Notes under the pieces: generated by a model
Databases searched by the model: none
What the model saw: the letters and a program-made list of their open reading frames with translations, nothing else
Told to the model about the DNA's origin: nothing
In this document: piece after piece, positions 1 through 64,000 of the stretch
How positions within the stretch are numbered: the first letter of the stretch is position 1
How the letters are laid out: the number at the start of each line of letters is the position of its first letter
Origin: an uncultured Opitutia bacterium
GTDB taxonomy: Bacteria; Verrucomicrobiota; Verrucomicrobiia; Opitutales; UBA953
NCBI GenBank assembly: GCA_903855995.1
Contig: CAIOAN010000003.1
Span: 62,001-126,000 of the forward strand
Direction: 5' to 3'
DNA: 64,000 nucleotides
Position numbers and translations under genes: made by a program

Positions 1-442
1 CGGTGACGATGAGGCGTCGGCTGGAAGGGTTGCGCTTGATTTCTTCGACGACGCGGCGGACCTGATCGACGCCGTTGTTCGCGTAGGTACCATCGGGCAG
101 TTTCGTCGCGCCGAAGCGGCGCCATTGGTGTCCGTAGACAGGACCGAGATCTCCTTCGGCGCGGCCAAACTTGGCGCACTGTTCGGCGGTGGCCCATTCG
201 TTCCAGATGGAAATGCCCCGCGCGGTGAGCCACGCGTTCTGCGTGCTGCCGGAAAGGAACCACAGCAACTCGTGCGTGATGGACTTCATGTGGACCTTCT
301 TGGTCGTCAGCAGCGGGAAGCCTTCGGCCAGGTCGAAGCGAAGCTGGGCGCCGAAGATGCCGATCGTCCCCGTGCCGGTACGGTCGCTCCGGATTTCTCC
401 GTGCTGCCGGACATGGCGAAGCAGGTCGAGATACGCCTTCAT
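1..442 (-). CDS. thyA: Thymidylate synthase, N-terminal part (runs off the left edge)
   Basis: Reading leftwards from an ATG at 442 gives an open frame of 147 codons to the edge, starting [11 protein letters not shown] and containing [32 protein letters not shown] and [13 protein letters not shown]. These are N-terminal motifs of ThyA, which methylates dUMP to dTMP using methylene-tetrahydrofolate. The stretch [15 protein letters not shown] and the dimer-interface arginines ([10 protein letters not shown]) follow near the edge. The catalytic Cys lies beyond the window, so activity cannot be judged. The gene is divergent from lysS with about 105 bases between the two starts. The family call is very secure; the 3' end is missing only because of the window boundary. 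Confidence 0.95.
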
Positions 443-547
443 GGGGTTCGGTTATTCGCCGTAAAGGTCCCGCCGCAACACGGAAAGCCGAACCTTTCGC
501 CCTTGCCACCCCGCCTGCTCGGAGGCACCCATTTCGGGGTAGCCCCT

Positions 548-2032
548 ATGAGCGAAAAGCCCGACCTCAATGCCATCTCTCACGACCTCTTTGCGGTCCG
601 AAATGAGAAACTCAGCCAGCTCCGTGCGGCCGGTGAAGACCCCTTCCGCGCCAACTGGAACCAGTCCCACGTCTCGACGGAATGCCCAGCGCTCCTCCCC
701 GAGGGGGTCGAGGAAGGGCCCGAGGTCTCCGTCGCCGGCCGCATCGTCGCTCTCCGCGTGATGGGTAAGGCCAGTTTCGTCAAGATTCTCGACCGCGGCG
801 GCATCATCCAGACCTACTTCACCCGCGATGCCCTCGGCGAGGCCTACGACACGCATTTCAAGAAGATGCTCGATACCGGTGATTTTGTCGGCGTCCGCGG
901 CAAGCTTTTCCGCACCAAGACGGGCGAGGTCACCGTGCGCACCGCAGAGTATCGCCTGGTCTCCAAGGCCCTGCGTCCCTTGCCCGAGAAATGGGCCGGC
1001 CTGACCGACGCCGAGAAAATCTACCGTCAGCGCTACCTCGACCTTGTCGTCAACGAGGAGTCCCGCCGCCGCCTGTTCATCCGCAGTCGCGTTGTCGAAT
1101 CGATCCGCCGCTTCCTCTGGAGCCGCGATTTCACCGAAGTCGAGACGCCCGCCCTCCACTCAATCGCCGGCGGGGCCGCCGCCCGTCCCTTCGAGACGCA
1201 TTCCAACGCGCTCGATTGTGATTTCTATCTCCGCATTGCACTCGAACTCCACCTTAAGCGTTGCCTCGTCGGCGGGATGGATCGCGTCTTCGAAATCGGC
1301 CGCGTCTTCCGCAACGAAGGTGTGTCGGTCAAGCACAGCCCCGAATTCACGATGCTCGAGGCCTACCAGGCTTATACGGACTACCGCGGTATGATGGAAC
1401 TCGTCCGCTCGCTGGTGCAGAAAGTCTGCGCCGAGGTGCTGGGGACGACCACGGTCGTGCGGCCAGACGGCGTGACCATCGAACTTGGCGGCGAATGGCG
1501 CGAGGCGAAATACAAGGATCTCATCATCGAGCGTACGGGCGACGCACAGTGGTTCTCCCGCCCGAAGGAAGAGAAGATCGCCGCGTGCAAGGCCCTCGGC
1601 CTGCATGAGCCCCGCCCCGATTGGGAGGACTTCGAAGTCACCAATGAGGTCTTCGGTAAACTCATCGAGCCCGGCCTCATCCAGCCGACCTTCGTCACGC
1701 ATATTCCGAAGGAGCTCTGCCCGCTCGCCAAGGTCACCATCGGCGACGACACGACGATCGACGTCTTCGAACTTTGCATCAACGGCCAGGAAATCGCCCC
1801 GGCGTATTCCGAACAGAACGATCCCGGCGTACAGCGCCAGATGCTCCAGCTTCAGGCCGGCGCAGAGACCCAGAAGATCGACGAAGATTTCCTGCTGGCG
1901 CTCGAACACGGCATGCCGCCCGCCGGCGGCCTGGGCATCGGCATCGACCGCTTGGTCATTCTGCTGACGGGCGCGGCCAACATCCGCGACGTCATCCTGT
2001 TCCCGACCCTCGCACCTGAAGCCCAGGCCTGA
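548..2032 (+). CDS. lysS: Lysyl-tRNA synthetase, class II
   Basis: This 494-residue protein charges tRNA-Lys in the cytoplasm. It has an N-terminal OB-fold anticodon-binding domain (about residues 60-150, with VAGRIVALRVMGKASFVKILD) and a class II catalytic core. Visible core motifs are FEIGRVFRNEG (motif 2), HSPEFTMLEAYQAY and the C-terminal GLGIGIDRLVILLTG (motif 3). The frame is open far upstream, but ATG 548 gives MSEKPDLNAISHDLFAVRNEKL, the usual N-terminus of the family; the upstream extension overlaps the opposite-strand thyA and is not family-like. It is followed after 9 bases by the LolC/E gene and is probably cotranscribed with lolD. Confidence 0.97.
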   Translation: MSEKPDLNAISHDLFAVRNEKLSQLRAAGEDPFRANWNQSHVSTECPALLPEGVEEGPEVSVAGRIVALRVMGKASFVKILDRGGIIQTYFTRDALGEAYDTHFKKMLDTGDFVGVRGKLFRTKTGEVTVRTAEYRLVSKALRPLPEKWAGLTDAEKIYRQRYLDLVVNEESRRRLFIRSRVVESIRRFLWSRDFTEVETPALHSIAGGAAARPFETHSNALDCDFYLRIALELHLKRCLVGGMDRVFEIGRVFRNEGVSVKHSPEFTMLEAYQAYTDYRGMMELVRSLVQKVCAEVLGTTTVVRPDGVTIELGGEWREAKYKDLIIERTGDAQWFSRPKEEKIAACKALGLHEPRPDWEDFEVTNEVFGKLIEPGLIQPTFVTHIPKELCPLAKVTIGDDTTIDVFELCINGQEIAPAYSEQNDPGVQRQMLQLQAGAETQKIDEDFLLALEHGMPPAGGLGIGIDRLVILLTGAANIRDVILFPTLAPEAQA

Positions 2033-2041
2033 TCTTTCCCT

Positions 2042-3262
2042 TTGCCCTGGTTTCTCCATCTCGCGCTCCGTCAGCTCTTTCCTCCCGGTAAGCGCTTCCC
2101 GGCGTTCGCGACGGTGTCGATCCTCGGCGTCGGGCTGGGCGTGGCTTCGTTGCTCGTCGTGCAGACGGTGATGAACGGCTTCGGTGAGGAACATCGCCTC
2201 CGCATCCGGGAATCTTTCGGCGACTGCGTCATCGTGGGCTCCGCGCCGATCGCCCGGCCGGATGCGCTGGTGACGGAACTGCGTAAGAACAAGGAGGTCG
2301 AGGCGGCGACGGCTTTCGCCGAAGGACCGGGCTTGCTCCGACAGGGTGATTTCAGCGGTGTGGCAGCGGTGCGCGGCATCGATCCCGCGGATGCCCGCCA
2401 GCCGGCGCGCCAATATGTGATGGCGGGAAATTTCGACGACCTGGATGACGGCCGGGTGGTGCTCGGCGCGGGCCTCGCACGGAATCTGCGCGTGAATGTG
2501 GGCGACCACATCGAACTTTGGTCGCCGGCGATGGCCGAGCGCGCCGAAAAAGGGAAAGCCCCGCTGCCGGCGGACCTCGTGGTCTGCGCCATCGTGCGCA
2601 CGGGCTTCACGGAAGTCGATGATCGCGCGGCATTGATCCCGCTCCGCCGTTTCCGCGAAATCTGGAACCTCGGTCCGCGCGCCCATGGCGTAATCCTGCG
2701 TCTGAAGCATCCTGCCGACGCACCGGCAGTCGCCGGCCGCCTCGGCGTCGGTCACCCCGACCTTCGTTTCGTGCCTTGGCAGGACATCAAAAAGAACTTC
2801 CTCGAGGCGATCCGCTTCGAGAAGACGATGCTCTTCTTCCTGATGTTCATCATCACGCTGGTCGCTTCGTTCTCGATCGGCAGCACGCTTTTCTCCGCGG
2901 TGATCCGACGTTCACGCGAGATCGGCGTCTTGGTTTCCTTGGGTTCCGGGCGCTGGCAGTTGGTGGGTCTCTTCGGAGTCCAAGGGTTGCTGATCGGCGC
3001 CCTCGGCACGGCGCTGGGCTTCCTGCTCACCTGGGTAATGCTCTTCTTCCGGGAAAATATCCTCGGCGGCATCAACGCCGTTTTCGGCGACGGTGACATG
3101 GTCGCGAATGTCTACCAGTTCTCGAAAGTCCCGCTGCATTACGACATTTCGGATTTCATCATCGCGGCTTTCTTCACGCTCGTGACCACGACCGTGGCGG
3201 GGCTCGTGCCGGCACTCTGGGCGGCCGGCCGCAAACCTTCGGAGGCCATGCGCGATGCCTGA
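2042..3262 (+). CDS. LolC/LolE-type lipoprotein-releasing ABC transporter permease
   Basis: A 406-residue inner-membrane permease of the FtsX/MacB_PCD type that, with the ATPase encoded next, would extract lipoproteins from the inner membrane for delivery to the outer membrane. One N-terminal transmembrane helix (FATVSILGVGLGVASLLVVQ, about residues 21-40) is followed by a periplasmic domain of roughly 200 residues. Three C-terminal helices include the FtsX-type segment beginning SIGSTLFSAVIRRSREIGVL. The start is TTG at 2042, 9 bases after lysS. The 3' end overlaps lolD by 8 bases, consistent with translational coupling. Only one permease gene is present, so the transporter may use a LolF-like homodimer or a partner elsewhere. 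Confidence 0.9.
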   Translation: MPWFLHLALRQLFPPGKRFPAFATVSILGVGLGVASLLVVQTVMNGFGEEHRLRIRESFGDCVIVGSAPIARPDALVTELRKNKEVEAATAFAEGPGLLRQGDFSGVAAVRGIDPADARQPARQYVMAGNFDDLDDGRVVLGAGLARNLRVNVGDHIELWSPAMAERAEKGKAPLPADLVVCAIVRTGFTEVDDRAALIPLRRFREIWNLGPRAHGVILRLKHPADAPAVAGRLGVGHPDLRFVPWQDIKKNFLEAIRFEKTMLFFLMFIITLVASFSIGSTLFSAVIRRSREIGVLVSLGSGRWQLVGLFGVQGLLIGALGTALGFLLTWVMLFFRENILGGINAVFGDGDMVANVYQFSKVPLHYDISDFIIAAFFTLVTTTVAGLVPALWAAGRKPSEAMRDA

Positions 3263-3926
3263 CCTCGTGCTCCAAGCCCGCGGCGTGGCGAAGGCCTTCG
3301 CGGCCCCTTCGGGCCTTCTGGCGGTGTTGACCGATGTCTCTCTGGAGGTTTTCTCCGGCGAGTCTGTTTCCATCCGTGGTTCCTCGGGCTCCGGTAAGAC
3401 GACGCTATTGCAACTGCTCGGCGGTCTCGATGAGCCGGATGTCGGTGAGGTGCGCGTGCTGGCGCCGGGGCTCGGTCTCGTGCGACCTCGCTCCTCCTTG
3501 GGTCGCGGCGTTGGTTTTGTCTTCCAGAATTACCAGCTGATGCCCGAGCTCTCGGCATTGGAGAATGTTTCCTTGGCGGCCCGCATCGCCGGTGTCGCGG
3601 CCGGCCCGGCCGAGTCTGCCGCTCGTGAACTGCTGGCGCAGGTCGGTCTGGCAAATCGCCTCGAGCATCTGCCCGCGCGCCTTTCCGGCGGCGAATGCCA
3701 GCGGGTCGCCATCGCCCGCGCCTTGGTCAATCGCCCTTCGATTATTTTGGCCGATGAGCCCACGGGTAATCTCGATGAGCGCACAGGCGTGGAAATCATG
3801 GATCTGCTGCTGGGGGTCGTCGCTGAGCGCGGGGCCGCCCTCATCCTGGTGACACACAGCCGTGAATTCGCGGAACGGGCCGGGCGTCGTTTTGTGTTGT
3901 CCGGTGGCGTGCTTTCACCCGCCTGA
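3255..3926 (+). CDS. lolD: LolD-type lipoprotein-releasing ABC transporter ATPase
   Basis: A 223-residue ATPase subunit of the MacB/LolD family. It shows Walker A GSSGSGKTT (about residues 41-49), a Q-loop in GVGFVFQNYQLMPELSALENV, the ABC signature LSGGECQRVAIARAL, Walker B IILADEPTGNLDE and the H-loop LVTHSREFA. The LMPELSALENV segment after the Q-loop is characteristic of the LolD/FtsE/MacB group. Its start overlaps the permease gene by 8 bases, so the two are almost certainly one complex energising lipoprotein release at the inner membrane. Confidence 0.93.
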   Translation: MPDLVLQARGVAKAFAAPSGLLAVLTDVSLEVFSGESVSIRGSSGSGKTTLLQLLGGLDEPDVGEVRVLAPGLGLVRPRSSLGRGVGFVFQNYQLMPELSALENVSLAARIAGVAAGPAESAARELLAQVGLANRLEHLPARLSGGECQRVAIARALVNRPSIILADEPTGNLDERTGVEIMDLLLGVVAERGAALILVTHSREFAERAGRRFVLSGGVLSPA

Positions 3927-3964
3927 TTTGACAACGGGCTCGGTCGGGGTTGGCTGATGGGACC

Positions 3965-4615
3965 ATGAACGCCGCCCTGACTCCTTCCCAGCTCCTTGCT
4001 TCGCTTGAGTGGCGCTACGCCACCAAACTCTTCGACACCCGCAAACTGCCGGACGCCACCTGGGCCGCCCTCGAGGAATCCCTGCGCCTGACGCCTTCCT
4101 CCTACGGCCTCCAGCCTTGGAAGTTCTTCATCATTTCCGACCCGGCAATCCGCGCCAAACTCCGCCCGGTCTCTTGGAACCAGACGCAGGTCACGGATGC
4201 CTCGCATCTCGTCGTCTTCGCCCGTCGCACGGAGATCACCGAGCAGGACGTGAATGATTTCTTCAACCAGATGGTCTCCGAGCGCGGCGCAGATGCCACC
4301 AAACTCGAGCCTTACCGCCAGATGATGATTGGTGGCGTGGTGAACGGCAAAGATGCCGCCGGCCAGAAGGAATGGGCCGCACGTCAGCTTTATATCGCCC
4401 TTGGTCAGCTGATGGGTGCGGCCGCGGCGCTCGCCGTCGACACGTGCGCCCTCGAAGGCATCGATCCCGCGGCCTATACCGAAATCCTCGGCCTCAAGGG
4501 TTCGGGCTTCGAAGTCGTGGTCGCTTGCGCCGTCGGTTACCGCTCGGCTGAAGACAAGTACGCCGCGTTCAAGAAGATCCGCTTCCCGGCCAGCCGCGTC
4601 CTCGGCCGCGTCTGA
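3965..4615 (+). CDS. Nitroreductase-family NAD(P)H-dependent flavin oxidoreductase
   Basis: A 216-residue protein of the NfsB-like nitroreductase family, FMN enzymes that reduce nitro compounds, quinones or flavins with NAD(P)H. The N-terminal RYATKLFDTRKLPD and SLRLTPSSYGLQPWKFFII are the FMN-binding segment, and VACAVGYRSAEDKYAAFKKIRFP is the usual C-terminal region. ATG 3965 is preferred over an in-frame TTG 15 bases upstream because it gives the shorter, family-like N-terminus. A consensus -35 hexamer TTGACA lies at 3928-3933, just after the lolD stop, but no good -10 is visible, so separate transcription is possible but unproven. Its stop TGA directly adjoins the convergent helicase stop (TGATCA, 4613-4618). 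The substrate is unknown. Confidence 0.88.
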   Translation: MNAALTPSQLLASLEWRYATKLFDTRKLPDATWAALEESLRLTPSSYGLQPWKFFIISDPAIRAKLRPVSWNQTQVTDASHLVVFARRTEITEQDVNDFFNQMVSERGADATKLEPYRQMMIGGVVNGKDAAGQKEWAARQLYIALGQLMGAAAALAVDTCALEGIDPAAYTEILGLKGSGFEVVVACAVGYRSAEDKYAAFKKIRFPASRVLGRV

Positions 4616-6910
4616 TCAGCTGCGGGCGGACCAGCGCACGAACGCTTCGTCATCCGCGAGGACTTCGGGGTCGCCGTATTCCGTCGAAAGTAGGCTGCGG
4701 TAGGCTTCGTCCGCGAAGCGCCGGCAATGTAGGAGCACTCGCGCCGAGTGGCCAGGTGAGCGTACGAGACGCCCGAGCGCCTGGTTTACCTTGCGCATGC
4801 CGGGCCGCACATAGGCAAGGGCGAAGGCGTCTTCGGCACCGTCATTGACGAACATTTTCCGTCGCGCTTCCTGGAGGGCGTTGACCTCTGGCAGGGCGGG
4901 TCCGATGACGACCGCTGAACGGATGCGGCCGCCGAGCATGTCGACGCCTTCGCCGAGCGAACCGCCGAGGATCAGGCAGAGAATCGTGAAACGGCCCAAC
5001 GAATCCTCGACGAAGCGCGCCGTGCCGTCGGGGCCGAGGCCGCGCGGCTGCAGGGCGACGTCGGCCTTGGGGTCGAGGTCCTTCACCTCGCGGCCCACGG
5101 CTTCGGCATATTTATATGAGGGGAAGAAGGCCGCGACGGCCCCTTCCTGCGAAAGGCGGAGCAGGGCCGCGGCGGTCTTGGCCATGTGGCCCTCGCGCGT
5201 TTTCAGGCGCGTGTCGACGCGTCCGTCAATCGCGACGGTGTACGCTCCCTGTCGCCAAGGGGCGAGGGCGTTGACGATGACGAGGTTATCCGGATCAAGC
5301 CCGCAATCCGCGGCGAGCGAACCGCGCGGTCCGGGCGTGGCGGTCATCAGTATGGCATGTCCGAAGGCGCGCAGGCGTTCGCCGGTGGCCTTGGCGGCGG
5401 AGAGGCAGTCGAGGCTCAGGAGGCCGGGGCGCTGCGACCAAAGCAACCAGCCGAGGTCGACACTTTCGAGACGTTCCGACCACGTGGCGGCGTTCCATAC
5501 GGCTTGTTTGGCGCTGTCCGGAAGATCGTCGGTATTGAAGGGATGCTCGGCGGCGAGGACGGACATGCGTTCGGCGATCGACATGGCTTCCATGCGGTCA
5601 TCGGGCGAAATCGCATCCGCCTTGGGCAGACGAAGCAGGAAATCGGCCCAGGCTTGGGAGGTCTGGCACCAAGCCTCCGGCGCGCGGAAGCGGGTCAGCG
5701 TGAACGCGAAGTCGGCCGCAGCCTGAGCTTCGTCGCGCTGGGAGAGGCATTCCGCCGCGCGTTCTGGTAGGTTGTGCGCTTCGTCGACGATTAGCACGGT
5801 GTCGGCGATGTCCCAGCCGGGCACGGTCTCGAGGGCGGCGCGGTTACGCGGTGAGAAGACGTAGTTGTAATCGCAGATGACCACGTCGGCGTGGCCGAGC
5901 ATCGCTTTGGTGATATCCCATGGCGGCACGCCTGCGATACGGCCGATTTCGCGGATACGGCGGAGATCCGCGGCGTCTTCGAGGAGGGATTGCGGATTGA
6001 TCTTGGCGTTGGCCCAGTTGCGCCGGATCTGTTCGGGGTCGTCGGTGATACCATCGACCTCGTGTTCGGCGCGCGGTCGGAGGAGCAGGGCGCGAAGTTC
6101 GCCGGGTTTCGCCAGGCGGCGCAGTTCGGCGAGCACTTGCAGCTGTCCGGTGCCTTTGCCGGTGAGGTAAAGCAGCCGGCCCGCCCGCCCGCCTCGCAGC
6201 AACGCGAGGCCGTGTCGCAACGCCGCGGAGGTTTTGCCAAAGCCCGTCGGGGCCACGAGCAGGCGCGTGGGCGAGTCGAGCCCGGCGGCATCGAGATCGG
6301 CGCAGCATTGCAACCATTCCGGGCGTGGTTCCTTGAAGGGCAGGCGATCCGGGAGATTTAGCAGCCGGGCGTGGCTGGCCCGGCGATTCTCGGCGTGGGC
6401 CGCGACGGTCTCCGCCTGCGTGAGGAGATCGGCTTCGGCGGAAGTCGGCAGCGGCACGGGCTGCCGGGTGCCGTCGTTAGGATCGATGAAGATGACTTCG
6501 CCCTTCACCTCGCTGGCACCAGAGCTCAGGCGGGCGGCGTGGCAGTAGGCGGCGAGCTGCAGGAAGTGCTGCGGGTAGCGGCCGATCAGGAATTCCGGTT
6601 TGCGCGGGAGCTTGAGGCTGATCGTCTTGATTTCTCGGATGTGGATGGCGCCGGCGGTTTCCAGCCATTGATCCGAGCGGCCGGTGATCGCGATTTTCCA
6701 ACCGAGCGCTCCGATTTCGCATTCCATGCTCCGTTCGAATTCCCAGGCGGGGTTCTCGGCCGTGGCCACCTTGCGCATGGTCTCGTGCCATTGACGGCCG
6801 GCTTCGGCCCGCCAGGGCGCCCCGCCCGCGCCGGCACCCGGGCCGGGGCGAAACGTGGCGAACTCCTGAGCGCTGAGTTCGACGCGCCGTGCCTTGATGT
6901 CGATGCGCAT
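4616..6910 (-). CDS. PD-(D/E)XK nuclease fused to XPD/DinG-like DNA helicase
   Basis: A 764-residue two-part protein. Residues about 60-130 carry a RecB/Cas4-like nuclease signature: GRSD (D80), IREIKT (E93, K95) and QLAAYCHA (Q118). A superfamily 2 helicase follows with Walker A APTGFGKTSAAL (about 220-230), VICDYNYVF, VDEAHNL (DEAH about 376-379) and C-terminal motifs including QALGRLVRS. In XPD/DinG proteins four cysteines between Walker A and DEAH usually hold a 4Fe-4S cluster; here that interval contains only the Cys of VICDYNY, so the cluster is probably absent. ATG 6910 is chosen because it overlaps the upstream gene's stop as TGATG; the longer frame gives an arginine-rich unrelated extension. 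Likely a DNA repair or replication helicase; exact role unknown. Confidence 0.85.
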   Translation of the reverse strand: MRIDIKARRVELSAQEFATFRPGPGAGAGGAPWRAEAGRQWHETMRKVATAENPAWEFERSMECEIGALGWKIAITGRSDQWLETAGAIHIREIKTISLKLPRKPEFLIGRYPQHFLQLAAYCHAARLSSGASEVKGEVIFIDPNDGTRQPVPLPTSAEADLLTQAETVAAHAENRRASHARLLNLPDRLPFKEPRPEWLQCCADLDAAGLDSPTRLLVAPTGFGKTSAALRHGLALLRGGRAGRLLYLTGKGTGQLQVLAELRRLAKPGELRALLLRPRAEHEVDGITDDPEQIRRNWANAKINPQSLLEDAADLRRIREIGRIAGVPPWDITKAMLGHADVVICDYNYVFSPRNRAALETVPGWDIADTVLIVDEAHNLPERAAECLSQRDEAQAAADFAFTLTRFRAPEAWCQTSQAWADFLLRLPKADAISPDDRMEAMSIAERMSVLAAEHPFNTDDLPDSAKQAVWNAATWSERLESVDLGWLLWSQRPGLLSLDCLSAAKATGERLRAFGHAILMTATPGPRGSLAADCGLDPDNLVIVNALAPWRQGAYTVAIDGRVDTRLKTREGHMAKTAAALLRLSQEGAVAAFFPSYKYAEAVGREVKDLDPKADVALQPRGLGPDGTARFVEDSLGRFTILCLILGGSLGEGVDMLGGRIRSAVVIGPALPEVNALQEARRKMFVNDGAEDAFALAYVRPGMRKVNQALGRLVRSPGHSARVLLHCRRFADEAYRSLLSTEYGDPEVLADDEAFVRWSARS

Positions 6911-7512
6911 CAGGGCAGGATGAAATGGGCTTCCCCGGCGGCCCAGCGCTCGAGGTCGGTGGCCAAAGAAGCGACGGTTTCTTCGTCGGTCGTCTGAGCG
7001 TCGAGAGGCTGGGTGAGGATGGCGGCGGCGTAGCCTTGGCGGGCGCCGAGCCGGGTATACCACTGTTCATGCACCCCCCAGCCACCATCCTTGAGCATCA
7101 GCCAGAGGCTTTTGAAATAGGCGCAATCGGCGCGCGGGCGGCTCGCCATCGCATCAAAGGTTTCGAGCGCGATGCGGTAGCAGACTTCGGCGGATTCCGG
7201 CGGCGGCGGATTCTTGCGCAGCATCGAGGCGAGCCGGCAGGCGCGTTCAAGCGTGCGATGATCGCGGGCGACGCCTGCGCGGCGCGTCAGGAGCCGGTAG
7301 TCGCGGGCGAAGCGGGTGCCGCCGTCCTTGGGGCGTTCGAGCGTGACCTCGCCTTCGTCAAAGAGGTCGGGCAGGGTGGAGCCCTTGCCGCGATTCGTAC
7401 GAATGAGGCAGCGGAGGATGCCTTCGGCAGGCTCGAGTAGCGTGAGCAAGGAATGCGATTCCCCTGAAGGGTCGCGGCCCAGCACCAGGCAACGGAGGCA
7501 CGAGTTGGACAT
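6910..7512 (-). CDS. RecO-like DNA repair protein (divergent)
   Basis: A 200-residue protein whose N-terminus (CLRCLVLGRDPSGESHSLLTLLEPAEGILRCLIRTNRGK) resembles the OB-fold start of RecO, the mediator that loads RecA on gapped DNA with RecR. A helical region follows, and the C-terminus lacks the zinc-binding cysteines found in some RecO proteins. It is shorter than the usual 230-260 residues. It sits between the DUF502 gene (6 bases upstream) and the nuclease-helicase (stop and start overlap by one base, TGATG), a context that fits DNA repair. Identification rests on the N-terminal pattern and neighbours; a different small OB-fold protein cannot be excluded. Confidence 0.6.
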   Translation of the reverse strand: MSNSCLRCLVLGRDPSGESHSLLTLLEPAEGILRCLIRTNRGKGSTLPDLFDEGEVTLERPKDGGTRFARDYRLLTRRAGVARDHRTLERACRLASMLRKNPPPPESAEVCYRIALETFDAMASRPRADCAYFKSLWLMLKDGGWGVHEQWYTRLGARQGYAAAILTQPLDAQTTDEETVASLATDLERWAAGEAHFILP

Positions 7513-7518
7513 TCCCGC

Positions 7519-8193
7519 CTACTCCTTCGCTTCGGACTTGGGCATCACCGCGCCGAAACTGACCAGCAGGCCGATGGCCTCGGAAACCGTGAGCTTGGTC
7601 TCGCGGATCTCGTCGGGCGGAACCTGCAGGACGAAGCCCGAGGTCGGCGTCGGCGAGGTCGGCACGAACACATTCACGACCTCGCGGCCGAGCGCGTCGG
7701 AAAAGGCTTCCGGTTTCTCGTGCGTGAGGAACGCGATGCTCCAGCAGCCGGCGCGCGGGTATTCGACGAGCACCACGCGGCGGAACATCTCCTTGTTGCG
7801 CCCGCTGAGGGCGTCGACCATCTGGCGGATCGAGCTGTAGAGCGAGCCGAAGCCTGGGGTGCGTTCGACGATTTGGCCGAACCAGCGGTGGAGCAGCTTG
7901 CCGAAGAGCCGCTTGGAAAGGTAGCCGACCACGATGAGGATCGGGACCGTGAGCAGCGCGGAAATCACAACCAGACCCTGCTTCGGCAGGCCTTCCGTGA
8001 AATTGATCTCTTTCCAGTAAAGTTTCAGGCCGATCTCGACCAAGGGTTGGGCGTATTTGCCCATCAGGTCGAGCAGGACGGATAGGACGTAGAGCGTCAG
8101 GCCGATCGGCAGCAGCAGGAACAATCCGGTAAGAAAATTATGACCGAGACGGGACCCGAAGGTGTTTTTCTCGGATGACTCGTGCGGGCTCAT
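7519..8193 (-). CDS. DUF502 family inner-membrane protein
   Basis: A 224-residue integral membrane protein of the DUF502 family, whose biochemical role is unknown to me. Two long hydrophobic segments lie at about residues 20-48 (LTGLFLLLPIGLTLYVLSVLL) and 75-98 (VVISALLTVPILIVVGYL). A soluble domain follows with the family-like stretches PGFGSLYSSIRQMVDAL, VVLVEYPRAGCWSIAFLT and VNVFVPTSPTPTSGFVLQVP. It begins the leftward run DUF502-recO-helicase with tight spacing. ATG 8193 is the natural start; 91 bases separate it from the divergent SOUL gene. Confidence 0.88.
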   Translation of the reverse strand: MSPHESSEKNTFGSRLGHNFLTGLFLLLPIGLTLYVLSVLLDLMGKYAQPLVEIGLKLYWKEINFTEGLPKQGLVVISALLTVPILIVVGYLSKRLFGKLLHRWFGQIVERTPGFGSLYSSIRQMVDALSGRNKEMFRRVVLVEYPRAGCWSIAFLTHEKPEAFSDALGREVVNVFVPTSPTPTSGFVLQVPPDEIRETKLTVSEAIGLLVSFGAVMPKSEAKE

Positions 8194-8284
8194 GCCATCA
8201 GCAAAATAGGGACCGCCCTCGCTGGCAAGGGTGGTCGGTGTTTTCCGAGATTGGCGGGCCGTGGAAGAGCGTTATCTTGGGGGG

Positions 8285-8830
8285 ATGAAGAAACTGGCCT
8301 GCCTTACCCTCGCTTTGGCCCTGGTTCCTGGCATACTTCAGGCCGTGTCTGAAGCCTATCCCCGCACCGCCCCCGGCGACCTTGAGCTCAAGACGTTGCC
8401 GGCCGCACGCTGGATGCGCACGGAATCGGCGAACGATTATTTCGCCGCGGACAACGGGCTGTTCATGAAGTTGTTCCGTTACATCGACTCGAATAAGATT
8501 CCGATGACCGCGCCCGTCGAGGCGGGTATCAAGCCGGGCACGATGGTCTTCTATATGGACGAGGCCTCGGCCAAGCGTGCCGACCTCGCCGAGACGCCGC
8601 TGGTGAAACTCTCGTCGGTGCCCGAGCGTCGCGTGGCCGCCATGGGCATTCGTGGTTCGTACAGCCGTGAGAATTATGAGGAAGCCCTGGCCGAGCTGCG
8701 GGCATGGCTCGCCAAGCGGACGGATGTGAAGCCGGCCGGCGAACCGTATGCGGTTTACTGGAATAGTCCGTTTGTGCCGTTCTTCCTTAAGCAGTCCGAA
8801 GTGCACATCCTCGTCGCCCCGACGAAGTGA
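8285..8830 (+). CDS. SOUL family haem-binding-like secreted protein
   Basis: A 181-residue protein with a cleavable signal peptide (MKKLACLTLALALVPGILQA). The mature part matches the SOUL/HBP haem-binding family: LFRYIDSNKIPMTAPVE near the middle and a C-terminal YAVYWNSPFVPFFLKQSEVHILV. Family members bind haem or other tetrapyrroles; the physiological ligand here is unknown. ATG 8285 is preceded by a run of G residues that can serve as ribosome-binding site, while the longer frame from 8231 would add a non-signal extension. It stands alone between the divergent DUF502 gene and the convergent small membrane protein. Confidence 0.87.
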   Translation: MKKLACLTLALALVPGILQAVSEAYPRTAPGDLELKTLPAARWMRTESANDYFAADNGLFMKLFRYIDSNKIPMTAPVEAGIKPGTMVFYMDEASAKRADLAETPLVKLSSVPERRVAAMGIRGSYSRENYEEALAELRAWLAKRTDVKPAGEPYAVYWNSPFVPFFLKQSEVHILVAPTK

Positions 8831-8846
8831 GCGTTTCGTCGTCTGC

Positions 8847-9125
8847 CTAGCCGACGAACTTTCCGTAAAGGAAGACGGCACCGCAGGTTGTCCCGATGGC
8901 TACAAATATGGCCGCGAAGACAAGCCGCGTCACCCGGCTGAGGGATGGAGCGCCAAGCATCATCGCGGCCGTGATTGCCGGCCAAAAGGTCGTTTGCATT
9001 ATCGCGATGGCTACAAATATGGCCGCGAAGAAAAGCCGCGTCACCCGGTTGAAGGATGGAGCGCCTAGCATCATCGCGGCCGTGATAGACGCCCAAAAGA
9101 TCGTTTGCTGGAGGAGGTTGTCCAT
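8847..9125 (-). CDS. Small membrane protein with internal tandem duplication
   Basis: A 92-residue hydrophobic protein built of two near-identical 37-residue units, each of the form TAAMMLGAPS..RVTRL.FAAIFVAI, with short unique ends. Each unit contributes a hydrophobic stretch followed by Arg-Val-Thr-Arg-Leu, so two to four short membrane helices are likely. The DNA duplication is an exact multiple of three (111 bases) and keeps the frame. It starts 6 bases after the pyrD stop and is probably cotranscribed with it. I recognise no family. The preserved frame supports it being real, but the strong DNA similarity also allows a very recent duplication with no selection yet. Confidence 0.55.
   Translation of the reverse strand: MDNLLQQTIFWASITAAMMLGAPSFNRVTRLFFAAIFVAIAIMQTTFWPAITAAMMLGAPSLSRVTRLVFAAIFVAIGTTCGAVFLYGKFVG
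8894..9115. repeat. 111-bp tandem duplication
   Basis: Two adjacent copies (8894-9004 and 9005-9115) share long identical stretches, for example CGATGGCTACAAATATGGCC at the start of each. They differ at scattered positions, and the last dozen or so bases have diverged. The unit length is 37 codons of the overlapping small membrane protein gene. Confidence 0.9.
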
Positions 9126-9131
9126 GGCTGA

Positions 9132-10184
9132 TCAGATCCAGGCGCGCTGACGCCAGGCGAGGCCTTCGTTGATTTCCCGCGCAAGTTCTGGGCCGCGGAA
9201 AACCAGGCCCGAGTAGACCTGTACGAGGCACGCACCTTCGTCCATAAAACGACCGGCGTCTTTGGCGCACACGATACCCCCGCAACCGATGACCGGGATG
9301 CGTCCGGCGGCTTCTTTGACGAGAAAGCGGACGGTCTGCAGCGAGCGTTCCAGCAGCGGGGCGCCGCTGAGGCCGCCCTTGGTGGCGCACGCCTCGGTGC
9401 CCGGCGGGCGTGTAATTGTCGTATTGGTTGCGATGATGCCCGCGAAGCCGCATTCACCGACGACGTTGACGATGTCGATGAGTTGGTTCGGATTCAGGTC
9501 AGGAGAAACTTTCAGCAGCAACGGCACGGGGCCGCCGGCGACGGATTTATTTTCCTGCGCGAGAGTGGAGAGCAGCGTGACGAGCGGGGCGCGGTCCTGC
9601 AGGGCGCGGAGTCCCGGGGTATTTGGGCTGCTGATGTTGACCACGAGATAATCCGCGAAAGGGGCGAGCAACTTGAAGGAAGAAAGGTAGTCTTCGTGCG
9701 CCTTCTCGTTGGCGGTGTCTTTGTTCTTCCCGATGTTGATGCCGAGCGGGCAGACGCGCTGACCGCGCCCAGGCTCGAGGCGCAGGCGATCGCGGAGAGC
9801 GGTGGCGCCGGCGTTGGGGAAGCCGTAGGAATTCACGACGGCCTTGAGGGCGGGGTAGCGAAAGACGCGCGGGCGTTCATTACCGGGCTGAGCCTTCGGG
9901 GTGACGGTACCGACTTCCACGTGGCCGAAGCCGAGGGCGGCCGCGCCGCGCCAGCCAAGGCCGTCTTTGTCGAAGCCAGCGGCGAGGCCGACATGGTTCG
10001 GGAATTTCAAGCCGAAGGCCTCGACGGGTCGGCCGCCTTTCGGGGTGAGCCCGCGCTCCAATAGTGCCCGAATGGGGCCAAGTCGGCCGAGGATACCCAT
10101 GCCACGCAGGCCCACCTGGTGGGCGGTTTCCGGGTCCAAGGCATAGAGGCCCTTGGTGACCACTTGCTCATACAGGAAAGACAT
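9132..10184 (-). CDS. pyrD: Dihydroorotate dehydrogenase, class 2 (quinone)
   Basis: A 350-residue enzyme for the fourth step of pyrimidine synthesis, oxidising dihydroorotate to orotate with membrane quinone. The N-terminal amphipathic helix (MSFLYEQVVTKGLYALDPETAH) marks class 2. GLAAGFDKDG and VGTVTPKAQPGNERPRVFR bind FMN. The catalytic base is the Ser of VNISSPNTPGLR, as in class 2 enzymes, not the Cys of class 1. GCGGIVCAKDAGRFMDEGACLVQVYSGLVF binds the FMN phosphate near the C-terminus. Length is normal. It is followed by the small duplicated membrane protein. Confidence 0.95.
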   Translation of the reverse strand: MSFLYEQVVTKGLYALDPETAHQVGLRGMGILGRLGPIRALLERGLTPKGGRPVEAFGLKFPNHVGLAAGFDKDGLGWRGAAALGFGHVEVGTVTPKAQPGNERPRVFRYPALKAVVNSYGFPNAGATALRDRLRLEPGRGQRVCPLGINIGKNKDTANEKAHEDYLSSFKLLAPFADYLVVNISSPNTPGLRALQDRAPLVTLLSTLAQENKSVAGGPVPLLLKVSPDLNPNQLIDIVNVVGECGFAGIIATNTTITRPPGTEACATKGGLSGAPLLERSLQTVRFLVKEAAGRIPVIGCGGIVCAKDAGRFMDEGACLVQVYSGLVFRGPELAREINEGLAWRQRAWI

Positions 10185-10293
10185 GTCGGTGAGTTAAGGG
10201 AGGAATGGGCGGAAGGAAAGCGGAGAAGCCCCCTTTCGGCGGACTTGCCGACCCCTCTTGACTCCCGCCCAGACTTGGCCAAACCACCCTCCC

Positions 10294-11052
10294 ATGGCTG
10301 TGACTACCTCTAAACTCCTTTGGTGCACCATCCGCTTCAAAGAGAAGGAAGGAAACTGGTGGGTGAAGGAAAACTCCGACCCCAAGCATTATGAGCCCGA
10401 CGGGCTCGGCATCCTCGATCCCTTCCAGTTCCCCTGGGTGTTGGACATGATGGACCCGCTGCGCGAATACGGCCTCTCCAATGAAATCCTCGAAGCGGCC
10501 TTCGTGCCCTTCCAAGCGCAGGATATCGAGAAGGACAAGGATCAGACCGTCCGCCTCGTCCGCGTCGCCGAACATATCCTCGATTGCGAGGAGCAGCTTT
10601 TCGCCCTGCCCAACGTGAAGGACGGCGACAAGGGTGCCTACGCCGACTTCCTGGAGCATATCATGCGCCTGCGCGTGAAGCTCATCAACGATACGATCAA
10701 GCTCGAGCAGAAGCTCACCGTCGAAGACGTGGATGAACAGCTGAGCGAATTGCGCAACCAGGCCATGATCGAAGGTCGCGACATCCATCCTTTCGAAGAA
10801 ATCACCGACATCCTGGAATTCGTCCCGCAGGGCCATGAGGTCCCCGGCGATGATGACGATGATGACAAGCCCGCCCGTCCGCAGGGTGCAGCCGAAGACA
10901 TCGCCGACCTGCCCGACGTCGAAGAAGTCGACAAGGACATGGAGAAGAATCTCCGCTGGGATGACGAAGAAGAGCCGACCGAAGAAGGGGGTGCCGAAGG
11001 CGGCCCCGAAGGCGGTAAGCCCCCTGGCAAGTCCTCGGGTCGTCGCCGCTAA
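10294..11052 (+). CDS. Uncharacterised protein with acidic low-complexity tail
   Basis: A 252-residue soluble protein that I do not recognise. Residues 1-165 look folded, with WCTIRFKEKEGNWWVKE at the N-terminus and helical stretches further on (QTVRLVRVAEHILDCEEQLFAL, DFLEHIMRLRVKLINDTIKLEQ). The last third is low-complexity and highly acidic (a run of six Asp, then many Glu, Gly and Pro) and ends in a short basic patch GRRR. ATG 10294 is preferred to an upstream in-frame start because the added residues come from the promoter region. A TTGACT hexamer lies at 10258-10263, a plausible -35. Monocistronic; convergent with the retropepsin-like gene. Confidence 0.75.
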   Translation: MAVTTSKLLWCTIRFKEKEGNWWVKENSDPKHYEPDGLGILDPFQFPWVLDMMDPLREYGLSNEILEAAFVPFQAQDIEKDKDQTVRLVRVAEHILDCEEQLFALPNVKDGDKGAYADFLEHIMRLRVKLINDTIKLEQKLTVEDVDEQLSELRNQAMIEGRDIHPFEEITDILEFVPQGHEVPGDDDDDDKPARPQGAAEDIADLPDVEEVDKDMEKNLRWDDEEEPTEEGGAEGGPEGGKPPGKSSGRRR

Positions 11053-11058
11053 GCGAGG

Positions 11059-11928
11059 CTACTTCACCGTCTCTCCCTGGGTCTTCGGCGCAACTTGCGA
11101 TTCGAAGAGCCAGAGGCGGCGCGTAGCCATGTCCACCGCGATCGGGTGGGCGCGCAGAAAGTCGTCGCCCAGCAGGTTGTGCTCCTGGTCGCGGATAAAT
11201 TCGACGTTCGTGAGCGGGGCTCCGCCGATACGCAGGGACTTGATCTGGCAGACCTCTACTTTGGTGAGGCTCGTGCTGCGCACGGTGGCCACCGGCAGGT
11301 AGCCGCGGAACTCGGTGGTGCCGCGGAACTTCATCGAGCTCATGTATGATTTCGAGGCACCGGAATCGACGATCATCGGCACCTTGGCGCCGTCGACCTC
11401 GATGTTGACGCCGCAATGCCCGCCGCGGCTGTAGCAAGGGACTTCGTGGGCGGCCGAGGTGTCGGGGATCTTGCCCAGAATCATGATCTTGTTGGTGAGA
11501 TCCATGTAGAATGGCCGGGCGAAAAGAATATCCGCACCCAGCAGGCCGTCGATCTGCATGCCGTCGAGCGGCATGATGGCGACGTGGAAGTCTTTCCAGG
11601 ACGCCTCACCGGCATCGAGCTTCTCGACGAGTCCGTAGGTGGATTCACTTTTGCCGGAATTGCCCATGCTCGGGACGGTGAAGGCCGCCTCGACGCCGCA
11701 GCGGGCCGCGGCTTGCGGCGTGATGACGGCGCTGCCCTGGCAGCCGGTGTCGACGCCCATGAGCGCATCGACGCCGTTGATCTTCACGCGGATCGTCGGG
11801 ATCGATTTGATACGCAGGCGAAAGGTCGCCATGCCGTCCTTCGGAAACTCATCCTTCGGCTTATTGACCTCCTGGGCGGCCAGGACGACGGCGAGGCAGA
11901 GGCTGAGGCTGGTGAACAGGATTCTCAT
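11059..11928 (-). CDS. Secreted retropepsin-like aspartyl protease
   Basis: A 289-residue protein with signal peptide MRILFTSLSLCLAVVLAAQ. It carries two aspartyl-protease half-sites: GVDTGCQGSAV (D60) and IVDSGASKSYM (D188), each followed by a hydrophobic-hydrophobic-Gly segment (DGLLGADIL; HNLLGDDFL). Having both lobes in one chain means it could act as a monomer, unlike dimeric retropepsins. The second site reads D-S-G, which also occurs in active clan AA enzymes. The start at 11928 gives a good signal peptide; the 14-residue longer form does not. The substrate is unknown. It lies about 60 bases downstream of lnt, in the same direction. Confidence 0.85.
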   Translation of the reverse strand: MRILFTSLSLCLAVVLAAQEVNKPKDEFPKDGMATFRLRIKSIPTIRVKINGVDALMGVDTGCQGSAVITPQAAARCGVEAAFTVPSMGNSGKSESTYGLVEKLDAGEASWKDFHVAIMPLDGMQIDGLLGADILFARPFYMDLTNKIMILGKIPDTSAAHEVPCYSRGGHCGVNIEVDGAKVPMIVDSGASKSYMSSMKFRGTTEFRGYLPVATVRSTSLTKVEVCQIKSLRIGGAPLTNVEFIRDQEHNLLGDDFLRAHPIAVDMATRRLWLFESQVAPKTQGETVK

Positions 11929-12030
11929 GGCTGGCCTGGGTGAGCGTGGGAGGGGAATGGTTTCAATCATTCCGGGGTGCGTCTACCTTGGCGGCAAACC
12001 GAGGGAGGTCGACAAGGACTTGCGGGTTTT

Positions 12031-13643
12031 TCAGACGCCGGCCGAGCTCTTCCGCCGCCGCCACACGTAGGCGAGCGCACAGAAGACCCCGCCGAGGCCC
12101 ACAGCCCAATCGCCATGGCGTACCCAGAAAGTCTGGCGGGCTCCGGGCACGACCTGGACGGCCGCGGCGGTCTTGCCCCCGCGGAAGTAGATGCTGCCTT
12201 GCTCGGTGAGCGGGGTGGCGCGTCCGAAGGGATCGATGGTGCCACTCCAGCCGGCATTGCCGCAACGCAGCATCGGGAGATGCGTCGAAGCGGCGGCGAG
12301 GATGGAATGTGCGACGTGCTGGTAGGCGCCGGCCTCGCGCCCGTACCACGCGTCGTTCGTGATGACGATCAGGAGGTTGGCGCCGGCGAGGGCATGCTCG
12401 CGGGCCAGTTCCGGAAACACGTCCTCATAGCAGATCAACGCGCCGGCCATGAAGGTATCCCCGCGTCGCGTGGTGAGAGGGAGTAATGAGGCGGAGGTCC
12501 CGGCGATGCAGTCTTCGTCGATCGGGACGACTTTGCGGAGCGGCAGGAAATCAGCAAAGGGCACGTATTCGCCGAACGGCACGAGGTGGCGCTTGGCGTA
12601 AACGGGCTTCTGCAGTCCCTCGGTGGTGATAATCGCCACGCCGTTGGCGTAGCCGGCTCCACGGTGATCGATGGCGCCGATGACCAGCGGGGTGTCGACG
12701 GCTTTCGCTAGGCTGGTGAGGCGCTGCAGGTAGCCTTCGCTCTCGAGCGAGAGCGGCAACGCCGCTTCGGGCCACAGGATGAAATCTGGTTTCTGGCTCG
12801 CTGCCGCGAAGGTGAGCCGGCCGATGGTTTCGATATGATCCTGCAACCGGGCGGAGTCCCATTTGGCGTTGGGATTAAAGTCGGTCTGGACGATGCCCGC
12901 GCGCACGTCCTTGGTTCCGAATGGCTTTGTGTCTGCATTGAGCAGCACGGCGAGGAACGCGAGCGCCACGGGCAGTAGGCCGAGATATAGCTCGGGGGTG
13001 AGGCGATGCAGCCACGCGGTCGGGCCCACGGGGCCCCGCATGTTTTCTTCGCGATAAAACGCGATCAGCCGCACGATCCAGCGGGCAAACCCGAGGTTAA
13101 AAAGCACGAGGACGATGGATAACCCGATCGGGCCGACCCACGCACACAGGCTGAGCATCACGGGGTTGCCGACTTGGGACGCGGAAAATGGCAGCCATCC
13201 GAAACCTGTGGCGAAGGTCGAGCGTGTCCACTCCAGCAGGCCCCATGCGCCGGCAAGTCCGAGCAGCGCGAGGAGTCGGGCGGGCAGGCCGGCGTCGTTG
13301 CACGCCGGGAAGAGCCAGCGCAAGGCGAGCAGCCACAGGAAGTGGTAGAGCGCGCAGTATGCCGTGAGCAGGACGAGCCCGATCCAGCCCAGCGGCGGAT
13401 AGACGTGGCGGAGCCAGATCAGCAGGCCGATCCAAAGAACCCAGCCCGTGACCCAGCCGGCGCGACGCCAGGTTTTCCAGTCAGGATTACGGGCCGCGAC
13501 GAGCGCTGCCGGTACGAGTGCGATGAAAGCGCAGAACGGATGGCCGACGGGACCGAAAGAAAAGAAAAGCAACAGCGCGGTCAGCGAGGTTCCCGCCCAG
13601 ACCAGCCAGGCGTCGGAACGTTCGCCGCTCGTCGCCGGTACGG

Positions 13644-13647
<4 letters not shown>
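12031..13647 (-). CDS. lnt: Apolipoprotein N-acyltransferase
   Basis: A 538-residue inner-membrane enzyme that adds the third acyl chain to lipoproteins. An N-terminal half of about seven hydrophobic segments precedes a periplasmic nitrilase-fold domain. The catalytic triad is visible: E294 (ILWPEAALP), K352 (AKRHLVPFGEY) and C406 (ALICYEDVFPEL). ATG 13647 overlaps the secA stop as ATGA, so translation is coupled to secA; the longer frame would run into secA. A final transmembrane helix (WAVGLGGVFCALAYVW) re-enters the membrane. Together with the LolC/E-LolD genes it implies a full triacylated-lipoprotein pathway. Confidence 0.95.
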
Positions 13648-16655
<3,008 letters not shown>

Positions 16656-16780
16656 GGGTCCGGGCGCGAGAGGTAGCAAACCCCGACCCGACCCCCCGGG
16701 GCAAGCCTTGACTCGGGTTGTTCACAGTGGGTTTTCCGCCTTGCGGCTGGCTTCCAGCCCTCAAGATGGGTTGCACGCCC

Positions 16781-17698
16781 ATGGCAGAAAACGTCCTTAT
16801 CCTCGGAACCGGTTGCGCCGGCCTCACCGCCGCCATTTACGCCGCCCGTGCCGGCCTCGCCCCTTTGGTGCTGGAGGGCGGCCAGCCCGGCGGCCAGCTG
16901 ACCACGACCTCCGAGGTCGAGAACTTCCCTGGCTTCGTCCATGGCGTCGATGGCAACGAGTTGATCACGAACATGAAGGGCCAGGCGGAACGCTTCGGTG
17001 CCAAGTTCGCCTGGGATCGCATCGACTCGGTCGATTTCTCCGGCCCGATCAAGAAGCTCAAGGGCGGCGAAGCCACCTATGAAGCCAAGGCGGTAATCAT
17101 CGCCACGGGGGCCTCGCCGCGCCTGCTGGGCATTCCCGGCGAGAAACAATATTACGGCGGCAATGGCGTCACGACCTGTGCGACCTGCGACGGCGCTTTC
17201 TATCGCAACGTCCCGGTCGCCGTCGTCGGCGGCGGTGACTCCGCCTGCGAAGAAGCCCTCTTCCTGACCCGCTTCGCTTCGAAGGTCTACCTCGTGCATC
17301 GTCGCGATAGTTTCCGTGCCTCGGAAATCATGGTCCAGCGCGTCAAGGCCCACGAAAAAATCGAGCTGGTGCTGAATGTCAGCCCGACCGAAGTCCTTGG
17401 CGACACCAAGGTTCACACGCTGCGTGTAATCGAGAAGTCCGGCGCCGCGCGCGATCTCGCCGTGAAGTGCGTCTTCGTCGCCATCGGTCACGTGCCCAAT
17501 TCCCAGGCCTTTACGCCGGCTCTCGAAGTCGACGAAGGCGGTTATTTCATTGCTGGAGCCAACACGGTCAGCACCAAGGTCCCCGGGGTTTTTGTCGCGG
17601 GAGATTGCTCGGATCACGTGTATCGCCAGGCCATCACTGCCGCTGGCATGGGTTGTCGCGCCGCGATCGAAGCCGAGCGCTGGTTGGCGGGGCACTGA
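16781..17698 (+). CDS. trxB: Thioredoxin reductase
   Basis: A 305-residue flavoprotein that passes electrons from NADPH to thioredoxin. It has the N-terminal FAD motif [21 protein letters not shown], the redox-active CATC (residues 133-136), an NADPH motif [18 protein letters not shown] and the C-terminal FAD motif [27 protein letters not shown]. The first motif reads GTGCAG where GSGPAG is usual. ATG 16781 gives [11 protein letters not shown]; longer in-frame starts extend into the secA/trxB intergenic region, where a TTGACT hexamer (16707-16712) may be a -35. A repeat array follows the gene. Confidence 0.94.
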
Positions 17699-18575
17699 GC
17701 GTCGCGGCGGAGTCGCAAGGCCTAGGTATCAGCGGTTGGCGGTTAGCGGTTGGGAAAATGCATCGAGGTAGGGATGTGATGACATCGCATCCGTTCGAGA
17801 CCGCAGGTGAGACTTCGTCGAATCTCATCCGCTGGCTCCCGATGCCGATAGCCGTTGGCTGAAATGCCGTCTCCCGTATGGCCGATGCCCCGGTGGCCGT
17901 CACCCGTCACCTGAAAATAAATCCCCAGCCAATCATCCGGTTTCCGGTCTCCCCTTGAGCTTTTAATTACGCCGATCTTTCGGGTATCAGGCCCGGGACC
18001 TGCACCTGAACCTGAATACCCGCACCAGGCACCCGATGGCCGAGACCCGGGACCCGAAATTGTATCTACCCGCCACCCGCCACCTGAGGCTGCCACCCGC
18101 CACCCGAAACGAATCCTGTCCCGAGGGTAGGGGCGTGGCTTCGCCGCGCCCTCCGCAAAGGAGTGCACGATGAATCGTGCCCCTACCATGGTTCGCCCTG
18201 CGGCGAAATCGATGCAGCTATGTCGTGACGCGGTCCCGACCCTGCCCGATGCCGACTCCCGATACCCGATGGCTGAAATGCCGTCTCCCGAACGGCCGAT
18301 GCCCCGGTGGCCGACACCCGTCACCTTTGTCTGAATATGCGGATGCGATGTCATCGCATCCCTACCCGATGTATCTCCCGCCACCCGCCACCTGAGGCTG
18401 CCACCCGCCACCCGAAACGAATGCAATCATCCGGTTTCCGGTCTCCTTTGGGTTTGGTTCTCTGTCGCGAGGTAGGGGCGCCACTGCGTGGCGTCCGTGC
18501 GAGGCCGAGGGTGCGGGCATGTTCAGGCCAACCAAACATTCGGGAGGTCGTTTTAATGGTTTTATTGTATAGTTA
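17699..18575. repeat. Mosaic intergenic repeat array between trxB and the LemA gene
   Basis: No convincing gene lies in these 877 bases; they are short dispersed repeats. They include a gcggttggcggttagcggtt tract (about 17731-17753) and GGTAGGG hairpin units at 17767-17795, 18126-18187 (62 bp composite), 18221-18246, 18341-18366 and 18471-18497. GGTGGC-type blocks (written CCACCCGCCACC) lie at about 18069-18110 and 18377-18418. A 56-bp direct repeat occupies 17857-17912 and 18271-18326, and copies of ATCCGGTTTCCGGTCTCC lie at about 17935 and 18428. The same modules recur at other loci. A TATAGT at 18568-18573 could be a -10 for the following gene. Confidence 0.85.
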
Positions 18576-20003
18576 ATGGAGATATCGAAGGCTAAGTTGG
18601 ATTCGATCGTCCGATGCCATATAGACCTCGCTATGGGCTTCGCTGGCGATAGGTCTTTAGGTGTGCCCCCATTAGAAAACCTAGTGCAAGCTGCCCTGGT
18701 TCTCCCGTTATCCTGGGCGGCGCTAAAGGTTGCCCTGAATTTTAAACGGAAGCAGCGCTTGCTCGACGATACGCCGAAATCCAAGGCGCTCGGGGTCTTC
18801 ATTGGCGAGGTCGAGGTCGAGGGCGTTTGCGTCAGCGAAGATCCAAAACGACCTCCCTTTATCAGTTATCTAGCCATGTCCTCTTGTGTGTACTGCCGCT
18901 GGGAGGTCGTCGAGCATTTCGGCCACGGAACAGGCGTCGGCGTGGAAGTTGTCGCTTCCGGCTGCCAGGCGGGAGGATTCCATCTTAAGGATGAAACGGG
19001 ATATATCTTGGTAAACCCAGCGGGGGCCCAAATCGAAGCCTGTGAAATTTTTAACAGAACGGTGTCTAAAAGTGATCCACTTTATTACGCCAAAGGCCCG
19101 CGGAGGGCAGTCGAGGGCTCCACGGATAAGCGTACGTTCACCGAGCATGCGTTGACCGTGGGCATGAAAGTTTTTATCCGTGGACGAGCGAGCGAGCGCC
19201 CCGACGTGGTGGCGGCCCAGATTGCCTGGGAAAAACAAGCAGACATATTCAGTATCTCGTACCGAGGAGAAGGGTCCATCAGAGAAGCGATGTCTTGGAA
19301 GGCAATGCGTTGGGATTTCACGGGGTGGTTCGTTTCTTTTAATGCCGTACTGGTCGCGTGCGTTGGGCTGGGACCTGTCTTTAAGGTATACCTCGGTTTT
19401 TTAATCACGCTTGCTGATAAACATGACCACACCGCGGAAATGCTCATTGAAGGGTGGGCGGTAGTGTCTCCCTACCTTCCACATGGAATCATCATTGGGG
19501 TGAGCCTCTATCTGCTGGCGCGGGTCGTGGGCTGGGTCTGGATGGCCTTTAATAGCATCATCGGCCTCCGCAATCGCGTGGCGCAGGCATACTCGCTCAT
19601 CGATGTGCAGTTAAAGCGTCGCACGGACCTGATTGGGCGCTTCGTGGCCTGTGTGGAGGGCTTCCGTGAACATGAGGCCTCAGTGCAGACGTTGGTGACC
19701 GCAATGCGGGCACAGGCCGGCGGTGGTGCGGTGAAGGCGCTCGCCCCCAGCATCCTCGCCGTCATCGAAAGCTACCCGGAGATCCGCGCACTGGCGTTGT
19801 TTAATGACCTGAGCAAGCAGCTCATTGAGACCGAAGACCGCATCGCCTTGGCTCGTGGTTATCACAACAACATCGCGACGTTCTATAACACTCGTCTCGA
19901 GCGTGTCCCGGATCGCTACATGGCGGGCTTGGTCAAGATGAAGCCCGAGGCATTGTTTGAAGCCGAGGGTTTCACCTACCACCCGGCAACGGTGGCGTTC
20001 TGA
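18576..20003 (+). CDS. GIDE-domain/LemA-domain membrane protein
   Basis: A 475-residue protein. Residues about 65-230 resemble the GIDE domain (E3 ubiquitin ligase-associated, here without a RING): GVFIGEVEVEGVCVSEDP, CVYCRWEVVEHF, GYILVNPAGAQIE. Two transmembrane segments follow (about 255-285 and 305-328). The last 140 residues are a LemA domain: AYSLIDVQLKRRTDLIGRFV, YPEIRALALFNDLSKQLIETE, IALARGYHNNIATFYNTRLE. GIDE-LemA fusions occur in bacteria with unknown role at the membrane. The first half of the gene is visibly richer in A+T than its neighbours, and repeat arrays flank it, which suggests later acquisition. ATG 18576 is the only good start. Confidence 0.8.
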   Translation: MEISKAKLDSIVRCHIDLAMGFAGDRSLGVPPLENLVQAALVLPLSWAALKVALNFKRKQRLLDDTPKSKALGVFIGEVEVEGVCVSEDPKRPPFISYLAMSSCVYCRWEVVEHFGHGTGVGVEVVASGCQAGGFHLKDETGYILVNPAGAQIEACEIFNRTVSKSDPLYYAKGPRRAVEGSTDKRTFTEHALTVGMKVFIRGRASERPDVVAAQIAWEKQADIFSISYRGEGSIREAMSWKAMRWDFTGWFVSFNAVLVACVGLGPVFKVYLGFLITLADKHDHTAEMLIEGWAVVSPYLPHGIIIGVSLYLLARVVGWVWMAFNSIIGLRNRVAQAYSLIDVQLKRRTDLIGRFVACVEGFREHEASVQTLVTAMRAQAGGGAVKALAPSILAVIESYPEIRALALFNDLSKQLIETEDRIALARGYHNNIATFYNTRLERVPDRYMAGLVKMKPEALFEAEGFTYHPATVAF

Positions 20004-20054
20004 TGAGGCCAGCCATTCCTCCGGTTCCCGGTCCTCCTTTGGTTGCTGTCGTTA

Positions 20055-20143
20055 GGTAGGGACGGCTCTCTGAGCCGTCCGTTCGCCGCGCGAGGTCTGG
20101 GTGTCGTTCGGGTTAACGGCGGGCTCGGAGAGCCCGCCCTACC
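20055..20143. repeat. GGTAGGG composite hairpin element, 89 bp
   Basis: The element begins GGTAGGG and ends CCCTACC. Near its left end is the hairpin ACGGCTC-TCT-GAGCCGT, near its right end CGGGCTC-GGA-GAGCCCG. It is the reverse arrangement of the two 94-bp repeats around the toxin-antitoxin pair, diverged in the middle. It lies between the convergent LemA and ilvB genes. Confidence 0.9.
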
Positions 20144-20157
20144 TCTTGAATCCATGC

Positions 20158-20182
20158 AAAAATAAAGGGCGCTTACGCGCCC
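20158..20182 (-). terminator. Rho-independent terminator of ilvB
   Basis: Read on the minus strand, a perfect 6-bp stem GGGCGC-GTAA-GCGCCC is followed by TTTATTTTT. It lies about 50 bases beyond the ilvB stop in the direction of ilvB transcription. Confidence 0.75.
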
Positions 20183-20198
20183 CTGTTTATTCTCCCCT

Positions 20199-20241
20199 TG
20201 CCCACGTGCCCCCTCGAAATAATCCCTGCAGGATTATTTCG
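20199..20241. repeat. TTGCCCACGTGCCCCCT module with stop-codon hairpin of ilvB
   Basis: A TTGCCCACGTGCCCCCT module abuts an 11-bp perfect stem CGAAATAATCC / GGATTATTTCG (20215-20225 and 20231-20241, 5-base loop). The right arm contains the last codons and the TAA stop of ilvB. The same module beside a stop-codon hairpin recurs at the M42 peptidase and, in variant form, at phrB. Confidence 0.85.
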
Positions 20242-22039
20242 TCAAAATCTCCATCGCCGACTTCTTCTGCGGGATGAAGGGCAGTACGTGCTCGGTGTAG
20301 GGCACGATGACGTCGAGGAGGTAAGGTCCGTCGTGATCCAGCATCTCGCGCATGGCGGCGCGGAGGTCTTCGCGCTTCATGACCTGTCGGGCCTTGATGC
20401 CGAAGCCGTTGGCGATTTTGACGAAGTCAGGGTAGAGGCCACCCGGGTTGTCAGGAGAGCCGATATTGTTGGCGTCGCCGAGGATGGTGTGGCCGCGCGT
20501 ACCAGCGTAGAAGCGGTCTTCCCACTGCACGACCATGCCGAGGTGCTGGTTGTTGAGGATAAGAATCTTCGCGTTGATCTTTTCGATCTTCATGCACGCC
20601 AGTTCCTGGATGTTCATCAGGAACGAGCCGTCGCCGTCGATGTCGATGACCTGAGTATTCGGGTTGGCGACCTTGGCGCCGATGGCGGCCGGGAGGCCGA
20701 AGCCCATCGTACCAGCACCGAGCGAGCTAATGAAGCGACGCGGTTCGCTGAAGTGGTAATACTGCGGAGCCCACATCTGGTGCTGGCCGACGCCGGTGGC
20801 GATGATGGCCTTACCCTTGGTTTCTTCGAAGAGGACTTCGATGGCTTCCTGCGGGAGGATGTGCTTGGTCTTGCGCTCGTAGCTGAACGGATACGGGTGC
20901 TCCTTCTTCCAGCCGTTGATGGTCTCGTACCACTTCTTCAGGTCAGGCTTCTTGAAGCCCTTCTTGGCGAGCGTGACCATGCGGCCGAGTGCGTGCTTGA
21001 TTTCAGAATGAATCGGGTAGTCCGCGAACTTGTTCTTCTGGTGCTCCGAACGGTCGATGTCGATGTGGACGATCGTGGCGTCAGGGGCGAACTTCTCGAT
21101 GGCGCCGGTGATGCGGTCGTCGAAGCGCGCACCCATGGTGATGAGGAGGTCGCTCTTACAGACGGCCCAGTTGCCGGCGACGGTGCCGTGCATGCCGTAC
21201 CAGTAGAGTGATTGCGGATGGTCGCAGGGGAAGGCGCCGAGGCCCATCAGCGTGGACGCGACGGGGATACCGGTGGCTTCGGCGAAGGCGCGGAGTTCCT
21301 TGTGGGCGTCGCCAGAAAGGATGCCGCCGCCGATGTAGAGCGCGGGCTGCTTGGACTTCTCGATGAGGCGTAAAACCTGCTCTAACTCGCTGTCCGGAGC
21401 CTTCGGAGGCACGGGCAATCCGGGGATGGAAACGTCGTCGGGATTCTTCGGGAAGACCGGGACCCACTCGTGCTGCTGGATGTCCTTCGGGATATCGATC
21501 ACCACGGGGCCGGGACGGCCGGTGGTGGCAATCTTGAAGGCCTTGTACATGATGCTCGGCAGCTCGTTGTAATCGAGGACGAGGAAGGAGTGCTTCACGA
21601 TCGGCAGCGTCATGCCGTAGAAGTCGGTTTCCTGGAAGGCCGCGCGGCCGATGAACTGCTGGTAGACCTGACCGGTGATGCAGATCAGCGGGATGCTGTC
21701 CATGTGCGCATCGGCGATCGCGGTGACGAGATTCGTGGCGCCCGGGCCGGAGGTGGCCATACACACGCCGGGCTTGCCGGTCGAACGCGCGTAACCGTGG
21801 GCCATGAAGGCGCCGCCCTGTTCGTGACGGGGCAGGATGGTGCGGATTTTCTTGGAGCGAGTGAGGCCCTGGTGGAGCTCCATCGAGGCGCCACCGGGGT
21901 AAGCAAAAATCGTGTCGACGCCGAGGTTCTCGAGGCAGCGGACCATGACATCACATCCGCGCATCTTGACACCGGTCTTGGCCGAGACGGCCGAGGGAGC
22001 GGAGGCGGTGGAGTGTTTGGCGGCGTTCTTTTTGGGCAT
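20234..22039 (-). CDS. ilvB: Acetolactate synthase, large (catalytic) subunit
   Basis: A 601-residue ThDP enzyme condensing pyruvate with pyruvate or 2-oxobutyrate in isoleucine, leucine and valine synthesis. Seen are the N-terminal [16 protein letters not shown], the catalytic Glu in [40 protein letters not shown], the FAD region [10 protein letters not shown] and the ThDP/Mg motif [20 protein letters not shown] ending in LNNQHLGMV. About 25 Ala/Ser/Lys-rich residues precede the conserved core. No ilvN regulatory subunit adjoins it. The stop codon lies inside a hairpin next to a repeat module, and a Rho-independent terminator follows. Confidence 0.93.
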
Positions 22040-22125
22040 GGTCTTGGGGGCAGGTCGGGCCTGCAGGGAATGGGTTAGAAAAGGTGGGACGCTTGCGGGG
22101 GCAAGTGTGAATAAGTGGTTGAAAA

Positions 22126-22267
22126 TAGGGGTAGGGGTTCTGAAATCCAGAGGGGTAGGGGTAGGGGTAGGGGCAGGGGTTGGAAAAGAAAGGAAAGAGG
22201 TCTAAAATGCTTTAATTTAGGCAAAATAGGCCTAACCCTACCCCTACCCCTAACCCTACCCCTGGCA
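22126..22267. repeat. G-rich/C-rich inverted tandem repeat between ilvB and thiD
   Basis: Tandem GGGGTA units (about 22126-22136 and 22151-22182) face the complementary CCCCTA/CCCTAA units at 22231-22264 across a 50-base A+T-richer spacer, so the whole can fold into a long imperfect hairpin. The G-rich strand has more than four runs of four G and could form a quadruplex. The region lies upstream of the ilvB start and downstream of the thiD stop. Confidence 0.85.
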
Positions 22268-22278
22268 TCAAAGATGCC
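22264..22278 (-). other. Stop-codon hairpin at the thiD end
   Basis: GGCATC-AAA-GATGCC is a perfect 6-bp stem with a 3-base loop. The TGA stop of thiD (22268-22270 on the minus strand) spans the stem-loop junction. There is no T-run, so it is not a classical terminator. Confidence 0.8.
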
Positions 22279-23056
22279 TAATACAATTCAACCCCGCGAC
22301 CTGGATCGGGCCATGGATCGCTCCCTGGAGGTAGGCGTGGGCGATGGTGACGGCTTCCGAGAGGCTCTTGCCCTTGGCGAGCTGGGCGGTGATGGCCGCC
22401 GAAAGGGTGCAGCCGCTGCCATGGGTGTCCACGTGGGGGGCGCGGCGGGCCTGGAAGACCTTGGTCTCGCCGGTGGGCTGGGCGAGGACGTCCGTGAGTT
22501 CATCGCCCACGGCGTGGCCGCCTTTGAGCAGAAAGGGCACACCGAAAGTCTTGGCGAGCTCGAGCGCTTCGGCGGCACCGCCCAGCGATTTGCGTCCAAG
22601 CAGGATCGTGGCCTCGTCGAGGTTTGGCGTGACGAGGGCGGCGAGCGGGATGAGTCGCGTCCGCACGGCCTCGATGGCTTCAGGCGAAAGCAGCGTCGCG
22701 CCGCTCGAGGCGACCATGACCGGATCGATGACGGCGGGGATGCCGGAAGATTGGATGAAGCCAGCGACGGCGTGCACAATCTCGATGTTGAGCAGCATGC
22801 CAGTCTTCAGCGCCTTCGGATGGAAGTGGGCCGCGACCTGCGTGCACTGTTCGACGACGAAAGCCGCGGGGCTGGCGTGGATGCCGGAGACGCCGTGCGG
22901 ATTCTGCGCGGTGAGGCACGTAATCGCGGTCGTTCCGAAGACGCCTTGCGAAGCGAACGTGAGCAGGTCCGCCTGGATGCCCGCGCCGGCGCCGCTGTCC
23001 GAACCGGCGATGCTGAGGGCGACGGGAAGTTCTCGGCTGGTGGCGGGGTGGGTCAT
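22268..23056 (-). CDS. thiD: Hydroxymethylpyrimidine/phosphomethylpyrimidine kinase
   Basis: A 262-residue ribokinase-fold kinase of thiamine synthesis that phosphorylates HMP and then HMP-P. The N-terminal SIAGSDSGAGAGIQADL and TAITCLTAQNPHGVSGIHA bind substrate, and the C-terminal DTHGSGCTLSAAITAQLAKG is the anion-hole/catalytic Asp-Gly-Ser-Gly-Cys region. Length is normal for a single-domain ThiD. No other thi gene adjoins it. Its stop codon is overlapped by a perfect 6-bp hairpin (22264-22278) directly next to the G-rich repeat. Confidence 0.94.
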   Translation of the reverse strand: MTHPATSRELPVALSIAGSDSGAGAGIQADLLTFASQGVFGTTAITCLTAQNPHGVSGIHASPAAFVVEQCTQVAAHFHPKALKTGMLLNIEIVHAVAGFIQSSGIPAVIDPVMVASSGATLLSPEAIEAVRTRLIPLAALVTPNLDEATILLGRKSLGGAAEALELAKTFGVPFLLKGGHAVGDELTDVLAQPTGETKVFQARRAPHVDTHGSGCTLSAAITAQLAKGKSLSEAVTIAHAYLQGAIHGPIQVAGLNCIRHL

Positions 23057-23174
23057 GGGATGAAAAGCACAGCGGGGCCAATGTTTTTTGGCTTATTATA
23101 TGATGGAGTAATCCAAATATCGACTTGTCGCAAGGCCTTACCGGGGTGTTAAATGCGATTCAGAAATTTTCTAA

Positions 23175-23549
23175 GTGAGCGCTTCCGAATCCATTTCCGA
23201 CTCCGCCCATCCTTCGCCCGACGCCATGCTGGCGCTCGAGAGACTCATCGTCGGCCGCGAGTGCAACGGCTTCGACCGTCTGCTGCCGAAGCGTAAAGCG
23301 TTGGCGTACGCCGAACTGATTCAGCTCGGGCTGGCCTACGGCAAGGTCGATGAAGTCGCCGGCCGGGACTACCCTGAGGTCGCCGTGCAGCGCGTCAGCT
23401 CGCGCGGTCGCCGCCTACGCCGCACTTCTGGTCGTCGCCGCGGCAGCCGTCCCGAAGGTAAGCGCAACCAAGTGCTCTGGGCGTTCGTCGCGATCGGTGT
23501 GCTGCTTTTTATCTGCCTGTTCATCATGATGCGTTACGCTGGCGGCTAA
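23175..23549 (+). CDS. Small C-terminally anchored membrane protein
   Basis: A 124-residue protein that I do not recognise. The N-terminal two thirds are soluble, with a short helical region (MLALERLIVGRECNGFDRLLPKRKALAYAELIQLG) and then a strongly basic linker (SSRGRRLRRTSGRRRGSRP). A single transmembrane helix (VLWAFVAIGVLLFICLFIMM) lies near the C-terminus, so it would be tail-anchored with the basic region in the cytoplasm. The start is GTG 23175. It is convergent with ppdK, with a shared bidirectional terminator between them. Ribosome, RNA or nucleoid contact is conceivable from the charge alone, but this is speculation. Confidence 0.65.
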   Translation: MSASESISDSAHPSPDAMLALERLIVGRECNGFDRLLPKRKALAYAELIQLGLAYGKVDEVAGRDYPEVAVQRVSSRGRRLRRTSGRRRGSRPEGKRNQVLWAFVAIGVLLFICLFIMMRYAGG

Positions 23550-23577
23550 GCTCGCGGCGTTTTTAATCAGGCGCAAA

Positions 23578-23607
23578 AAAGGGGCGCACCTTGCGGTGCG
23601 CCCCTTT
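23578..23607. terminator. Bidirectional Rho-independent terminator
   Basis: AAAGGGGCGCACC-TTGC-GGTGCGCCCCTTT is a perfect 13-bp stem. It is preceded by further A residues (23575-23580) and ends with T residues, so it can work on both strands. It sits between the convergent small membrane protein and ppdK, 20 bases beyond the ppdK stop. Confidence 0.9.
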
Positions 23608-23627
23608 GCTTGGCCGTGTCGGCCGGC

Positions 23628-26387
23628 TTACTTCTTAGCAGCGCGCTTCTCTTCGATCGCGGCCTGAGCCGCGGCGAGGCGAGCGACCGGCACGCGGTAA
23701 GGCGAGCAGGAGACGTAGTTCAAGCCCACGCGGTGGCAGAACTTGACGGACTCGGGTTCGCCGCCGTGTTCGCCGCAGATGCCGAGCTTGATGTCGGGGC
23801 GGGTTTTGCGACCTTTCTCGATAGCCATCTGGATGAGCTGGCCGACGCCGGTCTGGTCGAGCGTGGCGAACGGGTTCTTCTTGAAGATCTCGTTCTCGGT
23901 GTAGGCGTTGAGGAAGTTACCCATGTCGTCACGGGAAACGCCGAGCGCAGTCTGGGTGAGGTCGTTCGTACCGAAGCTGAAGAACTCGGCAGTGTGCGCG
24001 ATTTCGTCAGCGGTGAGGGCGCCGCGAGGGACTTCGATCATCGTGCCCACGGAGTAGGCGATCTTGACCTTCTGTTCCTTCTGCACTTCGGCGGCGACGC
24101 GGTGGATGACTTCGACCTGGAGGTCGAGCTCACGCTTGAAGCCGACGAGGGGCACCATGACTTCGGGCTTCACCTTGATACCCTTCTTCTGGACCGCGGC
24201 AGCGGCTTCGAAGATGGCGCGAGCCTGGGTCTCGGTGATTTCCGGGTAAGCAATACCGAGGCGGCAACCGCGGTGACCGAGCATCGGGTTGAACTCGTGC
24301 AGGGCGGCGACGCGGGCGATGACTTTCTCCGTCTTGATGCCGAGCTTCTTCGCGAGGGCGGCCTGGGACTTTTCGTCGTGCGGCACGAACTCGTGGAGGG
24401 GCGGGTCGAGGAGGCGGATCGTGGCGGGCAGGCCGTTGAGGGCCTTGAAGATGCCGGTGAAGTCCGCGCGCTGGTAAGGCAGGATCTTCGCGAGGGCCTT
24501 CTTGCGGCCTTCGACGGTGTCAGCGAGAATCATCTCACGGACGGCGTCAATGCGGTCGCCTTCGAAGAACATGTGCTCGGTGCGGGTGAGGCCGATGCCC
24601 TGGGCGCCGAACGCGAGGGCCTGCGCAGTCTGCTCAGGATTATCAGCGTTGGTGCGGACCTGCAGGCGGGTGGCCTGCGAGCACCACTTCATCAGCTGGA
24701 CGTAATTCTTGTACTTCTCGGTCTTCTGCGCGGCCTTGTCGTTGTTGATCAGGCCGGCGACGATTTCCGAAGGAGCGGTCTTGATCTGACCGGCGTAGAC
24801 CGTGCCAGCCGTACCGTCGATGGAGAGGAAGTCGCCTTCCTTGAAGGTGTGACCAGCGATGGTCGTCGTCTTCTTATCGTAGTCGATCGAGACGGCGGCG
24901 GCACCACAGACGCAGACCTTGCCCATCTGGCGGGCGACGAGCGCAGCGTGCGAGGACACACCACCGCGAGCGGTGAGGATGCCTTCGGCGGCGATCATGC
25001 CACGGAGATCTTCCGGGGAGGTTTCGATGCGGACGAGGAGAACTTTCTCACCCTTCTCGGCAGCGATGACGGCGCGCTCGGCGTTGAAGTAGATCTTACC
25101 GGTGGCGGCGCCAGGGCCGGCCGGGAGACCGGTGGCGATGGCCTTGGCCTTCTTGACTTCAGCGAGGTCGAAGATCGGGGCGAGCAGCTGTTCGAGCTGG
25201 TCGGCTGGGTTGCGCATGATGGCGGTTTCCCAGTCGATGAGCTTTTCCTTCACCATGTCGGCGGCGAACTTCAGCGCGGCGGCGGCGGTGCGCTTGCCGT
25301 TACGCGTCTGGAGCATGTAGAGCTTACCTTCTTGGACGGTGAACTCGATGTCCTGGACGTCCTTGAAGTGCTTCTCGAGGGTCTGACGGACCTTCATGAG
25401 CTGGGCGAAGCTCTGGGGCATCACGGCCTTGAGCTTGCTGACCGGCTCAGGGGTGCGGACGCCGGCGACGACGTCTTCGCCCTGGGCGTTGATGAGGAAT
25501 TCGCCGTAGAACTCGTCCACGCCGTTGGCGGGGTTACGGGTGAAGGCGACGCCGGAGCCGGACTTGTCGCCGGTGTTACCGAACACCATGGCCTGCACGT
25601 TGACGGCGGTGCCCCATTCGGCGGGGATGTTGTACTTGCGGCGATAGACGATCGCGCGGTCGTTCATCCAGGAGGAGAAGACGGCACCGGCGGCGCCGTT
25701 CAGCTGGTCCCACGGATTGTTCGGGAAGACCTTGCCGGTGCGTTCCTTAACGAGGGCCTTGAAGCGCTTGACGAGCTCCTGCTGGTCGGCGGCGGTGAGG
25801 GCGGAGTCTTCGACGTCTCCGTCGTACTTCTCGTGCTTGAATTCTTCGATGACCGTCTCGAACGGCTCATGGTCTTCGCCTTCGCGCTTCTGCACGCCGA
25901 GGACGACGTCGCCGTACATCTGGATGAAGCGGCGGTAGCAATCCCAAGCGAAGCGGGCGTTGTTCGTGGCCTTCTCGAGGGCGACGACGGACTGGTCGTT
26001 GAGGCCGAGGTTAAGGATGGTGTCCATCATGCCCGGCATCGAGTCGCGGGCGCCCGAGCGGACGGCGACGAGGAGGGGCATGCCGGAGGTGGCGCCGAAC
26101 TGGGTGCCCATGATCTTCTCCATGTTCTTCACGCCGGCTTCCATCTGAGCCTGGAGGGAAACGGGGTAGGTACGCTTGTTGGCGTAGTAGTAGGTGCAGA
26201 CTTCGGTCGTGACCGTGAAGCCGGGAGGCACCGGGAGACCGATGCGGGTCATTTCGGCGAGGTTAGCGCCCTTGCCGCCGAGCAGCGCCTTCATGGAGCC
26301 GTTGCCGTCAGCTTTGCCGTCGCCCCAGGTGTAAACGACCTTGGTAGACTTAGTGGTTTTGGAGTGGTTTTGGGATTTTTTAGCCAT
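23628..26387 (-). CDS. ppdK: Pyruvate, phosphate dikinase
   Basis: A 919-residue enzyme interconverting pyruvate + ATP + Pi with phosphoenolpyruvate + AMP + PPi. The N-terminal ATP-grasp domain begins [20 protein letters not shown] and [20 protein letters not shown]. The central swivelling domain has the phosphoryl-carrier His in [21 protein letters not shown], where the usual Met-Thr before Ser-His reads Val-Ser. The C-terminal TIM barrel has [20 protein letters not shown] and the catalytic Cys of [11 protein letters not shown]. Length is slightly above the usual 870-890. A TTGACA hexamer at 26449-26454 (minus strand) may be the -35 of its promoter. Confidence 0.95.
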
Positions 26388-26459
26388 GGTAAAAGTACTG
26401 GGTGGGGGTGAGACGTGAAGGGCAAAAGAAGGGGAATGGGGTGGGGGGTGTCAATGTCG

Positions 26460-26750
26460 GACGGACCCCCGCCCCGGCGGTGAGCGGTTGGCGGTTAGCG
26501 GTTGGGGAGGGTTATCCGTTCCGGGTGGCAGGTGGCAGCCCCGGGATCCAGGTGGCAGGACCGTACCCGAACCCTATACCCCCGCCCCGTCGCCCGCCCG
26601 CCACCCGCCACCCGAGGCTGCCACCCGCCACCCGAAACAACCCTGAATGGGATGCCCTCCTCTGAGCCTCCGAGCCTCTGGTCAACCGGTCAACTAATGG
26701 CGTCGGCCCGCCACCCGCCACCTGGGGCTGCCACCCGCCACCCGAGAGTG
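26460..26750. repeat. Repeat array in the divergent ppdK/purL region
   Basis: The 432 bases between the divergent starts of ppdK (26387) and purL (26820) hold no gene. Seen are a gcggttggcggttagcggtt tract (about 26484-26506), GGTGGC-type blocks in inverted orientation (26521-26560) and in direct orientation (26597-26638 and 26707-26748), and a gcctccgagcctctggtcaa module (about 26668-26690). The last block ends about 70 bases before the purL start, so the purL promoter must lie within or just after the array. Translated open frames here (for example a PPATRHPR-type peptide) are repeat artefacts. Confidence 0.85.
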
Positions 26751-26819
26751 AATCTTGTCTCTAATCAGGGTTACGACCTTGAATTGGTTCCCGAGCCGCA
26801 ACAAGGTTGGGCTGACTTC

Positions 26820-29800
26820 ATGAAGCGCCTTTTCGTCGAGAAGAAACCCGATTTCCGGTCCGAAGCCGACCATCTCCTGCATGACCTGCGGGACTCGCTC
26901 CGCCTCCCGGGCCTGAAAAGCCTCCGCATCCTCCAGCGTTACGACGTCGAGGGCGCCTCCGAGGTCGCCATCCGCCAGGCGATCCCGACGGTCTTCGCCG
27001 AACCGCCCGTCGACGACGTGACGGAGGAATGTTTCCCGCTCGCCGCCCATGAGACGGCCTTCGCGGTCGAGTTCCTGCCGGGCCAGTTCGACCAGCGCGC
27101 CGATTCGGCCGCGCAGTGCCTCCAGATCGTCTCGGGCGGCGAACGCCCGGTCGTCGCCGCGGCCCGCACCTTCGTCGTCAGCGGCGCCTCGCCCGAAGAC
27201 CTGAAGCGCATTAAGGCCTACCTGATCAATCCGGTCGACTCCCGCGAAGCCGACCTCGCCAAGCCGGCCTCGCTCCGTCGCGCCGCGCCCTCGCCGGCCG
27301 CGGTCGCTTCGCTCCCGGGCTTCCTCACGAAGGACGTCGCCGCCCTCGCCGCCCTCCGCAAGGAGCTCGGCCTCGCGATGTCCGACGCCGACCTGCAGTT
27401 CTGCCAGGCGCACTTCCGCGATCAGGCCCGCCGCGAGCCGACGATCACGGAGATCAAGCTGCTCGACACGTATTGGTCCGACCACTGCCGCCACACGACC
27501 TTCCTCGCCGAACTGAAGTCGGTGGAGTTCGCGGATTCGCCTTTGCTGGCGCCCTTCAAGGCCTCGTGGGAACGCTACCAGGCGGTACGCCTCGGCCTCA
27601 ACCGCCAGGGCAAGCCGGTCTGCCTGATGGACATCGCGACCATCGCCGGCCGCGAACTGAAGCGCACGGGCAAGCTCGACGACATGGAAGACTCCGAAGA
27701 GGTGAACGCCGCTTCGATCGTCGTCCCGGTCGAGATCGACGGCCGCGTCCAGGAGTGGCTGGTGATGTTCAAGAACGAGACGCATAACCACCCGACGGAG
27801 ATCGAGCCCTTCGGCGGCGCGGCCACCTGTCTCGGCGGCGCGATCCGCGACCCTCTTTCCGGCCGCTCCTATGTGTATCAGGCGATGCGCGTGACGGGCG
27901 CCGGCGATCCGCTCACGCCTTACGAGCAGACGCTCCCGGGCAAGCTCCCGCAGCGCAAGATCACCACCGGCGCGGCCGCCGGCTACTCTTCTTACGGCAA
28001 TCAGATCGGTCTCGCGACCGGCCTGGTCTCCGAACACTACCACCCGGGCTACGTGGCCAAGCGTATGGAGATCGGCGCGGTCGTCGCCGCGGGTCCCCGT
28101 GATTGCGTGCGCCGCGAGGTGCCTACCCCGGGCGACGTCATCGTGCTCGTCGGCGGCCGCACCGGCCGCGACGGCGTGGGTGGCGCGACGGGTTCCTCGA
28201 AGGAGCACACCGAGACGGCTCTCCAGAATTCCGCCGAGGTCCAGAAGGGCGACGCCCCGACCGAGCGCAAGCTGCAGCGTCTCTTCCGCGATCCGGCCGT
28301 CAGCCGCCTGATCAAGCGTTGCAATGACTTCGGCGCCGGCGGCGTCTCCGTCGCCATCGGCGAGCTCGCTCCTTCGCTTCACGTCCACCTCGACCGCGTG
28401 CCGCTCAAGTATGATGGTCTCGATGGTTCCGAGATCGCCCTTTCCGAATCGCAGGAACGCATGGCCGTCGTCCTCGAGCCCAAGGACGTGCCCGCCTTCC
28501 TCGCCGCCGCCCGCCGCGAGAACCTCGAAGCGGTGCAGGTCGCCGACGTCACCGACTCCGGCCGCCTGATCATGGAATGGCGCGGCCAGCGCGTCGTCGA
28601 CATCGCCCGCGACTTCCTCGACACCAACGGCGTGACGCAGACCGCGTCCGCGAAGGTGCTCGCGCCCGACGCTTCGAAGAATCCCTTCCAGTCCGGCTCC
28701 GCGCCGGCGGCTGACGATCTCCTGAAGTCGGTCTCTTCTCTCCCTAATGCCGCCCAGCGCGGCTTGGTCGAACGCTTCGACGCCTCGATCGGCGCCAACA
28801 CGGTGCTGCATCCTTTCGGTGGCGCGACGCAGTCGACCCCGCAGGAAGCGATGGCCGCCAAGCTGCCGGTCCTCGGCGGCGAGACGGACGTCTGCACGAT
28901 CATGGCCTACGGTTTCAATCCCGTGGTCGCCCAGTGGTCGCCCGGCCACGGCGCGGTCTGCGCGGTGGTGGAATCGCTCGCCCGCCTCACCGCCGCCGGC
29001 GGCGATCCGGCCCGCGCCCGCCTGACGCTCCAGGAATATTTCGAAAAGCTCGGCCAGGATTCTTCCCGCTGGGGCAAGCCGCTCGTGGCGCTCCTCGGCG
29101 CGCTCGAAGCGCAGCTCGAGTTCGGTACGGCCGCCATCGGCGGCAAGGACAGCATGTCGGGTTCCTTCAAGGACCTCGACGTCCCGCCCACGCTCGTCTC
29201 CTTCGCCATCGTCCCCGGCAAGGCCAGCCACGTCATCTCCGCCGAGTTCAAGCAGGCCGGCTCCACGGTCGTGGTCGTCGACGTGCCCCGCACGTCCGCG
29301 CTGCTGCCTGACCTGCAGGTCGCCCGCGAGCGTCTCTCCGCCATCCACGCCCTCGTCAAGGCCGGCAAGGTCCGCGCCGCCGCCGCGGTCCGCCAGGGCG
29401 GCATCGGCCACGCGCTGACCCGCATGTCCTTCGGCAACCGCCTCGGCGTCACGCTCGCCGCCGCGCCCGCCGCCGACTTCCTGATTCCGGCCTACGGTTC
29501 CGTCGTGCTCGAAGTCGCTGGAGCCGCCGACCTCGGCGCGCTCCCGCATCGCGTCCTCGGCCAGACCAACGCCGAAGCCCAGATCGCCTGGCCCGGTGCG
29601 TCCGTCTCCGTCGCCGACCTCCTCGCCGCGCATGAAGGCGTGCTCGAGTCCGTCTTCCCGACCAAGGCCAGCGAGCCGCAGGGCACGCCTGCGCCGATCA
29701 GCTTCACCGTCCGCTCCGGCCTCAAGCCCAAGGTCCGCGTCGCCAAGCCGCGCGTGATCATCCCGGTCTTCCCCGGCAGCAATTGCGAATACGACACCGC

Positions 29801-30542
29801 CCGCGCGTTCCGTCTCGCCGGCGCCGAGCCCGAGATCCTCGTGCTGCGTAACCTCGACGCCGCCGGTCTCGGCGAATCGCTCAAGGCCCTCGCCGACGCC
29901 ATCTCTCGCTCGCAGATCCTCATGATCCCCGGCGGCTTCTCCGCCGGTGACGAACCGGACGGCTCCGGCAAGTTCATCGCCGCCGTCATCAAGGCCCCCA
30001 TCGTGCGTGACGCCGTCATGGAGCTGCTCAAGAACCGCGACGGCCTCGCCCTCGGCATCTGCAACGGCTTCCAGGCCCTCATCAAGACAGGCCTTGTTCC
30101 TTATGGTGAGATCCGCGACGTCGATGCCTCCGCCCCGACGCTGTTCCACAACCGTATCGCCCGTCACATCTCGCGCTACGCCCATACCCGTGTCGCCTCG
30201 GTCAAGTCGCCGTGGCTCGCGCGCATGGACGTCGGCCAGGTGCACACCATCCCGCTCTCGCACGGCGAAGGTCGCTTCACCGCGCCTGCGTCCGTCATCG
30301 CCGACCTCGTCAAGAACGGCCAGGTCGCCTTCCAGTATTGTGATGCCGCCGGCGCGCCCTCGAACCGTATCGAGTTCAATCCCAACGGATCGCTCGAAGC
30401 CGTCGAAGGCATCACCAGCCCGTGCGGACGTGTCCTCGGCAAGATGGGCCACACCGAACGTGCCGGCGCCAACGTTGCCAAGAACATCCCCGGCAACAAG
30501 CACCAGCCCCTCTTCCAGGGAGGCGTAGACTACTTCGCTTAA
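26820..30542 (+). CDS. purL: Phosphoribosylformylglycinamidine synthase, single-chain
   Basis: A 1240-residue long-form PurL converting FGAR and glutamine to FGAM in purine synthesis. It begins MKRLFVEKKPDFRSEAD, the usual start of the long form; the open frame reaches far upstream into repeat DNA, so ATG 26820 is chosen. The linker/catalytic region shows LDTYWSDHCRHTTF, FKNETHNHPTEIEPFGGAATCLGGAIRDPLSGR and GGKDSMSGSF. The C-terminal glutaminase domain has PGSNCEYDTARAFRLAGAE and the nucleophile Cys of GICNGFQALIKTGLVP. A 10-bp palindrome CGCTTAAGCG spans its stop codon, and a GGTAGGG element starts 10 bases later. Confidence 0.96.
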   Translation: MKRLFVEKKPDFRSEADHLLHDLRDSLRLPGLKSLRILQRYDVEGASEVAIRQAIPTVFAEPPVDDVTEECFPLAAHETAFAVEFLPGQFDQRADSAAQCLQIVSGGERPVVAAARTFVVSGASPEDLKRIKAYLINPVDSREADLAKPASLRRAAPSPAAVASLPGFLTKDVAALAALRKELGLAMSDADLQFCQAHFRDQARREPTITEIKLLDTYWSDHCRHTTFLAELKSVEFADSPLLAPFKASWERYQAVRLGLNRQGKPVCLMDIATIAGRELKRTGKLDDMEDSEEVNAASIVVPVEIDGRVQEWLVMFKNETHNHPTEIEPFGGAATCLGGAIRDPLSGRSYVYQAMRVTGAGDPLTPYEQTLPGKLPQRKITTGAAAGYSSYGNQIGLATGLVSEHYHPGYVAKRMEIGAVVAAGPRDCVRREVPTPGDVIVLVGGRTGRDGVGGATGSSKEHTETALQNSAEVQKGDAPTERKLQRLFRDPAVSRLIKRCNDFGAGGVSVAIGELAPSLHVHLDRVPLKYDGLDGSEIALSESQERMAVVLEPKDVPAFLAAARRENLEAVQVADVTDSGRLIMEWRGQRVVDIARDFLDTNGVTQTASAKVLAPDASKNPFQSGSAPAADDLLKSVSSLPNAAQRGLVERFDASIGANTVLHPFGGATQSTPQEAMAAKLPVLGGETDVCTIMAYGFNPVVAQWSPGHGAVCAVVESLARLTAAGGDPARARLTLQEYFEKLGQDSSRWGKPLVALLGALEAQLEFGTAAIGGKDSMSGSFKDLDVPPTLVSFAIVPGKASHVISAEFKQAGSTVVVVDVPRTSALLPDLQVARERLSAIHALVKAGKVRAAAAVRQGGIGHALTRMSFGNRLGVTLAAAPAADFLIPAYGSVVLEVAGAADLGALPHRVLGQTNAEAQIAWPGASVSVADLLAAHEGVLESVFPTKASEPQGTPAPISFTVRSGLKPKVRVAKPRVIIPVFPGSNCEYDTARAFRLAGAEPEILVLRNLDAAGLGESLKALADAISRSQILMIPGGFSAGDEPDGSGKFIAAVIKAPIVRDAVMELLKNRDGLALGICNGFQALIKTGLVPYGEIRDVDASAPTLFHNRIARHISRYAHTRVASVKSPWLARMDVGQVHTIPLSHGEGRFTAPASVIADLVKNGQVAFQYCDAAGAPSNRIEFNPNGSLEAVEGITSPCGRVLGKMGHTERAGANVAKNIPGNKHQPLFQGGVDYFA

Positions 30543-30551
30543 GCGCTAACC

Positions 30552-30700
30552 GGTAGGGATGCGATGACATCGCATCCGCTGTATCTAAGGCTAGGTCGGC
30601 ACTGCGTGCCGACCTAGCCCATTGGTAGGGCGGTCTCTCCGCGCCCGCCGCCTGCCTTCGCCCGGTATGGTCGGGACCGCGTCACGACATAGCAGTCTTT
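30552..30700. repeat. GGTAGGG hairpin elements after purL
   Basis: A composite at 30552-30618 contains stems ATGCGATG/CATCGCAT and GGCAC-TGC-GTGCC. A second unit starts GGTAGGG at 30624 with a decayed stem. A third, in reverse orientation, lies at about 30669-30693 (GGTCGGGACC..GTCACGAC) and matches the 18221 and 46488 copies. Confidence 0.8.
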
Positions 30701-30728
30701 TCCTATTATAGGTATTTCCTCTCAGCTA

Positions 30729-30824
30729 ACGGGGTCAGGCCGCTTCTCGTTTAGCGTGAGACTAAATTCGGCAAGAACACGCGATTTAAGTCACACTACC
30801 AAGGAGGGAGCGGCCTGACCCCGT
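30729..30824. repeat. GGGGTCAGGCCG inverted-repeat element, copy 1
   Basis: A perfect 16-bp terminal inverted repeat, ACGGGGTCAGGCCGCT at the left and its complement at the right, encloses about 64 bases without an open frame. The same ends occur at 33554-33643, 35120-35215 and 37821-37916. They resemble REP-like elements mobilised by single-strand transposases, but no transposase is in the window. GTGTTCGGCC motifs follow. Confidence 0.85.
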
Positions 30825-30914
30825 GTTCGGCCTCGTGTTCGGCCTGCCACTTCCGCGTGGAGCTCGATGGCAAGTTCGCCGTGCGCAAGCAGGGCAGATG
30901 GATCTCGCCAGCTG

Positions 30915-31547
30915 TTAGTTCAGCGGGCTGAGCTCCGGCACGCCGGATGACTGGAGCCCGCGCTTGCTGAGATTCAGTCCGTGCAGCTGGTCCTTCATCT
31001 TGATCAGAGCGTCTTCGGTCGCGCGCCGCCCGGCGATGCCGTGGTCGAAGATCCGCTCTCCGTCCGCGGCATTACCATGGCCGACGACGCGCGGGCTTGC
31101 GATGATCTCGCCGGACGGCCGACGTATCGTGAGGGTGAGGTCCACCGTGAAGTTCGAAGGCGGCCAGGTAAAGAGGCCGTCGCTGCCAGAATTGGTGACG
31201 ATGACTGGTACGATGACGTAGTCCGTGCCAGTCGCCGCTCGCTGGGCGTCGCTGCTGCGCGAGACGTGCGTGAAGACGGTGCCGAGCATCTGCTCAAGCC
31301 CCGCGTCCATGTCACGGTAGGCGAAGTAGCGCACAGCATCGCCGCCGCCGCCCGGCGTGGTGACTTCCAAAGATAGGTCAGAGTCGGAAACTTGGTAGGC
31401 TGCCTTGGCTTCGATGCGTTGCTTGGGGTCCTGGCCGATGGCGAGCCGTGTGGTGTCCGGGGTGATGCTGATCGGATGAGCGCATCCGACGAGGAGAGCG
31501 GCTGCGACGGCTGAGATGGCCTTGGCTATGCGAATCATGGCCGCCAT
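30915..31547 (-). CDS. Predicted lipoprotein of unknown function
   Basis: A 210-residue protein with a lipoprotein signal: a hydrophobic stretch ending LLVGC (Cys about residue 22). It would be acylated and then sorted by the Lol system. The mature part is beta-rich (SDSDLSLEVTTPGGG, DYVIVPVIVTNSGSDGLFTWPPSNFTVDLTLTIRRPSGEIIASPRVVG), reminiscent of small lipoproteins with a YajG/LptE-like sandwich, but I cannot assign a family. An alternative start three codons later (31538) is equally possible. It lies 37 bases downstream of the Sel1-protease gene in the same direction and may share its transcript. A weak 4-bp inverted repeat brackets its TAA stop. Confidence 0.7.
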   Translation of the reverse strand: MAAMIRIAKAISAVAAALLVGCAHPISITPDTTRLAIGQDPKQRIEAKAAYQVSDSDLSLEVTTPGGGGDAVRYFAYRDMDAGLEQMLGTVFTHVSRSSDAQRAATGTDYVIVPVIVTNSGSDGLFTWPPSNFTVDLTLTIRRPSGEIIASPRVVGHGNAADGERIFDHGIAGRRATEDALIKMKDQLHGLNLSKRGLQSSGVPELSPLN

Positions 31548-31584
31548 TCAAGGTGGGCCCCGACGCCACGCAACCCAGATTGGT

Positions 31585-33435
31585 CTAATGAGTGCTGATG
31601 ACCTGCACGGAGAATGCGCTCACATGGTCAACCGGGCTCCCGGTCACCTTAAGGTCATCGGGTATGTCGACCCCCGAGTTAGCCGCCAGGATGCGCAGGT
31701 AGTCTGACTTCACCGCAAAGTTCACGTTTTGTGGTAGGCTGCCCGACTCCTTCAGGGTGAGTCGATAATTGAGCGTCGCGACGACGATTCCGACAATACG
31801 TCCATCGGTTAGCGCAAGTGGGCCGCCGCTGTTGCCTGGCTGGATAGGGGCGGAGATCTGGATGACGCGTTTGTCATCTCCTACGCCGGAGAGGGAGCTT
31901 ACGTCTCCGGAGGTATATTTCGCATCCGTGCTGAGGGCGCCAGGAAGAGGGAAGCCGATCGCGAAGACCTTGTCGCCGACCTTCGCCTTCGTGGAGCTGG
32001 CGATCGGCGGCGGTAAGGCAGGGGAGTGTTTTTCCGCCTTCCAGCCTTCGACCTGCAAGATGGCCAAGTCATTGGCCGCATCGCTGACGACTAGCTTGGC
32101 CGGCATTTTTTTCTTCAGCGTGGGGATGTAGACCTCGAAGGATGTTCCGTCCTCGATCACATGGTGGTTGGTGAAGACGTGACCTTCGGGGGTGAAGACC
32201 AGCCCTGAGCCCAAGGAGACGCGCCCCTTGCGGCCTTCCTTAGGCCCGGCGCCCGAACCACCCTTGCCCACCATCTCGGAATTCCAACCTTCCTGGAGTT
32301 CTTCGATCTCACGATGGGCATCTAGCGACTGCATGATCGAACGGGCGATGGCGGAAGCTTTCGAATAGGAGAAGCTCGGGGTTTCCATCGGCTGGGTGTT
32401 GGCGATGTTCTTCTTCGCGATCTCGTCGCCCTTCGCAGCCGCGACCATATAAAGCGCAGCCGCCAGAGTCCGGTCTGCAAGCACTCCCGAACCTGGCATC
32501 AGGCAGGCTGCCGCATAATTATTCATGCTGCCGATATGCCCTGCTGCTGCGCTCATGCGCAGGTATTTGGCCACCTGGGCCGGAGACTTTTCTACCCCCA
32601 GCCCTTCCTGGTAGAGGTGGGCAAGGAGGGCGGCGCCATAAGGGGATCCATCGGAGTCGCTCTCCACGACGGCCTCGGCCAAGGCCTTGGCCTTCTCGTA
32701 CGACTGGTCGACACCTTCTCCCCGGGTGTAGGCCGCCGCGAGCTGCATCATGGCTCCGGTGTGGCCTTGAGCCACTGCTTTCTGCCAGCACTGGGCGGCT
32801 TGCTCGAGATCTTTAGATGTTCCTTTGCCGCGTGCATACGCTTCGCCTAGTCTGCTGAGGCCGAGGCGGGTTCCCTTGTCGGCCGACAGTTTGAAGAGCC
32901 TGAACGCTGCGTCTTCGTCCTTGGGGGTGCCGATTCCCCTGCCGTAAAGCGAACCTAAGACAGCTTCGGCGTACCCATCCTTTGACTTGGCTGCTTCGCT
33001 CGCCAGGCGGAAAGCTTCGGTCCCGGAGATTTTGGTGCCCGTTCCTACGGAGTAGAACTGCCCGAGCAGGGCCTTGCCCTTTGGATTGCCCTTGTCGCTG
33101 GACTTCTTCGCCCATGAGAAGGCCTGCTCCGCGTCCTTGGCCGTTCCCTTGCCGCTTTCAAAGGAGATGGCCAAATAGAACATGCCAAGGGCGTCGCCGT
33201 TATCCGCTGCCTTGGAGAATAGCTTGAATGCGTCGTCGTAATTGCGGTCCCGTCCGATGCCTTCCCGTGCGCAGATGCCTGCGTTGATGGTTCCAGAGAT
33301 ATCGCCGGCTTCGGCCAATTTCTTGATGGCGAGATATTCTTCCGCCGTAGGCATGGCGTCCTGACTTTTGGCGAAGGTGGTAGCGCCTAGGATCAGGAGG
33401 CCAAGCAATGCGACGATACGAAGCGGGAGTTTCAT
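31585..33435 (-). CDS. Sel1-repeat protein fused to trypsin-like serine protease
   Basis: A 616-residue secreted protein with signal peptide MKLPLRIVALLGLLILGATTFA. Residues about 35-345 contain about eight Sel1-like TPR repeats (A..G...GR/G.GT.KD..AF.L pattern). The C-terminal 215 residues are a chymotrypsin-fold protease of the HtrA/S1C kind with a complete triad: H425 (FTNHHVIEDG), D456 (SDAANDLAIL) and S536 (QPGNSGGPL). No PDZ domain follows, so the Sel1 array may take over substrate or partner binding. It is likely periplasmic or surface-located. The downstream lipoprotein gene lies in the same direction. Both domain calls are firm; the partnership is inference. Confidence 0.88.
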   Translation of the reverse strand: MKLPLRIVALLGLLILGATTFAKSQDAMPTAEEYLAIKKLAEAGDISGTINAGICAREGIGRDRNYDDAFKLFSKAADNGDALGMFYLAISFESGKGTAKDAEQAFSWAKKSSDKGNPKGKALLGQFYSVGTGTKISGTEAFRLASEAAKSKDGYAEAVLGSLYGRGIGTPKDEDAAFRLFKLSADKGTRLGLSRLGEAYARGKGTSKDLEQAAQCWQKAVAQGHTGAMMQLAAAYTRGEGVDQSYEKAKALAEAVVESDSDGSPYGAALLAHLYQEGLGVEKSPAQVAKYLRMSAAAGHIGSMNNYAAACLMPGSGVLADRTLAAALYMVAAAKGDEIAKKNIANTQPMETPSFSYSKASAIARSIMQSLDAHREIEELQEGWNSEMVGKGGSGAGPKEGRKGRVSLGSGLVFTPEGHVFTNHHVIEDGTSFEVYIPTLKKKMPAKLVVSDAANDLAILQVEGWKAEKHSPALPPPIASSTKAKVGDKVFAIGFPLPGALSTDAKYTSGDVSSLSGVGDDKRVIQISAPIQPGNSGGPLALTDGRIVGIVVATLNYRLTLKESGSLPQNVNFAVKSDYLRILAANSGVDIPDDLKVTGSPVDHVSAFSVQVISTH

Positions 33436-33553
33436 CGGGATGGAGTCAGTCTGCCTCTGTCTCGGGACTTGGCTAGGGGGAAGTAGGCCTAATGCCAGCC
33501 GCTGACCCCATCATGCGTAATCCGAAGCCGGCGGGCCGATCGGGCCGAACACG

Positions 33554-33643
33554 GGGTCAGGCCGTACCCTGACGGTGCCTGAACCGAAAACTAAACATTT
33601 AATGCGTCTTTTGGTTCAGCTTATCAAAGGTACGGCCTGACCC
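33554..33643. repeat. GGGGTCAGGCCG inverted-repeat element, copy 2
   Basis: Terminal repeats GGGTCAGGCCGTACC / GGTACGGCCTGACCC (15 bp, perfect) enclose a second inner inverted repeat, CTGAACC.AAAA / TTTTGGTTCAG. GGGCCGAACAC precedes the left end and GTGTTCGGCCC follows the right end. The 353-base gap 33436-33788 holds no gene. Confidence 0.85.
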
Positions 33644-33788
33644 TTTGGGATGACCCCGGCTAATCCGTGTTCGGCCCCGATCTCGCCTCGGCTCCGCATC
33701 CGGCTCTGAGGCCGTCGCGCTGTCGGTTTCAATCAAGCTACGAAATCAGGACGAAGGTGGCCCCAACTTTCTACCCTTTGTCGGGGTT

Positions 33789-34787
33789 ATGAAGGTAACC
33801 TTTTCCGCCTTGCTCATGAGAAACGCTTTTCTGTCCTGCTTCTTCTATTGCTTCGCGGGCACGCTCGCCGCGGCCGAAGCCCCTCTGGCTGGCGTCGAGA
33901 AGCGCCCGGTGTCGATTTACTGCGACGGTGTGCGGATGGCCGCGGATCTCTTTTCTCCGAAAGGGCTCAAGCCTGACCAGAAGTTGCCGGCCCTCGTTCT
34001 CTGCAATGGCACCGGTGGCACGAAGGCGAAGGTCGGCAACCGGACCGCACCAGCCTTCGCCCGTGCCGGTTTCGTCGTCCTTTCCTTTGATTACCGAGGA
34101 TGGGGTGAGAGCGACAGTAAGCTGATCACGCTCGAAGCCCAGCCCAGGCCCGATGCTAATGGCAACGTCAAGGTCGAGGCGCGCGCCGTGCGCTGGCAGA
34201 TGAATTATGCGGACCAGACCGAGGATATTCGCGCCGCGATCAGTTTCCTGTCCGGAGAGAAAACGGTCGACGCCAAGCAGATCGGGCTCTGGGGTTCGAG
34301 CTATGGCGGCGGTCTCGTCACGTGGGTCGCCGGTAACGACGCCCGTGTCCGTTTCGCCATCGCGCAGGTTTCAGGTATGTCCGCCCGCGGTCCCATCGCC
34401 GAGAAGGCCGCCCAAGAACTCTCCACGAAACAGGCGCGCGGCGAATCTGAACCAGTACCTTTCGAAACGGGTAAGCTCGGCGGAAAATTGGCTACCTATG
34501 AGATGATGCGAGCCAACCCGGCGCGCAGTGTCGGATTCAATTCGATCGAGGCCGCGGCCAAGATCAAGGTGCCGATGTTGCTCGTCGACGCCGAGAAGGA
34601 TGAACTGGTCGACATCCGGCAGCACGGCGGCAAGGTCGCGGGTATCCTCAAGGCTAACGGTGTGCCGGTCGAATACCGCGTCATCCCCGACATCACCCAT
34701 TACGGCGTGTACAAAGAGAAGTTCGCCGAGGTGACCGCAATCGAGGTCGAATGGCTGCGGACGGCCCTGAAATCATCGGGTAACTGA
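33789..34787 (+). CDS. Secreted alpha/beta hydrolase
   Basis: A 332-residue hydrolase with an N-terminal signal (hydrophobic AFLSCFFYCFAGTLAAA; the Met at residue 10 is an alternative start). The fold shows LPALVLCNGTGGT (oxyanion strand), FVVLSFDYRGWGESD, the nucleophile elbow IGLWGSSYGGGLV, an acid candidate in MLLVDAEKDELVD and a catalytic His in IPDITHYGVYKE. This resembles the dienelactone hydrolase/peptidase S15-like group often annotated as alpha/beta hydrolase. The substrate is unknown. A G-rich stretch directly before ATG 33789 can serve as ribosome-binding site. It is bordered by repeats on both sides. Confidence 0.85.
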   Translation: MKVTFSALLMRNAFLSCFFYCFAGTLAAAEAPLAGVEKRPVSIYCDGVRMAADLFSPKGLKPDQKLPALVLCNGTGGTKAKVGNRTAPAFARAGFVVLSFDYRGWGESDSKLITLEAQPRPDANGNVKVEARAVRWQMNYADQTEDIRAAISFLSGEKTVDAKQIGLWGSSYGGGLVTWVAGNDARVRFAIAQVSGMSARGPIAEKAAQELSTKQARGESEPVPFETGKLGGKLATYEMMRANPARSVGFNSIEAAAKIKVPMLLVDAEKDELVDIRQHGGKVAGILKANGVPVEYRVIPDITHYGVYKEKFAEVTAIEVEWLRTALKSSGN

Positions 34788-34956
34788 GCTTCCGGGCCCG
34801 TCGGGTTGGGGCTAGCACGACATTTCTTGGATAAGCCGGAGAGGGTGAGCTATTCACATCGACGGGTCCAGCGCCCATCCTAGTCAAAGGGCGTTTGCAC
34901 CCCGTCGGAACCAGTCCTAATTATCGGGCTTCCGACCCTCCCCGTGTCGGCACCCC

Positions 34957-35110
34957 ATGAACCCCCTGTCCGCCGCCCTCCTGGTGCTGCTGCTCTCCGC
35001 TTTGGCGGAGGGCCTGCATGCCCGTCGGGTACGCGTCGCCGCTCGGTTGGCCTTTGGCCCCGAGGCAGCCTCCCGCGGGTGGACCATGCTGGCTCCTTTC
35101 CTACGCTGCC
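34957..35110 (+). pseudogene. Truncated N-terminal gene fragment
   Basis: ATG 34957 opens a frame reading MNPLSAALLVLLLSALAEGL then HARRVRVAARLAFGPEA, a hydrophobic membrane segment followed by a basic juxtamembrane part that looks like a genuine protein N-terminus. After about 51 codons it runs into the GGGCCGAACAC border of a repeat element and stops inside it; no continuation is seen on the far side. It is best read as the stump of a gene whose remainder was lost when the element arrived. I cannot name the family securely. Confidence 0.4.
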
Positions 35111-35119
35111 GGGCCGAAC

Positions 35120-35215
35120 ACGGGGTCAGGCCGTTACTCGAGCTAGGCTGATACTAAACACGAAGGATCAGGGCGCTTTTGGTATCAGGAAACTTTGGTA
35201 ACGGCCTGACCCCGT
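35120..35215. repeat. GGGGTCAGGCCG inverted-repeat element, copy 3
   Basis: Eighteen-base perfect terminal repeats (ACGGGGTCAGGCCGTTAC and its complement) and an inner repeat CTGATAC / GTATCAG. In copies 2 and 4 the inner stem is CTGAACC / GGTTCAG, so inner stem bases co-vary between copies. It truncates the gene fragment to its left. Confidence 0.85.
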
Positions 35216-35402
35216 AGATTGAATCCCCGTGTCAACTTGCCCGCATGCCAGCTTGCCCCCTCGAAGGCTCCGCCTTCGCGCCCACATAGGCTTACAATCC
35301 CAGGGGTTTATTCCCATCCGCCGCGCCGGGCAGGGTGGGGTGATGCTAGAACGACAATAGTTACCCGCGGCTGGCGGTTAGCGGTTGGCGGTTAGGCCAC
35401 GC
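35216..35402. repeat. Repeat remnants before the Sel1 gene end
   Basis: Non-coding. It has a TTGCCC..GCCCCCT module abutting a perfect 7-bp hairpin CGAAGGC-TCC-GCCTTCG (35262-35278), and a ggcggttagcggttggcggt tract at about 35373-35397. The gap 34788-35402 otherwise contains only the gene fragment and repeat copy 3. Confidence 0.75.
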
Positions 35403-37124
35403 TCACTTCCCGGCCTTCTTCGCCGCTATCTTCGCTTCGATCTCTTTCTGGAGCTCCATCGCACGTTTCTGGCCACGCAGCACGTCATCCTGGGACATTC
35501 TCTTCTCCAGCATGCCGCGTTTATTTCGGGCATCCTCGTCCGTGCTGCTAGCCAGGTTGAAATAAGCATAGGCTTCGACGTAATCTTTCTCCACCCCTAA
35601 GCCTTTAAAGTAACAAACTGCCAGATTGGATTGGGCCTGGGCATCGCCTTGATCAGCGGCCTTGCGCCACCACTTCACTGCTTCGACGTAATCCTTCGTC
35701 ACGCCTATGCCGTCGAAGTAGGAATTGCCCACATTGAATTGGGCAGAGGCATCGCCTTGGTCAGCGACCTTACGAAACCACTTCACCGCCTCGACCATGT
35801 CCTGCGCCACGCCACGTCCGATGGAGTAGGAATCGCCTAAGTTGGATTGGGCAGAGGGGTCTCCTTGATCAGCGGCCTTGCGCCACCACTTCACCGCTTC
35901 GACGTAATCCTTCGTCACGCCTATGCCGTTGAAGTAGGAATTGCCCACATTGAATTGGGCAGAGGCATCGCCTTGGTCAGCGGCCTTGCGATACCACTTC
36001 ACAGCCTCGGGCAGCTCCTTGCCCACGCCCGTGCCGTTGGCGTAGCATTTACCAAGGTTGGATTGGGCAGTCGCATGGCCTTGTTCAGCTGCCTTGCGCC
36101 ACCACGCGAACGCTTGAGGCAAGTCCTTGGCCACTCCAACTCCGCTGTTATAACAGATGCCAAGGACATACTGTGCCTCCGCCCAGCCTTGCTCAGCTGA
36201 CTTGAGAATCCAACCTAATGCTTGAGGCACATCCTTAGCTACGCCTTGGCCGTGGAATAACATATTACCCAAGTTGTATGCGCCCTCCGGACTGCCGAGT
36301 TCAGCGGCCTTACGAAAACACTGCACGGCCTCGGCCTCATCCTTCGGCACCCCGTTACCATTCAAATAGAAACGCCCAAGATTACAGTGGGCCTCGACAT
36401 CCCCTCGGTCAGCGGCCTTGCGCGTCCACTTCACGGCCTCGACCTCATCCTTCGCCACACCTTCGCCGGTGGCGTAGCAATAGCCCAGATTCCTTTGTGC
36501 TTCCGGATCTCCTTGTTTGGCAGCTTTCAGTAGCCAGCTGACACCTTGTACGGGATCTATGGGGATGCCCCAGCCCTTGATGTAACAAGCACCGAGCATA
36601 CCCTGACCGCGGCTGTCGCCTTGGTCGGCCGCTTTGCGAAACCAGACCACTGCCTGTGCCGCGCCTTTCGGCAGGCTTAGATCATCCATCTTGAAAAACT
36701 TTCCGACGATGGCGGGATTCTGCTCCAACAACAAATCCATGCCGAGATTTACTTGGGCCTTAGCCAAGCCCTGCTCGGCGGCCTTGCGAGTCCACTTCGC
36801 ACCTTCAGTCATATCTTGAGGCACGCCGAGCCCCATCGTATAATGCACCCCGAGAGCGTTCTGGGCCAAAGCATTGCCTTGTAAGGCGGACCGCCGGCAC
36901 CAGCCCGCAGCTTGGACGAAATCAGCCGAGACTCCTTTGCCTTCACGGAAACAAATCGACAGGTCCAACTGAGCGACCGCATCCCCCGTCTCCGCCTTTG
37001 CCTTATAGCCCTCAAACACCTTCACCTCCTCCGGGGTCATCCCGGCGAAGGCCTGCATCGGCAGCAGCGCCAGCAGGCCGACGGTTGCGACGATCAACCA
37101 AAAGCCCGGGGTACGCGGTTTCAT
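35403..37124 (-). CDS. Secreted Sel1-repeat (TPR-like) protein
   Basis: A 573-residue protein with signal peptide (MKPRTPGFWLIVATVGLLAL..AFA) and about a dozen 36-residue Sel1 repeats with the consensus A.AQ.NLG..Y..G.GV.KD..EAVKW.RKAADQGD. A Lys/Ala-rich C-terminal helix follows. Sel1 arrays are protein-protein scaffolds. Two pairs of repeats in the C-terminal half are almost identical at DNA level with a 216-base offset (around 35656 and 35872), a recent in-frame duplication. ATG 37124 is preferred over a TTG three codons upstream. Its upstream region is shared with the GYF_2 gene. Confidence 0.9.
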   Translation of the reverse strand: MKPRTPGFWLIVATVGLLALLPMQAFAGMTPEEVKVFEGYKAKAETGDAVAQLDLSICFREGKGVSADFVQAAGWCRRSALQGNALAQNALGVHYTMGLGVPQDMTEGAKWTRKAAEQGLAKAQVNLGMDLLLEQNPAIVGKFFKMDDLSLPKGAAQAVVWFRKAADQGDSRGQGMLGACYIKGWGIPIDPVQGVSWLLKAAKQGDPEAQRNLGYCYATGEGVAKDEVEAVKWTRKAADRGDVEAHCNLGRFYLNGNGVPKDEAEAVQCFRKAAELGSPEGAYNLGNMLFHGQGVAKDVPQALGWILKSAEQGWAEAQYVLGICYNSGVGVAKDLPQAFAWWRKAAEQGHATAQSNLGKCYANGTGVGKELPEAVKWYRKAADQGDASAQFNVGNSYFNGIGVTKDYVEAVKWWRKAADQGDPSAQSNLGDSYSIGRGVAQDMVEAVKWFRKVADQGDASAQFNVGNSYFDGIGVTKDYVEAVKWWRKAADQGDAQAQSNLAVCYFKGLGVEKDYVEAYAYFNLASSTDEDARNKRGMLEKRMSQDDVLRGQKRAMELQKEIEAKIAAKKAGK

Positions 37125-37132
37125 AAGAGACA

Positions 37133-37181
37133 ACTATAACACGATTCCCGTGGCAGCGAGCATCGTTAATCCTGATGCGGG
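37133..37181 (-). promoter_or_regulatory. Shared upstream module with extended -10 (Sel1 gene)
   Basis: These 49 bases match 37700-37748 at all but a few positions. On the minus strand they end in TGTTATAGT, an extended -10 (TGn-TATAGT), with the ATG only about 9 bases beyond it. Transcription would then start at or next to the start codon, giving a leaderless mRNA. Confidence 0.6.
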
Positions 37182-37229
37182 GTATCGGGGGGCTGCCCTC
37201 GTTAGTTCAATGGGACAAGCCTGGCGGGT

Positions 37230-37691
37230 CTACTTCCCTCTCTTGGACGAAGCCCACACAGTGCAGATCACGAGCCCGACGGGGTAAAATATGACGGAAA
37301 AAAAGAGGCAACCAATCCCCCAGCCGCCGGCGTTCCCTTGTTCCGGGGAGAGAAAAAGGGACAGAACTTTGATCACAGCCGACGTAGCAATTACCGCCAA
37401 GAAAGCATAACACACGGTGTATGTGGCGAGCATACTGAGGATACCCAGACAGGATGACCCCTCCGCTTTTTCCGCTGCGTTGTCGGCTTGTTTTTGTTGC
37501 TTTGTAGATTCCTCGTCGAGCGATTCTTCGTCCCTTAATAATTGCCACTCGGGCGACCCTTCATGCCCAGAGTAGAGTTGGTCAGTCGGGAGGATTTTTC
37601 CATCCGCCCAGAGCTTGCTTACCTCTTGGGTGGTATAAACTCCGACTTCTTTCCCGTCGCGGCAGATTTTAATGAGCGGAGTACTATCCAT
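37230..37691 (-). CDS. GYF_2-domain membrane protein
   Basis: A 153-residue protein whose first 55 residues resemble the GYF_2 domain (IKICRDGKEVGVYTTQEVSKLWADGKILPTDQLY, then a W..L ending), a small proline-peptide-binding-like module common in bacterial membrane proteins. A Glu/Lys/Gln-rich linker follows, then two transmembrane helices (about 85-110 and 122-145) and a short basic tail. Function unknown. ATG 37691 is 8 bases after a TATAGT, in an upstream block shared with the Sel1 gene, so the two genes may be co-regulated although each has its own promoter copy. Confidence 0.75.
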   Translation of the reverse strand: MDSTPLIKICRDGKEVGVYTTQEVSKLWADGKILPTDQLYSGHEGSPEWQLLRDEESLDEESTKQQKQADNAAEKAEGSSCLGILSMLATYTVCYAFLAVIATSAVIKVLSLFLSPEQGNAGGWGIGCLFFSVIFYPVGLVICTVWASSKRGK

Positions 37692-37699
37692 CGCATAGG

Positions 37700-37748
37700 A
37701 CTATAACACGTTTCCCGTGCGAGCGAGCATCGTTAATCCTGATGTGGG
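37700..37748 (-). promoter_or_regulatory. Shared upstream module with extended -10 (GYF_2 gene)
   Basis: Second copy of the module at 37133-37181, with the same TGTTATAGT immediately before the gene and the same GATTAACGATGCTCGCT core upstream. The repeat element copies at 37758 onward begin just outside it. Confidence 0.6.
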
Positions 37749-37755
37749 GGGGCCG

Positions 37756-37916
37756 AACACGGGGTCAGGCCGTTACTCGAGCTAGGCTGATACTAAACAC
37801 GAAGGTTCAGGGGGCCGAACACGGGGTCAGGCCGTACCCTGGCTGTGCCTGAACCGAAAACTAAACATTTAATGCTTCTTTTGGTTCAGCTCCTCAAAGG
37901 TACGGCCTGACCCCGT
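37756..37916. repeat. GGGGTCAGGCCG elements: truncated copy plus complete copy 4
   Basis: A left-end fragment (37756-37810), nearly identical to the first half of copy 3, breaks off at GAAGGTTCAG. It is followed at once by a complete element (37821-37916) with perfect 18-bp ends ACGGGGTCAGGCCGTACC and its complement. The order suggests insertion of one element into another with loss of the distal half. The region 37692-37939 has no gene. Confidence 0.85.
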
Positions 37917-37939
37917 GCTTAGGGCGTGCTTTCCTGCCT

Positions 37940-39121
37940 TCAAATCCGGATGAAGACCTTCCGCTTCCAGAGCCACCAGCAGAAGGTCCAGAGGACGGCG
38001 AGGACGAGGAGGCTTTGCATGAGGGGGCCGTACGTGCCTTCGAAGAGGCCGTTGCCGAGCCAGGTCTTGCCGATGCTTCGAATCCAGCCGGCGGTGAGCT
38101 GGTAGGCGAGGTAGATGGCGATGGAGTTCATGCCGACGACGACGAGCGGGAAGGTCCACGCTTTGTGGCCCTTGATGTCGATGAACCAGTAGAAGAGCGC
38201 GAAGACCCAGAGGACGACGGCGCCGCTGTAAAAGGCCCACGAAGGGGTCCAGAGCTTCTTGATGACGGGGCAGATCGTGGTGCCGGTAACGAGCGCGAGG
38301 ATGAGGCAGAGCGCGCCTGCAATCAGAAGCCAGTTCAGTTTAGCCCCGGAGGTCTTTTCGGAGCGCAGGTTCTCGCCGGCCATGAGCCCGAGAATCATGG
38401 TGATGAGCGAGGGCACGAAGTTGAGGGTCTGGTAGCCGCCTTTGTCGAAGACGAAAGGGGTCTCGCGCAGGAAGAGGTTCAGGAACCATTGGTCGCAGGT
38501 GGCCGCGAAGTTGGCGTTCATGTTCCAGTGCCCCCAGAAGCCGCTGAGGACCTGGCCGGGGTCGGTCACGCCGAGGGCTTTGTAATCGGTGGCTGGCCCG
38601 GCGATGGGGGTGAGCGCGAACGCGGCCCAGGTGGCGACGGCGATGACGCCGATGGCGCCGAGCTGTACCTTCCAGCCCCGCCCGACGAGCAGGGTGAGGA
38701 AGACGTACCCGAGCCCGATCTGGGCGAGGACGTTGTGGAAGCCGAAGACGGGCTGCTTGCCGGTACCGGTGGTCAGGAAGACGCCGAGGGCGACGAGCAC
38801 AAACGCACGCCAGAAGGTGTGCAGAAAAAGCTTCCGCTGGTCCTGGCCTTCGGCGGAGCGGCGCGACGACGAGAACGGCAACGCCATGCCGACCATGAAC
38901 ATGAACGAGGGCTGGATCATATCCCACGCCCCGCCGCCGATCCACGCGGCATGCGAGGTGTTGTAACGCAGCAGCTCCCAGAAGCCCGAATCCGGATGCG
39001 CCTTCGCGATCTGCGCGATGCCGAAGCCCGACGACGCCATGAACAGCATCGTGAGGCCGCGGAAGGCATCCAGTGAGACCAAGCGTTCGGGTAGGGTCGT
39101 GGAGCCAGAGGGGGTGCTCAT
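37940..39121 (-). CDS. NagX-like/DUF5009 membrane acyltransferase
   Basis: A 393-residue polytopic membrane protein starting MSTPSGSTTLPERLVSLDAFRGLTM. The RLVSLDAFRGLTM motif and the following helices with SFMFMVGMALPFS belong to the heparan-alpha-glucosaminide N-acetyltransferase-like (NagX/DUF5009) family, which transfers acetyl groups to amino sugars across the membrane. About ten transmembrane segments are visible. A longer open frame exists upstream but is built from repeat sequence (TTGCCC..GCCCCCT module), so ATG 39121 is preferred. A 7-bp hairpin (39123-39139) lies directly upstream of the ATG. The acceptor sugar is unknown. Confidence 0.85.
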   Translation of the reverse strand: MSTPSGSTTLPERLVSLDAFRGLTMLFMASSGFGIAQIAKAHPDSGFWELLRYNTSHAAWIGGGAWDMIQPSFMFMVGMALPFSSSRRSAEGQDQRKLFLHTFWRAFVLVALGVFLTTGTGKQPVFGFHNVLAQIGLGYVFLTLLVGRGWKVQLGAIGVIAVATWAAFALTPIAGPATDYKALGVTDPGQVLSGFWGHWNMNANFAATCDQWFLNLFLRETPFVFDKGGYQTLNFVPSLITMILGLMAGENLRSEKTSGAKLNWLLIAGALCLILALVTGTTICPVIKKLWTPSWAFYSGAVVLWVFALFYWFIDIKGHKAWTFPLVVVGMNSIAIYLAYQLTAGWIRSIGKTWLGNGLFEGTYGPLMQSLLVLAVLWTFCWWLWKRKVFIRI

Positions 39122-39240
39122 GGCGGCGAGAATCGCCGCTAGGGGGCAAGTTGGCAAGGGAACACGGTGACACGGGGTACTAGCGGTTAGCGGTTGGGGA
39201 GATGCAAGAGGCAAGGGGAGGCCGGAATGTTTGCTTGGAC
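39122..39240. repeat. Hairpin and repeat modules upstream of the acyltransferase gene
   Basis: GCGGCGA-GAA-TCGCCGC (39123-39139) touches the acyltransferase ATG. A reversed GCCCCCT/TTGCC module follows (39141-39178), then a tagcggttagcggttgggga tract. No gene. Confidence 0.7.
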
Positions 39241-39334
39241 ATTGGGTAGGGCGGGCTCTCCGAGCCCGCCGTTGAACCAGAGGAGGTTCGGATTTCCTGC
39301 GGCGAACGGACGGCTCAGAGAGCCGTCCCTACCT
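39241..39334. repeat. 94-bp composite repeat, left copy
   Basis: Identical over 94 bases to 40138-40231, in direct orientation, 897 bases apart. It carries GGTAGGG, hairpin CGGGCTC-TCC-GAGCCCG, a 40-base middle, hairpin ACGGCTC-AGA-GAGCCGT and CCCTACC. Its right end supplies the stop codon of the PIN gene. Confidence 0.95.
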
Positions 39335-39739
39335 GCTGCGTTCCCTCAGGAACTCCCCTGGGGTTCGGATGGACAGGCCGTAGACAGATGAACCGAGGAG
39401 GTCGTGGAAGTCATCGCGGTCGAGGGTCAGGAGGACGTCGGACTTTAGGCTTAAAGCGGTAATGATGACGGGCCGATCTTTCACGGCTCGATAGATGAGT
39501 GGTCGGTCCAAGACCAGATGGGTCCCGACTATGGTCAGCCTAGGCTTGATGAGTCGGTGCCAGTCGACTGCGCCTTTCGGGCTGAGCTTCGGAAGGTTAT
39601 GCTCGGCTTCACGCACGCAGTAGGCCGATGTCAGCAGGATCCAACCTCCGCGCTTTGCCGACATAATCAGCAGACGCGATGCACCTGACGTAGAACCGGC
39701 TGCGGCCAGTAATACGCTCGAATCTAAGAACAGCCTCAC
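39329..39739 (-). CDS. PIN-domain toxin (VapC-like ribonuclease)
   Basis: A 136-residue PIN protein, the likely toxin of a type II pair. Acidic metal-site residues are in place: D6 (LFLDSSVLL), E44 (CVREAEHNL), D88 (VKDRPVIITAL) and D107 (LLTLDRDDFHDL). The start is GTG 39739, overlapping the antitoxin stop; longer in-frame starts duplicate the antitoxin region. The stop TAG is formed by the GGTAGGG end of the 94-bp repeat (…ERSR then stop), so the natural C-terminus may have been altered by the repeat. RNA cleavage is the usual activity of the family; the target is unknown. Confidence 0.85.
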   Translation of the reverse strand: MRLFLDSSVLLAAAGSTSGASRLLIMSAKRGGWILLTSAYCVREAEHNLPKLSPKGAVDWHRLIKPRLTIVGTHLVLDRPLIYRAVKDRPVIITALSLKSDVLLTLDRDDFHDLLGSSVYGLSIRTPGEFLRERSR

Positions 39740-39981
39740 TTCTTCCGGCGGAAGGCTTTGAGCTCTTTGGCGTCGGCCTCGTCGTTGAGTACCCACTGAC
39801 GAATGGTCGCCTTAGGGATGTCGCGGATGGGCATGGCCACTGCCGACTGTAGGAAGAGTCCGCCATCGCGTTCTTCGATGATGACCAGTGGCGAGGCGAC
39901 CTGATCGAGTTTCAACCTGCGGCGAAGCTCCGGAGGTAGGGTCAGCGTGCCGCGCTTGCTGATGGGCAGGGTGTAAGTCAT
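39736..39981 (-). CDS. AbrB/MazE-type antitoxin
   Basis: An 81-residue protein starting MTYTLPISKRGTLTLPPELRRRLKL, the swapped-hairpin SpoVT/AbrB DNA-binding fold. The C-terminal part (RDIPKATIRQWVLNDEADAKELKAFRRKK) would bind and neutralise the PIN toxin. It is the first gene of the pair, with a 4-base overlap to the toxin, as usual for VapBC-like modules. The antitoxin probably autoregulates the operon; an inverted repeat GTATTGCCGTAATAC lies just upstream at about 39991-40005 and is a plausible operator. Confidence 0.85.
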   Translation of the reverse strand: MTYTLPISKRGTLTLPPELRRRLKLDQVASPLVIIEERDGGLFLQSAVAMPIRDIPKATIRQWVLNDEADAKELKAFRRKK

Positions 39982-39990
39982 GCCGTAATG

Positions 39991-40005
39991 CTGTATTGCC
40001 GTAAT
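39991..40005. promoter_or_regulatory. Candidate antitoxin operator
   Basis: GTATT-GCCGT-AATAC is a short inverted repeat about 10 bases upstream of the antitoxin ATG and is followed by a related ACGGTAT half. Position and symmetry fit autoregulation by the AbrB-type antitoxin. Confidence 0.45.
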
Positions 40006-40137
40006 ACGGTATCAAGAGGGAAGAGACCTCAGGCGAATAAGGGGCCTTCGCGGGGGGGGCACGGTGACAAGTGGGCAAGTGGGCACGGGGAAGGGCTCAA
40101 GGGCTAGACTGGACAACCGGATAGGATGCTGCGGTGT

Positions 40138-40231
40138 ATTGGGTAGGGCGGGCTCTCCGAGCCCGCCGTTGAACCAGAGGAGGTTCGGATTTCCTGCGGC
40201 GAACGGACGGCTCAGAGAGCCGTCCCTACCT
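40138..40231. repeat. 94-bp composite repeat, right copy
   Basis: Perfect copy of 39241-39334. The two copies bracket the whole toxin-antitoxin pair and its promoter. Confidence 0.95.
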
Positions 40232-40474
40232 AAAGAACCCCCCCACCAATTATCCGGTCTCCGGTTTCCCTTTGAGAATTTGGCTATGTGTGTTTCCTGC
40301 CACCCGCCACCCGGGGCTGCCACCTGCCACCCGAGAATGGAAACTCTATGTCGGCACGCAGTGCCGACCCTACCTGTTGTCTCTTCTAGTCAACTGAGCC
40401 TCCGGGCCTCTTCATGCGCCCCTTGTCACCGTGTCAACTTGCCCACGTGTCACCACTCAAGGCCGTAAGGCCTT
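40232..40474. repeat. Repeat array and stop-codon hairpin at the phrB end
   Basis: Module order from left to right: ATCCGGTCTCCGGTTTCCC (about 40249-40270), GGTGGC-type block (40297-40337), half GGTAGGG unit with perfect stem GTCGGCAC-GCA-GTGCCGAC (40350-40374), gagcctccgggcctc module (about 40397-40411), TTGCCCACGTG module (about 40437-40456), then hairpin AAGGCC-GTAA-GGCCTT (40459-40474) that touches the phrB stop. No gene. Confidence 0.85.
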
Positions 40475-41884
40475 AAGCGCCTTCAACGCTCGATCACGGC
40501 CCTCAGTCAGTCCAATCAGCGGCACGGGATAATCCTTGCCGAGTTTGATGCCGGCTTCGGCGAGCACATGCATAGGTGCTTCCCAGGGCTTGTGAATCCA
40601 TTCGGCGGGGAGCTTGGCGAGTTCAGGCACCCAGCGGCGCACGTAGTCGCCATCGGGGTCGAACTTCTCACCTTGGAGGACGGGATTGAAGACGCGGAAA
40701 TACGGAGCGGCGTCGGCACCACAACCGCCGGCCCACTGCCAGCCCATGGTATTCGCACCGAGGTCGGCGTCGACGAGCGTATCCCAATACCACTTGGCGC
40801 CTTCGTTCCACGGTTGGAGGAGATGCTTCACGAGCACGGAGGCGGCGATCATACGCACGCGGTTATGCTGCCAGCCAGTCTGCCAGAGCTGACGCATCCC
40901 GGCGTCGACGATCGGGTAGCCGGTCCGACCGACCTGCCACGCGCGCAGGAGCTTCTTGTCCGGCGCCCAGGGGAATTTTTCGAACTCCCTGCGCAGCGGA
41001 CGATCCGGGGTCTCGGGGAAGTGATGGATGAGGTGCTGGGAGAATTCACGCCAGCCGACTTCGGCTACGTATTTGTCGCCACCCTTCACGCCGAGGTGTC
41101 CGGCGGTGCGCACGGCGTCGACGATCTCGAGCGGTGAAATCTGACCGAAGTGTAGGTAGGGCGAAAGGCGCGAGGTGCCGTCGAGCTTGGGGATGTCGCG
41201 GTTGGTCGGATAATCTTTCACCGGGGCGGCCACGAAATCCTTCAGGCGCTTCTCAGCGCCTTTACGCGTCGGGTCCCAGGCGGCCGGGAACTCGCTGTCC
41301 CATTTGATCTTCGGGAGGAGGCCGAGCTTCGCGACCGCGACGGACTTCAGGGGCTTTTCAAGAGGCGTGAGTTTCTTCGGGGCCTTGAGGGGGATGCCAA
41401 ACTTAAGGTTCGCGAGGCAGTTCTTCCAGAAGGGCGTGAAGACCTGGAAGGGATTGCCGGCTAGGGTCTTTACGGTGTGCGGCTCGTGGAGGAGGTTGCC
41501 GTTGAACGACTCGGCTTTGAGACCCGCGTTGCGCAGCGAGGTCTTCACCTGCGTATCGCGCTCAATGATCAGGGGCTCATGGCGACGATTCCAGGTGACG
41601 AGTCCGGCGCCGGTCTCTTTCACGAGCTGTTTGAGTTCCGCGAGCGAGTCGCCGGTGCGGATGACGAGCGGGGAGCCGACTTTTTCAAACTGCTCGGCGA
41701 GATCTTCGAGTGCGTAGTGCAGCCACCAGTTCGAAGCGCCGCCGGGCTGCCAATGTCCTTCGGCCTCGGGGTCGTGGATGAAGACCGGGATGACCGGGCC
41801 ACCATGCTTCACCGCCGCTTCGAGCGACGGGTTGTCAGCGAGTCGAAGGTCCAGGCGAAGCCAGACGATGGCAGGGGTGGGCAT
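40457..41884 (-). CDS. phrB: Deoxyribodipyrimidine photolyase
   Basis: A 475-residue flavoprotein of the class I CPD photolyase group that repairs UV dimers with light. The N-terminal antenna domain begins AIVWLRLDLRLADNPSLEAA. The FAD-binding domain shows GTSRLSPYLHFGQISP, VGWREFSQHLIHHFPET, RAWQVGRTGYPIVDAGMRQLWQTGWQHNRVRMIAAS, DADLGANTMGWQWAGGCGADAAPYFRVFNP. Conserved tryptophans of the electron path are present, so it should be active. Length is normal. Its 3' end is fused to a repeat array through a hairpin, with the TGA directly after the stem. Confidence 0.93.
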   Translation of the reverse strand: MPTPAIVWLRLDLRLADNPSLEAAVKHGGPVIPVFIHDPEAEGHWQPGGASNWWLHYALEDLAEQFEKVGSPLVIRTGDSLAELKQLVKETGAGLVTWNRRHEPLIIERDTQVKTSLRNAGLKAESFNGNLLHEPHTVKTLAGNPFQVFTPFWKNCLANLKFGIPLKAPKKLTPLEKPLKSVAVAKLGLLPKIKWDSEFPAAWDPTRKGAEKRLKDFVAAPVKDYPTNRDIPKLDGTSRLSPYLHFGQISPLEIVDAVRTAGHLGVKGGDKYVAEVGWREFSQHLIHHFPETPDRPLRREFEKFPWAPDKKLLRAWQVGRTGYPIVDAGMRQLWQTGWQHNRVRMIAASVLVKHLLQPWNEGAKWYWDTLVDADLGANTMGWQWAGGCGADAAPYFRVFNPVLQGEKFDPDGDYVRRWVPELAKLPAEWIHKPWEAPMHVLAEAGIKLGKDYPVPLIGLTEGRDRALKALKALRP

Positions 41885-41905
41885 GGCGTGAACCTAACAG
41901 CAGAG

Positions 41906-42298
41906 AGGAAGAGTGCAAATGTGAGAACCGAATAGGGGTGGGGGTGGGGGTAGGGGTAGTGAGCAGCCGTGCAAAAGTGCAAATCGGAGTGATGCTCCTG
42001 TGCAAAGGTGCAAAAGTGAGAGACTCGTTTCAGGTGGCGGGTGGCAGCCCCGGGTGGCAGGTGGCAGGCCCCCGGACCTGTACCTCAAGACCTGAGACCT
42101 GAGAGTGTATTCCTGCCACCTGCCACCCGAGAATGGGTGCTCTATGTCGTGACGCAGTCGTGCCCCTACCCGAGGCAGCGCTGCGTTTTCTGAGCCTCCG
42201 AGCCTCTGGTCAACTGAGCCTCTTGGATTCCCCCATGTCCACGTGTCACCTTGCCCACGTGCCCCCTCTCGCTTGGTAAGCGTCGCGCTTACCAAGCG
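41906..42298. repeat. Repeat array and 13-bp stop-codon hairpin at the M42 peptidase end
   Basis: From left to right: a GTGCAAA tract with GGGGTGGGGGTAGGGG (41910-41958), the block shared with 43462-43549 (41979-42066, including an inverted GGTGGC block), a second GGTGGC block (42112-42133), a decayed half GGTAGGG unit (42144-42170), a gcctccgagcctctggtcaa module (about 42193-42215), a TTGCCCACGTGCCCCCT module (42251-42267) and the perfect stem CGCTTGGTAAGCG / CGCTTACCAAGCG (42270-42282, 42286-42298) with a 3-base loop. The right arm holds the gene's last codons and TAA. No gene in the gap. Confidence 0.9.
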
Positions 42299-43371
42299 TA
42301 GCTCTGCTTCTTCTTCACGCGGCAGGCGAACTCGACGAGGAGCTGGACGGACTGCTCCACGACGGCGAGGTCGACGACTTCGCCGGGGGTGTGCATGTAG
42401 CGGAGAGGGATGGAGAGCAGGCCGCAGGCGACGCCGCCGTTGGCCATCTGGATGGCGCGGGCGTCGGTGCCCGTCGGACGCGATTCGGCGCCAATCTGGT
42501 AAGGGATGCCAAGCGATTCAGCGGCTTCCACCATCTGGTCGTAGACGACGGGGTTGATGTTCGGTCCGCGGGCGATGATGGGTCCGCCGGAAAGGGTGAA
42601 GCGACCGAACTTGCGGTTATCCGCATCCGGGTGGTCGGTGGCGTGACCGACGTCGACCGCGATGGAGACATCGGGGCTGATGCCCTGGGCCGCGACCTGC
42701 GCACCGCGCGTACCGATTTCTTCCTGGGTGGTGGCCACGGAGACCACGCGGGCGGCGAGATTCTTTTCTTTCGAGAGGCGACGGAATGCTTCCATGCACA
42801 CGTAGGCGCCAGCTTTGTCGTCGAACGCGCGGGCCACGCCGATGCTACCGCGGAGGATTTCCGGACCGTCGGTGTAGACGGCGGGGTCGCCGATGCGGAC
42901 GATGGACAGGGCTTCGGTGCGATTGGTCACGCCGATATCAATCCACATATCATGGCGCTCCGGGACGCGCTTACGGTCCTCGGGGGAGAGTAGGTGGACC
43001 GCGCGCTTGCCGGTGATGCCGAGCACGGGGCCGTTGCGGGTCAGGATGTGGATACGTCGGCCGGAAGGAATCACTTGGTCGTGGCCGCCGAGGAATTCGA
43101 AGTACAAGTAGCCCTTGTCGTCGACGTGTGAGATGATCAGACCGATCTCGTCGATGTGGCCAGCGAACATCAGCGTCGGGCCGCCATTGCCCTTGAGTTC
43201 CGCGATGCGGTTGCCGAGGGCGTCCTTGGAATATTTGTCCGCCGACTTCTCCACATAATCATCGACCACCTTTTGGGCCGCGAACTCGTGGCCCGTCGGG
43301 GACTTCGCCTCGAGCAGTTCCTTCAGGAATTCAGGGTAGCTGGTGTGCTTGGCGGAGGACTTTTTAGACAT
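42289..43371 (-). CDS. M42-family aminopeptidase (FrvX/TET-like)
   Basis: A 360-residue zinc or cobalt aminopeptidase expected to form a TET-type dodecamer. Metal and catalytic residues are visible: the His and Asp of FAGHIDEIGL, the bridging Asp of ARAFDDKAGAY, the catalytic Glu pair of TTQEEIGTRG, the Asp of VDVGHATDHPD and the His of IPLRYMHTPGEVVD. SGRRIHILTRNGPVLGITG is the dimerisation-domain start. Some relatives act as endoglucanase-like or deblocking aminopeptidases; specificity cannot be read here. The stop codon lies in a 13-bp perfect hairpin next to a repeat array. Confidence 0.92.
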   Translation of the reverse strand: MSKKSSAKHTSYPEFLKELLEAKSPTGHEFAAQKVVDDYVEKSADKYSKDALGNRIAELKGNGGPTLMFAGHIDEIGLIISHVDDKGYLYFEFLGGHDQVIPSGRRIHILTRNGPVLGITGKRAVHLLSPEDRKRVPERHDMWIDIGVTNRTEALSIVRIGDPAVYTDGPEILRGSIGVARAFDDKAGAYVCMEAFRRLSKEKNLAARVVSVATTQEEIGTRGAQVAAQGISPDVSIAVDVGHATDHPDADNRKFGRFTLSGGPIIARGPNINPVVYDQMVEAAESLGIPYQIGAESRPTGTDARAIQMANGGVACGLLSIPLRYMHTPGEVVDLAVVEQSVQLLVEFACRVKKKQSYAW

Positions 43372-43405
43372 AAGAGAGTTCTACCTGTCCGGGACGGAAA
43401 GTCGA

Positions 43406-43684
43406 GCGAAGGCAAAGCCTTCGCCGGGGGGCATGTAAGCGGGGTGTGTAAGTGCAAAAGCGCAAATCGGAGCCTTGCTCCTGTGCAAAGGTGCAAAGGT
43501 GAGAGACTCGTTTCAGGTGGCGGGTGGCGGCCCCGGGTGGCAGGTGGCGGGAGATGCCCTGCGCCTGATTCCTGATGCACGATGCCTGCCACCCGAGAAT
43601 GTCTTTCCTGCCACCTGCCACCTGGGGCTGCCACCTGCCACCCGGAGCGACTGTACTAGGACAGCACTTGGTGCTGCCCCTACC
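43406..43684. repeat. Repeat array between the M42 peptidase and the reductase-rhodanese gene
   Basis: Contains a perfect 8-bp hairpin GCGAAGGC-AAA-GCCTTCGC (43406-43424), the block shared with the previous array (43462-43549), GGTGGC-type blocks (43511-43551 and 43586-43656) and a half GGTAGGG unit CAGCAC-TTG-GTGCTG-CCCCTACC (43662-43684). The half unit ends 1 base before the stop codon of the next gene. No gene. Confidence 0.85.
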
Positions 43685-43685
43685 T

Positions 43686-45938
43686 TCACTTATTCCACGG
43701 CGCCCGGGCGATCAGTAATCCCATGCCGCACCAATCGGTGACGCCGGCGAAGACGAGGCCGGCGCCCACGAAGGCGCTGAGGCCGTAGAAGCCGGGATGT
43801 ACATTGGCGCCGAGCAGGACGCCGCCGAAGACCAGTGTGCCCGCCGCGATACGGACCTGGCGTTCAATGGAAATGACGCCGCCGGCATCCTTGTCTATGG
43901 GCAGGCCGGCCTGCTGGCAGGAGTTGGTGCCGCCCTGGACGACGAGGGTCTTGAGCCCGCTGGCCGCGAGCTTCTTGGCTGCAGTACGAGCCCGGCCGCC
44001 GGAAGCGCAGAGGAGTACCACGGTCTTCTGGTCGTTGCCGACGAGGAGGGCACGCACCGATTCGGCGGTGACGTTTTCAAGCGGCAGGTTGACTGCACCT
44101 TGGACGCGGCCGGAGCGGAACTCGGCCGGCGAACGGACATCGAGCAATAGTGCCCCGGCGCTGGCTTCGGCCATAACGTTCATCGGGTGCAGTTCATCAT
44201 GACTATCTGGAGCCAGTGTGCCCGGGCCCCCGCACGCCTTCACCGAGCCGCAGGCCGTCGCAGAGGATTCGATGACCTGGGTTGGGCGATTGAGTGCGAG
44301 GTCACGCACGTAAGTCGCCCCGCTGACATTAAAGGCAATAAAACCATGCTCGCGGAGCAGGCGCGTGCCGATGTGGGCACGCAGGCCGCTATGGCAGACG
44401 ACGGCAGTGGGCTTAGTCTTATCGAGTTCGCCCAAGCTTTCGCGGAGCGTGTTGAGCGGGATATTATGAGCGTGGTCGGCGCCGATGAGTTTCAGCTCTG
44501 CGCGTTCGTCAGCCTCCCGAAGGTCGACCACCTGATAGGTAGAAAAATCCACGTCGGGCTGAAGAATGGGCGCCAGGCCATCGAGGTCGTTCATCGCGGC
44601 GAAGGCGGCCATGTGCAGCGGATCCTTGGCCGAACCGAAGGGTGGGGCGTAGGCGAGGTCGACCTGCGCGAGGTCGCGCACGGTGCCGCCGAAGTGTAAG
44701 AACGATGCGATCACGTCGAGGCGTTTATCGATGCCGGCGCCGCCGACCGCCTGAGCTCCGAGGATACGCCCCGTGCCAGCTTGGTAGACGAGCTTCAGTG
44801 TGAAAGATTTCGCACCTGGGTAATAGCTCGCGTGATGGTTCGCCGTAATATGAACCGCACGGGCGTTAAGCCCGCGTTTCAGGGCAGACTTCAGGGAGTC
44901 GCCGGCGATGCCCGCGCCGAGGCCGAAGACTTTGATGATCGCGGTGCCCCAGGCGGCGGGCGCCCGGGCGGACTTGCCCGTAGCGGCATGTTCGCCCACG
45001 AGACGGCCGGTGCGATTGGCAATGCCTGCGAGCGGGATGCGTCCGCGTAGTCCCGTGGTGCCGAGGCGGTATTCCGCGGCGTCGCCGACTGCATAGATAT
45101 CGAGATCCGCCGTGCGCTGATATTCGTCGGTCAGGATGCCGCCCGTCGGGCCGACGCCGAGTCCGGCCGCGAGCGCGAGCTGGTTGGAGGGACGCACGCC
45201 GAGTCCAAGGATGACCAGATCGGCTTCAACGACCGAGCCATTATCCAGCACCACGCCCGTAGCGGTGCCGTTATTTTCACGAATCGCGGAGAAGCCAGAG
45301 CCAGAGATAAGCTTGATGCCATGGCGGAGGAGTTCGCGGCGGAGAGGCTCGGCCATCTCGGTGTCGAGCGGAGGTAGCACTTGCCCGATTTTTTCGACCA
45401 AGGTCACATCAAGTCCGCGTTCCTTGAGCTGTTCAGCGACTTCAAGCCCGATGAAGCCTGCGCCGACGACCGCGACCTTCTTGACCGAAGGCAGCTGGGC
45501 GAGGATACGATCCATGTCCTCGATATTACGGAGCGAATGCACGCCTTGGGCGCGGACGCCCAGGACATCGGGGATGAGCGGGGCCGCGCCGGGGGCGAGG
45601 ATCAGCTTGTCGTAGGATTCGTCGTATTCCGTACCCGCGACGTGGTCGCGGATGCGCACGGTCTTCTTGGCGCGATCGATCGACAGGGCCTCATGGCGCA
45701 CGCGGACCTCGATGTTGAAGCGCTTCTTAAACATCTCGGGCTTCGCCACGAGCAGCTTGGCGCGGTCCTGGATGACTCCGCCCAGGTGGTAGGGGAGTCC
45801 GCAGTTGGCGAAGGACACGTAGGCGTCCTTTTCCAGCATGATGATGCGGGCCTGTTCGTTCATGCGACGGGCGCGCGTGGCGGCCGAGGCGCCGCCGGCG
45901 ACGCCGCCGACGATAAGAATCTTGGGGGAGGAGTTCAT
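43686..45938 (-). CDS. Coenzyme A disulfide/persulfide reductase fused to two rhodanese domains and a membrane tail
   Basis: A 750-residue four-part protein. Residues 1-450 are a CoA-disulfide reductase: FAD motif ILIVGGVAGGASAATRARR, active-site C46 (SFANCGLPYHLGG), NADH motif VAVVGAGFIGLEVAEQL and YAVGDAAEY. A rhodanese domain with C515 (VVCHSGLRA) follows, then a second with C644 (LLCASGGRA). The C-terminal 60 residues form two hydrophobic segments of the DUF2892/YgaP type, so the protein is membrane-tethered. Homologues with one rhodanese handle CoA persulfide and polysulfide. The upstream ArsR-family gene ends 4 bases before it, so they form one operon. Confidence 0.92.
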   Translation of the reverse strand: MNSSPKILIVGGVAGGASAATRARRMNEQARIIMLEKDAYVSFANCGLPYHLGGVIQDRAKLLVAKPEMFKKRFNIEVRVRHEALSIDRAKKTVRIRDHVAGTEYDESYDKLILAPGAAPLIPDVLGVRAQGVHSLRNIEDMDRILAQLPSVKKVAVVGAGFIGLEVAEQLKERGLDVTLVEKIGQVLPPLDTEMAEPLRRELLRHGIKLISGSGFSAIRENNGTATGVVLDNGSVVEADLVILGLGVRPSNQLALAAGLGVGPTGGILTDEYQRTADLDIYAVGDAAEYRLGTTGLRGRIPLAGIANRTGRLVGEHAATGKSARAPAAWGTAIIKVFGLGAGIAGDSLKSALKRGLNARAVHITANHHASYYPGAKSFTLKLVYQAGTGRILGAQAVGGAGIDKRLDVIASFLHFGGTVRDLAQVDLAYAPPFGSAKDPLHMAAFAAMNDLDGLAPILQPDVDFSTYQVVDLREADERAELKLIGADHAHNIPLNTLRESLGELDKTKPTAVVCHSGLRAHIGTRLLREHGFIAFNVSGATYVRDLALNRPTQVIESSATACGSVKACGGPGTLAPDSHDELHPMNVMAEASAGALLLDVRSPAEFRSGRVQGAVNLPLENVTAESVRALLVGNDQKTVVLLCASGGRARTAAKKLAASGLKTLVVQGGTNSCQQAGLPIDKDAGGVISIERQVRIAAGTLVFGGVLLGANVHPGFYGLSAFVGAGLVFAGVTDWCGMGLLIARAPWNK

Positions 45939-45942
45939 GAGA

Positions 45943-46242
45943 TTATTTGGCGAAATGGGAACGGATGCAGCCGAGGATTGTCAGGCAGCCTGCGTGGGCC
46001 ACGCGGTAGCGGGCGACACGGCCTTCGCGTTCGGCGGCGACCAGACCATGGGCGCGGAGGCGCATGAGGTGCTGGCTGACTGTCGCCTGTGGGCGGCGGA
46101 GGCGCGTGGTCAGCTCCGTGACTTCCAGCGGGCCTTGCTCCAGCGCTTCGACGATGCGGAGGCGATCCGGGTGGGAAAGGGTGCGGAGGGCTCCGGCGCA
46201 CTGGCGGAGGACTTTCGGGTTAAGTGGCCGAGTTTTCAACAT
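45943..46242 (-). CDS. ArsR-family transcriptional repressor (sulfide/redox-type candidate)
   Basis: A 99-residue winged-helix regulator: RTLSHPDRLRIVEALEQGPLEVTELTTRLRRPQATVSQHLMRLRAHGLVAAEREGRVARYRV is a full ArsR domain. It lacks the CxCxxC metal motif of arsenic sensors but has C15 in the first helix and C86/C92 in the last helix, where a disulfide or sulfane bridge could act as switch. ATG 46242 is chosen over an in-frame TTG (46248) that would lie inside the operator. The operator, start codon and 4-base spacing to the reductase-rhodanese gene suggest autoregulated control of persulfide metabolism. Confidence 0.85.
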   Translation of the reverse strand: MLKTRPLNPKVLRQCAGALRTLSHPDRLRIVEALEQGPLEVTELTTRLRRPQATVSQHLMRLRAHGLVAAEREGRVARYRVAHAGCLTILGCIRSHFAK

Positions 46243-46258
46243 ATTCAAAAGTTTGAAT
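46243..46258. promoter_or_regulatory. ArsR operator ATTC-N8-GAAT
   Basis: ATTCAAAAGTTTGAAT is a near-perfect palindrome directly abutting the ArsR ATG. The ATTC-N8-GAAT form is, from memory, that reported for SqrR/BigR-type sulfide sensors. A TTGACT hexamer (46272-46277, minus strand) lies upstream. Binding would block this promoter. Confidence 0.7.
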
Positions 46259-46317
46259 GTATTTTCGGGAAAGTCAAATAGCGATGAGAGTATGGAGTAT
46301 TGAGTATCGAGTATGGG

Positions 46318-46594
46318 GGTGGGAGGCCCATTTCAGGTGGCGGGTGGCAGGGCCCGTCAGCCCTACCAGGCCGCCGCAGGGCGGCCGAAGGTAGGGGCGT
46401 GGCTACGCCGCGCCCTCCGTGGCGGAGTGCACGATGAATCGTGCCCCTACCATCGTTCGCCCTGCGGCGAACTCGATGCACGGCTATGTCGTGACGCGGT
46501 CCCGACCCTACCTGCTTCATCGATTCAGTCCTCGATTCAGCGCTCTATGCAGTCATCGACCCGGTCATCGATTCTGCTCGGGTTTTACCCGAGC
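46318..46594. repeat. Repeat array and stop-codon hairpin at the leuA end
   Basis: Contains an inverted GGTGGC block (46331-46351), a 62-bp GGTAGGG composite (46390-46451) nearly identical to 18126-18187, a half unit (46488-46512) matching 18221-18246, a tract of CGATTCAGTC/TCATCGATTC repeats (about 46516-46575), and hairpin GCTCGGG-TTTTA-CCCGAGC (46576-46594) whose loop holds the leuA stop. No gene in 46259-46584. Confidence 0.85.
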
Positions 46595-48246
46595 CTATTA
46601 GCCGCGCTGACGAGGGCCTTGAGGCCGGCGAGTTCGATATTCGCGTCGACGCCGCAACCCCAGACGGTGCGGCCGTCCTTGGACTGCAGGGAAACGTAGG
46701 CGGCGGCGGAAGATTCCGAGCCGGCGGTCAGCGCATGCGAGCGGTAATCCTTGAGGGAGAAGTTCGCCCAGCCCTTCGATTCGAGGGCGTGCACGAGCGC
46801 GCTGATCGGTCCGTTACCTTCGCCGGTGAGGGTGAGGATCTTGCCGGCGTGACGGATCTCGGCCTCACAGCGCACGGTCTGCTTGTTGACGGGCGCGGAG
46901 CTGAACGAGACGAGCTCGAGAGGGGTGGAGACGTTGACGAAGTTCTGGCGGAAGCAGTCGTGGATCTCGGCGGGAGAGAGTTCCTTGCTGAGCTTGTCGG
47001 CGTGCTTGCCGATGAGGTTGCCGACTTCCGGATGCATGAGCTTCGGTAGGTCGAAGCCGAACTCGCGGTCGAGCACGTAGGCGACGCCGCCTTTGCCGCT
47101 CTGGGAGTTGATGCGGATGATGGCCTCGTAGGAACGACCGATGTCCATCGGGTCGATGGTGAGGTAGGGGACGTCCCAGAGCGCGTCGTGGCCGATCTTA
47201 CCGCGGCGATCCATGCCTTTCTTGATGGCGTCCTGGTGCGAGCCCGAAAAGGCCGTGAAGACGAGGTCGCCGCCGTACGGATGGCGGTCATGCACGCTCA
47301 TGCGGGTCACGCGCTCGTAGACCTCGCGGATCGCGCCGAGGTTGCGGAAGTCGAGGTGCGGGTCGATGCCGTGCGAGAACATGTTCAGCGCGACGGTGAC
47401 GATGTCGAGGTTGCCCGTGCGCTCGCCGTTGCCGAAGAGCGTGCCTTCCACGCGGTCCGCTCCAGCCATCAGGCCGAGCTCGGTGGCGGCGACGCCGGTG
47501 CCGCGGTCGTTGTGCGTGTGCAGGGAGACGATGGCCATCTCGCGGTTACTGAGATGGCGGCAGAACCACTCGATCTGGTCGGCATGCGTGTTCGGCGTGC
47601 CGGCTTCGACGGTGAGCGGCAGGTTGAGGATGATCTTGCGCTGGGCGCTAGCGCCCCAGGCCTTCGCGACCGCTTCGCAGACCTCGAGGGAGTAGTCGGG
47701 CTCGGTGAGCACGAATGTCTCCGGGCTGAACTCCAGCTGCCACTGCGTATCGGGCAGGGCGTCGGTGAGCTCGCGGATGAGCTTCGTGCCGGCGACGGCC
47801 ATCTCGAGGACTTGCGCCTTCGAGAGGTTGAAGACGATCTCACGCTGGGCCGGGTTGGTCGGCGTGTAGAGGTGGACGATCGCGCGACGGGCGCCCTTGA
47901 GGGAATCGACCGTGCGGCGGATGAGGTGTTCGCGGGCCTGGACGAGGACCTGCACCGAGACGTCCTCGGGGATGAGCTTCTGTTCGATGAGCTCGCGGGT
48001 GAAGGCGAACTCCGTGTCCGAGGCGGACGGGAAGCCAATCTCGATTTCCTTGAAGCCGATGCGACAGAGGGTCTGGAAGAGCTCGTGCTTCTCCGGCACG
48101 TTCATCGGGATCGCCAGGGCCTGGTTGCCGTCGCGGAGGTCGACCGAGCACCAGCGGGGGGCCTGCTCGATGCGTGCGTCCGGCCAGCGGCGGTCGGTGA
48201 GGCGGACGGTCTCGAAGGGGCGGTATTTCTGCCGGGGGGATTCCAT
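46585..48246 (-). CDS. leuA: 2-isopropylmalate synthase (LeuA type 2)
   Basis: A 553-residue enzyme condensing acetyl-CoA with 2-oxoisovalerate, the first step of leucine synthesis. WCSVDLRDGNQALAIPM carries the metal Asp and catalytic Arg; FKEIEIGFPSASDTEF, SLHTHNDRGTGVAATEL (HxH metal ligands) and EGTLFGNGERTGN are the core motifs. The C-terminal regulatory domain (about 430-553) should bind leucine. ATG 48246 (MESPRQKYRPF) fits the LeuA2 subfamily; the longer frame overlaps a terminator. No other leu genes adjoin. The TAA stop lies in the loop of a 7-bp hairpin. Confidence 0.94.
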   Translation of the reverse strand: MESPRQKYRPFETVRLTDRRWPDARIEQAPRWCSVDLRDGNQALAIPMNVPEKHELFQTLCRIGFKEIEIGFPSASDTEFAFTRELIEQKLIPEDVSVQVLVQAREHLIRRTVDSLKGARRAIVHLYTPTNPAQREIVFNLSKAQVLEMAVAGTKLIRELTDALPDTQWQLEFSPETFVLTEPDYSLEVCEAVAKAWGASAQRKIILNLPLTVEAGTPNTHADQIEWFCRHLSNREMAIVSLHTHNDRGTGVAATELGLMAGADRVEGTLFGNGERTGNLDIVTVALNMFSHGIDPHLDFRNLGAIREVYERVTRMSVHDRHPYGGDLVFTAFSGSHQDAIKKGMDRRGKIGHDALWDVPYLTIDPMDIGRSYEAIIRINSQSGKGGVAYVLDREFGFDLPKLMHPEVGNLIGKHADKLSKELSPAEIHDCFRQNFVNVSTPLELVSFSSAPVNKQTVRCEAEIRHAGKILTLTGEGNGPISALVHALESKGWANFSLKDYRSHALTAGSESSAAAYVSLQSKDGRTVWGCGVDANIELAGLKALVSAANRLG

Positions 48247-48315
48247 GGCGGGCGAAGTTCGGATGGTGGGAAAGGAGGGAAGGGCTGGCGAGCGTGGGTT
48301 TGGGCTCCTAAAAGC

Positions 48316-48349
48316 AAAAAACCCACCCGGAAGTCCGGGTGGGTTTTTT
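48316..48349 (-). terminator. Rho-independent terminator of the small basic protein gene
   Basis: ACCCACCCGG-AAGT-CCGGGTGGGT is a perfect 10-bp stem flanked by A and T runs. It lies 22 bases beyond the stop of the small basic protein gene and separates it from leuA. Confidence 0.92.
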
Positions 48350-48371
48350 CGCAAAGGAGCGAGACCCGGAC

Positions 48372-48530
48372 TTAGGCGTCAGGCTTGGTCTTCGGAAGCT
48401 TGGTCACGCGCTTGATGTCCTTGATCGTGCCGCGCTTCTTGAGCAGTTCCACGCGCTCGAAGCGCTTGAGGACGTTACGCTTCGCTCCGGAGGAGGAGGC
48501 GCTGGACTTGAAACTGTTGTGCTGGGTCAT
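48372..48530 (-). CDS. Verrucomicrobia/Chlamydiae small basic protein
   Basis: A 52-residue, strongly basic protein (MTQHNSFKSSASSSGAKRNV, then LKRFERVELLKKRGTIKDIKRVTKLPKTKP) of the small basic protein family restricted, as far as I know, to Verrucomicrobia and Chlamydiae (TIGR04137, cited from memory). A ribosome-related or RNA-binding role has been supposed from size and charge but is not established. ATG 48530 is clear and a strong terminator follows. It is monocistronic. It is also one of the best taxonomic markers in the window. Confidence 0.88.
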   Translation of the reverse strand: MTQHNSFKSSASSSGAKRNVLKRFERVELLKKRGTIKDIKRVTKLPKTKPDA

Positions 48531-48637
48531 GGCCGTAAGGTGGGTGGAAGTTTGGAGAAAAGGGGTCGAAGGGGCGGGAGCAAGGGGAAAAGCGGTCAAA
48601 ATACCGACTTTGCCCCTTTCCCTGCCTCTTTCCTTGT

Positions 48638-50107
48638 TCAGGTGTGCTTCAGCATGCCCTTGGCCACGTGGCCTTCGACGTCGGTCAGGCGGAACTGGCG
48701 CCCCTGGTATCGGAAGAGCAAGCCCTCGTGATTGATCCCGAAGAGGTGCATCAGGGTGGCCTGCATGTCGTGGACATGGACCCGGTCCTTGATGACGTTC
48801 CAACCGAACTCGTCGGTCGCGCCGTGCACGTGGCCAGGCTTGATGCCGCCGCCCGCGAGCCACCAGGAATAGGCGCGGCCGAAATGGTCACGGCCCTGAG
48901 GTTTACCGTCTTTAACGTTTTGGCCGAAGGGGGTCCGGCCGAATTCGCCACCGAAGCAGACGAGAGTGTCATCGAGCAGCCCGCGCTGCTTGAGGTCCTT
49001 GACGAGGGCCGCGCTGGGCTGGTCGGTGTCGAGGCACTGCTGGGCGAGCTGGCCGGTGAAGAGATTGCCGTGCTGATCCCAGCCGGAATGCATCAGCTGC
49101 GTGAAGCGTACACCGCGCTCGGCGAGGCGGCGGGCGATGAGGCAGTTATTGGCGAAGGTGCCGGGCTTGAGGACATCGGGTCCGTACATCTCGAGCACCG
49201 ACTTCGGCTCGTTTTTAAAATCGAGCAGGTCGGGTACCGACGCCTGCATGCGAAACGCCATTTCATATTGGGAGATGCGCGTATCAATTTCAGGGTCGCC
49301 GACCTGGCCGAAGTGCTCGCGGTTCAGTGCCTGCATGTCGTCGAGCATCGTGCGACGCGCGTCGCGGCTGACACCAGCCGGGTTGCCCACGTAGGGAACC
49401 GGGTCGCCGACGCCGCGGAAGCGCACGCCCTGATGCTTGCCGGGGAGGAAGCCGTTGGACCAGTAGTGTTCGAAGAAGAGCTGACCGCAGGTCTTGGCGG
49501 AGTCGGAAGAGGTCATCACGACATACGAAGGCAGATCCTCGTTCATCGTGCCGAGGCCGTAGGAAAGCCAGGCACCCATCGACGGGCGGCCGGGAATCTG
49601 CGAGCCGGTCATGAAGAAGGTCACACCAGGCGCGTGGTTCACCGCTTCGGTGTTCATCGAACGGACGACGCAGATCTCATCGGCGATGGAACCTAGGTGC
49701 GGGAGCATCTCGCTCAGCTCCGTGCCGCTGGCACCCCATTTCTTAAATGGCTTGAGCGCCGGGGTCGCGATGTACTTAGCATAGCCGCTCGACATCGTGG
49801 AGAGGCGGGTGTCGCCGCGGACGCTGGCGGGGATTTCCTCTCCGGCCATCTTGAGGAGGGTCGGCTTAGGGTCGAAGAGGTCGACGTGCGAAGGGCCGCC
49901 ACCCTGCCAGAGGCAGATCATGCGCTTGGCCTTGGGGGCGAAGTGCGGGAGTCCGGGCAGGCCGCCGATCGGGTTATTCGCGGCCTTGAGGTCGCGGGCG
50001 AGGAGGGAGCCGAGGGCGACGGCGCCGATACCTTGGACGCCGGCGCTAAGGAAGCTGCGGCGCGTGAGGCGCTCGCGCCATTCGGAGGGAGAGAGTTCGA
50101 AGTCCAT
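48638..50107 (-). CDS. DUF1501 secreted protein with Tat-like signal
   Basis: A 489-residue protein of the DUF1501 family (alkaline-phosphatase-like fold, sulfatase-related), abundant in Planctomycetes and Verrucomicrobia. The N-terminus MDFELSPSEWRERLTRRSFLSAGVQGIGAVALGSLLA is a twin-arginine-type signal. Conserved stretches include MICLWQGGGPSHVDLFDPKP, NHAPGVTFFMTGSQIPGRPSMGAW, LVCFGGEFGRTPFGQ and GRDHFGRAYSWWLAGGGIKPGHVHG. ATG 50107 is chosen because the upstream frame overlaps the PSCyt gene. It follows that gene after 4 bases and is clearly cotranscribed. Function unproven; polysaccharide or sulfate-ester breakdown is the usual suggestion. Confidence 0.9.
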   Translation of the reverse strand: MDFELSPSEWRERLTRRSFLSAGVQGIGAVALGSLLARDLKAANNPIGGLPGLPHFAPKAKRMICLWQGGGPSHVDLFDPKPTLLKMAGEEIPASVRGDTRLSTMSSGYAKYIATPALKPFKKWGASGTELSEMLPHLGSIADEICVVRSMNTEAVNHAPGVTFFMTGSQIPGRPSMGAWLSYGLGTMNEDLPSYVVMTSSDSAKTCGQLFFEHYWSNGFLPGKHQGVRFRGVGDPVPYVGNPAGVSRDARRTMLDDMQALNREHFGQVGDPEIDTRISQYEMAFRMQASVPDLLDFKNEPKSVLEMYGPDVLKPGTFANNCLIARRLAERGVRFTQLMHSGWDQHGNLFTGQLAQQCLDTDQPSAALVKDLKQRGLLDDTLVCFGGEFGRTPFGQNVKDGKPQGRDHFGRAYSWWLAGGGIKPGHVHGATDEFGWNVIKDRVHVHDMQATLMHLFGINHEGLLFRYQGRQFRLTDVEGHVAKGMLKHT

Positions 50108-50111
50108 GGGT

Positions 50112-52616
50112 TCAGTCGCGGGTGATGGCGGCGTCGAGGTTATAGAGGGCAAGGCAGGTGGCAGTGAGCGCCGCGTGTTCGGCAGCGGGAATTGTCGCGT
50201 CGCGTTTGCTCTCGCCGAGTGCGAGCAGGGCTTCCGCAGCCTTGGTGTCGGCGGCGTAGATTGCCCGCTGGTTGGCGAGCATCTTGGTGAGCAGGGCGGG
50301 TTCCTTGCCGGCAGGGGCACGGCCGAGCACGAGGGCAAAGGCGCGGGCGAGGCGGGTGTCGTCGGTCGATTGTTCTTTCGTCACGCGCTGGGCGAGGGAG
50401 CGCGAGGCTTCGACCCAGGTCGGGTCGTTGAGCATCGTGAGCGCGTGCAGCGGCGAGGACGTCACCGCGGTACGCACGCGGCAGGTCTGACGTGCCGAGC
50501 TATCAAACATGTTCACCGGCGCGATGGTGCGGCGCCAGAACGTGTAGAGTGAACGACGATAGAGGTCGGGCCCCTTCGACTGCGGGTAGGTGAAGTCGCG
50601 CTCCTTGGTGATGGCGAGGCTCTCCCACGGGCTGTCAGGGAGATAAGGGTAGACCGGCGCGCCGCCGAGCTGGGCGTTGAGCAGGCCGCTCGTGCTCAGG
50701 GCGACGTCGCGGAGCACCATCGAGGGCAGGCGCAGGCGCGGGGCGTGCGAGAGGAGTTTGTTCTCCGGATCCTTCTGCAGCTGTTCCTTGGTGACGTGGC
50801 TGGACTGACGGTAGGTCTTGCTGGTGAGGATGATTTTCTGAAGAGCCTTGGTCTTCCAGCCGGATTCGCGGAACTCAACGGAAAGCCAGTCGAGTAATTC
50901 TGGGTGCGTCGGGCGCTCGCTCTGGACGCCGAGATCTTCCGAGGTGCGCACGATGCCCTTGCCGAAGAGCTGCTGCCACTGGCGGTTGACCTGCACGCGA
51001 GCGGCTAAGGGATGCTCGGGGCTGAAAAGCCACTGCGCGAGGCCGAGGCGATTCTTCGGGGCGTCCTTCGGCAGCGGCGGCAGGAAGCTGGGCGCGTCGA
51101 AGGTGACCTTCTCCTTCTTCGAGAGGTAGGCGCCGCGGTCGAGGATGTTGGTTTCGCGCACCATGCCGTCGCTCATCACCATCACCCGCGGGATCTTATC
51201 ATTACGATAGCCATCGATCTGGAGCTTGGCGTTGTCGATGGCGATGACCGCGGGAATCTTCTTCCGCTCTTCGACGAAGACGACCTTGTCATAATGGGCC
51301 CGCAGCTGCTTGTCTTCGGCGGCGGTGCGCTTTTTGTCGGGCGCCAGCAGCGCGTCAATCGGCTTAGGCAGCATGCCCTTATCCTTGGTCGGTTTGGCGA
51401 GCCAGGTTTCGTAGGCCTTCTTTTGGTGGACGAAGATATCCTTATTTAGCTTATCGAACGCGGCCTGACGATTGGCCAGTTCGGCCGTCTGTTCTGCGGT
51501 GGGTACTTCGACGACGGTGGTGTCGAGGCGGAAGCGGGTGGTGACCCCCTTCACGAGGGAGACGCCGCCGCCGGGCACGCCGCGTTCGTTGACGTGATTA
51601 AACGCGTCCATCCACTGGTAATAGTCCTTCTGCTTCACCGGATCGTATTTGTGATCGTGGCACTGTGCGCAGGCGACCGTCATGCCGAGCCAGGTGGTCG
51701 TCGTGCTCTCCACGCGATCGAAGAGGCTGACGTAGCGCTGTTCCTCGGCGATGTTGCCGCCTTCTCCGTTGAGGATGTGGTTACGGTTAAAGGCCGTGGC
51801 GATCTTCTGGTCGAGCGTCGCGTTGGGCAATAGATCGCCGGCGAGCATCTCGGTACTGAGTTGGTCAAACGGCTTATCGGCGTTGAGGTTTGTCACCAGC
51901 CAATCGCGCCAGACCCACTGGAAGGTGTCGCCGTCCTGCTGGAAGCCGTTGCTGTCCGCGTAACGCGAGGCGTCGAGCCACGGAAGTGCCATGCGTTCGC
52001 CGTAGTGCGGCGAAGCCATCAGGCGGTCGACCTGCTTTCCGTAGGCATCTGGACTCGCATCGGCGAGGAACGCGTTGGTCTCTTCGGGCGTGGGCGGCAG
52101 GCCGGTGAGATCGAGCGAGAGGCGGCGGAGCAGCGTGGCCTTGGGGGCTTCAGCCGAAAGCGTGAGGCCGGCCTTGGTGAGTTTCTCGACCACGAAGGCA
52201 TCGACGGGGTTCTGCTCGCCGTTGGCGGGTAGGGCGGGGCGGACCGGTGCGACGAACGCCCAGTGCGGTTTATATTCGGCGCCCTCCGCAATCCAGCGCT
52301 TCAGGATTTCGCGCTGGGCCGGAGTCACGGTGCGATGCGAATCGGGTGGTGGCATCACTTCCTCAGAGTCCTTGGAGAAGAGCCGCTTCACCAGGTCGCT
52401 CGCGGCGGGATCGCCGGGTACGAAGGCTTTTTTCTGCAACGCGTCCTCACGGACATCGAGACGGAGCTTGGCCTTGCGCTTATTGCCGTCGGGGCCGTGG
52501 CAGTAGAAGCAGTTCTCCGAAAGGATCGGGCGCACATCTTCGTTATAGTCGAGCTTCGCGGCGAAGGCGGGCAGGGCGACGGCGAGTGCGGCGAGGATGG
52601 GGCTGATCCGGGGCAT
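50112..52616 (-). CDS. PSCyt1-DUF1549-DUF1553 secreted cytochrome-like protein
   Basis: An 834-residue secreted protein with signal peptide MPRISPILAALAVALPAFAA. Residues 21-110 are a Planctomycete cytochrome C (PSCyt1) domain with haem motif CFYCH (C36, C39, H40) and a Met-containing EEVMPPP. DUF1549 (PSCyt2) follows with LSLDLTGLPPTPEE, a second CxxCH in VACAQCHDHKYDP and NRNHILNGEGGNIAEEQR. The C-terminal DUF1553 (PSD1) has NRLGLAQWLFSPEHPLAARVQVNRQWQQLFGKGIV. It is encoded directly upstream of the DUF1501 gene, the standard pairing. The cytochrome part suggests electron transfer in the periplasm. Confidence 0.93.
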   Translation of the reverse strand: MPRISPILAALAVALPAFAAKLDYNEDVRPILSENCFYCHGPDGNKRKAKLRLDVREDALQKKAFVPGDPAASDLVKRLFSKDSEEVMPPPDSHRTVTPAQREILKRWIAEGAEYKPHWAFVAPVRPALPANGEQNPVDAFVVEKLTKAGLTLSAEAPKATLLRRLSLDLTGLPPTPEETNAFLADASPDAYGKQVDRLMASPHYGERMALPWLDASRYADSNGFQQDGDTFQWVWRDWLVTNLNADKPFDQLSTEMLAGDLLPNATLDQKIATAFNRNHILNGEGGNIAEEQRYVSLFDRVESTTTTWLGMTVACAQCHDHKYDPVKQKDYYQWMDAFNHVNERGVPGGGVSLVKGVTTRFRLDTTVVEVPTAEQTAELANRQAAFDKLNKDIFVHQKKAYETWLAKPTKDKGMLPKPIDALLAPDKKRTAAEDKQLRAHYDKVVFVEERKKIPAVIAIDNAKLQIDGYRNDKIPRVMVMSDGMVRETNILDRGAYLSKKEKVTFDAPSFLPPLPKDAPKNRLGLAQWLFSPEHPLAARVQVNRQWQQLFGKGIVRTSEDLGVQSERPTHPELLDWLSVEFRESGWKTKALQKIILTSKTYRQSSHVTKEQLQKDPENKLLSHAPRLRLPSMVLRDVALSTSGLLNAQLGGAPVYPYLPDSPWESLAITKERDFTYPQSKGPDLYRRSLYTFWRRTIAPVNMFDSSARQTCRVRTAVTSSPLHALTMLNDPTWVEASRSLAQRVTKEQSTDDTRLARAFALVLGRAPAGKEPALLTKMLANQRAIYAADTKAAEALLALGESKRDATIPAAEHAALTATCLALYNLDAAITRD

Positions 52617-52760
52617 GGGGTGATTTTAGCAGAAGGTGCCCGACGGAGGAATGGTCGGGGGCGGAGGGCGGGTTGTAGAATACGACCACCGCTGGGTCTG
52701 GAGTTAGCATCTTTGAGACAGCCTCCGTGACGGGTGGTTTCAATCTCCGATTGGGCGACC

Positions 52761-52778
52761 ATTCCGCCACGGCGGAAT
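52761..52778. promoter_or_regulatory. Palindrome in a divergent promoter region
   Basis: ATTCCGCC-AC-GGCGGAAT is a perfect 8-bp inverted repeat. A further GGCGGAA half lies at 52792-52798 and a CAATC-TCC-GATTG hairpin at 52741-52753. It sits between the divergent PSCyt gene (52616) and the LptF/G gene (52842), so it could be an operator for either. Confidence 0.4.
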
Positions 52779-52841
52779 AATTCACTTAATCGGCGGAAAC
52801 GGGGACTCGGGCTTGGTTTGGGGTTGCTGGAAGGCTGACCC

Positions 52842-53981
52842 TTGTTGTCATTCCGGGCAGTGCGACTCCTTGACCGCTATATCCTCGCCGAATGGGCCAA
52901 GGTCTTCGCCTTGTGCATGGCCAGTTTCATGGGATTGCTGCTGCTCTCCGAGGGGTATAATTGGATTCCGGAGTTTCTCGGCTGGGGGGCGTCCACGGGG
53001 ACCATTATCGGGTATCTTTTGCTCAGCGTGGTGAAGAATGTCTCCCTGCTGATTCCGATTTCCCTGCTGATTTCGGTCATCTTCGTGTTGGGTAGCATGA
53101 ATCGCAACCAGGAGATCGCCGCCGCCCGCGCCGCCGGCATCGGGATGTGGCGGCTCGCTGCTCCGCTGTGGGCGGTCGGCATTCTGCTCGCCGGCCTGCT
53201 GGCCTTGCTCAACGCGGTCCTAGTGCCCGATGCCCTCGAGGCTCAGAACGGTCTCGTGGAGCAGGCGCAGTTCACGGCCTTGAAGGCCAAGGGCGGCACG
53301 GCCATCCCGAAGGGGCAGGCCTACTCGGTCTCTTTTGAAAACACCAAGGATCACCGGCTCTGGCTGATTTCCAGCCTTGGTCTGGCCACGGGTCAGGCGT
53401 TTGAGGTCATCGTACATTCCTTCGATGAGCATGGCCGCGAGATTCGCACTATCGCGGCGCGCTTCGCGGAGTTCCGAAAAATCGACGGACGCTGGCATTG
53501 GACTTTCCGGGAAGGCCGCGACCTGCGTTTTGATCCGGCCACGGGCTCGCTGATGGCCCAACCACGCTTCAAGGAACTCGCCCTGCCGGAGTATGCGGAC
53601 GACCCCGAGGTGATGCTCTATTCGACGCGCGAGCCTGACACGCTGTCGCTGCGCGAGGTTTCCCGTTTCGTCGAACAGACCGGTTCCAATCCTGGCGGCC
53701 CCAACGCAGCCTACGTCATGCGCTACCATGCGATTATGTCCGCCCCGGCCATCTGCCTGGTCGTCATCGCGGTCGCGATTCCGTTCTCCGTCACGGGCGG
53801 CCGCACCAGCCCGATGGTGGGCGTCGCCAAGACTTTCGGTCTCTTTCTGGTCTTCTACTTCGTCTCATCCTTCTGCTCCGCCTTTGGCGAGAGCGGCGCG
53901 CTGCCGCCAATCCTGGCCGCGTGGATTCCGGCCGTGCTCACGGCGGTCTGGGTGATCCCGAAGTTGCGCGCCGTCAATTAA
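52842..53981 (+). CDS. LptF/LptG-family permease
   Basis: A 379-residue inner-membrane permease of the LptF/LptG (YjgP/YjgQ) family, the transmembrane part of the lipopolysaccharide exporter LptB2FG. It starts with the typical RLLDRYILAEWAKVFALCM helix, then two more helices with NQEIAAARAAGIGMWRLAAPLW (coupling helix), a periplasmic beta-jellyroll domain (about 135-290) and three C-terminal helices. TTG 52842 has a GGAAGG ribosome-binding site 7 bases upstream; GTG 52860 is the alternative and gives the more usual N-terminus. Followed after 3 bases by the methyltransferase gene. Confidence 0.85.
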   Translation: MLSFRAVRLLDRYILAEWAKVFALCMASFMGLLLLSEGYNWIPEFLGWGASTGTIIGYLLLSVVKNVSLLIPISLLISVIFVLGSMNRNQEIAAARAAGIGMWRLAAPLWAVGILLAGLLALLNAVLVPDALEAQNGLVEQAQFTALKAKGGTAIPKGQAYSVSFENTKDHRLWLISSLGLATGQAFEVIVHSFDEHGREIRTIAARFAEFRKIDGRWHWTFREGRDLRFDPATGSLMAQPRFKELALPEYADDPEVMLYSTREPDTLSLREVSRFVEQTGSNPGGPNAAYVMRYHAIMSAPAICLVVIAVAIPFSVTGGRTSPMVGVAKTFGLFLVFYFVSSFCSAFGESGALPPILAAWIPAVLTAVWVIPKLRAVN

Positions 53982-53984
53982 CAC

Positions 53985-55139
53985 ATGCTTAGAGCTATTC
54001 GCATTCGCCCCGGACGTCCCGTGCGCGCACTCCGGGGTCATCCCTGGGCTTTCCTCGGTGAAGTCGAGTTCGTCGGCGAGCCGCCGACCGACGGTGATTG
54101 CGTCGAGTTGACCGACCTCAAGGGCCGCTGCCTCGGCGCGGGCCTCTGGAACGGCAAATCGCAGATCGCTTGGCGTCGGTATTCGCGCCGGCCTGTCTCC
54201 CTCGACAGCCCGCTGCTCGAGGAGCTCGTGACGGCTTCCGTCAACCGCCGTGCCGGCAAGCCGGTGTGCCGCCTGATTTGGTCGGAAGCTGACAGTCTCC
54301 CGGGTCTCGTAGTCGATCGTTATAACGACTTGATCACGATTCAGGCGCTGACGTGTGGCATCGACCGCCGCCTTGCCACCATCATCGACATTTTACAGCG
54401 CCTGCTGAAGCCGCGCGAAATCGTCCTCCGCAACGACGCGGCCACGCGTAAGCTCGAAGGCCTGCGTCAGGAAATCCGCACGGTCTCCAATAAGTCGCTG
54501 GAACCCTGCTGGATGGAAGTCGGCGGGGTGCAGGTGCTCATCGACCTCATGGGCGGACAGAAGACTGGCACCTATCTCGATCAGCTCGATCAGCATCAGA
54601 ACGTCGCGAAGCTCGCCAAGGGCCGCAGGGTACTCGATGCGTTCTGCAATCAGGGCGGCTTCGGTCTGGCCGCCGCGAAGGCCGGCGCCACCAGCGTGCT
54701 CGGACTCGACCAGTCGGAAGATGCCATCACCGCCGCCCGCTCGGCCGCCGAACGCAACGGCCTGAACGCCACTTTCGAAGTCGCCAATGTCTTCGACTGG
54801 TTCACGGAACACCGCGAAGCTTCCTTCGATCTCATCGTCCTGGATCCGCCGCCTTTCGCCCGCAGCAAGGACGCCGTGGATGGCGCCCTCCGCGGCTACA
54901 AGGAATTGAATCTCCGCGCGCTCCGCTTGCTAGCCCCAGGTGGCATCCTGGCGACCTACTCGTGTTCGCACCGTGTCTCGGAAGAGATGTACCTCGAGGT
55001 CATCGAGGACGCCGCTTCGGATGCCCGACGTGAAGCCGTCATCTTGGAGCGCACTTCGCAGCCCGCAGATCACCCGGTGCTGCTGAATTTCCCTGAGAGC
55101 CGCTACCTCAAGGGTTTCATCATCGAGATTCGGGCTTAA
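53985..55139 (+). CDS. RlmI-like 23S rRNA (cytosine-C5) methyltransferase
   Basis: A 384-residue SAM-dependent methyltransferase with an N-terminal PUA-like domain (IRIRPGRPVRALRGHPWAFLGEV) and a central EEHEA-like region (DSLPGLVVDRYNDLITIQAL). The Rossmann core has VLDAFCNQGGFGLAAAKAGA and LDQSEDAITAARSAAERNG, with catalytic motif IVLDPPPFARSK and a Cys in TYSCSHRVSEEMY. This matches RlmI/YccW-type enzymes that modify 23S rRNA; the exact target base is not deducible. ATG 53985 is 3 bases after the LptF/G gene, so coupled expression is likely; ruvA follows after 30 bases. Confidence 0.88.
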   Translation: MLRAIRIRPGRPVRALRGHPWAFLGEVEFVGEPPTDGDCVELTDLKGRCLGAGLWNGKSQIAWRRYSRRPVSLDSPLLEELVTASVNRRAGKPVCRLIWSEADSLPGLVVDRYNDLITIQALTCGIDRRLATIIDILQRLLKPREIVLRNDAATRKLEGLRQEIRTVSNKSLEPCWMEVGGVQVLIDLMGGQKTGTYLDQLDQHQNVAKLAKGRRVLDAFCNQGGFGLAAAKAGATSVLGLDQSEDAITAARSAAERNGLNATFEVANVFDWFTEHREASFDLIVLDPPPFARSKDAVDGALRGYKELNLRALRLLAPGGILATYSCSHRVSEEMYLEVIEDAASDARREAVILERTSQPADHPVLLNFPESRYLKGFIIEIRA

Positions 55140-55169
55140 CTCCCGGACGGTTTCCGCTTTCATCGCTCC

Positions 55170-55775
55170 ATGATCGTCTCCCTCCGCGGCAAACTCATCG
55201 AAGCCGGCGTCCTGCGCGTCGTCATCGAGTCGTCGGGCGTGGGTTACGAGGTCAACGTGCCCGTCACGACCGCCGAGCGCCTGCCAAAACTCGGCGCCGA
55301 AGTCTTCCTGCTGATCCACCATGTCTTCCGCGAAGACGGTCAGGCCCTCTACGGCTTCGCCGTCGCCGAGGAACGTGAGTTCTTCAAACTACTCGTCGAG
55401 AAGGTCTCGGGCGTTGGCCCTAAGATGGCGCTCAATATTTTGAGCCGTCTGGCGCTGCCGATTCTGCGCGATGCGATTCTGCGTGGCGACGTTGCGTTGC
55501 TTTCCCAGTGTCCTGGCATCGGTAAGAAGACCGCCGAACGTCTCGTCATGGAATTGAAGGATAAAGTCGGCCTCGAAGGTGCGAGTGCGACGGTGGTCTC
55601 GACCTTGCCGGCGGCTTCTGCCATTGCGCCGACGCCTGCTTCCGATGCCATGGCCGCGCTCATTGCGCTCGGCTTTAAGCCCGTCGACGCCGAGAAGGGC
55701 GTGCGCACTGCGCTCATCAAGCTCGGTGCCGGTGTCAGTGCTGATCAGTTGGTGAAGGCGGCGCTCGGGCGCTGA
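55170..55775 (+). CDS. ruvA: Holliday junction branch migration protein RuvA
   Basis: A 201-residue RuvA: OB domain (MIVSLRGKLIEAGVLRVVIESSGVGYEVNVP), two helix-hairpin-helix motifs (VSGVGPKMALNILSRL and CPGIGKKTAERLVMELKDK) and the C-terminal RuvB-binding domain (DAMAALIALGFKPVDAEKGVRTAL). It binds four-way junctions and loads RuvB. ruvB is not in the window. Its TGA lies in the loop of a short hairpin (55766-55781) that borders a repeat array. Confidence 0.96.
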   Translation: MIVSLRGKLIEAGVLRVVIESSGVGYEVNVPVTTAERLPKLGAEVFLLIHHVFREDGQALYGFAVAEEREFFKLLVEKVSGVGPKMALNILSRLALPILRDAILRGDVALLSQCPGIGKKTAERLVMELKDKVGLEGASATVVSTLPAASAIAPTPASDAMAALIALGFKPVDAEKGVRTALIKLGAGVSADQLVKAALGR

Positions 55776-56004
55776 AGCCCGCATGAGAGGCCCGGAGGCC
55801 CAGAGGCTCAGTTGACCAGAGGGAATTAAGGTAGGGACGTGATTGCCATCACGTCCGTTCGCGCCGGAGTATGGGTAATACGTCCGGTCTTGGCTAAGAC
55901 CCGATGACTTTCGGCTTCGGTCTCAAACGGACGCGACGCAGTCGCGCCCCTACCCGATCCATACGGTCTTTCTGGGCCTCCGGGCCTCTGGTCAACAGGG
56001 CCTC
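55766..56004. repeat. Symmetric repeat array between convergent ruvA and dapB
   Basis: Order: hairpin CGGGC-GCTGAA-GCCCG with the ruvA stop in its loop (55766-55781); reversed gagcctctgggcctccgggc module (about 55786-55814); GGTAGGG composite 55830-55954 with stems ACGTGAT-TGCC-ATCACGT and GCGAC-GCA-GTCGC; and the same gcctccgggcctctggtcaa module in forward orientation (about 55977-55996), ending next to the dapB stop. The modules form an inverted pair around the composite. No gene. Confidence 0.85.
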
Positions 56005-56748
56005 TTATTTCAGCCCGAGCACGTCTTCCATGCCGTACAGGCCAGCGGGTTGGCTCGCCAGCCAGCGGGCGGCGCGGACGGCACCACGCGCGAAGATCTC
56101 GCGGTTGGAGGCCTTGTGCGTGAGCTCGAGGCGTTCGCCTTCGGCTGCAAAGAGCACCGTGTGGTCGCCCACGACGTCGCCGCCGCGGATGGCGTGCACG
56201 CCGATTTCGTTAAGCGGGCGTTCGCCGACGAGTCCGTCTCGGCCGTGCTTCAACGCGTCCTTGGTGAGCTGACGTTCTTCGAGGAGAATCTTTAGGAGCG
56301 TCTCGGCGGTGCCGGAGGGTGCGTCCTTCTTGAGGCGGTGGTGCATCTCGAGCACTTCGACGTCCCAGCGGCCCGCGTCGGCGAGCGAGCGTGCGGCCTG
56401 GCGGACGAGCGCGTTGAGAAGTGTGACGCCCACAGAGTAGTTGCCGGCCCAGACGACCGGCAGGCCCTTGATGGCGGCGTTGATGGCCGCCTTCTCTTCG
56501 GCGGTGTGGCCGGTGGTGCCGATCACGAGCGGCTTATTGTGCAGAGCACAGAGCTGCGCGACGGCGAGGGTTGCGGAGTGGAAGGAGAAGTCGATGACCA
56601 CGTCGGCGGCGCCGATGTGCGCGGCGAGGTTATCCCCCTGGTCGACGCCAGCGGCGATGACGGCCTTCTCGGAGACAGTCACGTTGGCGATGGCGAGGCC
56701 CATGCGGCCCTTGGCACCATTGAGGAGAATGCGGATAGGCTGGCTCAT
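56005..56748 (-). CDS. dapB: 4-hydroxy-tetrahydrodipicolinate reductase
   Basis: A 247-residue NAD(P)H enzyme of lysine/diaminopimelate synthesis. The nucleotide motif is ILLNGAKGRMGLAIANV, VVIDFSFHSATL lines the site and VIGTTGH is conserved. EMHHRLKKDAPSGTAETLL carries the catalytic His pair and Lys, and GEIGVHAIRGGDVVGDHTVLF appears here as NEIGVHAIRGGDVVGDHTV. ATG 56748 overlaps the dapA stop by 4 bases (ATGA), so translation follows dapA directly. Confidence 0.95.
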   Translation of the reverse strand: MSQPIRILLNGAKGRMGLAIANVTVSEKAVIAAGVDQGDNLAAHIGAADVVIDFSFHSATLAVAQLCALHNKPLVIGTTGHTAEEKAAINAAIKGLPVVWAGNYSVGVTLLNALVRQAARSLADAGRWDVEVLEMHHRLKKDAPSGTAETLLKILLEERQLTKDALKHGRDGLVGERPLNEIGVHAIRGGDVVGDHTVLFAAEGERLELTHKASNREIFARGAVRAARWLASQPAGLYGMEDVLGLK

Positions 56749-57677
56749 CGGAGGGAGGCGAGGGTGGCGTCGGCGACCTTCTCGACGAGAAGGCGGTTGG
56801 CTTCAGACATCTCGCAAAGGGGCAGGCGAACTTCGTCCGAGCGGATAATCCCGGCGCGCATCATGCAATGCTTCACGGGTACCGGGTTCGGTTCGACGAA
56901 CAGGGTCTTGAAAATCTCCGCGAGCTTATCGTGTAGCACCTTCGCTTCGGCGAACTGCTTCGTGCGGGCGAGCTTGGCGAGCCGGGCGACCGGGCCGGGG
57001 ATAAGATTGGAGGCGACGGAGATGATGCCTTGCCCGCCGACTTCGGCGAAGGGCAGGGTCAGGGAGTCGTCGCCGCTGAGGACGATGAACTCCGGATCCG
57101 CTTCGCGCACGAGGCGGGCGGCCTTGTCGACCTGACCGCCGGCTTCCTTGATGCCGATAATGTTCGGGTATTTCTTCCGGAGGCGCAGGGTTGTCTCGAC
57201 GGTGATCTCGATGCCGCAGCGTCCTGGGATGGAATAGAGGATAATCGGCTTCGCGGTGGATTCAGCGAGCAGAGCGAAGTGGCGGAACAGGCCTTCCTGG
57301 CTGGGCTTATTATAATACGGGGCGACGAGCAGAAACGCATCGGCACCGGCTTCGTCGGCGCGCTGGGTGAGGTCGAGGGCTTCGGTCGTGGCGTTGGAGC
57401 CCGTGCCGGCCATGACCGGGACGCGGCCGGCGGAGAATTCGACCGTCTTGCGGATCACGTCGATATGTTCGTCGTAATCGAGGGTGGGCGATTCGCCGGT
57501 GGTGCCCACGGCGACCAGGCCGTCGATGCCTTCGGTGATCTGGAATTCGACGAGCTTCTTCAGGTCATCCCACGCCACCGCTCCGTTGAGGAAGGGGGTG
57601 ACCAAGGCCGTATGGGCTCCCACGAAAGCGCGGGGGCCGAAAGGACGGCGAGAAGAGATGGAACCGGTCGTGGACAT
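56745..57677 (-). CDS. dapA: 4-hydroxy-tetrahydrodipicolinate synthase
   Basis: A 310-residue class I aldolase condensing pyruvate with aspartate semialdehyde. GTTGESPTLDYDEH is the substrate loop, LLVAPYYNKPSQEGLFRHF carries the Tyr of the proton relay, and IILYSIPGRCGIEI and the Schiff-base Lys in IIGIKEAGGQVDKAARL are in place. ATG 57677 gives MSTTGSISSRRPFGPRAF; a start nine codons upstream is less likely because it lies near the NHL-gene terminator. It overlaps dapB by 4 bases. Length (310) is slightly above the usual 290-300. Confidence 0.95.
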   Translation of the reverse strand: MSTTGSISSRRPFGPRAFVGAHTALVTPFLNGAVAWDDLKKLVEFQITEGIDGLVAVGTTGESPTLDYDEHIDVIRKTVEFSAGRVPVMAGTGSNATTEALDLTQRADEAGADAFLLVAPYYNKPSQEGLFRHFALLAESTAKPIILYSIPGRCGIEITVETTLRLRKKYPNIIGIKEAGGQVDKAARLVREADPEFIVLSGDDSLTLPFAEVGGQGIISVASNLIPGPVARLAKLARTKQFAEAKVLHDKLAEIFKTLFVEPNPVPVKHCMMRAGIIRSDEVRLPLCEMSEANRLLVEKVADATLASLR

Positions 57678-57731
57678 TGCGGCTGGATTGGACCCCAGAA
57701 ACAACCTCCCCCTGCTAAAAGAGACAAACCC

Positions 57732-57752
57732 AAAAACCCCGCCAAGCGGGTT
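57732..57752 (-). terminator. Rho-independent terminator of the NHL-repeat gene
   Basis: On the minus strand, CCCGC-TTG-GCGGG is followed by GTTTTTGGGTTTG. It lies about 10 bases beyond the stop of the NHL-repeat gene and upstream of dapA. Confidence 0.75.
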
Positions 57753-57761
57753 GAGCCCTGC

Positions 57762-58814
57762 TTATGGGGCCGGACCGATGAGGATTCGGTTGTTTTCCGT
57801 ATCCGTGACGTAGAGGCGGCCATCCGGTCCGATGCGGGCCCCGTGAGGGCGATTGAGCTGCGTGCCGGCCCAGTCGGAGCCGACGGTGGCGCCCTTCTTG
57901 CCGTTGCCGACAATGGTGCGAATCGTCTGCTTGAGGGGGTCGAAGAGGCGGAGGCAATGGTTCTCTGTGTCGAGGATCAGCACGTCGCCCTTGGCGTCCA
58001 TGGTCACGTATTTTGGTCCGTTCATGTGCGCTTCAGCCGCGGGTCCGTCGGTCGCCGGTCCAGGCTTGCCGGCTTTATTCACCACGACGTTGACCTTGCC
58101 GTCCTTGATCGCGACCAGCGCGTGGCCACCGCGGAGGAGCGCGAAGACCGTACCGTCTTTCGCCGTGCAGGCCGCCCGGACGTCGCCCATCGACGTGTTC
58201 AGCGCATCGTCACCATCCTTCGGGAGGCCCTTCTTGCCGTTGCCGGCGATGGTCGTGATGACCTTTGTGGCGAGGTCAATGCGGCGCACGCGGTTGTTGC
58301 CGATATCGGCGATGACCATGAATTTCCCGGAGGGGTCGATCACGCCGCACATCGGGATGTTGAACTGCGCCTTTTCCGACGGGCCGCCGTCGCCGGCAAA
58401 GCCGGACTTGCCGGTGCCGGCGAAGACCGTCGTGGCGTGCGTCTTGGGGTCGAGGCGGATGATGCGGTGCTGGAAACTGTCGGAGGCGTAGATGGAGCCG
58501 TCGGGCGCGATGGAGATATCATGCATACCGTTGTAGACGGCCGGCGAAAGATCCAAGAGCTTGGCGGGGGCGGGGAGCTTCGGGGCTTTGCCCATGCTGT
58601 TCCATTTTACGCCGGAGATATATTCGATTTTCCCGTCATGGATTTTAAAAATCTGGTTCGCGGGCTGAAACTCCACGCCGTAAGCGTCGCCCTTGGCGTC
58701 GAAGGCGATGCTGAAGGGCTCATGCAGGTCTTCGGCGCCGGGGAGTTTGACGACTTCGATGGCGGCGAACGCCGAAGCGGCGCAGGCGAGCAGGGGGAGC
58801 AGGCGGGTAAGCAT
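57762..58814 (-). CDS. Secreted NHL-repeat beta-propeller protein
   Basis: A 350-residue protein with signal peptide MLTRLLPLLACAASAFA. At least five NHL-like blades are visible, with the pattern D..G..YV.D..N..I...D: NGMHDISIAPDGSIYASDSFQHRIIRLDP, MVIADIGNNRVRRIDL, KYVTMDAKGDVLILDTENHCLRLFDP and RLYVTDTENNRILI at the end. Such propellers mediate protein or carbohydrate contact, and some act as lyases; no catalytic signature is evident. It stands alone, upstream of dapA with its own terminator. Confidence 0.88.
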   Translation of the reverse strand: MLTRLLPLLACAASAFAAIEVVKLPGAEDLHEPFSIAFDAKGDAYGVEFQPANQIFKIHDGKIEYISGVKWNSMGKAPKLPAPAKLLDLSPAVYNGMHDISIAPDGSIYASDSFQHRIIRLDPKTHATTVFAGTGKSGFAGDGGPSEKAQFNIPMCGVIDPSGKFMVIADIGNNRVRRIDLATKVITTIAGNGKKGLPKDGDDALNTSMGDVRAACTAKDGTVFALLRGGHALVAIKDGKVNVVVNKAGKPGPATDGPAAEAHMNGPKYVTMDAKGDVLILDTENHCLRLFDPLKQTIRTIVGNGKKGATVGSDWAGTQLNRPHGARIGPDGRLYVTDTENNRILIGPAP

Positions 58815-58863
58815 AGGTCGTTTGTAGGCCGAGGCTGGAGTTGTTCAAGTCCCGTGCGGTAAA

Positions 58864-59682
58864 ATGGTTCGACCTCGGGCCAGCCGCCACCACCTTGATC
58901 ATTCTCCCGTGCCTGCTTCGCTTCCATTGATCATCCGCGAGCTCGGCGGCACCGGCGCCCCGCTGGTCGTGCTGCATGGCCTGCTCGGTTCATCGCGCAA
59001 CTGGCAGTCCGCTGGCGTGGCGCTCGCGGAGCGCGGTCACCGCGTGCTGGCGCCGGATTTGCGTAATCATGGCTCGTCGCCTTGGGCAGACGACTGCTCC
59101 TATGCGGCCCTGGCCCGTGATGTCGTCGCGATGCTCGACCGCCTCGCCCTCGGCCCCGTGCACCTCGTTGGACATAGCATGGGCGGCAAGGCCGCGATGC
59201 GCGTCGTCATGGACCGCCCTGATCTCGTCGCTCGCCTGACGGTCGTGGACATCGCCCCGCGCGCCTATTCCGACCGCGTACGCGTCGAGTTCGCCGCCAT
59301 GAACGCCCTCGACCTCTCCGCGGTGAAATCGCGTAAAGATGCGGAGGAGAAACTTGCCGCGCAGGTGCCCGAGTGGGGCATGCGCCAGTTCATCCTCACT
59401 AATCTGAGTCAAGACGTCGACGGCCGCTGGCGCTGGACTGTTAATCGCGAGGCGCTGACGCACTCGTTGCCCGAGATCCTCGGCAATCCGCTGGCTGTTG
59501 GCGAAGTCTGGAGCGGCTCGACGCGTTTCCTGCGTGGCGGGAAATCGAATTACATCCGCGATGAAGATGTCGCCTTGATTCGCGTGCATTTCCCCCAGGC
59601 CGATGTCGTCACGCTACCTGATAGTGGGCACAACCCGCATTTCGAGGCGCGGGCGGGCTTCGTCGAGGCGGCGTTGGCTTAA
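58864..59682 (+). CDS. Alpha/beta hydrolase (YbfF/ABHD11-like)
   Basis: A 272-residue cytoplasmic hydrolase. PLVVLHGLLGSSRNWQSAG is the oxyanion region, RVLAPDLRNHGSSPW a conserved strand, HLVGHSMGGKAAMRVVM the nucleophile elbow (Ser), and DSGHNPHFEA holds the catalytic His. This matches YbfF-type esterases. The start is uncertain: ATG 58864 gives a histidine-rich extension of about 15 residues, and a GTG at 58909 gives a more compact protein. Its TAA overlaps the stop of the convergent gene in a TTAA (59679-59682). Confidence 0.87.
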   Translation: MVRPRASRHHLDHSPVPASLPLIIRELGGTGAPLVVLHGLLGSSRNWQSAGVALAERGHRVLAPDLRNHGSSPWADDCSYAALARDVVAMLDRLALGPVHLVGHSMGGKAAMRVVMDRPDLVARLTVVDIAPRAYSDRVRVEFAAMNALDLSAVKSRKDAEEKLAAQVPEWGMRQFILTNLSQDVDGRWRWTVNREALTHSLPEILGNPLAVGEVWSGSTRFLRGGKSNYIRDEDVALIRVHFPQADVVTLPDSGHNPHFEARAGFVEAALA

Positions 59683-60347
59683 CGCTTAGGCTTTCGGTCT
59701 AACCATTCGCCGAAGCGGTTCAAGCCGAGGGCGATCCAGACCAGGATCATGCCCGCCGCCGCTGCGCCCGTGATGAAGATGAATTTTGCGGACTCTTTGC
59801 TGAGCCACCACGGGGCATCCCGGCTGGCGGGCGCGGCCGTCACGATCAGCGGCGATTCGTCTTCCGCGACCATCATGATCCAGCGAGGCTTCGCGGCCGG
59901 TTTCGTTTCATCCACCAGCCAGAGAATGAACGTGTGCGGGCTCATCTCTGGAACGCGCAGGACGAATTTAGGATTCTCCGGGGTCCAGGTCCATTCGGCA
60001 ACCTCGAGCTTGTAGGACTTCGCGAGTTCTTCCGGCGTATGGCCGAGCGGGGCGGTCGGGTCTAATTGCTGCTCGGAGGTGAAGGCGGGCTCGCCTGCCG
60101 CCTTCACCAGGGGGACGGTGTCGTTCCCCGAGGATAGTAGGAAGAAGTTGTTCGCGGCCTCCGTCAGTTGGGTGCGGTTTTGAATCGTGAAGTTGGCCTC
60201 GATGTCGGCCGTCACGCGCAGCACGCACGAGCCGTCCGCCCGCAAGGTGAGTTTGGCGAGGAGTAGCTCGCCGTTATGGGCGCAAACGAGCAAGGGGAGC
60301 AGTAACGCTCCCCCTGTCAGGACCAGCTTTTTCAGGGTGCGAATCAC
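59679..60347 (-). CDS. Membrane-anchored periplasmic protein of unknown function
   Basis: A 222-residue protein with signal peptide (MIRTLKKLVLTGGALLLPLLVCA), a beta-rich periplasmic domain (residues 25-185) and a C-terminal transmembrane helix (FIFITGAAAAGMILVWIALGL) followed by a short basic tail. I do not recognise the domain. The start is GTG 60347, overlapping the stop of the upstream beta-propeller gene (GTGA), so the two are translated in sequence and may act together at the membrane. Confidence 0.75.
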   Translation of the reverse strand: MIRTLKKLVLTGGALLLPLLVCAHNGELLLAKLTLRADGSCVLRVTADIEANFTIQNRTQLTEAANNFFLLSSGNDTVPLVKAAGEPAFTSEQQLDPTAPLGHTPEELAKSYKLEVAEWTWTPENPKFVLRVPEMSPHTFILWLVDETKPAAKPRWIMMVAEDESPLIVTAAPASRDAPWWLSKESAKFIFITGAAAAGMILVWIALGLNRFGEWLDRKPKR

Positions 60348-61348
60348 TTACGATCCCAGCGTAGCACGCGGCCGAAAGTATTCCACTCCGTTTCGAGGAT
60401 ATTGCCCTGGCCGTCGAAGGTGATGCCGTGGGGCGAGGTCACGACGCCTTCGCGCCAGGCGGCGGGCTTTACGCCAGGGGTGTTAGTTTCCTTCTTCGTG
60501 CCGTTCGCGCCCGTGTTGTCGTTGACCCCCATCGAGGCGACCATCGCGCCTTCCTTATTCCAGACCGACACGCGGCCGGCGATTTCAGCGACGCACATCA
60601 GGTCGCCGTGGAAAGAGGCTGAGGAGGGGTAGCGCAGGCCGGTGTTGGCGATCATCTGTGGGTTGCCGCCGTCGAGGTCGAGGTGGAACATGCGGTTGTT
60701 GCCGCGGTCGAGGCAGAGCAGGCGGACCGGCGAGAAACGGGTGTCGATGAAGATCTTATGGGTGTTGGCGAAGGCTTTGCCGTCCACCATCTGGGTGGGG
60801 CCGCCAAAGACCTTCTTGAAGGCGCCCGTCTTATCGAAGACGAAGATCCAGCTCTTGCCGTAGCCGTCGACGATATAGATGTCGCCGTTGGGAGCCACGT
60901 CGCAGTTGGTGAGTTTGAGGGCGTTCACGTCGTTGCCCTTCTTGTCCTTGGCCTTGCCTTTGTCCGCCGGGAAGGCGTCGGGCTTGATTTCCATGACGAT
61001 CGTACCGTCGAGCTTGGCCTTGATGAAGCGCTGCTCGCCGAGGACGGCGCCGAAAATGAATTCACCTTCTGAGGTCGGGCGGATGACGAAACCGTGGAGC
61101 GACATCGGCAGGGGGAGGGTCTTCACGTATTTGCCGTCCTTGCCGTAGACCTGGAGGCCGGCGTCCTTTTCCTGGACGCTGACGTAGATGAGGCCGGCGG
61201 AGTCGACGGCGATCTCGCCGTGGCCGTTGCCGATCTGTTCCTTGCCGGGAGGCGTACCGAGGAAGTTGGGCACAAAGTCATATTTAACTTCGGCGGCTTG
61301 GGCGAGGGAGCACACGGCGAGGAGGGCGAGGAGGCGGAGGGAGGACAT
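60344..61348 (-). CDS. Secreted beta-propeller (NHL/6-bladed) protein
   Basis: A 334-residue protein with signal peptide MSSLRLLALLAVCSLAQAA. Blades with NHL-like features: NGHGEIAVDSAGLIYVSVQEKDAGLQVYGKDGKYVKTLPLP, NCDVAPNGDIYIVDGYGKSWIFVFDKTG, LLCLDRGNNRMFHLDLDGG, and GVVTSPHGITFDGQGNILETEWNTFGRVLRWD at the end. This resembles propellers encoded beside PVC degradative clusters. The open frame extends further upstream without family likeness; ATG 61348 is chosen. It overlaps the next gene by 4 bases and is divergent from the DUF1080 gene. Confidence 0.85.
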   Translation of the reverse strand: MSSLRLLALLAVCSLAQAAEVKYDFVPNFLGTPPGKEQIGNGHGEIAVDSAGLIYVSVQEKDAGLQVYGKDGKYVKTLPLPMSLHGFVIRPTSEGEFIFGAVLGEQRFIKAKLDGTIVMEIKPDAFPADKGKAKDKKGNDVNALKLTNCDVAPNGDIYIVDGYGKSWIFVFDKTGAFKKVFGGPTQMVDGKAFANTHKIFIDTRFSPVRLLCLDRGNNRMFHLDLDGGNPQMIANTGLRYPSSASFHGDLMCVAEIAGRVSVWNKEGAMVASMGVNDNTGANGTKKETNTPGVKPAAWREGVVTSPHGITFDGQGNILETEWNTFGRVLRWDRK

Positions 61349-61498
61349 CAGTGGGATTGGGGTTGGGTTAGGGGTAGGGACAGGTTTAGCAGGTGGCAAA
61401 CGGATTTCGGCAAGGTTTCTAAGGATTTCGGCATCTCTCTGGGGTTGTGTCCTTCGGGCACCGTCCCTAGCCCTGTCTCCACCCCCACCATCGCTCCC

Positions 61499-62116
61499 AT
61501 GAAATCCCTCCGTCTGCTCGCGGCTTTCGCCGCCCTCATCGTCTCGGCCTCCGCCGCCGATATCAAAATGGAGTCCGCCTTCAACGGCAAGGACCTCACC
61601 GGTTGGCAGAACGCCCAGAACAACGAGTTCTGGAAGGTCGTCGACGGCGTGCTCGTCGGCGAGAACAACGCCGCCAAGAAAGGCAACATGCTCTACACCG
61701 AAAAGGCCTACGCCGATGCCGTCATCGAGTGCGAGGTCCGCTTCTCGGGGAACATTGATAGCGGCATTATGATGCGCAAGGACGCCAAGGGTAAGAAAGA
61801 TATCCAGATGCAGATCGGCGTTTCTCGCTCTCTCAAGAAGGACATGACCTGCTCGATCTACGCCCCCGTGGGCAAGATTGGGTATCCCGAGTCCGGTCAG
61901 TGCAAGAAGCTCGAGCAGCTTTGGAAGAAGGATGCTTGGAATAAGGTCCGTTATCAGGCCAAGGGCGACACCTACACCGTCTGGCTCAACGGCGAGCAGG
62001 TCGTGGAATATGTCGATGCGAGTTGCCCCGCCGCCTACGCCATCGGTCTGCAAATCCACCCGGGCGTGGAAATGAAGGTCGAATACCGCAACATCACCAT
62101 CGGCGAGATCAAGTAA
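61499..62116 (+). CDS. DUF1080 (3-keto-disaccharide hydrolase-like) secreted protein
   Basis: A 205-residue protein with signal peptide MKSLRLLAAFAALIVSASA and one DUF1080 domain: FNGKDLTGWQNAQNNEFWKVVDGVLVGEN, FSGNIDSGIMMRKD, WNKVRYQAKGDTYTVWLNGEQVVEY and GLQIHPGVEMKVEYRNITIGEI. DUF1080 has a concanavalin-like jelly roll; some members hydrolyse 3-keto-disaccharides, others bind sugars. ATG 61499 gives a good signal peptide. A terminator follows. It shares the 150-base upstream region, which includes GGGGTTGGGTTAGGGG, with the beta-propeller gene, hinting at co-regulation. Confidence 0.9.
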   Translation: MKSLRLLAAFAALIVSASAADIKMESAFNGKDLTGWQNAQNNEFWKVVDGVLVGENNAAKKGNMLYTEKAYADAVIECEVRFSGNIDSGIMMRKDAKGKKDIQMQIGVSRSLKKDMTCSIYAPVGKIGYPESGQCKKLEQLWKKDAWNKVRYQAKGDTYTVWLNGEQVVEYVDASCPAAYAIGLQIHPGVEMKVEYRNITIGEIK

Positions 62117-62140
62117 GTCCGCCGTCCATCATCGCATACA

Positions 62141-62166
62141 GGCGCGGCTTCGGCTGCGCCTTTTTT
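62141..62166 (+). terminator. Rho-independent terminator of the DUF1080 gene
   Basis: GGCGCGGC-TTCG-GCTGCGCC followed by TTTTTT, 25 bases beyond the DUF1080 stop. The UUCG tetraloop and T-run are typical; one internal G/T pair is present. Confidence 0.9.
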
Positions 62167-62174
62167 GCGCCTCG

Positions 62175-63362
62175 TCACTTCTTCGCAGGTTCCGCGGGGG
62201 CCTCGATGGTCGTTTCGACCTTCTCGAGGACGCCGGTCTTCTCGTTCAGCACGTAGCGGCTGATGACCGTGGCGCGGAGTTTCGCTTGTTCCTTTTCACG
62301 GATCACGGGGGCCTCGGTCAGTTTGGCGAGGTGCTTGTCGCGCCAGGCTTGGTGGGCCTTCTCGTCCGAAATCCATTCGCTTAGGCGGAAGGCGAGCGGC
62401 GGCTTGGCCACGGCGGGCGTCTTAGCGTCAGGAATGGCAGGCAGGCTGGCGGTAAGATTGCCGGAAGGAGGAGTCGGTTGGCTGTTGCCGTTGAGGCCTT
62501 TGATCACGCCAGGGGCGGCATCGGCGTCGGCGAACTTCGTCTCCTTGAGAGACTGTGCGAGTCGGCCGCGGGCGGCTTCGACGGCGGCGTGAAGTTTATT
62601 CCGCTCTGTGATCTCCGCGGGCGTGAGCAGGCCTTGCAGATCTTTGCCGGCTGCGATTCCGAGGCGCTGGCGCAGGGCTTGGTCGAAACTTTTTTCGGCT
62701 GCGACGGCCCGGGTGAGCGCCGCCTGAGGGTTTGAGACTTGCGGGCGAAGCGTTGTTTGGGCGGCGGGCTTCTCATCCGCTTTGGTCGGTTTTGCGGACT
62801 TGGTCGTAGCCTGCTTGGCGGGGGGGATTTTCTCAGCGGCAGCGGGTGCGGCCGAAGGTTGATAGGAAGGGCCGCCGGGAGAACTGAGCGTGCGGGAAAC
62901 TTTTTCACGGCCGGCGTCGACGGCGTCGCGCAGCTGCCGGGCCTTCGCGCTGTCGGCTTCGTCGAGCGGACCATCGTGTTTCTTCTGGAAGGCTTTCTCT
63001 GCTTCAACCGCCACGGCCAGCGCGGTCATGTCGGCCTCGAGGCGTTGTGCCGAGTATGGTACGACCGGTTCGTAAACGGCGGTCTTCTTCGAAGAGCTCT
63101 TCTTGCCCTCGCTGCTATTCTTGCCACCGGCAGGGGTGCTGTCCGTGGCGGACTTCGGGGGGCTTTCTTCTTTGCTCGAAAACGGATTCAGCGAGGACCA
63201 CGAAGGCATCCAGGTGAACCAACCCGACGACTCTTTCTTCGTGGCGGCGGGGCTGGGGCTGTCTTCCGCGGCGGTGCCGGTGGATTCGGCGGACTTGCAG
63301 CCGACGAGCATAATCATCCCCGCGGCGAGGAGCCAGACGGGGAGGATGCCTCGGGCTTTCAT
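62175..63362 (-). CDS. Predicted lipoprotein with low-complexity and helical regions
   Basis: A 395-residue protein with lipobox LVGC (Cys about residue 22). The mature N-terminal third is Ser/Pro/Lys-rich (SSKEESPPKSATDSTPAGGK). Two related helical segments follow (DMTALAVAVEAEKAFQKKHDG..EADSAKARQLRDAVDAGREKVSRTL and ALTRAVAAEKSFDQALRQRLG..ERNKLHAAVEAARGRLAQSL), an internal repeat of about 60 residues that may form coiled coils. The C-terminal part has an EWISDEKAHQAWRDKHLAKLT helix. No family recognised. It lies about 13 bases after the incomplete gene at the right edge and may form an operon with it. Confidence 0.75.
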   Translation of the reverse strand: MKARGILPVWLLAAGMIMLVGCKSAESTGTAAEDSPSPAATKKESSGWFTWMPSWSSLNPFSSKEESPPKSATDSTPAGGKNSSEGKKSSSKKTAVYEPVVPYSAQRLEADMTALAVAVEAEKAFQKKHDGPLDEADSAKARQLRDAVDAGREKVSRTLSSPGGPSYQPSAAPAAAEKIPPAKQATTKSAKPTKADEKPAAQTTLRPQVSNPQAALTRAVAAEKSFDQALRQRLGIAAGKDLQGLLTPAEITERNKLHAAVEAARGRLAQSLKETKFADADAAPGVIKGLNGNSQPTPPSGNLTASLPAIPDAKTPAVAKPPLAFRLSEWISDEKAHQAWRDKHLAKLTEAPVIREKEQAKLRATVISRYVLNEKTGVLEKVETTIEAPAEPAKK

Positions 63363-63375
63363 CGGCGAGACCGGG

Positions 63376-64000
63376 TTACTGCGAAAGGATGGACATTGCC
63401 GCCATCACCGGCGGGCCGGCCTTGGGGTCGAAGCGGGCGTTCATCGTGAACTTGGCGTCGCGGGCCGAAGGGATGGATTTCTCCACGAGCACCTGCTGGG
63501 CGCCGGGAGACTTGTCGTCGCTGAGGGCGCCGCGCATGCGTTCCACCATCGCGTCGTAGTCGAGCGTATCGACGCAACGGTTGATGAGCTTCCAGCCTAG
63601 GTCGGCGTCTTTGGGCGGGGTGATCTTGGCGATGACCGCGAGCGGATCGCGGGGCGAACCTTCGGTGAAGCGATCGAACTGATAGAGGTATTTACCCCCA
63701 AGTACCAAGGAGTCATTGCCGGCGGTGCGGAGGGAGAGCAGCATCTCGAAATCGAGCGACGGCTGCAGCTGTTCGTAACGTTGGCGGGTCGTGTCGCTCA
63801 TCGGCAGCCGACGGAAAAAGCGGTTGGCATCGAGCCAGAGGGTCAGTGCACCGGGTTGGTTATTGGCGTAGGCTGGGAGGCGGTCGCGCAGTTTTTCGCC
63901 AGGGCGTAGCGGGCGCTGTTCCGGGCGCAGTAGGCACTGGCGGATTTCCTGTTCCACACAAGGGGCGTGAGGATTGCCTTCGAACTCAACTAAGATGATG
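63376..64000 (-). CDS. Unknown protein, C-terminal part (runs off the right edge)
   Basis: An open frame without a stop reaches the right edge; the visible 207 residues read IILVEFEGNPHAPCVEQEIR, then QCLLRPEQRPLRPGEKLRDRLPAY, and end MAAMSILSQ. A GTG at 63957 is inside this frame but the reading continues upstream, so the gene almost certainly starts beyond the window. I recognise no domain; the visible part is mixed helix and strand with LTLWLDANRFFRRLPMSD and DFEMLLSLRTAGNDSLVLGGKYLYQFDRF. It precedes the lipoprotein gene by about 13 bases, suggesting one operon and perhaps an envelope role. Confidence 0.7.
   Translation of the reverse strand, partial: IILVEFEGNPHAPCVEQEIRQCLLRPEQRPLRPGEKLRDRLPAYANNQPGALTLWLDANRFFRRLPMSDTTRQRYEQLQPSLDFEMLLSLRTAGNDSLVLGGKYLYQFDRFTEGSPRDPLAVIAKITPPKDADLGWKLINRCVDTLDYDAMVERMRGALSDDKSPGAQQVLVEKSIPSARDAKFTMNARFDPKAGPPVMAAMSILSQ

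Follow-up and report, generated by a model that had tools for sequence, protein, structure and literature searches.

A putative activator-dependent promoter module heads apparently leaderless, exchanged gene units in a genus of Opitutales

We assign a probability of about 0.7 to the reading that a module found upstream of two unrelated genes in the window (the whole 64,000-nucleotide stretch analyzed here, from an uncultured Opitutia bacterium) is an activator-dependent, σ70-type promoter of a conserved regulon, that its targets would be leaderless, and that units of promoter and gene have been exchanged between species.

Results and Discussion

Two unrelated genes of the window share an upstream module

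Self-comparison of the window reveals a direct repeat of 50 nt (37133–37182 and 37700–37749; 92% identity, spacing 567), in keeping with an earlier note on this DNA that had described near-identical modules of about 49 bp upstream of two unrelated genes. Modules and genes all lie on the minus strand. On that strand, TGTTATAGT forms the 3′ end of both copies and is separated from an ATG by 8 nt, which bears out the extended −10 that the note had placed 8–9 bases before each start codon. The 17-mer GATTAACGATGCTCGCT occurs twice without mismatch in the window, where 0.07 matches would be expected if up to three mismatches are allowed, and at least two matches were obtained in 1 of 100 shuffled windows; together with the further copies described below, this rules out a chance origin. 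The features are as follows, with E-values from R1, a 59-position model built from 35 sites.

35403–37124, minus strand: Sel1-repeat protein, 573 aa from its ATG (37124–37122), predicted to be leaderless
37133–37186, minus strand: full Sel1 promoter module (R1 match, E = 8.0e-17), with GATA at 37183–37186, CATCAG at 37172–37177, core GATTAACGATGCTCGCT at 37155–37171 and extended −10 TGTTATAGT at 37133–37141; variable spacer between core and −10
37230–37691, minus strand: 153-aa protein with a weak GYF_2-like N terminus (ATG at 37691–37689), predicted to be leaderless
37700–37744, minus strand: module of the GYF_2-like gene (R1 match, E = 3.2e-13, model positions 11–59 only), with CATCAG at 37739–37744, core at 37722–37738 and −10 TGTTATAGT at 37700–37708; GATA absent
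37748–37917, no strand assigned: REP-like palindromic repeats (GGGGTCAGGCCGT), adjoining the GYF_2 module at its would-be GATA end

The Sel1 assignment is certain, with 12 Sel1 stretches (E = 2.3e-130), and the signal-like N terminus of this protein is near-identical in paralogues that have the same module upstream. The name GYF_2, which the earlier note had given to the other gene, did not hold up equally well, as the only Pfam match is sub-threshold (E = 0.024; 14.9 bits vs a cut-off of 25.8). At the Sel1 copy, the GATA part makes the site about 4 nt longer upstream than the repeat. The GYF_2 copy is without this part and is adjoined there by a GGGGGCCGAACACGGGGTCAGGCCGT repeat; the relative G032 keeps the GATA.

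A separate repeat, GGGGTCAGGCC, has eight copies in the window (0.09 expected), several of them in inverted pairs, at 30731–30822, 33553, 35122–35213 and 37761–37914. One copy adjoins the GYF_2 module at the would-be GATA end, and the folding of 37745–37920 is much better than that of shuffled sequences (z −4.9). These copies look like a REP-type repeat family.

Conserved elements and a leaderless-type layout

The full site, of about 54 bp, comprises GATA-N5-YATCAG, GATTAACGATGCTCGCT, a 12-nt variable spacer and the extended −10 TGTTATAGT. The consensus of the collected sites is GATA, N5, (C/T)ATCAG, GATTA(A/T)CGATGC(A/T)CGCT, the 12-nt variable spacer and TGTTATA(G/A)T, this last being the dominant form among them, with TGn directly 5′ of a TATAAT-like hexamer. 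The GATA-N5-(C/T)ATCAG block emerged upstream of the searched pattern once sites had been collected; the earlier note had overlooked this upstream half.

Of 49 sites, the 45 that are distinct fall into nine gene classes, giving 36 class pairs for block-wise comparison; the classes were set by simple sequence rules, with the last taking all sites that the other rules missed. Between classes, mean identity was 0.72 for the GATA block, 0.81 for the core and 0.83 for the −10, where the conservation of the core and −10 is partly circular because their columns served to find the sites; the GATA block and the gap before the ATG lie outside the site-finding patterns. The other blocks were much less alike: the upstream flank had a mean identity of 0.26–0.34, the spacer 0.34, the gap 0.27 and the ORF 0.28. 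Conserved elements combined with a free spacer point to constrained binding elements rather than to recent copying.

The −10 stands 6–8 nt before the start codon in 44 of the 45 distinct sites (8 nt in 32, 7 nt in eight and 6 nt in four), so that the mRNAs of these genes should be leaderless, and the layout that the earlier note had deduced from two genes extends in silico to the genus. The remaining site, with a gap of 2 nt (L070:3830), belongs by sequence to a small membrane protein gene, whose start lies about 100 nt further downstream in relatives. Leaderlessness is not common to every member, as leaders of 70–140 nt are present at some sites (acpP, an aspartyl-protease-like gene and others) and CarF genes start 10–20 nt beyond the −10 region. 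Nor is the layout a general habit of the window's genome, where TATAAT-N6-8-ATG is rare (12 occurrences vs 5 for a reversed control). A canonical σ70 scan of 36900–38000 returned no promoter-like site, and neither window module has a TTGACA-like −35 at 16–18 nt; an extended −10 does not strictly need a −35.

Distribution within the genus

A search for further copies, which the earlier note had proposed, finds four strong copies in the window's genome, none with an E-value above 1.6e-8; a fifth match spans just 14 nt and is attributable to chance. Two of the four are on contig C9, one before a 50-aa lipoprotein-like ORF and the other before a Sel1 paralogue whose N terminus is nearly the same as that of the window Sel1 protein. 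Copies with three mismatches also occur at C12:168407 and C13:161076. A fixed-spacing pattern with up to three mismatches is present in 14 of the 55 genomes of the genus, vs none for the reversed control pattern, and a shorter pattern in 16 of 79 family genomes, all within the window's genus. The R1 model matches 33 of the 79 family genomes, namely 33 of 55 in the window's genus (g1) and 0 of 24 in the other four genera. An R1 match is absent in 22 of the 55, a figure to be read with the genomes being mostly fragmented assemblies, which makes absences and some breakpoints soft. Going by record titles like LacPavin, the genus appears to be one of lake bacteria.

With the module in 33 of 55 genomes, its elements kept and its spacers diverged, the co-regulation of unrelated genes that the earlier note had suggested is probable, and its refuting case, that the module is found only as a by-product of duplication, is contradicted.

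An exact degenerate pattern matched 16 stretches of the genome_contigs collection, whose titles name an Opitutae, Verrucomicrobia or Verrucomicrobiota bacterium in all but two cases, one Opitutus sp. and one Akkermansia muciniphila. The last of these titles, borne by a module-carrying record (CALQLO010000001.1, L099), is probably a mislabel. Contig C1 of G044 is 98% identical over 9 kb to G032, which is titled Opitutae. Viral contigs gave no match with either the strict or the relaxed pattern, and phage origin is out on that account. Rfam on six module loci returned two tRNAs only, which speaks against a structured RNA at these loci, and tRNAs lie near the module in 7 of 26 sources, so a tRNA-linked island is not a general explanation.

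A wider site family at CarF, DUF2339 and rhombotarget lipoprotein genes

The earlier note was right about the two window genes but overlooked a wider family of sites. Over 273 genomes of the order, R1 matched 13, three of them outside the genus. Two of these three matches precede rhombotarget-type lipoprotein genes in a second family (f14, genus g51); the third (G108) extends over only half of the model, lacks a −10 and is probably a chance match. R2, a broader model, was built from 30 sites, including two from f14 that are thus in the training set. At E 0.02, it matched 84 of 372 genomes of the order: 34 in the genus, 31 in f14 and 19 elsewhere. Among the matches listed, 24 f14 genomes vs 2 elsewhere outside g1 reach E < 1e-3, and the 19 genomes outside both groups have E-values of 6.5e-4 or worse, a level that chance could nearly account for, given how rough the E-values are.

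In f14, a related core, TATCAG-nTTTATCGATTAACGCC, stands before CarF-type lipid desaturase, DUF2339 and rhombotarget lipoprotein genes. Genes downstream of the 23 inspected f14 sites encode CarF-like desaturases, rhombotarget lipoproteins, LplT-like transporters, a DUF2339 protein and others. Family scans, which covered representatives only, placed the rhombotarget model TIGR04179 above its cut-off and the LplT-like match below; the CarF-like genes fall below the cut-off of the CarF equivalog model and above that of Pfam Lipid_desat. A related core in a second family of the order makes it likely that one conserved putative activator stands behind the sites of both families.

The f14-type site is also found in the window's genome, before its own CarF-type gene (contig C11), and a DUF2339 gene is preceded by a site both in that genome (L134) and in f14 (L236), so that CarF-type desaturase and DUF2339 are the target families common to g1 and f14. 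CarF-type genes were found in 21 of 79 family genomes, all in the window's genus, and TATC(G/A)ATTAACG lies upstream of the CarF gene in 16 of 16 parsed loci; the ten unparsed loci of the 26 fetched are, by listing, mostly lower-identity paralogues or fragments. A null distribution drawn from loci that themselves carry sites plays no part in this comparison. In some genomes nearly free of the module (G019, G001, G007 and G041), the CarF site is the one that remains. At least three R1 sites are present in 13 of 21 genomes with CarF vs 5 of 34 without (Fisher p = 8e-4, a value that ignores kinship and completeness). Taken together, the shared CarF and DUF2339 sites and the CarF-only genomes suggest that the module arose by modification and multiplication of an older site serving a membrane and lipid regulon.

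Apparent exchange of promoter-headed units between species

The unit bounded by the GYF_2 module and its next neighbour has a counterpart in G032 that is 97.6% identical, with both ends inside modules and unrelated flanks. The Sel1 unit is 95.3% identical to G023, whose contig ends inside the gene, and the C9 unit is 96.4% identical to G040. For the core reference, the fabF-side DNA by acpP, the corresponding values are 84% (G032), 84% (G023) and 80% (G040). By these identities, gene units headed by the promoter appear to have moved between species. The "mobile or duplicated" promoter of the earlier note therefore stands in part: what passes between species is mostly promoter and gene together, and the module is not just a by-product of duplication.

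Breakpoints were located in 22 cross-genome unit pairs (at least 88% identity and at least 60 nt of upstream room), whose memberships overlap and which are thus not independent. In 11 of these pairs, homology ends within −5 to +10 nt of GATA, and in 2 it stops within the module or shortly downstream of it; no pair has its break 11–60 nt upstream, and in 9 homology extends beyond 60 nt. L069 shares 98% identity with L076 and L081 in the upstream DNA; the break falls inside the module and different genes lie behind it. A near-same promoter precedes a 39-aa ORF in G002 and CarF in G041, and module plus gene is arrayed head to tail in tandem at L083 and L067. The route of exchange would most simply be homologous recombination at the repeated modules.

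Proposed mechanism and alternatives

Two observations fit an activator regulon: the upstream element is conserved and sits at a fixed distance before unrelated genes while the spacer is free to vary, and the same target families (CarF-type and DUF2339) retain the site in distant relatives, in g1 and f14. What we observe is the sequence pattern, how it is conserved and distributed, and where homology breaks off; from this we infer activator binding, the start site, leaderless translation and the recombination route. A putative DNA-binding activator would bind GATA-N5-YATC(A/G)G-n-TTWWCGAT, with a predicted contact stretch of GATA-N5-YATC plus TTATCGAT, and would stand in for the normal −35 box, its own box being centered about 40–50 bp upstream of the expected start. 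RNA polymerase would be recruited to the extended −10 (TGnTATnnT), 12–14 nt downstream of the core, and transcription would start at the ATG or within about 2 nt of it, giving leaderless mRNAs. The older targets may be the membrane and lipid genes (CarF-type desaturase, DUF2339 and rhombotarget lipoprotein), from which the promoter would have spread, in the genus, to accessory secreted or membrane genes (Sel1, DUF805, GYF_2-like and small lipoproteins). Each accessory gene would be carried as a unit of promoter plus ORF, and such units could be swapped between species, most simply through homologous recombination at the modules. Among the genes inspected behind sites, no obvious regulator gene was seen.

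We consider it rather unlikely that the upstream block is instead the −35 element of an alternative sigma factor, with the whole module as its promoter. The match is very long for a promoter and its spacing rigid, the f14 version has TTMACG about 18–19 nt before TAnnnT, and the canonical σ70 scan sees no promoter here. However, the −10 (TGnTATnnT or TAnnnT) resembles a housekeeping −10 with extended TG, conservation reaches about 20 nt beyond the normal −35 position, and the inverted GATA-N5-TATC suits a dimeric activator better.

That a mobile gene cassette ends at the module, which would be conserved for site-specific recombination or transposition and only incidentally a promoter, seems unlikely to us, despite the sharp breaks at GATA in moved units, the head-to-tail arrays at L083 and L067, the different genes behind the same upstream DNA (L069 vs L076 and L081), the near-same promoter before CarF in G041 and the 39-aa ORF in G002, and the weak acpP module lying in about 190 extra bp beside repeated CTATCTGA. 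The same edges are expected from homologous recombination between dispersed modules, a consistent 3′ end was not found, targets at conserved positions in distant relatives (DUF2339 and CarF) need no cassette, and tRNAs are near only some clusters. Recent local duplication leaving two functionless, similar upstream regions would account for window copies 92% identical and 567 bp apart, but copies stand before unrelated genes in many genomes, their spacers have diverged from one another around retained elements, and the same site type occurs at CarF across families; the distribution and block-wise identity contradict such a by-product, which we regard as highly improbable. A more tentative and, on balance, doubtful proposal joins two roles, with the module as both regulon promoter and exchange junction of a promoter-headed gene-cassette system. 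If true, the genus would share a pool of leaderless surface-protein units behind near-identical promoters, and a newly acquired ORF would come immediately under the same membrane-related control.

Relation to known systems

The preferred reading, an activator-dependent promoter, recalls class II σ70 promoters, in which the activator box overlaps the −35 region and a good −10 accompanies a poor −35. The module shares this arrangement, but its box is unusually long, the start codon is at the expected start and the activator is putative. Putative mobile promoters (Matus-Garcia, Nijveen and van Passel 2012) are reportedly similar promoters before non-homologous genes in one genome. As there, a near-identical promoter precedes non-homologous genes (92% for the window pair, four strong copies), but here divergence has affected the spacers and spared the binding elements, the site type is retained at the same gene families across two bacterial families, and transfer usually takes promoter plus gene. 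Integron gene cassettes are likewise arrays of single-gene units exchanged between species; here, in contrast, each unit has its own promoter at the 5′ end.

Passages of PMC3160421 describe TA-led leaderless bacterial genes, with a −10-like TANNNT about 10–12 bp before the start codon and no Shine-Dalgarno. The module genes also have a −10-like signal close before the start codon, but they form a small regulon marked by a long common upstream element, and the layout is no genome-wide habit. In Myxococcus, according to PMC9131029, the CarF/PEDS1 photo-oxidative stress circuit runs via an ECF sigma factor and an anti-sigma factor. A CarF-type desaturase is the best conserved target in our case, whereas no ECF sigma or anti-sigma is linked to the site. 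A search of open-licence papers found no description of the motif or of such a regulon in Verrucomicrobia. If our reading is right, a conserved promoter class and regulon are outlined for a bacterial order, CarF-type lipid genes are linked with a group of surface proteins whose mRNAs appear to be leaderless, and species exchange of genes behind a common promoter gains a concrete case, which makes testable the immediate wiring of horizontally acquired single genes into an existing regulon.

Genes behind the module

The nine gene classes behind the module are mostly secreted or membrane proteins. Pfam identifies Sel1, DUF805 and DUF805-Sel1 fusions among them, and the rest are small lipoprotein-like or membrane proteins without a family. 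The weaker sites, with leaders of 70–140 nt, precede acpP, aspartyl-protease-like, small membrane protein and zinc-ribbon CAAX-protease-like genes. The small membrane protein gene is present in 6 of 55 genomes, all six of which have at least three R1 sites.

Some individual loci deserve mention. At L132:5133–5618 (contig C12 of G000), a strong module precedes an apparently frameshifted DUF805 gene. A conserved ORF of 38–39 aa lies behind a CarF-type promoter with a leaderless-type layout in G017, G002 and G022 (L148, L149 and L127). At L074:345–425 in G032, the upstream half of the module shows a 22-bp partial tandem duplication. At the acpP locus (L152, L156 and L160), about 190 extra bp with a weak module lie between fabG and acpP, beside repeated CTATCTGA. 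The repeats suggest a mobile insert, but deletion between them is equally possible, so they are not proof of one. This extra DNA is present in G000, G044, G006, G037, G040 and G023 and absent from G020, G017, G036, G019, G054, G015, G008, G007 and the outgroup G074.

Follow-up and report, generated by a model that had tools for sequence, protein, structure and literature searches.

In IS26 translocatable units, a gene is bracketed by direct repeats and has the potential to form a circle that carries one copy of the repeat. In the minimal mobile elements of Neisseria, a variable cargo is found between two conserved genes, and the intergenic DNA contains mosaic repeats.

The repeats described in the present work belong to a different class, the "REPINs", which are dimers of GTAG-type REP sequences that accompany RAYT genes. 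They consist of two palindromic REP units with GTAG facing outward, measure 50-130 bp, lie mostly between genes, and form several families per genome, with REPINs adjoining the RAYT genes (PMC3116915, PMC3733652). It has already been reported that Opitutus terrae, a Verrucomicrobium, is rich in GTAG REPs and that the ends of REPs often provide the TAG stop codon of neighbouring genes (PMC3733652). The passages of PMC3116915 that bear on spacing describe tandem REPIN clusters with their flanks and, in P. fluorescens, no departure from a random spacing beyond 200 bp; copies that bracket a gene are not described in those passages. PMC12306157 reports that in E. coli translation is lowered by REPs located less than 16 nt from a stop codon.

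The locus considered here lies in a stretch of 64,000 nucleotides, referred to below as the window, from the genome of a freshwater Opitutae bacterium; the relatives with which it is compared are likewise freshwater Opitutae (as judged for "freshwater" from lake names), and their contigs come mostly from draft metagenome bins. It resembles the IS26 units in that a gene pair is bracketed by direct repeats, but the repeats are 94 bp long and non-coding, and they are not retained with the cargo from one locus to the next. It resembles the Neisseria elements in its repeat-rich intergenic DNA and in that the gap between phrB and an acyltransferase-like gene is a site of variable cargo, which may hold nothing, the gene pair, or a peptidase-like gene (G024) (loci L056, L058, L063 and L071); unlike those elements, it shows no evidence of uptake sequences or transformation, and its repeats are GTAG REPINs. 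It differs from the REPINs summarized above in that neighbouring gaps separated by whole genes share copies in the same orientation.

Results

The repeat pair and its surroundings

The initial annotation reported two identical 94-bp repeats in the same orientation, 897 bases apart, and sequence comparison bears this out: positions 39241..39334 and 40138..40231 (both on the + strand) are 100% identical over 94 nt and directly repeated, with a start-to-start spacing of 897. Copy 1 lies on the side of a gene for a PIN-domain protein and has its core, GGTAGGG...CCCTACC, at 39245-39333, and copy 2 lies on the phrB side with its core at 40142-40230. Between them are the PIN open reading frame, an AbrB/MazE-like open reading frame, and about 157 bp upstream of the latter. 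The annotation's further statement that only the AbrB/PIN operon lies between the repeats is right in that no other gene is enclosed, but the operon reaches into the left repeat, whose final bases are the stop codon of the PIN gene (TAG, - strand, 39331-39329).

The flanking genes, both on the - strand, encode an acyltransferase-like membrane protein with weak similarity to NagX (37940..39214; NCBIfam NF046061, E=1.4e-31, below its cut-off) and the DNA photolyase PhrB (phrB, 40457..41884). A single REP unit of another family (D2), GGTAGGGTCGGCACTGCGTGCCG, is present at 40352..40374 on the - strand. The surrounding DNA also contains an exact 26-bp direct repeat whose copies are 62 bp apart (37748-37773 and 37810-37835), and short intergenic modules that occur in both orientations, GTGGGCAAGTTGACACGGTGACAAGGGG, AGCATCCTATCCGGTTTCCGGTCTCCCTTTGAG and TTTGCACCTTTGCACAGG (40055-40091, 40426-40454 and 39142-39177, as well as many gaps in relatives). 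An Rfam scan of the window gave no match.

The repeats as members of a REPIN family

Each 94-bp repeat is a REPIN, that is, a head-to-head dimer of GTAG-type REP hairpins. Its sequence and predicted fold resolve it into GGTAGGG, two hairpins separated by a spacer, and CCCTACC, so that two palindromic REP units stand in inverted orientation with GTAG at the outer ends. In copy 1, the first unit comprises GGTAGGG and the hairpin GGGCTC-TCC-GAGCCC (39245..39270, + strand), and the second, GGTAGGGACGGCTCTCTGAGCCGTCC, faces it with GTAG outward (39307..39333, - strand). Folding of the 94-mer as a single strand gives z = -4.4.

Like other REPINs, these elements are high in copy number, mainly extragenic, and divided into several families per genome. 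The 94-mer has 35 matches in its own genome at E<=0.001, among which only the two window copies are identical and the next best reach 84-85%; the repeats are therefore members of a dispersed, genome-wide family rather than a private pair, and the identity of these two copies is beyond chance. The family also has matches in many genomes of the same genus. The generic pattern GGTAGGG N30-59 CCCTACC occurs at 50 sites in the own genome, against 0 for the reversed control, and these sites fall into several sequence families.

The genome carries RAYT-like genes (Y1 HUH transposases), two of them with REPINs close on either side. There is one Y1_Tnp match over the cut-off (C10:43114), with two more below it. 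The open reading frame at C10 has identical 56-bp REPINs of another family directly on either side (42872 and 43516) and a half-copy of the window-repeat family about 1.3 kb away; that at C13:144604 has REPINs close by on both sides, and close to that at C13:102391 no REPIN was found. Across 37 genomes of the genus, the number of Y1 matches correlates with the number of copies of the window-repeat family (Spearman 0.57, p=0.0002), draft quality being a factor that affects both counts.

The AbrB/PIN gene pair

The PIN-domain protein (136 aa, 39329..39739, - strand) is a probable VapC-like toxin, with a PIN_3 match of E=1.4e-4 and 23.1 bits that lies below the 27-bit cut-off, and the AbrB/MazE-like protein (81 aa, 39736..39981, - strand) is a probable antitoxin, with a MazE_antitoxin match of E=0.0042, also below the cut-off, and a weak SpoVT match. 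The GTG start of the PIN gene overlaps the TGA stop of the AbrB gene (39739), and this overlap and the gene order are kept in 11 loci of the genus. Since both domain matches fall below curated cut-offs, the term "toxin-antitoxin" is drawn from the gene order, the TGA/GTG overlap and the weak domains taken together, and on these grounds the pair is a putative VapBC-like module. Sequence searches against solved structures returned weak SpoVT matches for the AbrB-like protein; for the PIN protein they yielded no homologue of use. The segment immediately upstream of the AbrB gene (39982..40015, - strand), which contains repeated TTACGGC and is present in related loci, is a possible autoregulatory operator.

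Against six relatives, dN is 0.011-0.054 for the AbrB-like protein and 0.049-0.28 for the PIN protein, so that conservation is much stronger in the former. Compared with the pair in G027, identity is patchy, ranging from 75 to 100% in 60-bp windows, which suggests mosaic exchange.

The PIN gene and the repeat meet at the stop codon: the TAG within AGGTAGGG, at the end of the PIN-side REPIN, terminates the gene. The gene ends in AGG-TAG in 9 of the 11 genus loci, eight of which run directly into a REPIN end and one (G009) into a degraded one, and at least 4 different REPIN bodies are found at this position. By comparison, among 676 genes from three genomes, each coding for 100 aa or more, only 4 have an AGG-TAG ending. 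A genome-wide excess of REP termini acting as in-frame stops was considered and rejected, as termini in long open frames are not commoner in frame than in the other frames; the placement at the stop codon is consequently notable for the PIN gene and not for the genome. Either an old REPIN has stayed at the PIN stop through repeated exchanges of its body, or a REPIN at this position is favoured.

The pair and its flanks in related genomes

The pair lies between phrB and the acyltransferase gene in the window genome (G000), in G027 and in L091. In G029, G012 and L093 it is on the opposite side of phrB, in the gap next to an M42 peptidase gene, where its boundaries are REPINs of other types and the window repeat is missing. 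A further locus is common to G001 and G014 and lies, in G001, between a Gfo/Idh gene and a membrane-protein gene; still others exist elsewhere in the genus.

The two relatives that share the insertion site of the window carry different elements on its two sides. On the PIN side, G027 has a REPIN of the window type that is 95% identical, with 5/94 differences from copy 1, and L091 has the same type. On the phrB side, both have another REPIN type (GGTAGGGGCGCGACTGCG...), whose downstream flank, AGCATCCTATCCGGTTGTCCAG, is shared with the window. Copy 1 and copy 2 show 0/94 differences. Because G027 and L091 have the same insertion without the bracket, the contrast between 0/94 and 5/94 implies that the two copies came to be identical after the pair had been inserted. 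The occupation of the phrB side by a different REPIN type in relatives supports a suggestion made in the initial annotation as an alternative, namely that the repeat had been copied to both sides.

The annotation had also raised the idea that the pair behaves as a cassette whose excision would leave one repeat at the empty site. Vacant phrB-acyltransferase junctions do exist, in G001, G004, G023 and G033, but none contains a match to the window repeat, and at other occupied sites the terminal repeats differ or are absent. The vacant G021 site, which corresponds to the locus occupied in G001, comes closer to this expectation, as a tail present on both sides of the pair in G001 occurs there once. 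The two window repeats could physically recombine and delete the pair; nothing in the data shows that this has occurred.

Direct repeats bracket the pair in 4 of the 11 genus loci, those of G000, G001 (151 bp), G009 (251 bp) and L096 (58 bp), and bracket about 3 of 41 other short blocks, which we estimate, rather than compute, to be a modest enrichment. In G027, L091, G029, G012, L093 and L099 the pair is not bracketed by one and the same element, and in G014 the stretch between the copies of a 236-bp repeat comprises the pair and the next gene. In the region around 3500-4700 of L101, which belongs to a distant bin of the Verrucomicrobia, 123-bp direct repeats of 95% identity flank a related PIN gene and take in the end of the upstream neighbour, which reads as ispF-like from its sequence. 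Given the brackets in G001, G009, L096 and L101 and the single tail in G021, the flank may have been duplicated at insertion at these other loci, and a looser link between insertion of the pair and flank duplication is compatible with them.

Same-orientation copies in neighbouring gaps

Every intergenic region in 1.16 Mb of sequence from the genus was compared with every other within the same genome, and matches of at least 80 bits were retained; the intergenic pairs so obtained are not independent of one another. Regions less than 0.7 kb apart gave 7 direct matches in 47 pairs (15%) and 0 inverted, a bin that is biased because 4 of the 7 direct cases are toxin-antitoxin loci selected on purpose, without which the count is 3 in about 41. 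At 0.7-1.5 kb there were 6 direct matches in 92 pairs (6.5%) and 0 inverted, at 1.5-3 kb 9 direct (6.6%) and 1 inverted (0.7%) in 136, and at 3-6 kb 11 direct (4.5%) and 2 inverted (0.8%) in 243, so that within 6 kb the totals are 33 direct vs 3 inverted. Up to 40 kb, the rates are about 1.2% direct and 0-0.3% inverted, with a weak direct bias persisting at 15-40 kb (14 vs 4). Between contigs the two orientations are at parity, with 26 direct and 22 inverted matches among 13582 pairs (0.2% each). An earlier, partly overlapping sample evaluated at 90 bits had given 20 direct and 2 inverted matches in 504 neighbouring pairs, and 14 and 12 in 7686 distant ones. In two control genomes of the same order, 331 neighbouring pairs contained 0 direct matches at >=90 bits.

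Same-direction copies in neighbouring gaps are thus a property of the genus, and they are found around core genes as well. One example is the M42 peptidase gene, whose position next to phrB is constant among the relatives examined. In the window it is bracketed by direct repeats of 171 bp at 82% (within 41885-42288 and 43372-43685), and in L053 (G030) by repeats of 183 bp at 84%. Further gap copies in the same orientation surround nearby genes of the window (33436-33788, 34788-35402 and 37134-37939; 102 bp at 95% and 66 bp at 97%).

Two candidate causes of the bias were set aside. Orientation relative to transcription was one, as gaps whose flanking genes are arranged in opposite ways share direct copies too. 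Replication-strand orientation was rejected as the main cause, since families on C13 flip between about 95 and 144 kb while the GC skew is negative except in one 10-kb bin. Local, orientation-preserving copying is the simplest reading of the direct bias; the excess at 15-40 kb counts against it to some degree, as pure neighbour-to-neighbour copying need not predict a bias at that range.

Discussion

Origin of the twin repeats

The twin repeats were probably produced by a recent local copying or conversion of a REPIN that preserved its orientation. Under this interpretation, copy 1, which abuts and ends the PIN gene and is common to G027, would be the older at the locus, and copy 2 would be a recent addition in the window lineage, copied or converted from the neighbouring site at a place where relatives hold an unrelated REPIN. 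The direction from the PIN side to the phrB side would follow from the choice of copy 1 as donor, for which the two relatives G027 and L091 provide the basis. Mechanistically, replication forks stalling on the hairpins may have led to a template switch or a gene conversion, with the shared GGTAGGG and CCCTACC ends serving as homology. Since neighbouring gaps often gain same-direction copies, a gene pair can end up between direct repeats that do not make it a cassette, and the bracket described here does not define a mobile unit.

The presence of the pair at several loci of the genus, on either side of phrB, in the Gfo/Idh-membrane-protein gap of G001 and elsewhere, would be expected if a unit of repeat, pair and repeat were excised through its direct repeats, leaving one behind, and re-entered other REPINs by homologous recombination in the manner of IS26 units, and the different direct repeats in G001, G009 and L096 and the single tail in G021 agree with such a cycle. 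We nevertheless regard it as improbable, given that the vacant phrB-acyltransferase sites are without the window repeat, that six occupied loci are not bracketed by one same element, and that core genes are bracketed as well. The same brackets, together with that of the distant L101 and with the G021 tail, would also fit a process in which insertion of the pair duplicates 0.1-0.25 kb of its target, the 94-bp repeats being one such duplication; this is very unlikely for the 94-bp repeats, because the insertion is shared with two relatives that have no bracket and the 94-bp identity is younger. The loci of G029, G012, L093 and L099 show no such bracket, and the vacant sites of the more distant G001 and G004 have no copy of the window REPIN.

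An origin in two ordinary RAYT-driven insertions, of which the second landed by chance beside its parent, draws on the RAYT-like genes of the genome, the GTAG at the REPIN ends, and the correlation of Y1 matches with copy number. It does not account for the fact that near copies are almost all direct while far copies have no orientation preference, the second site is also occupied by a REPIN in G027 and L091, and on C13 the skew is mostly of one sign while the family orientation changes, which makes strand-specific insertion alone insufficient; we consider it as doubtful as excision and re-entry of the pair. That the repeat was created by assembly is conceivable in a draft metagenome, where exact repeats are hard to assemble, and is the most remote of these explanations, for the genome consists of 13 contigs and the window lies within one of 182 kb, usual reads are longer than 94 bp, and the flanks of the two copies differ.

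Implications for REPIN-rich genomes

A broader interpretation, in which short-range orientation-preserving copying, probably seeded at the fork by REPIN hairpins, rewrites the gaps and small pairs such as AbrB/PIN make use of the resulting brackets to move, is rather unlikely as a whole, and is offered as a speculation. The practical consequence of the present analysis is that a bracket of direct repeats round an accessory pair need not mean a mobile cassette, as neighbouring REPIN-rich gaps gain same-direction copies in any case. The decay of direct similarity with distance, together with the near absence of inverted neighbours, provides a concrete signature of the rewriting of REPIN-rich gaps. 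The position of a REPIN exactly at the toxin stop codon in most relatives raises the question of whether toxin synthesis is dampened, and in view of the effect of REPs near stop codons in E. coli (PMC12306157), it is a reasonable hypothesis that the REPIN at the PIN stop may have this role.
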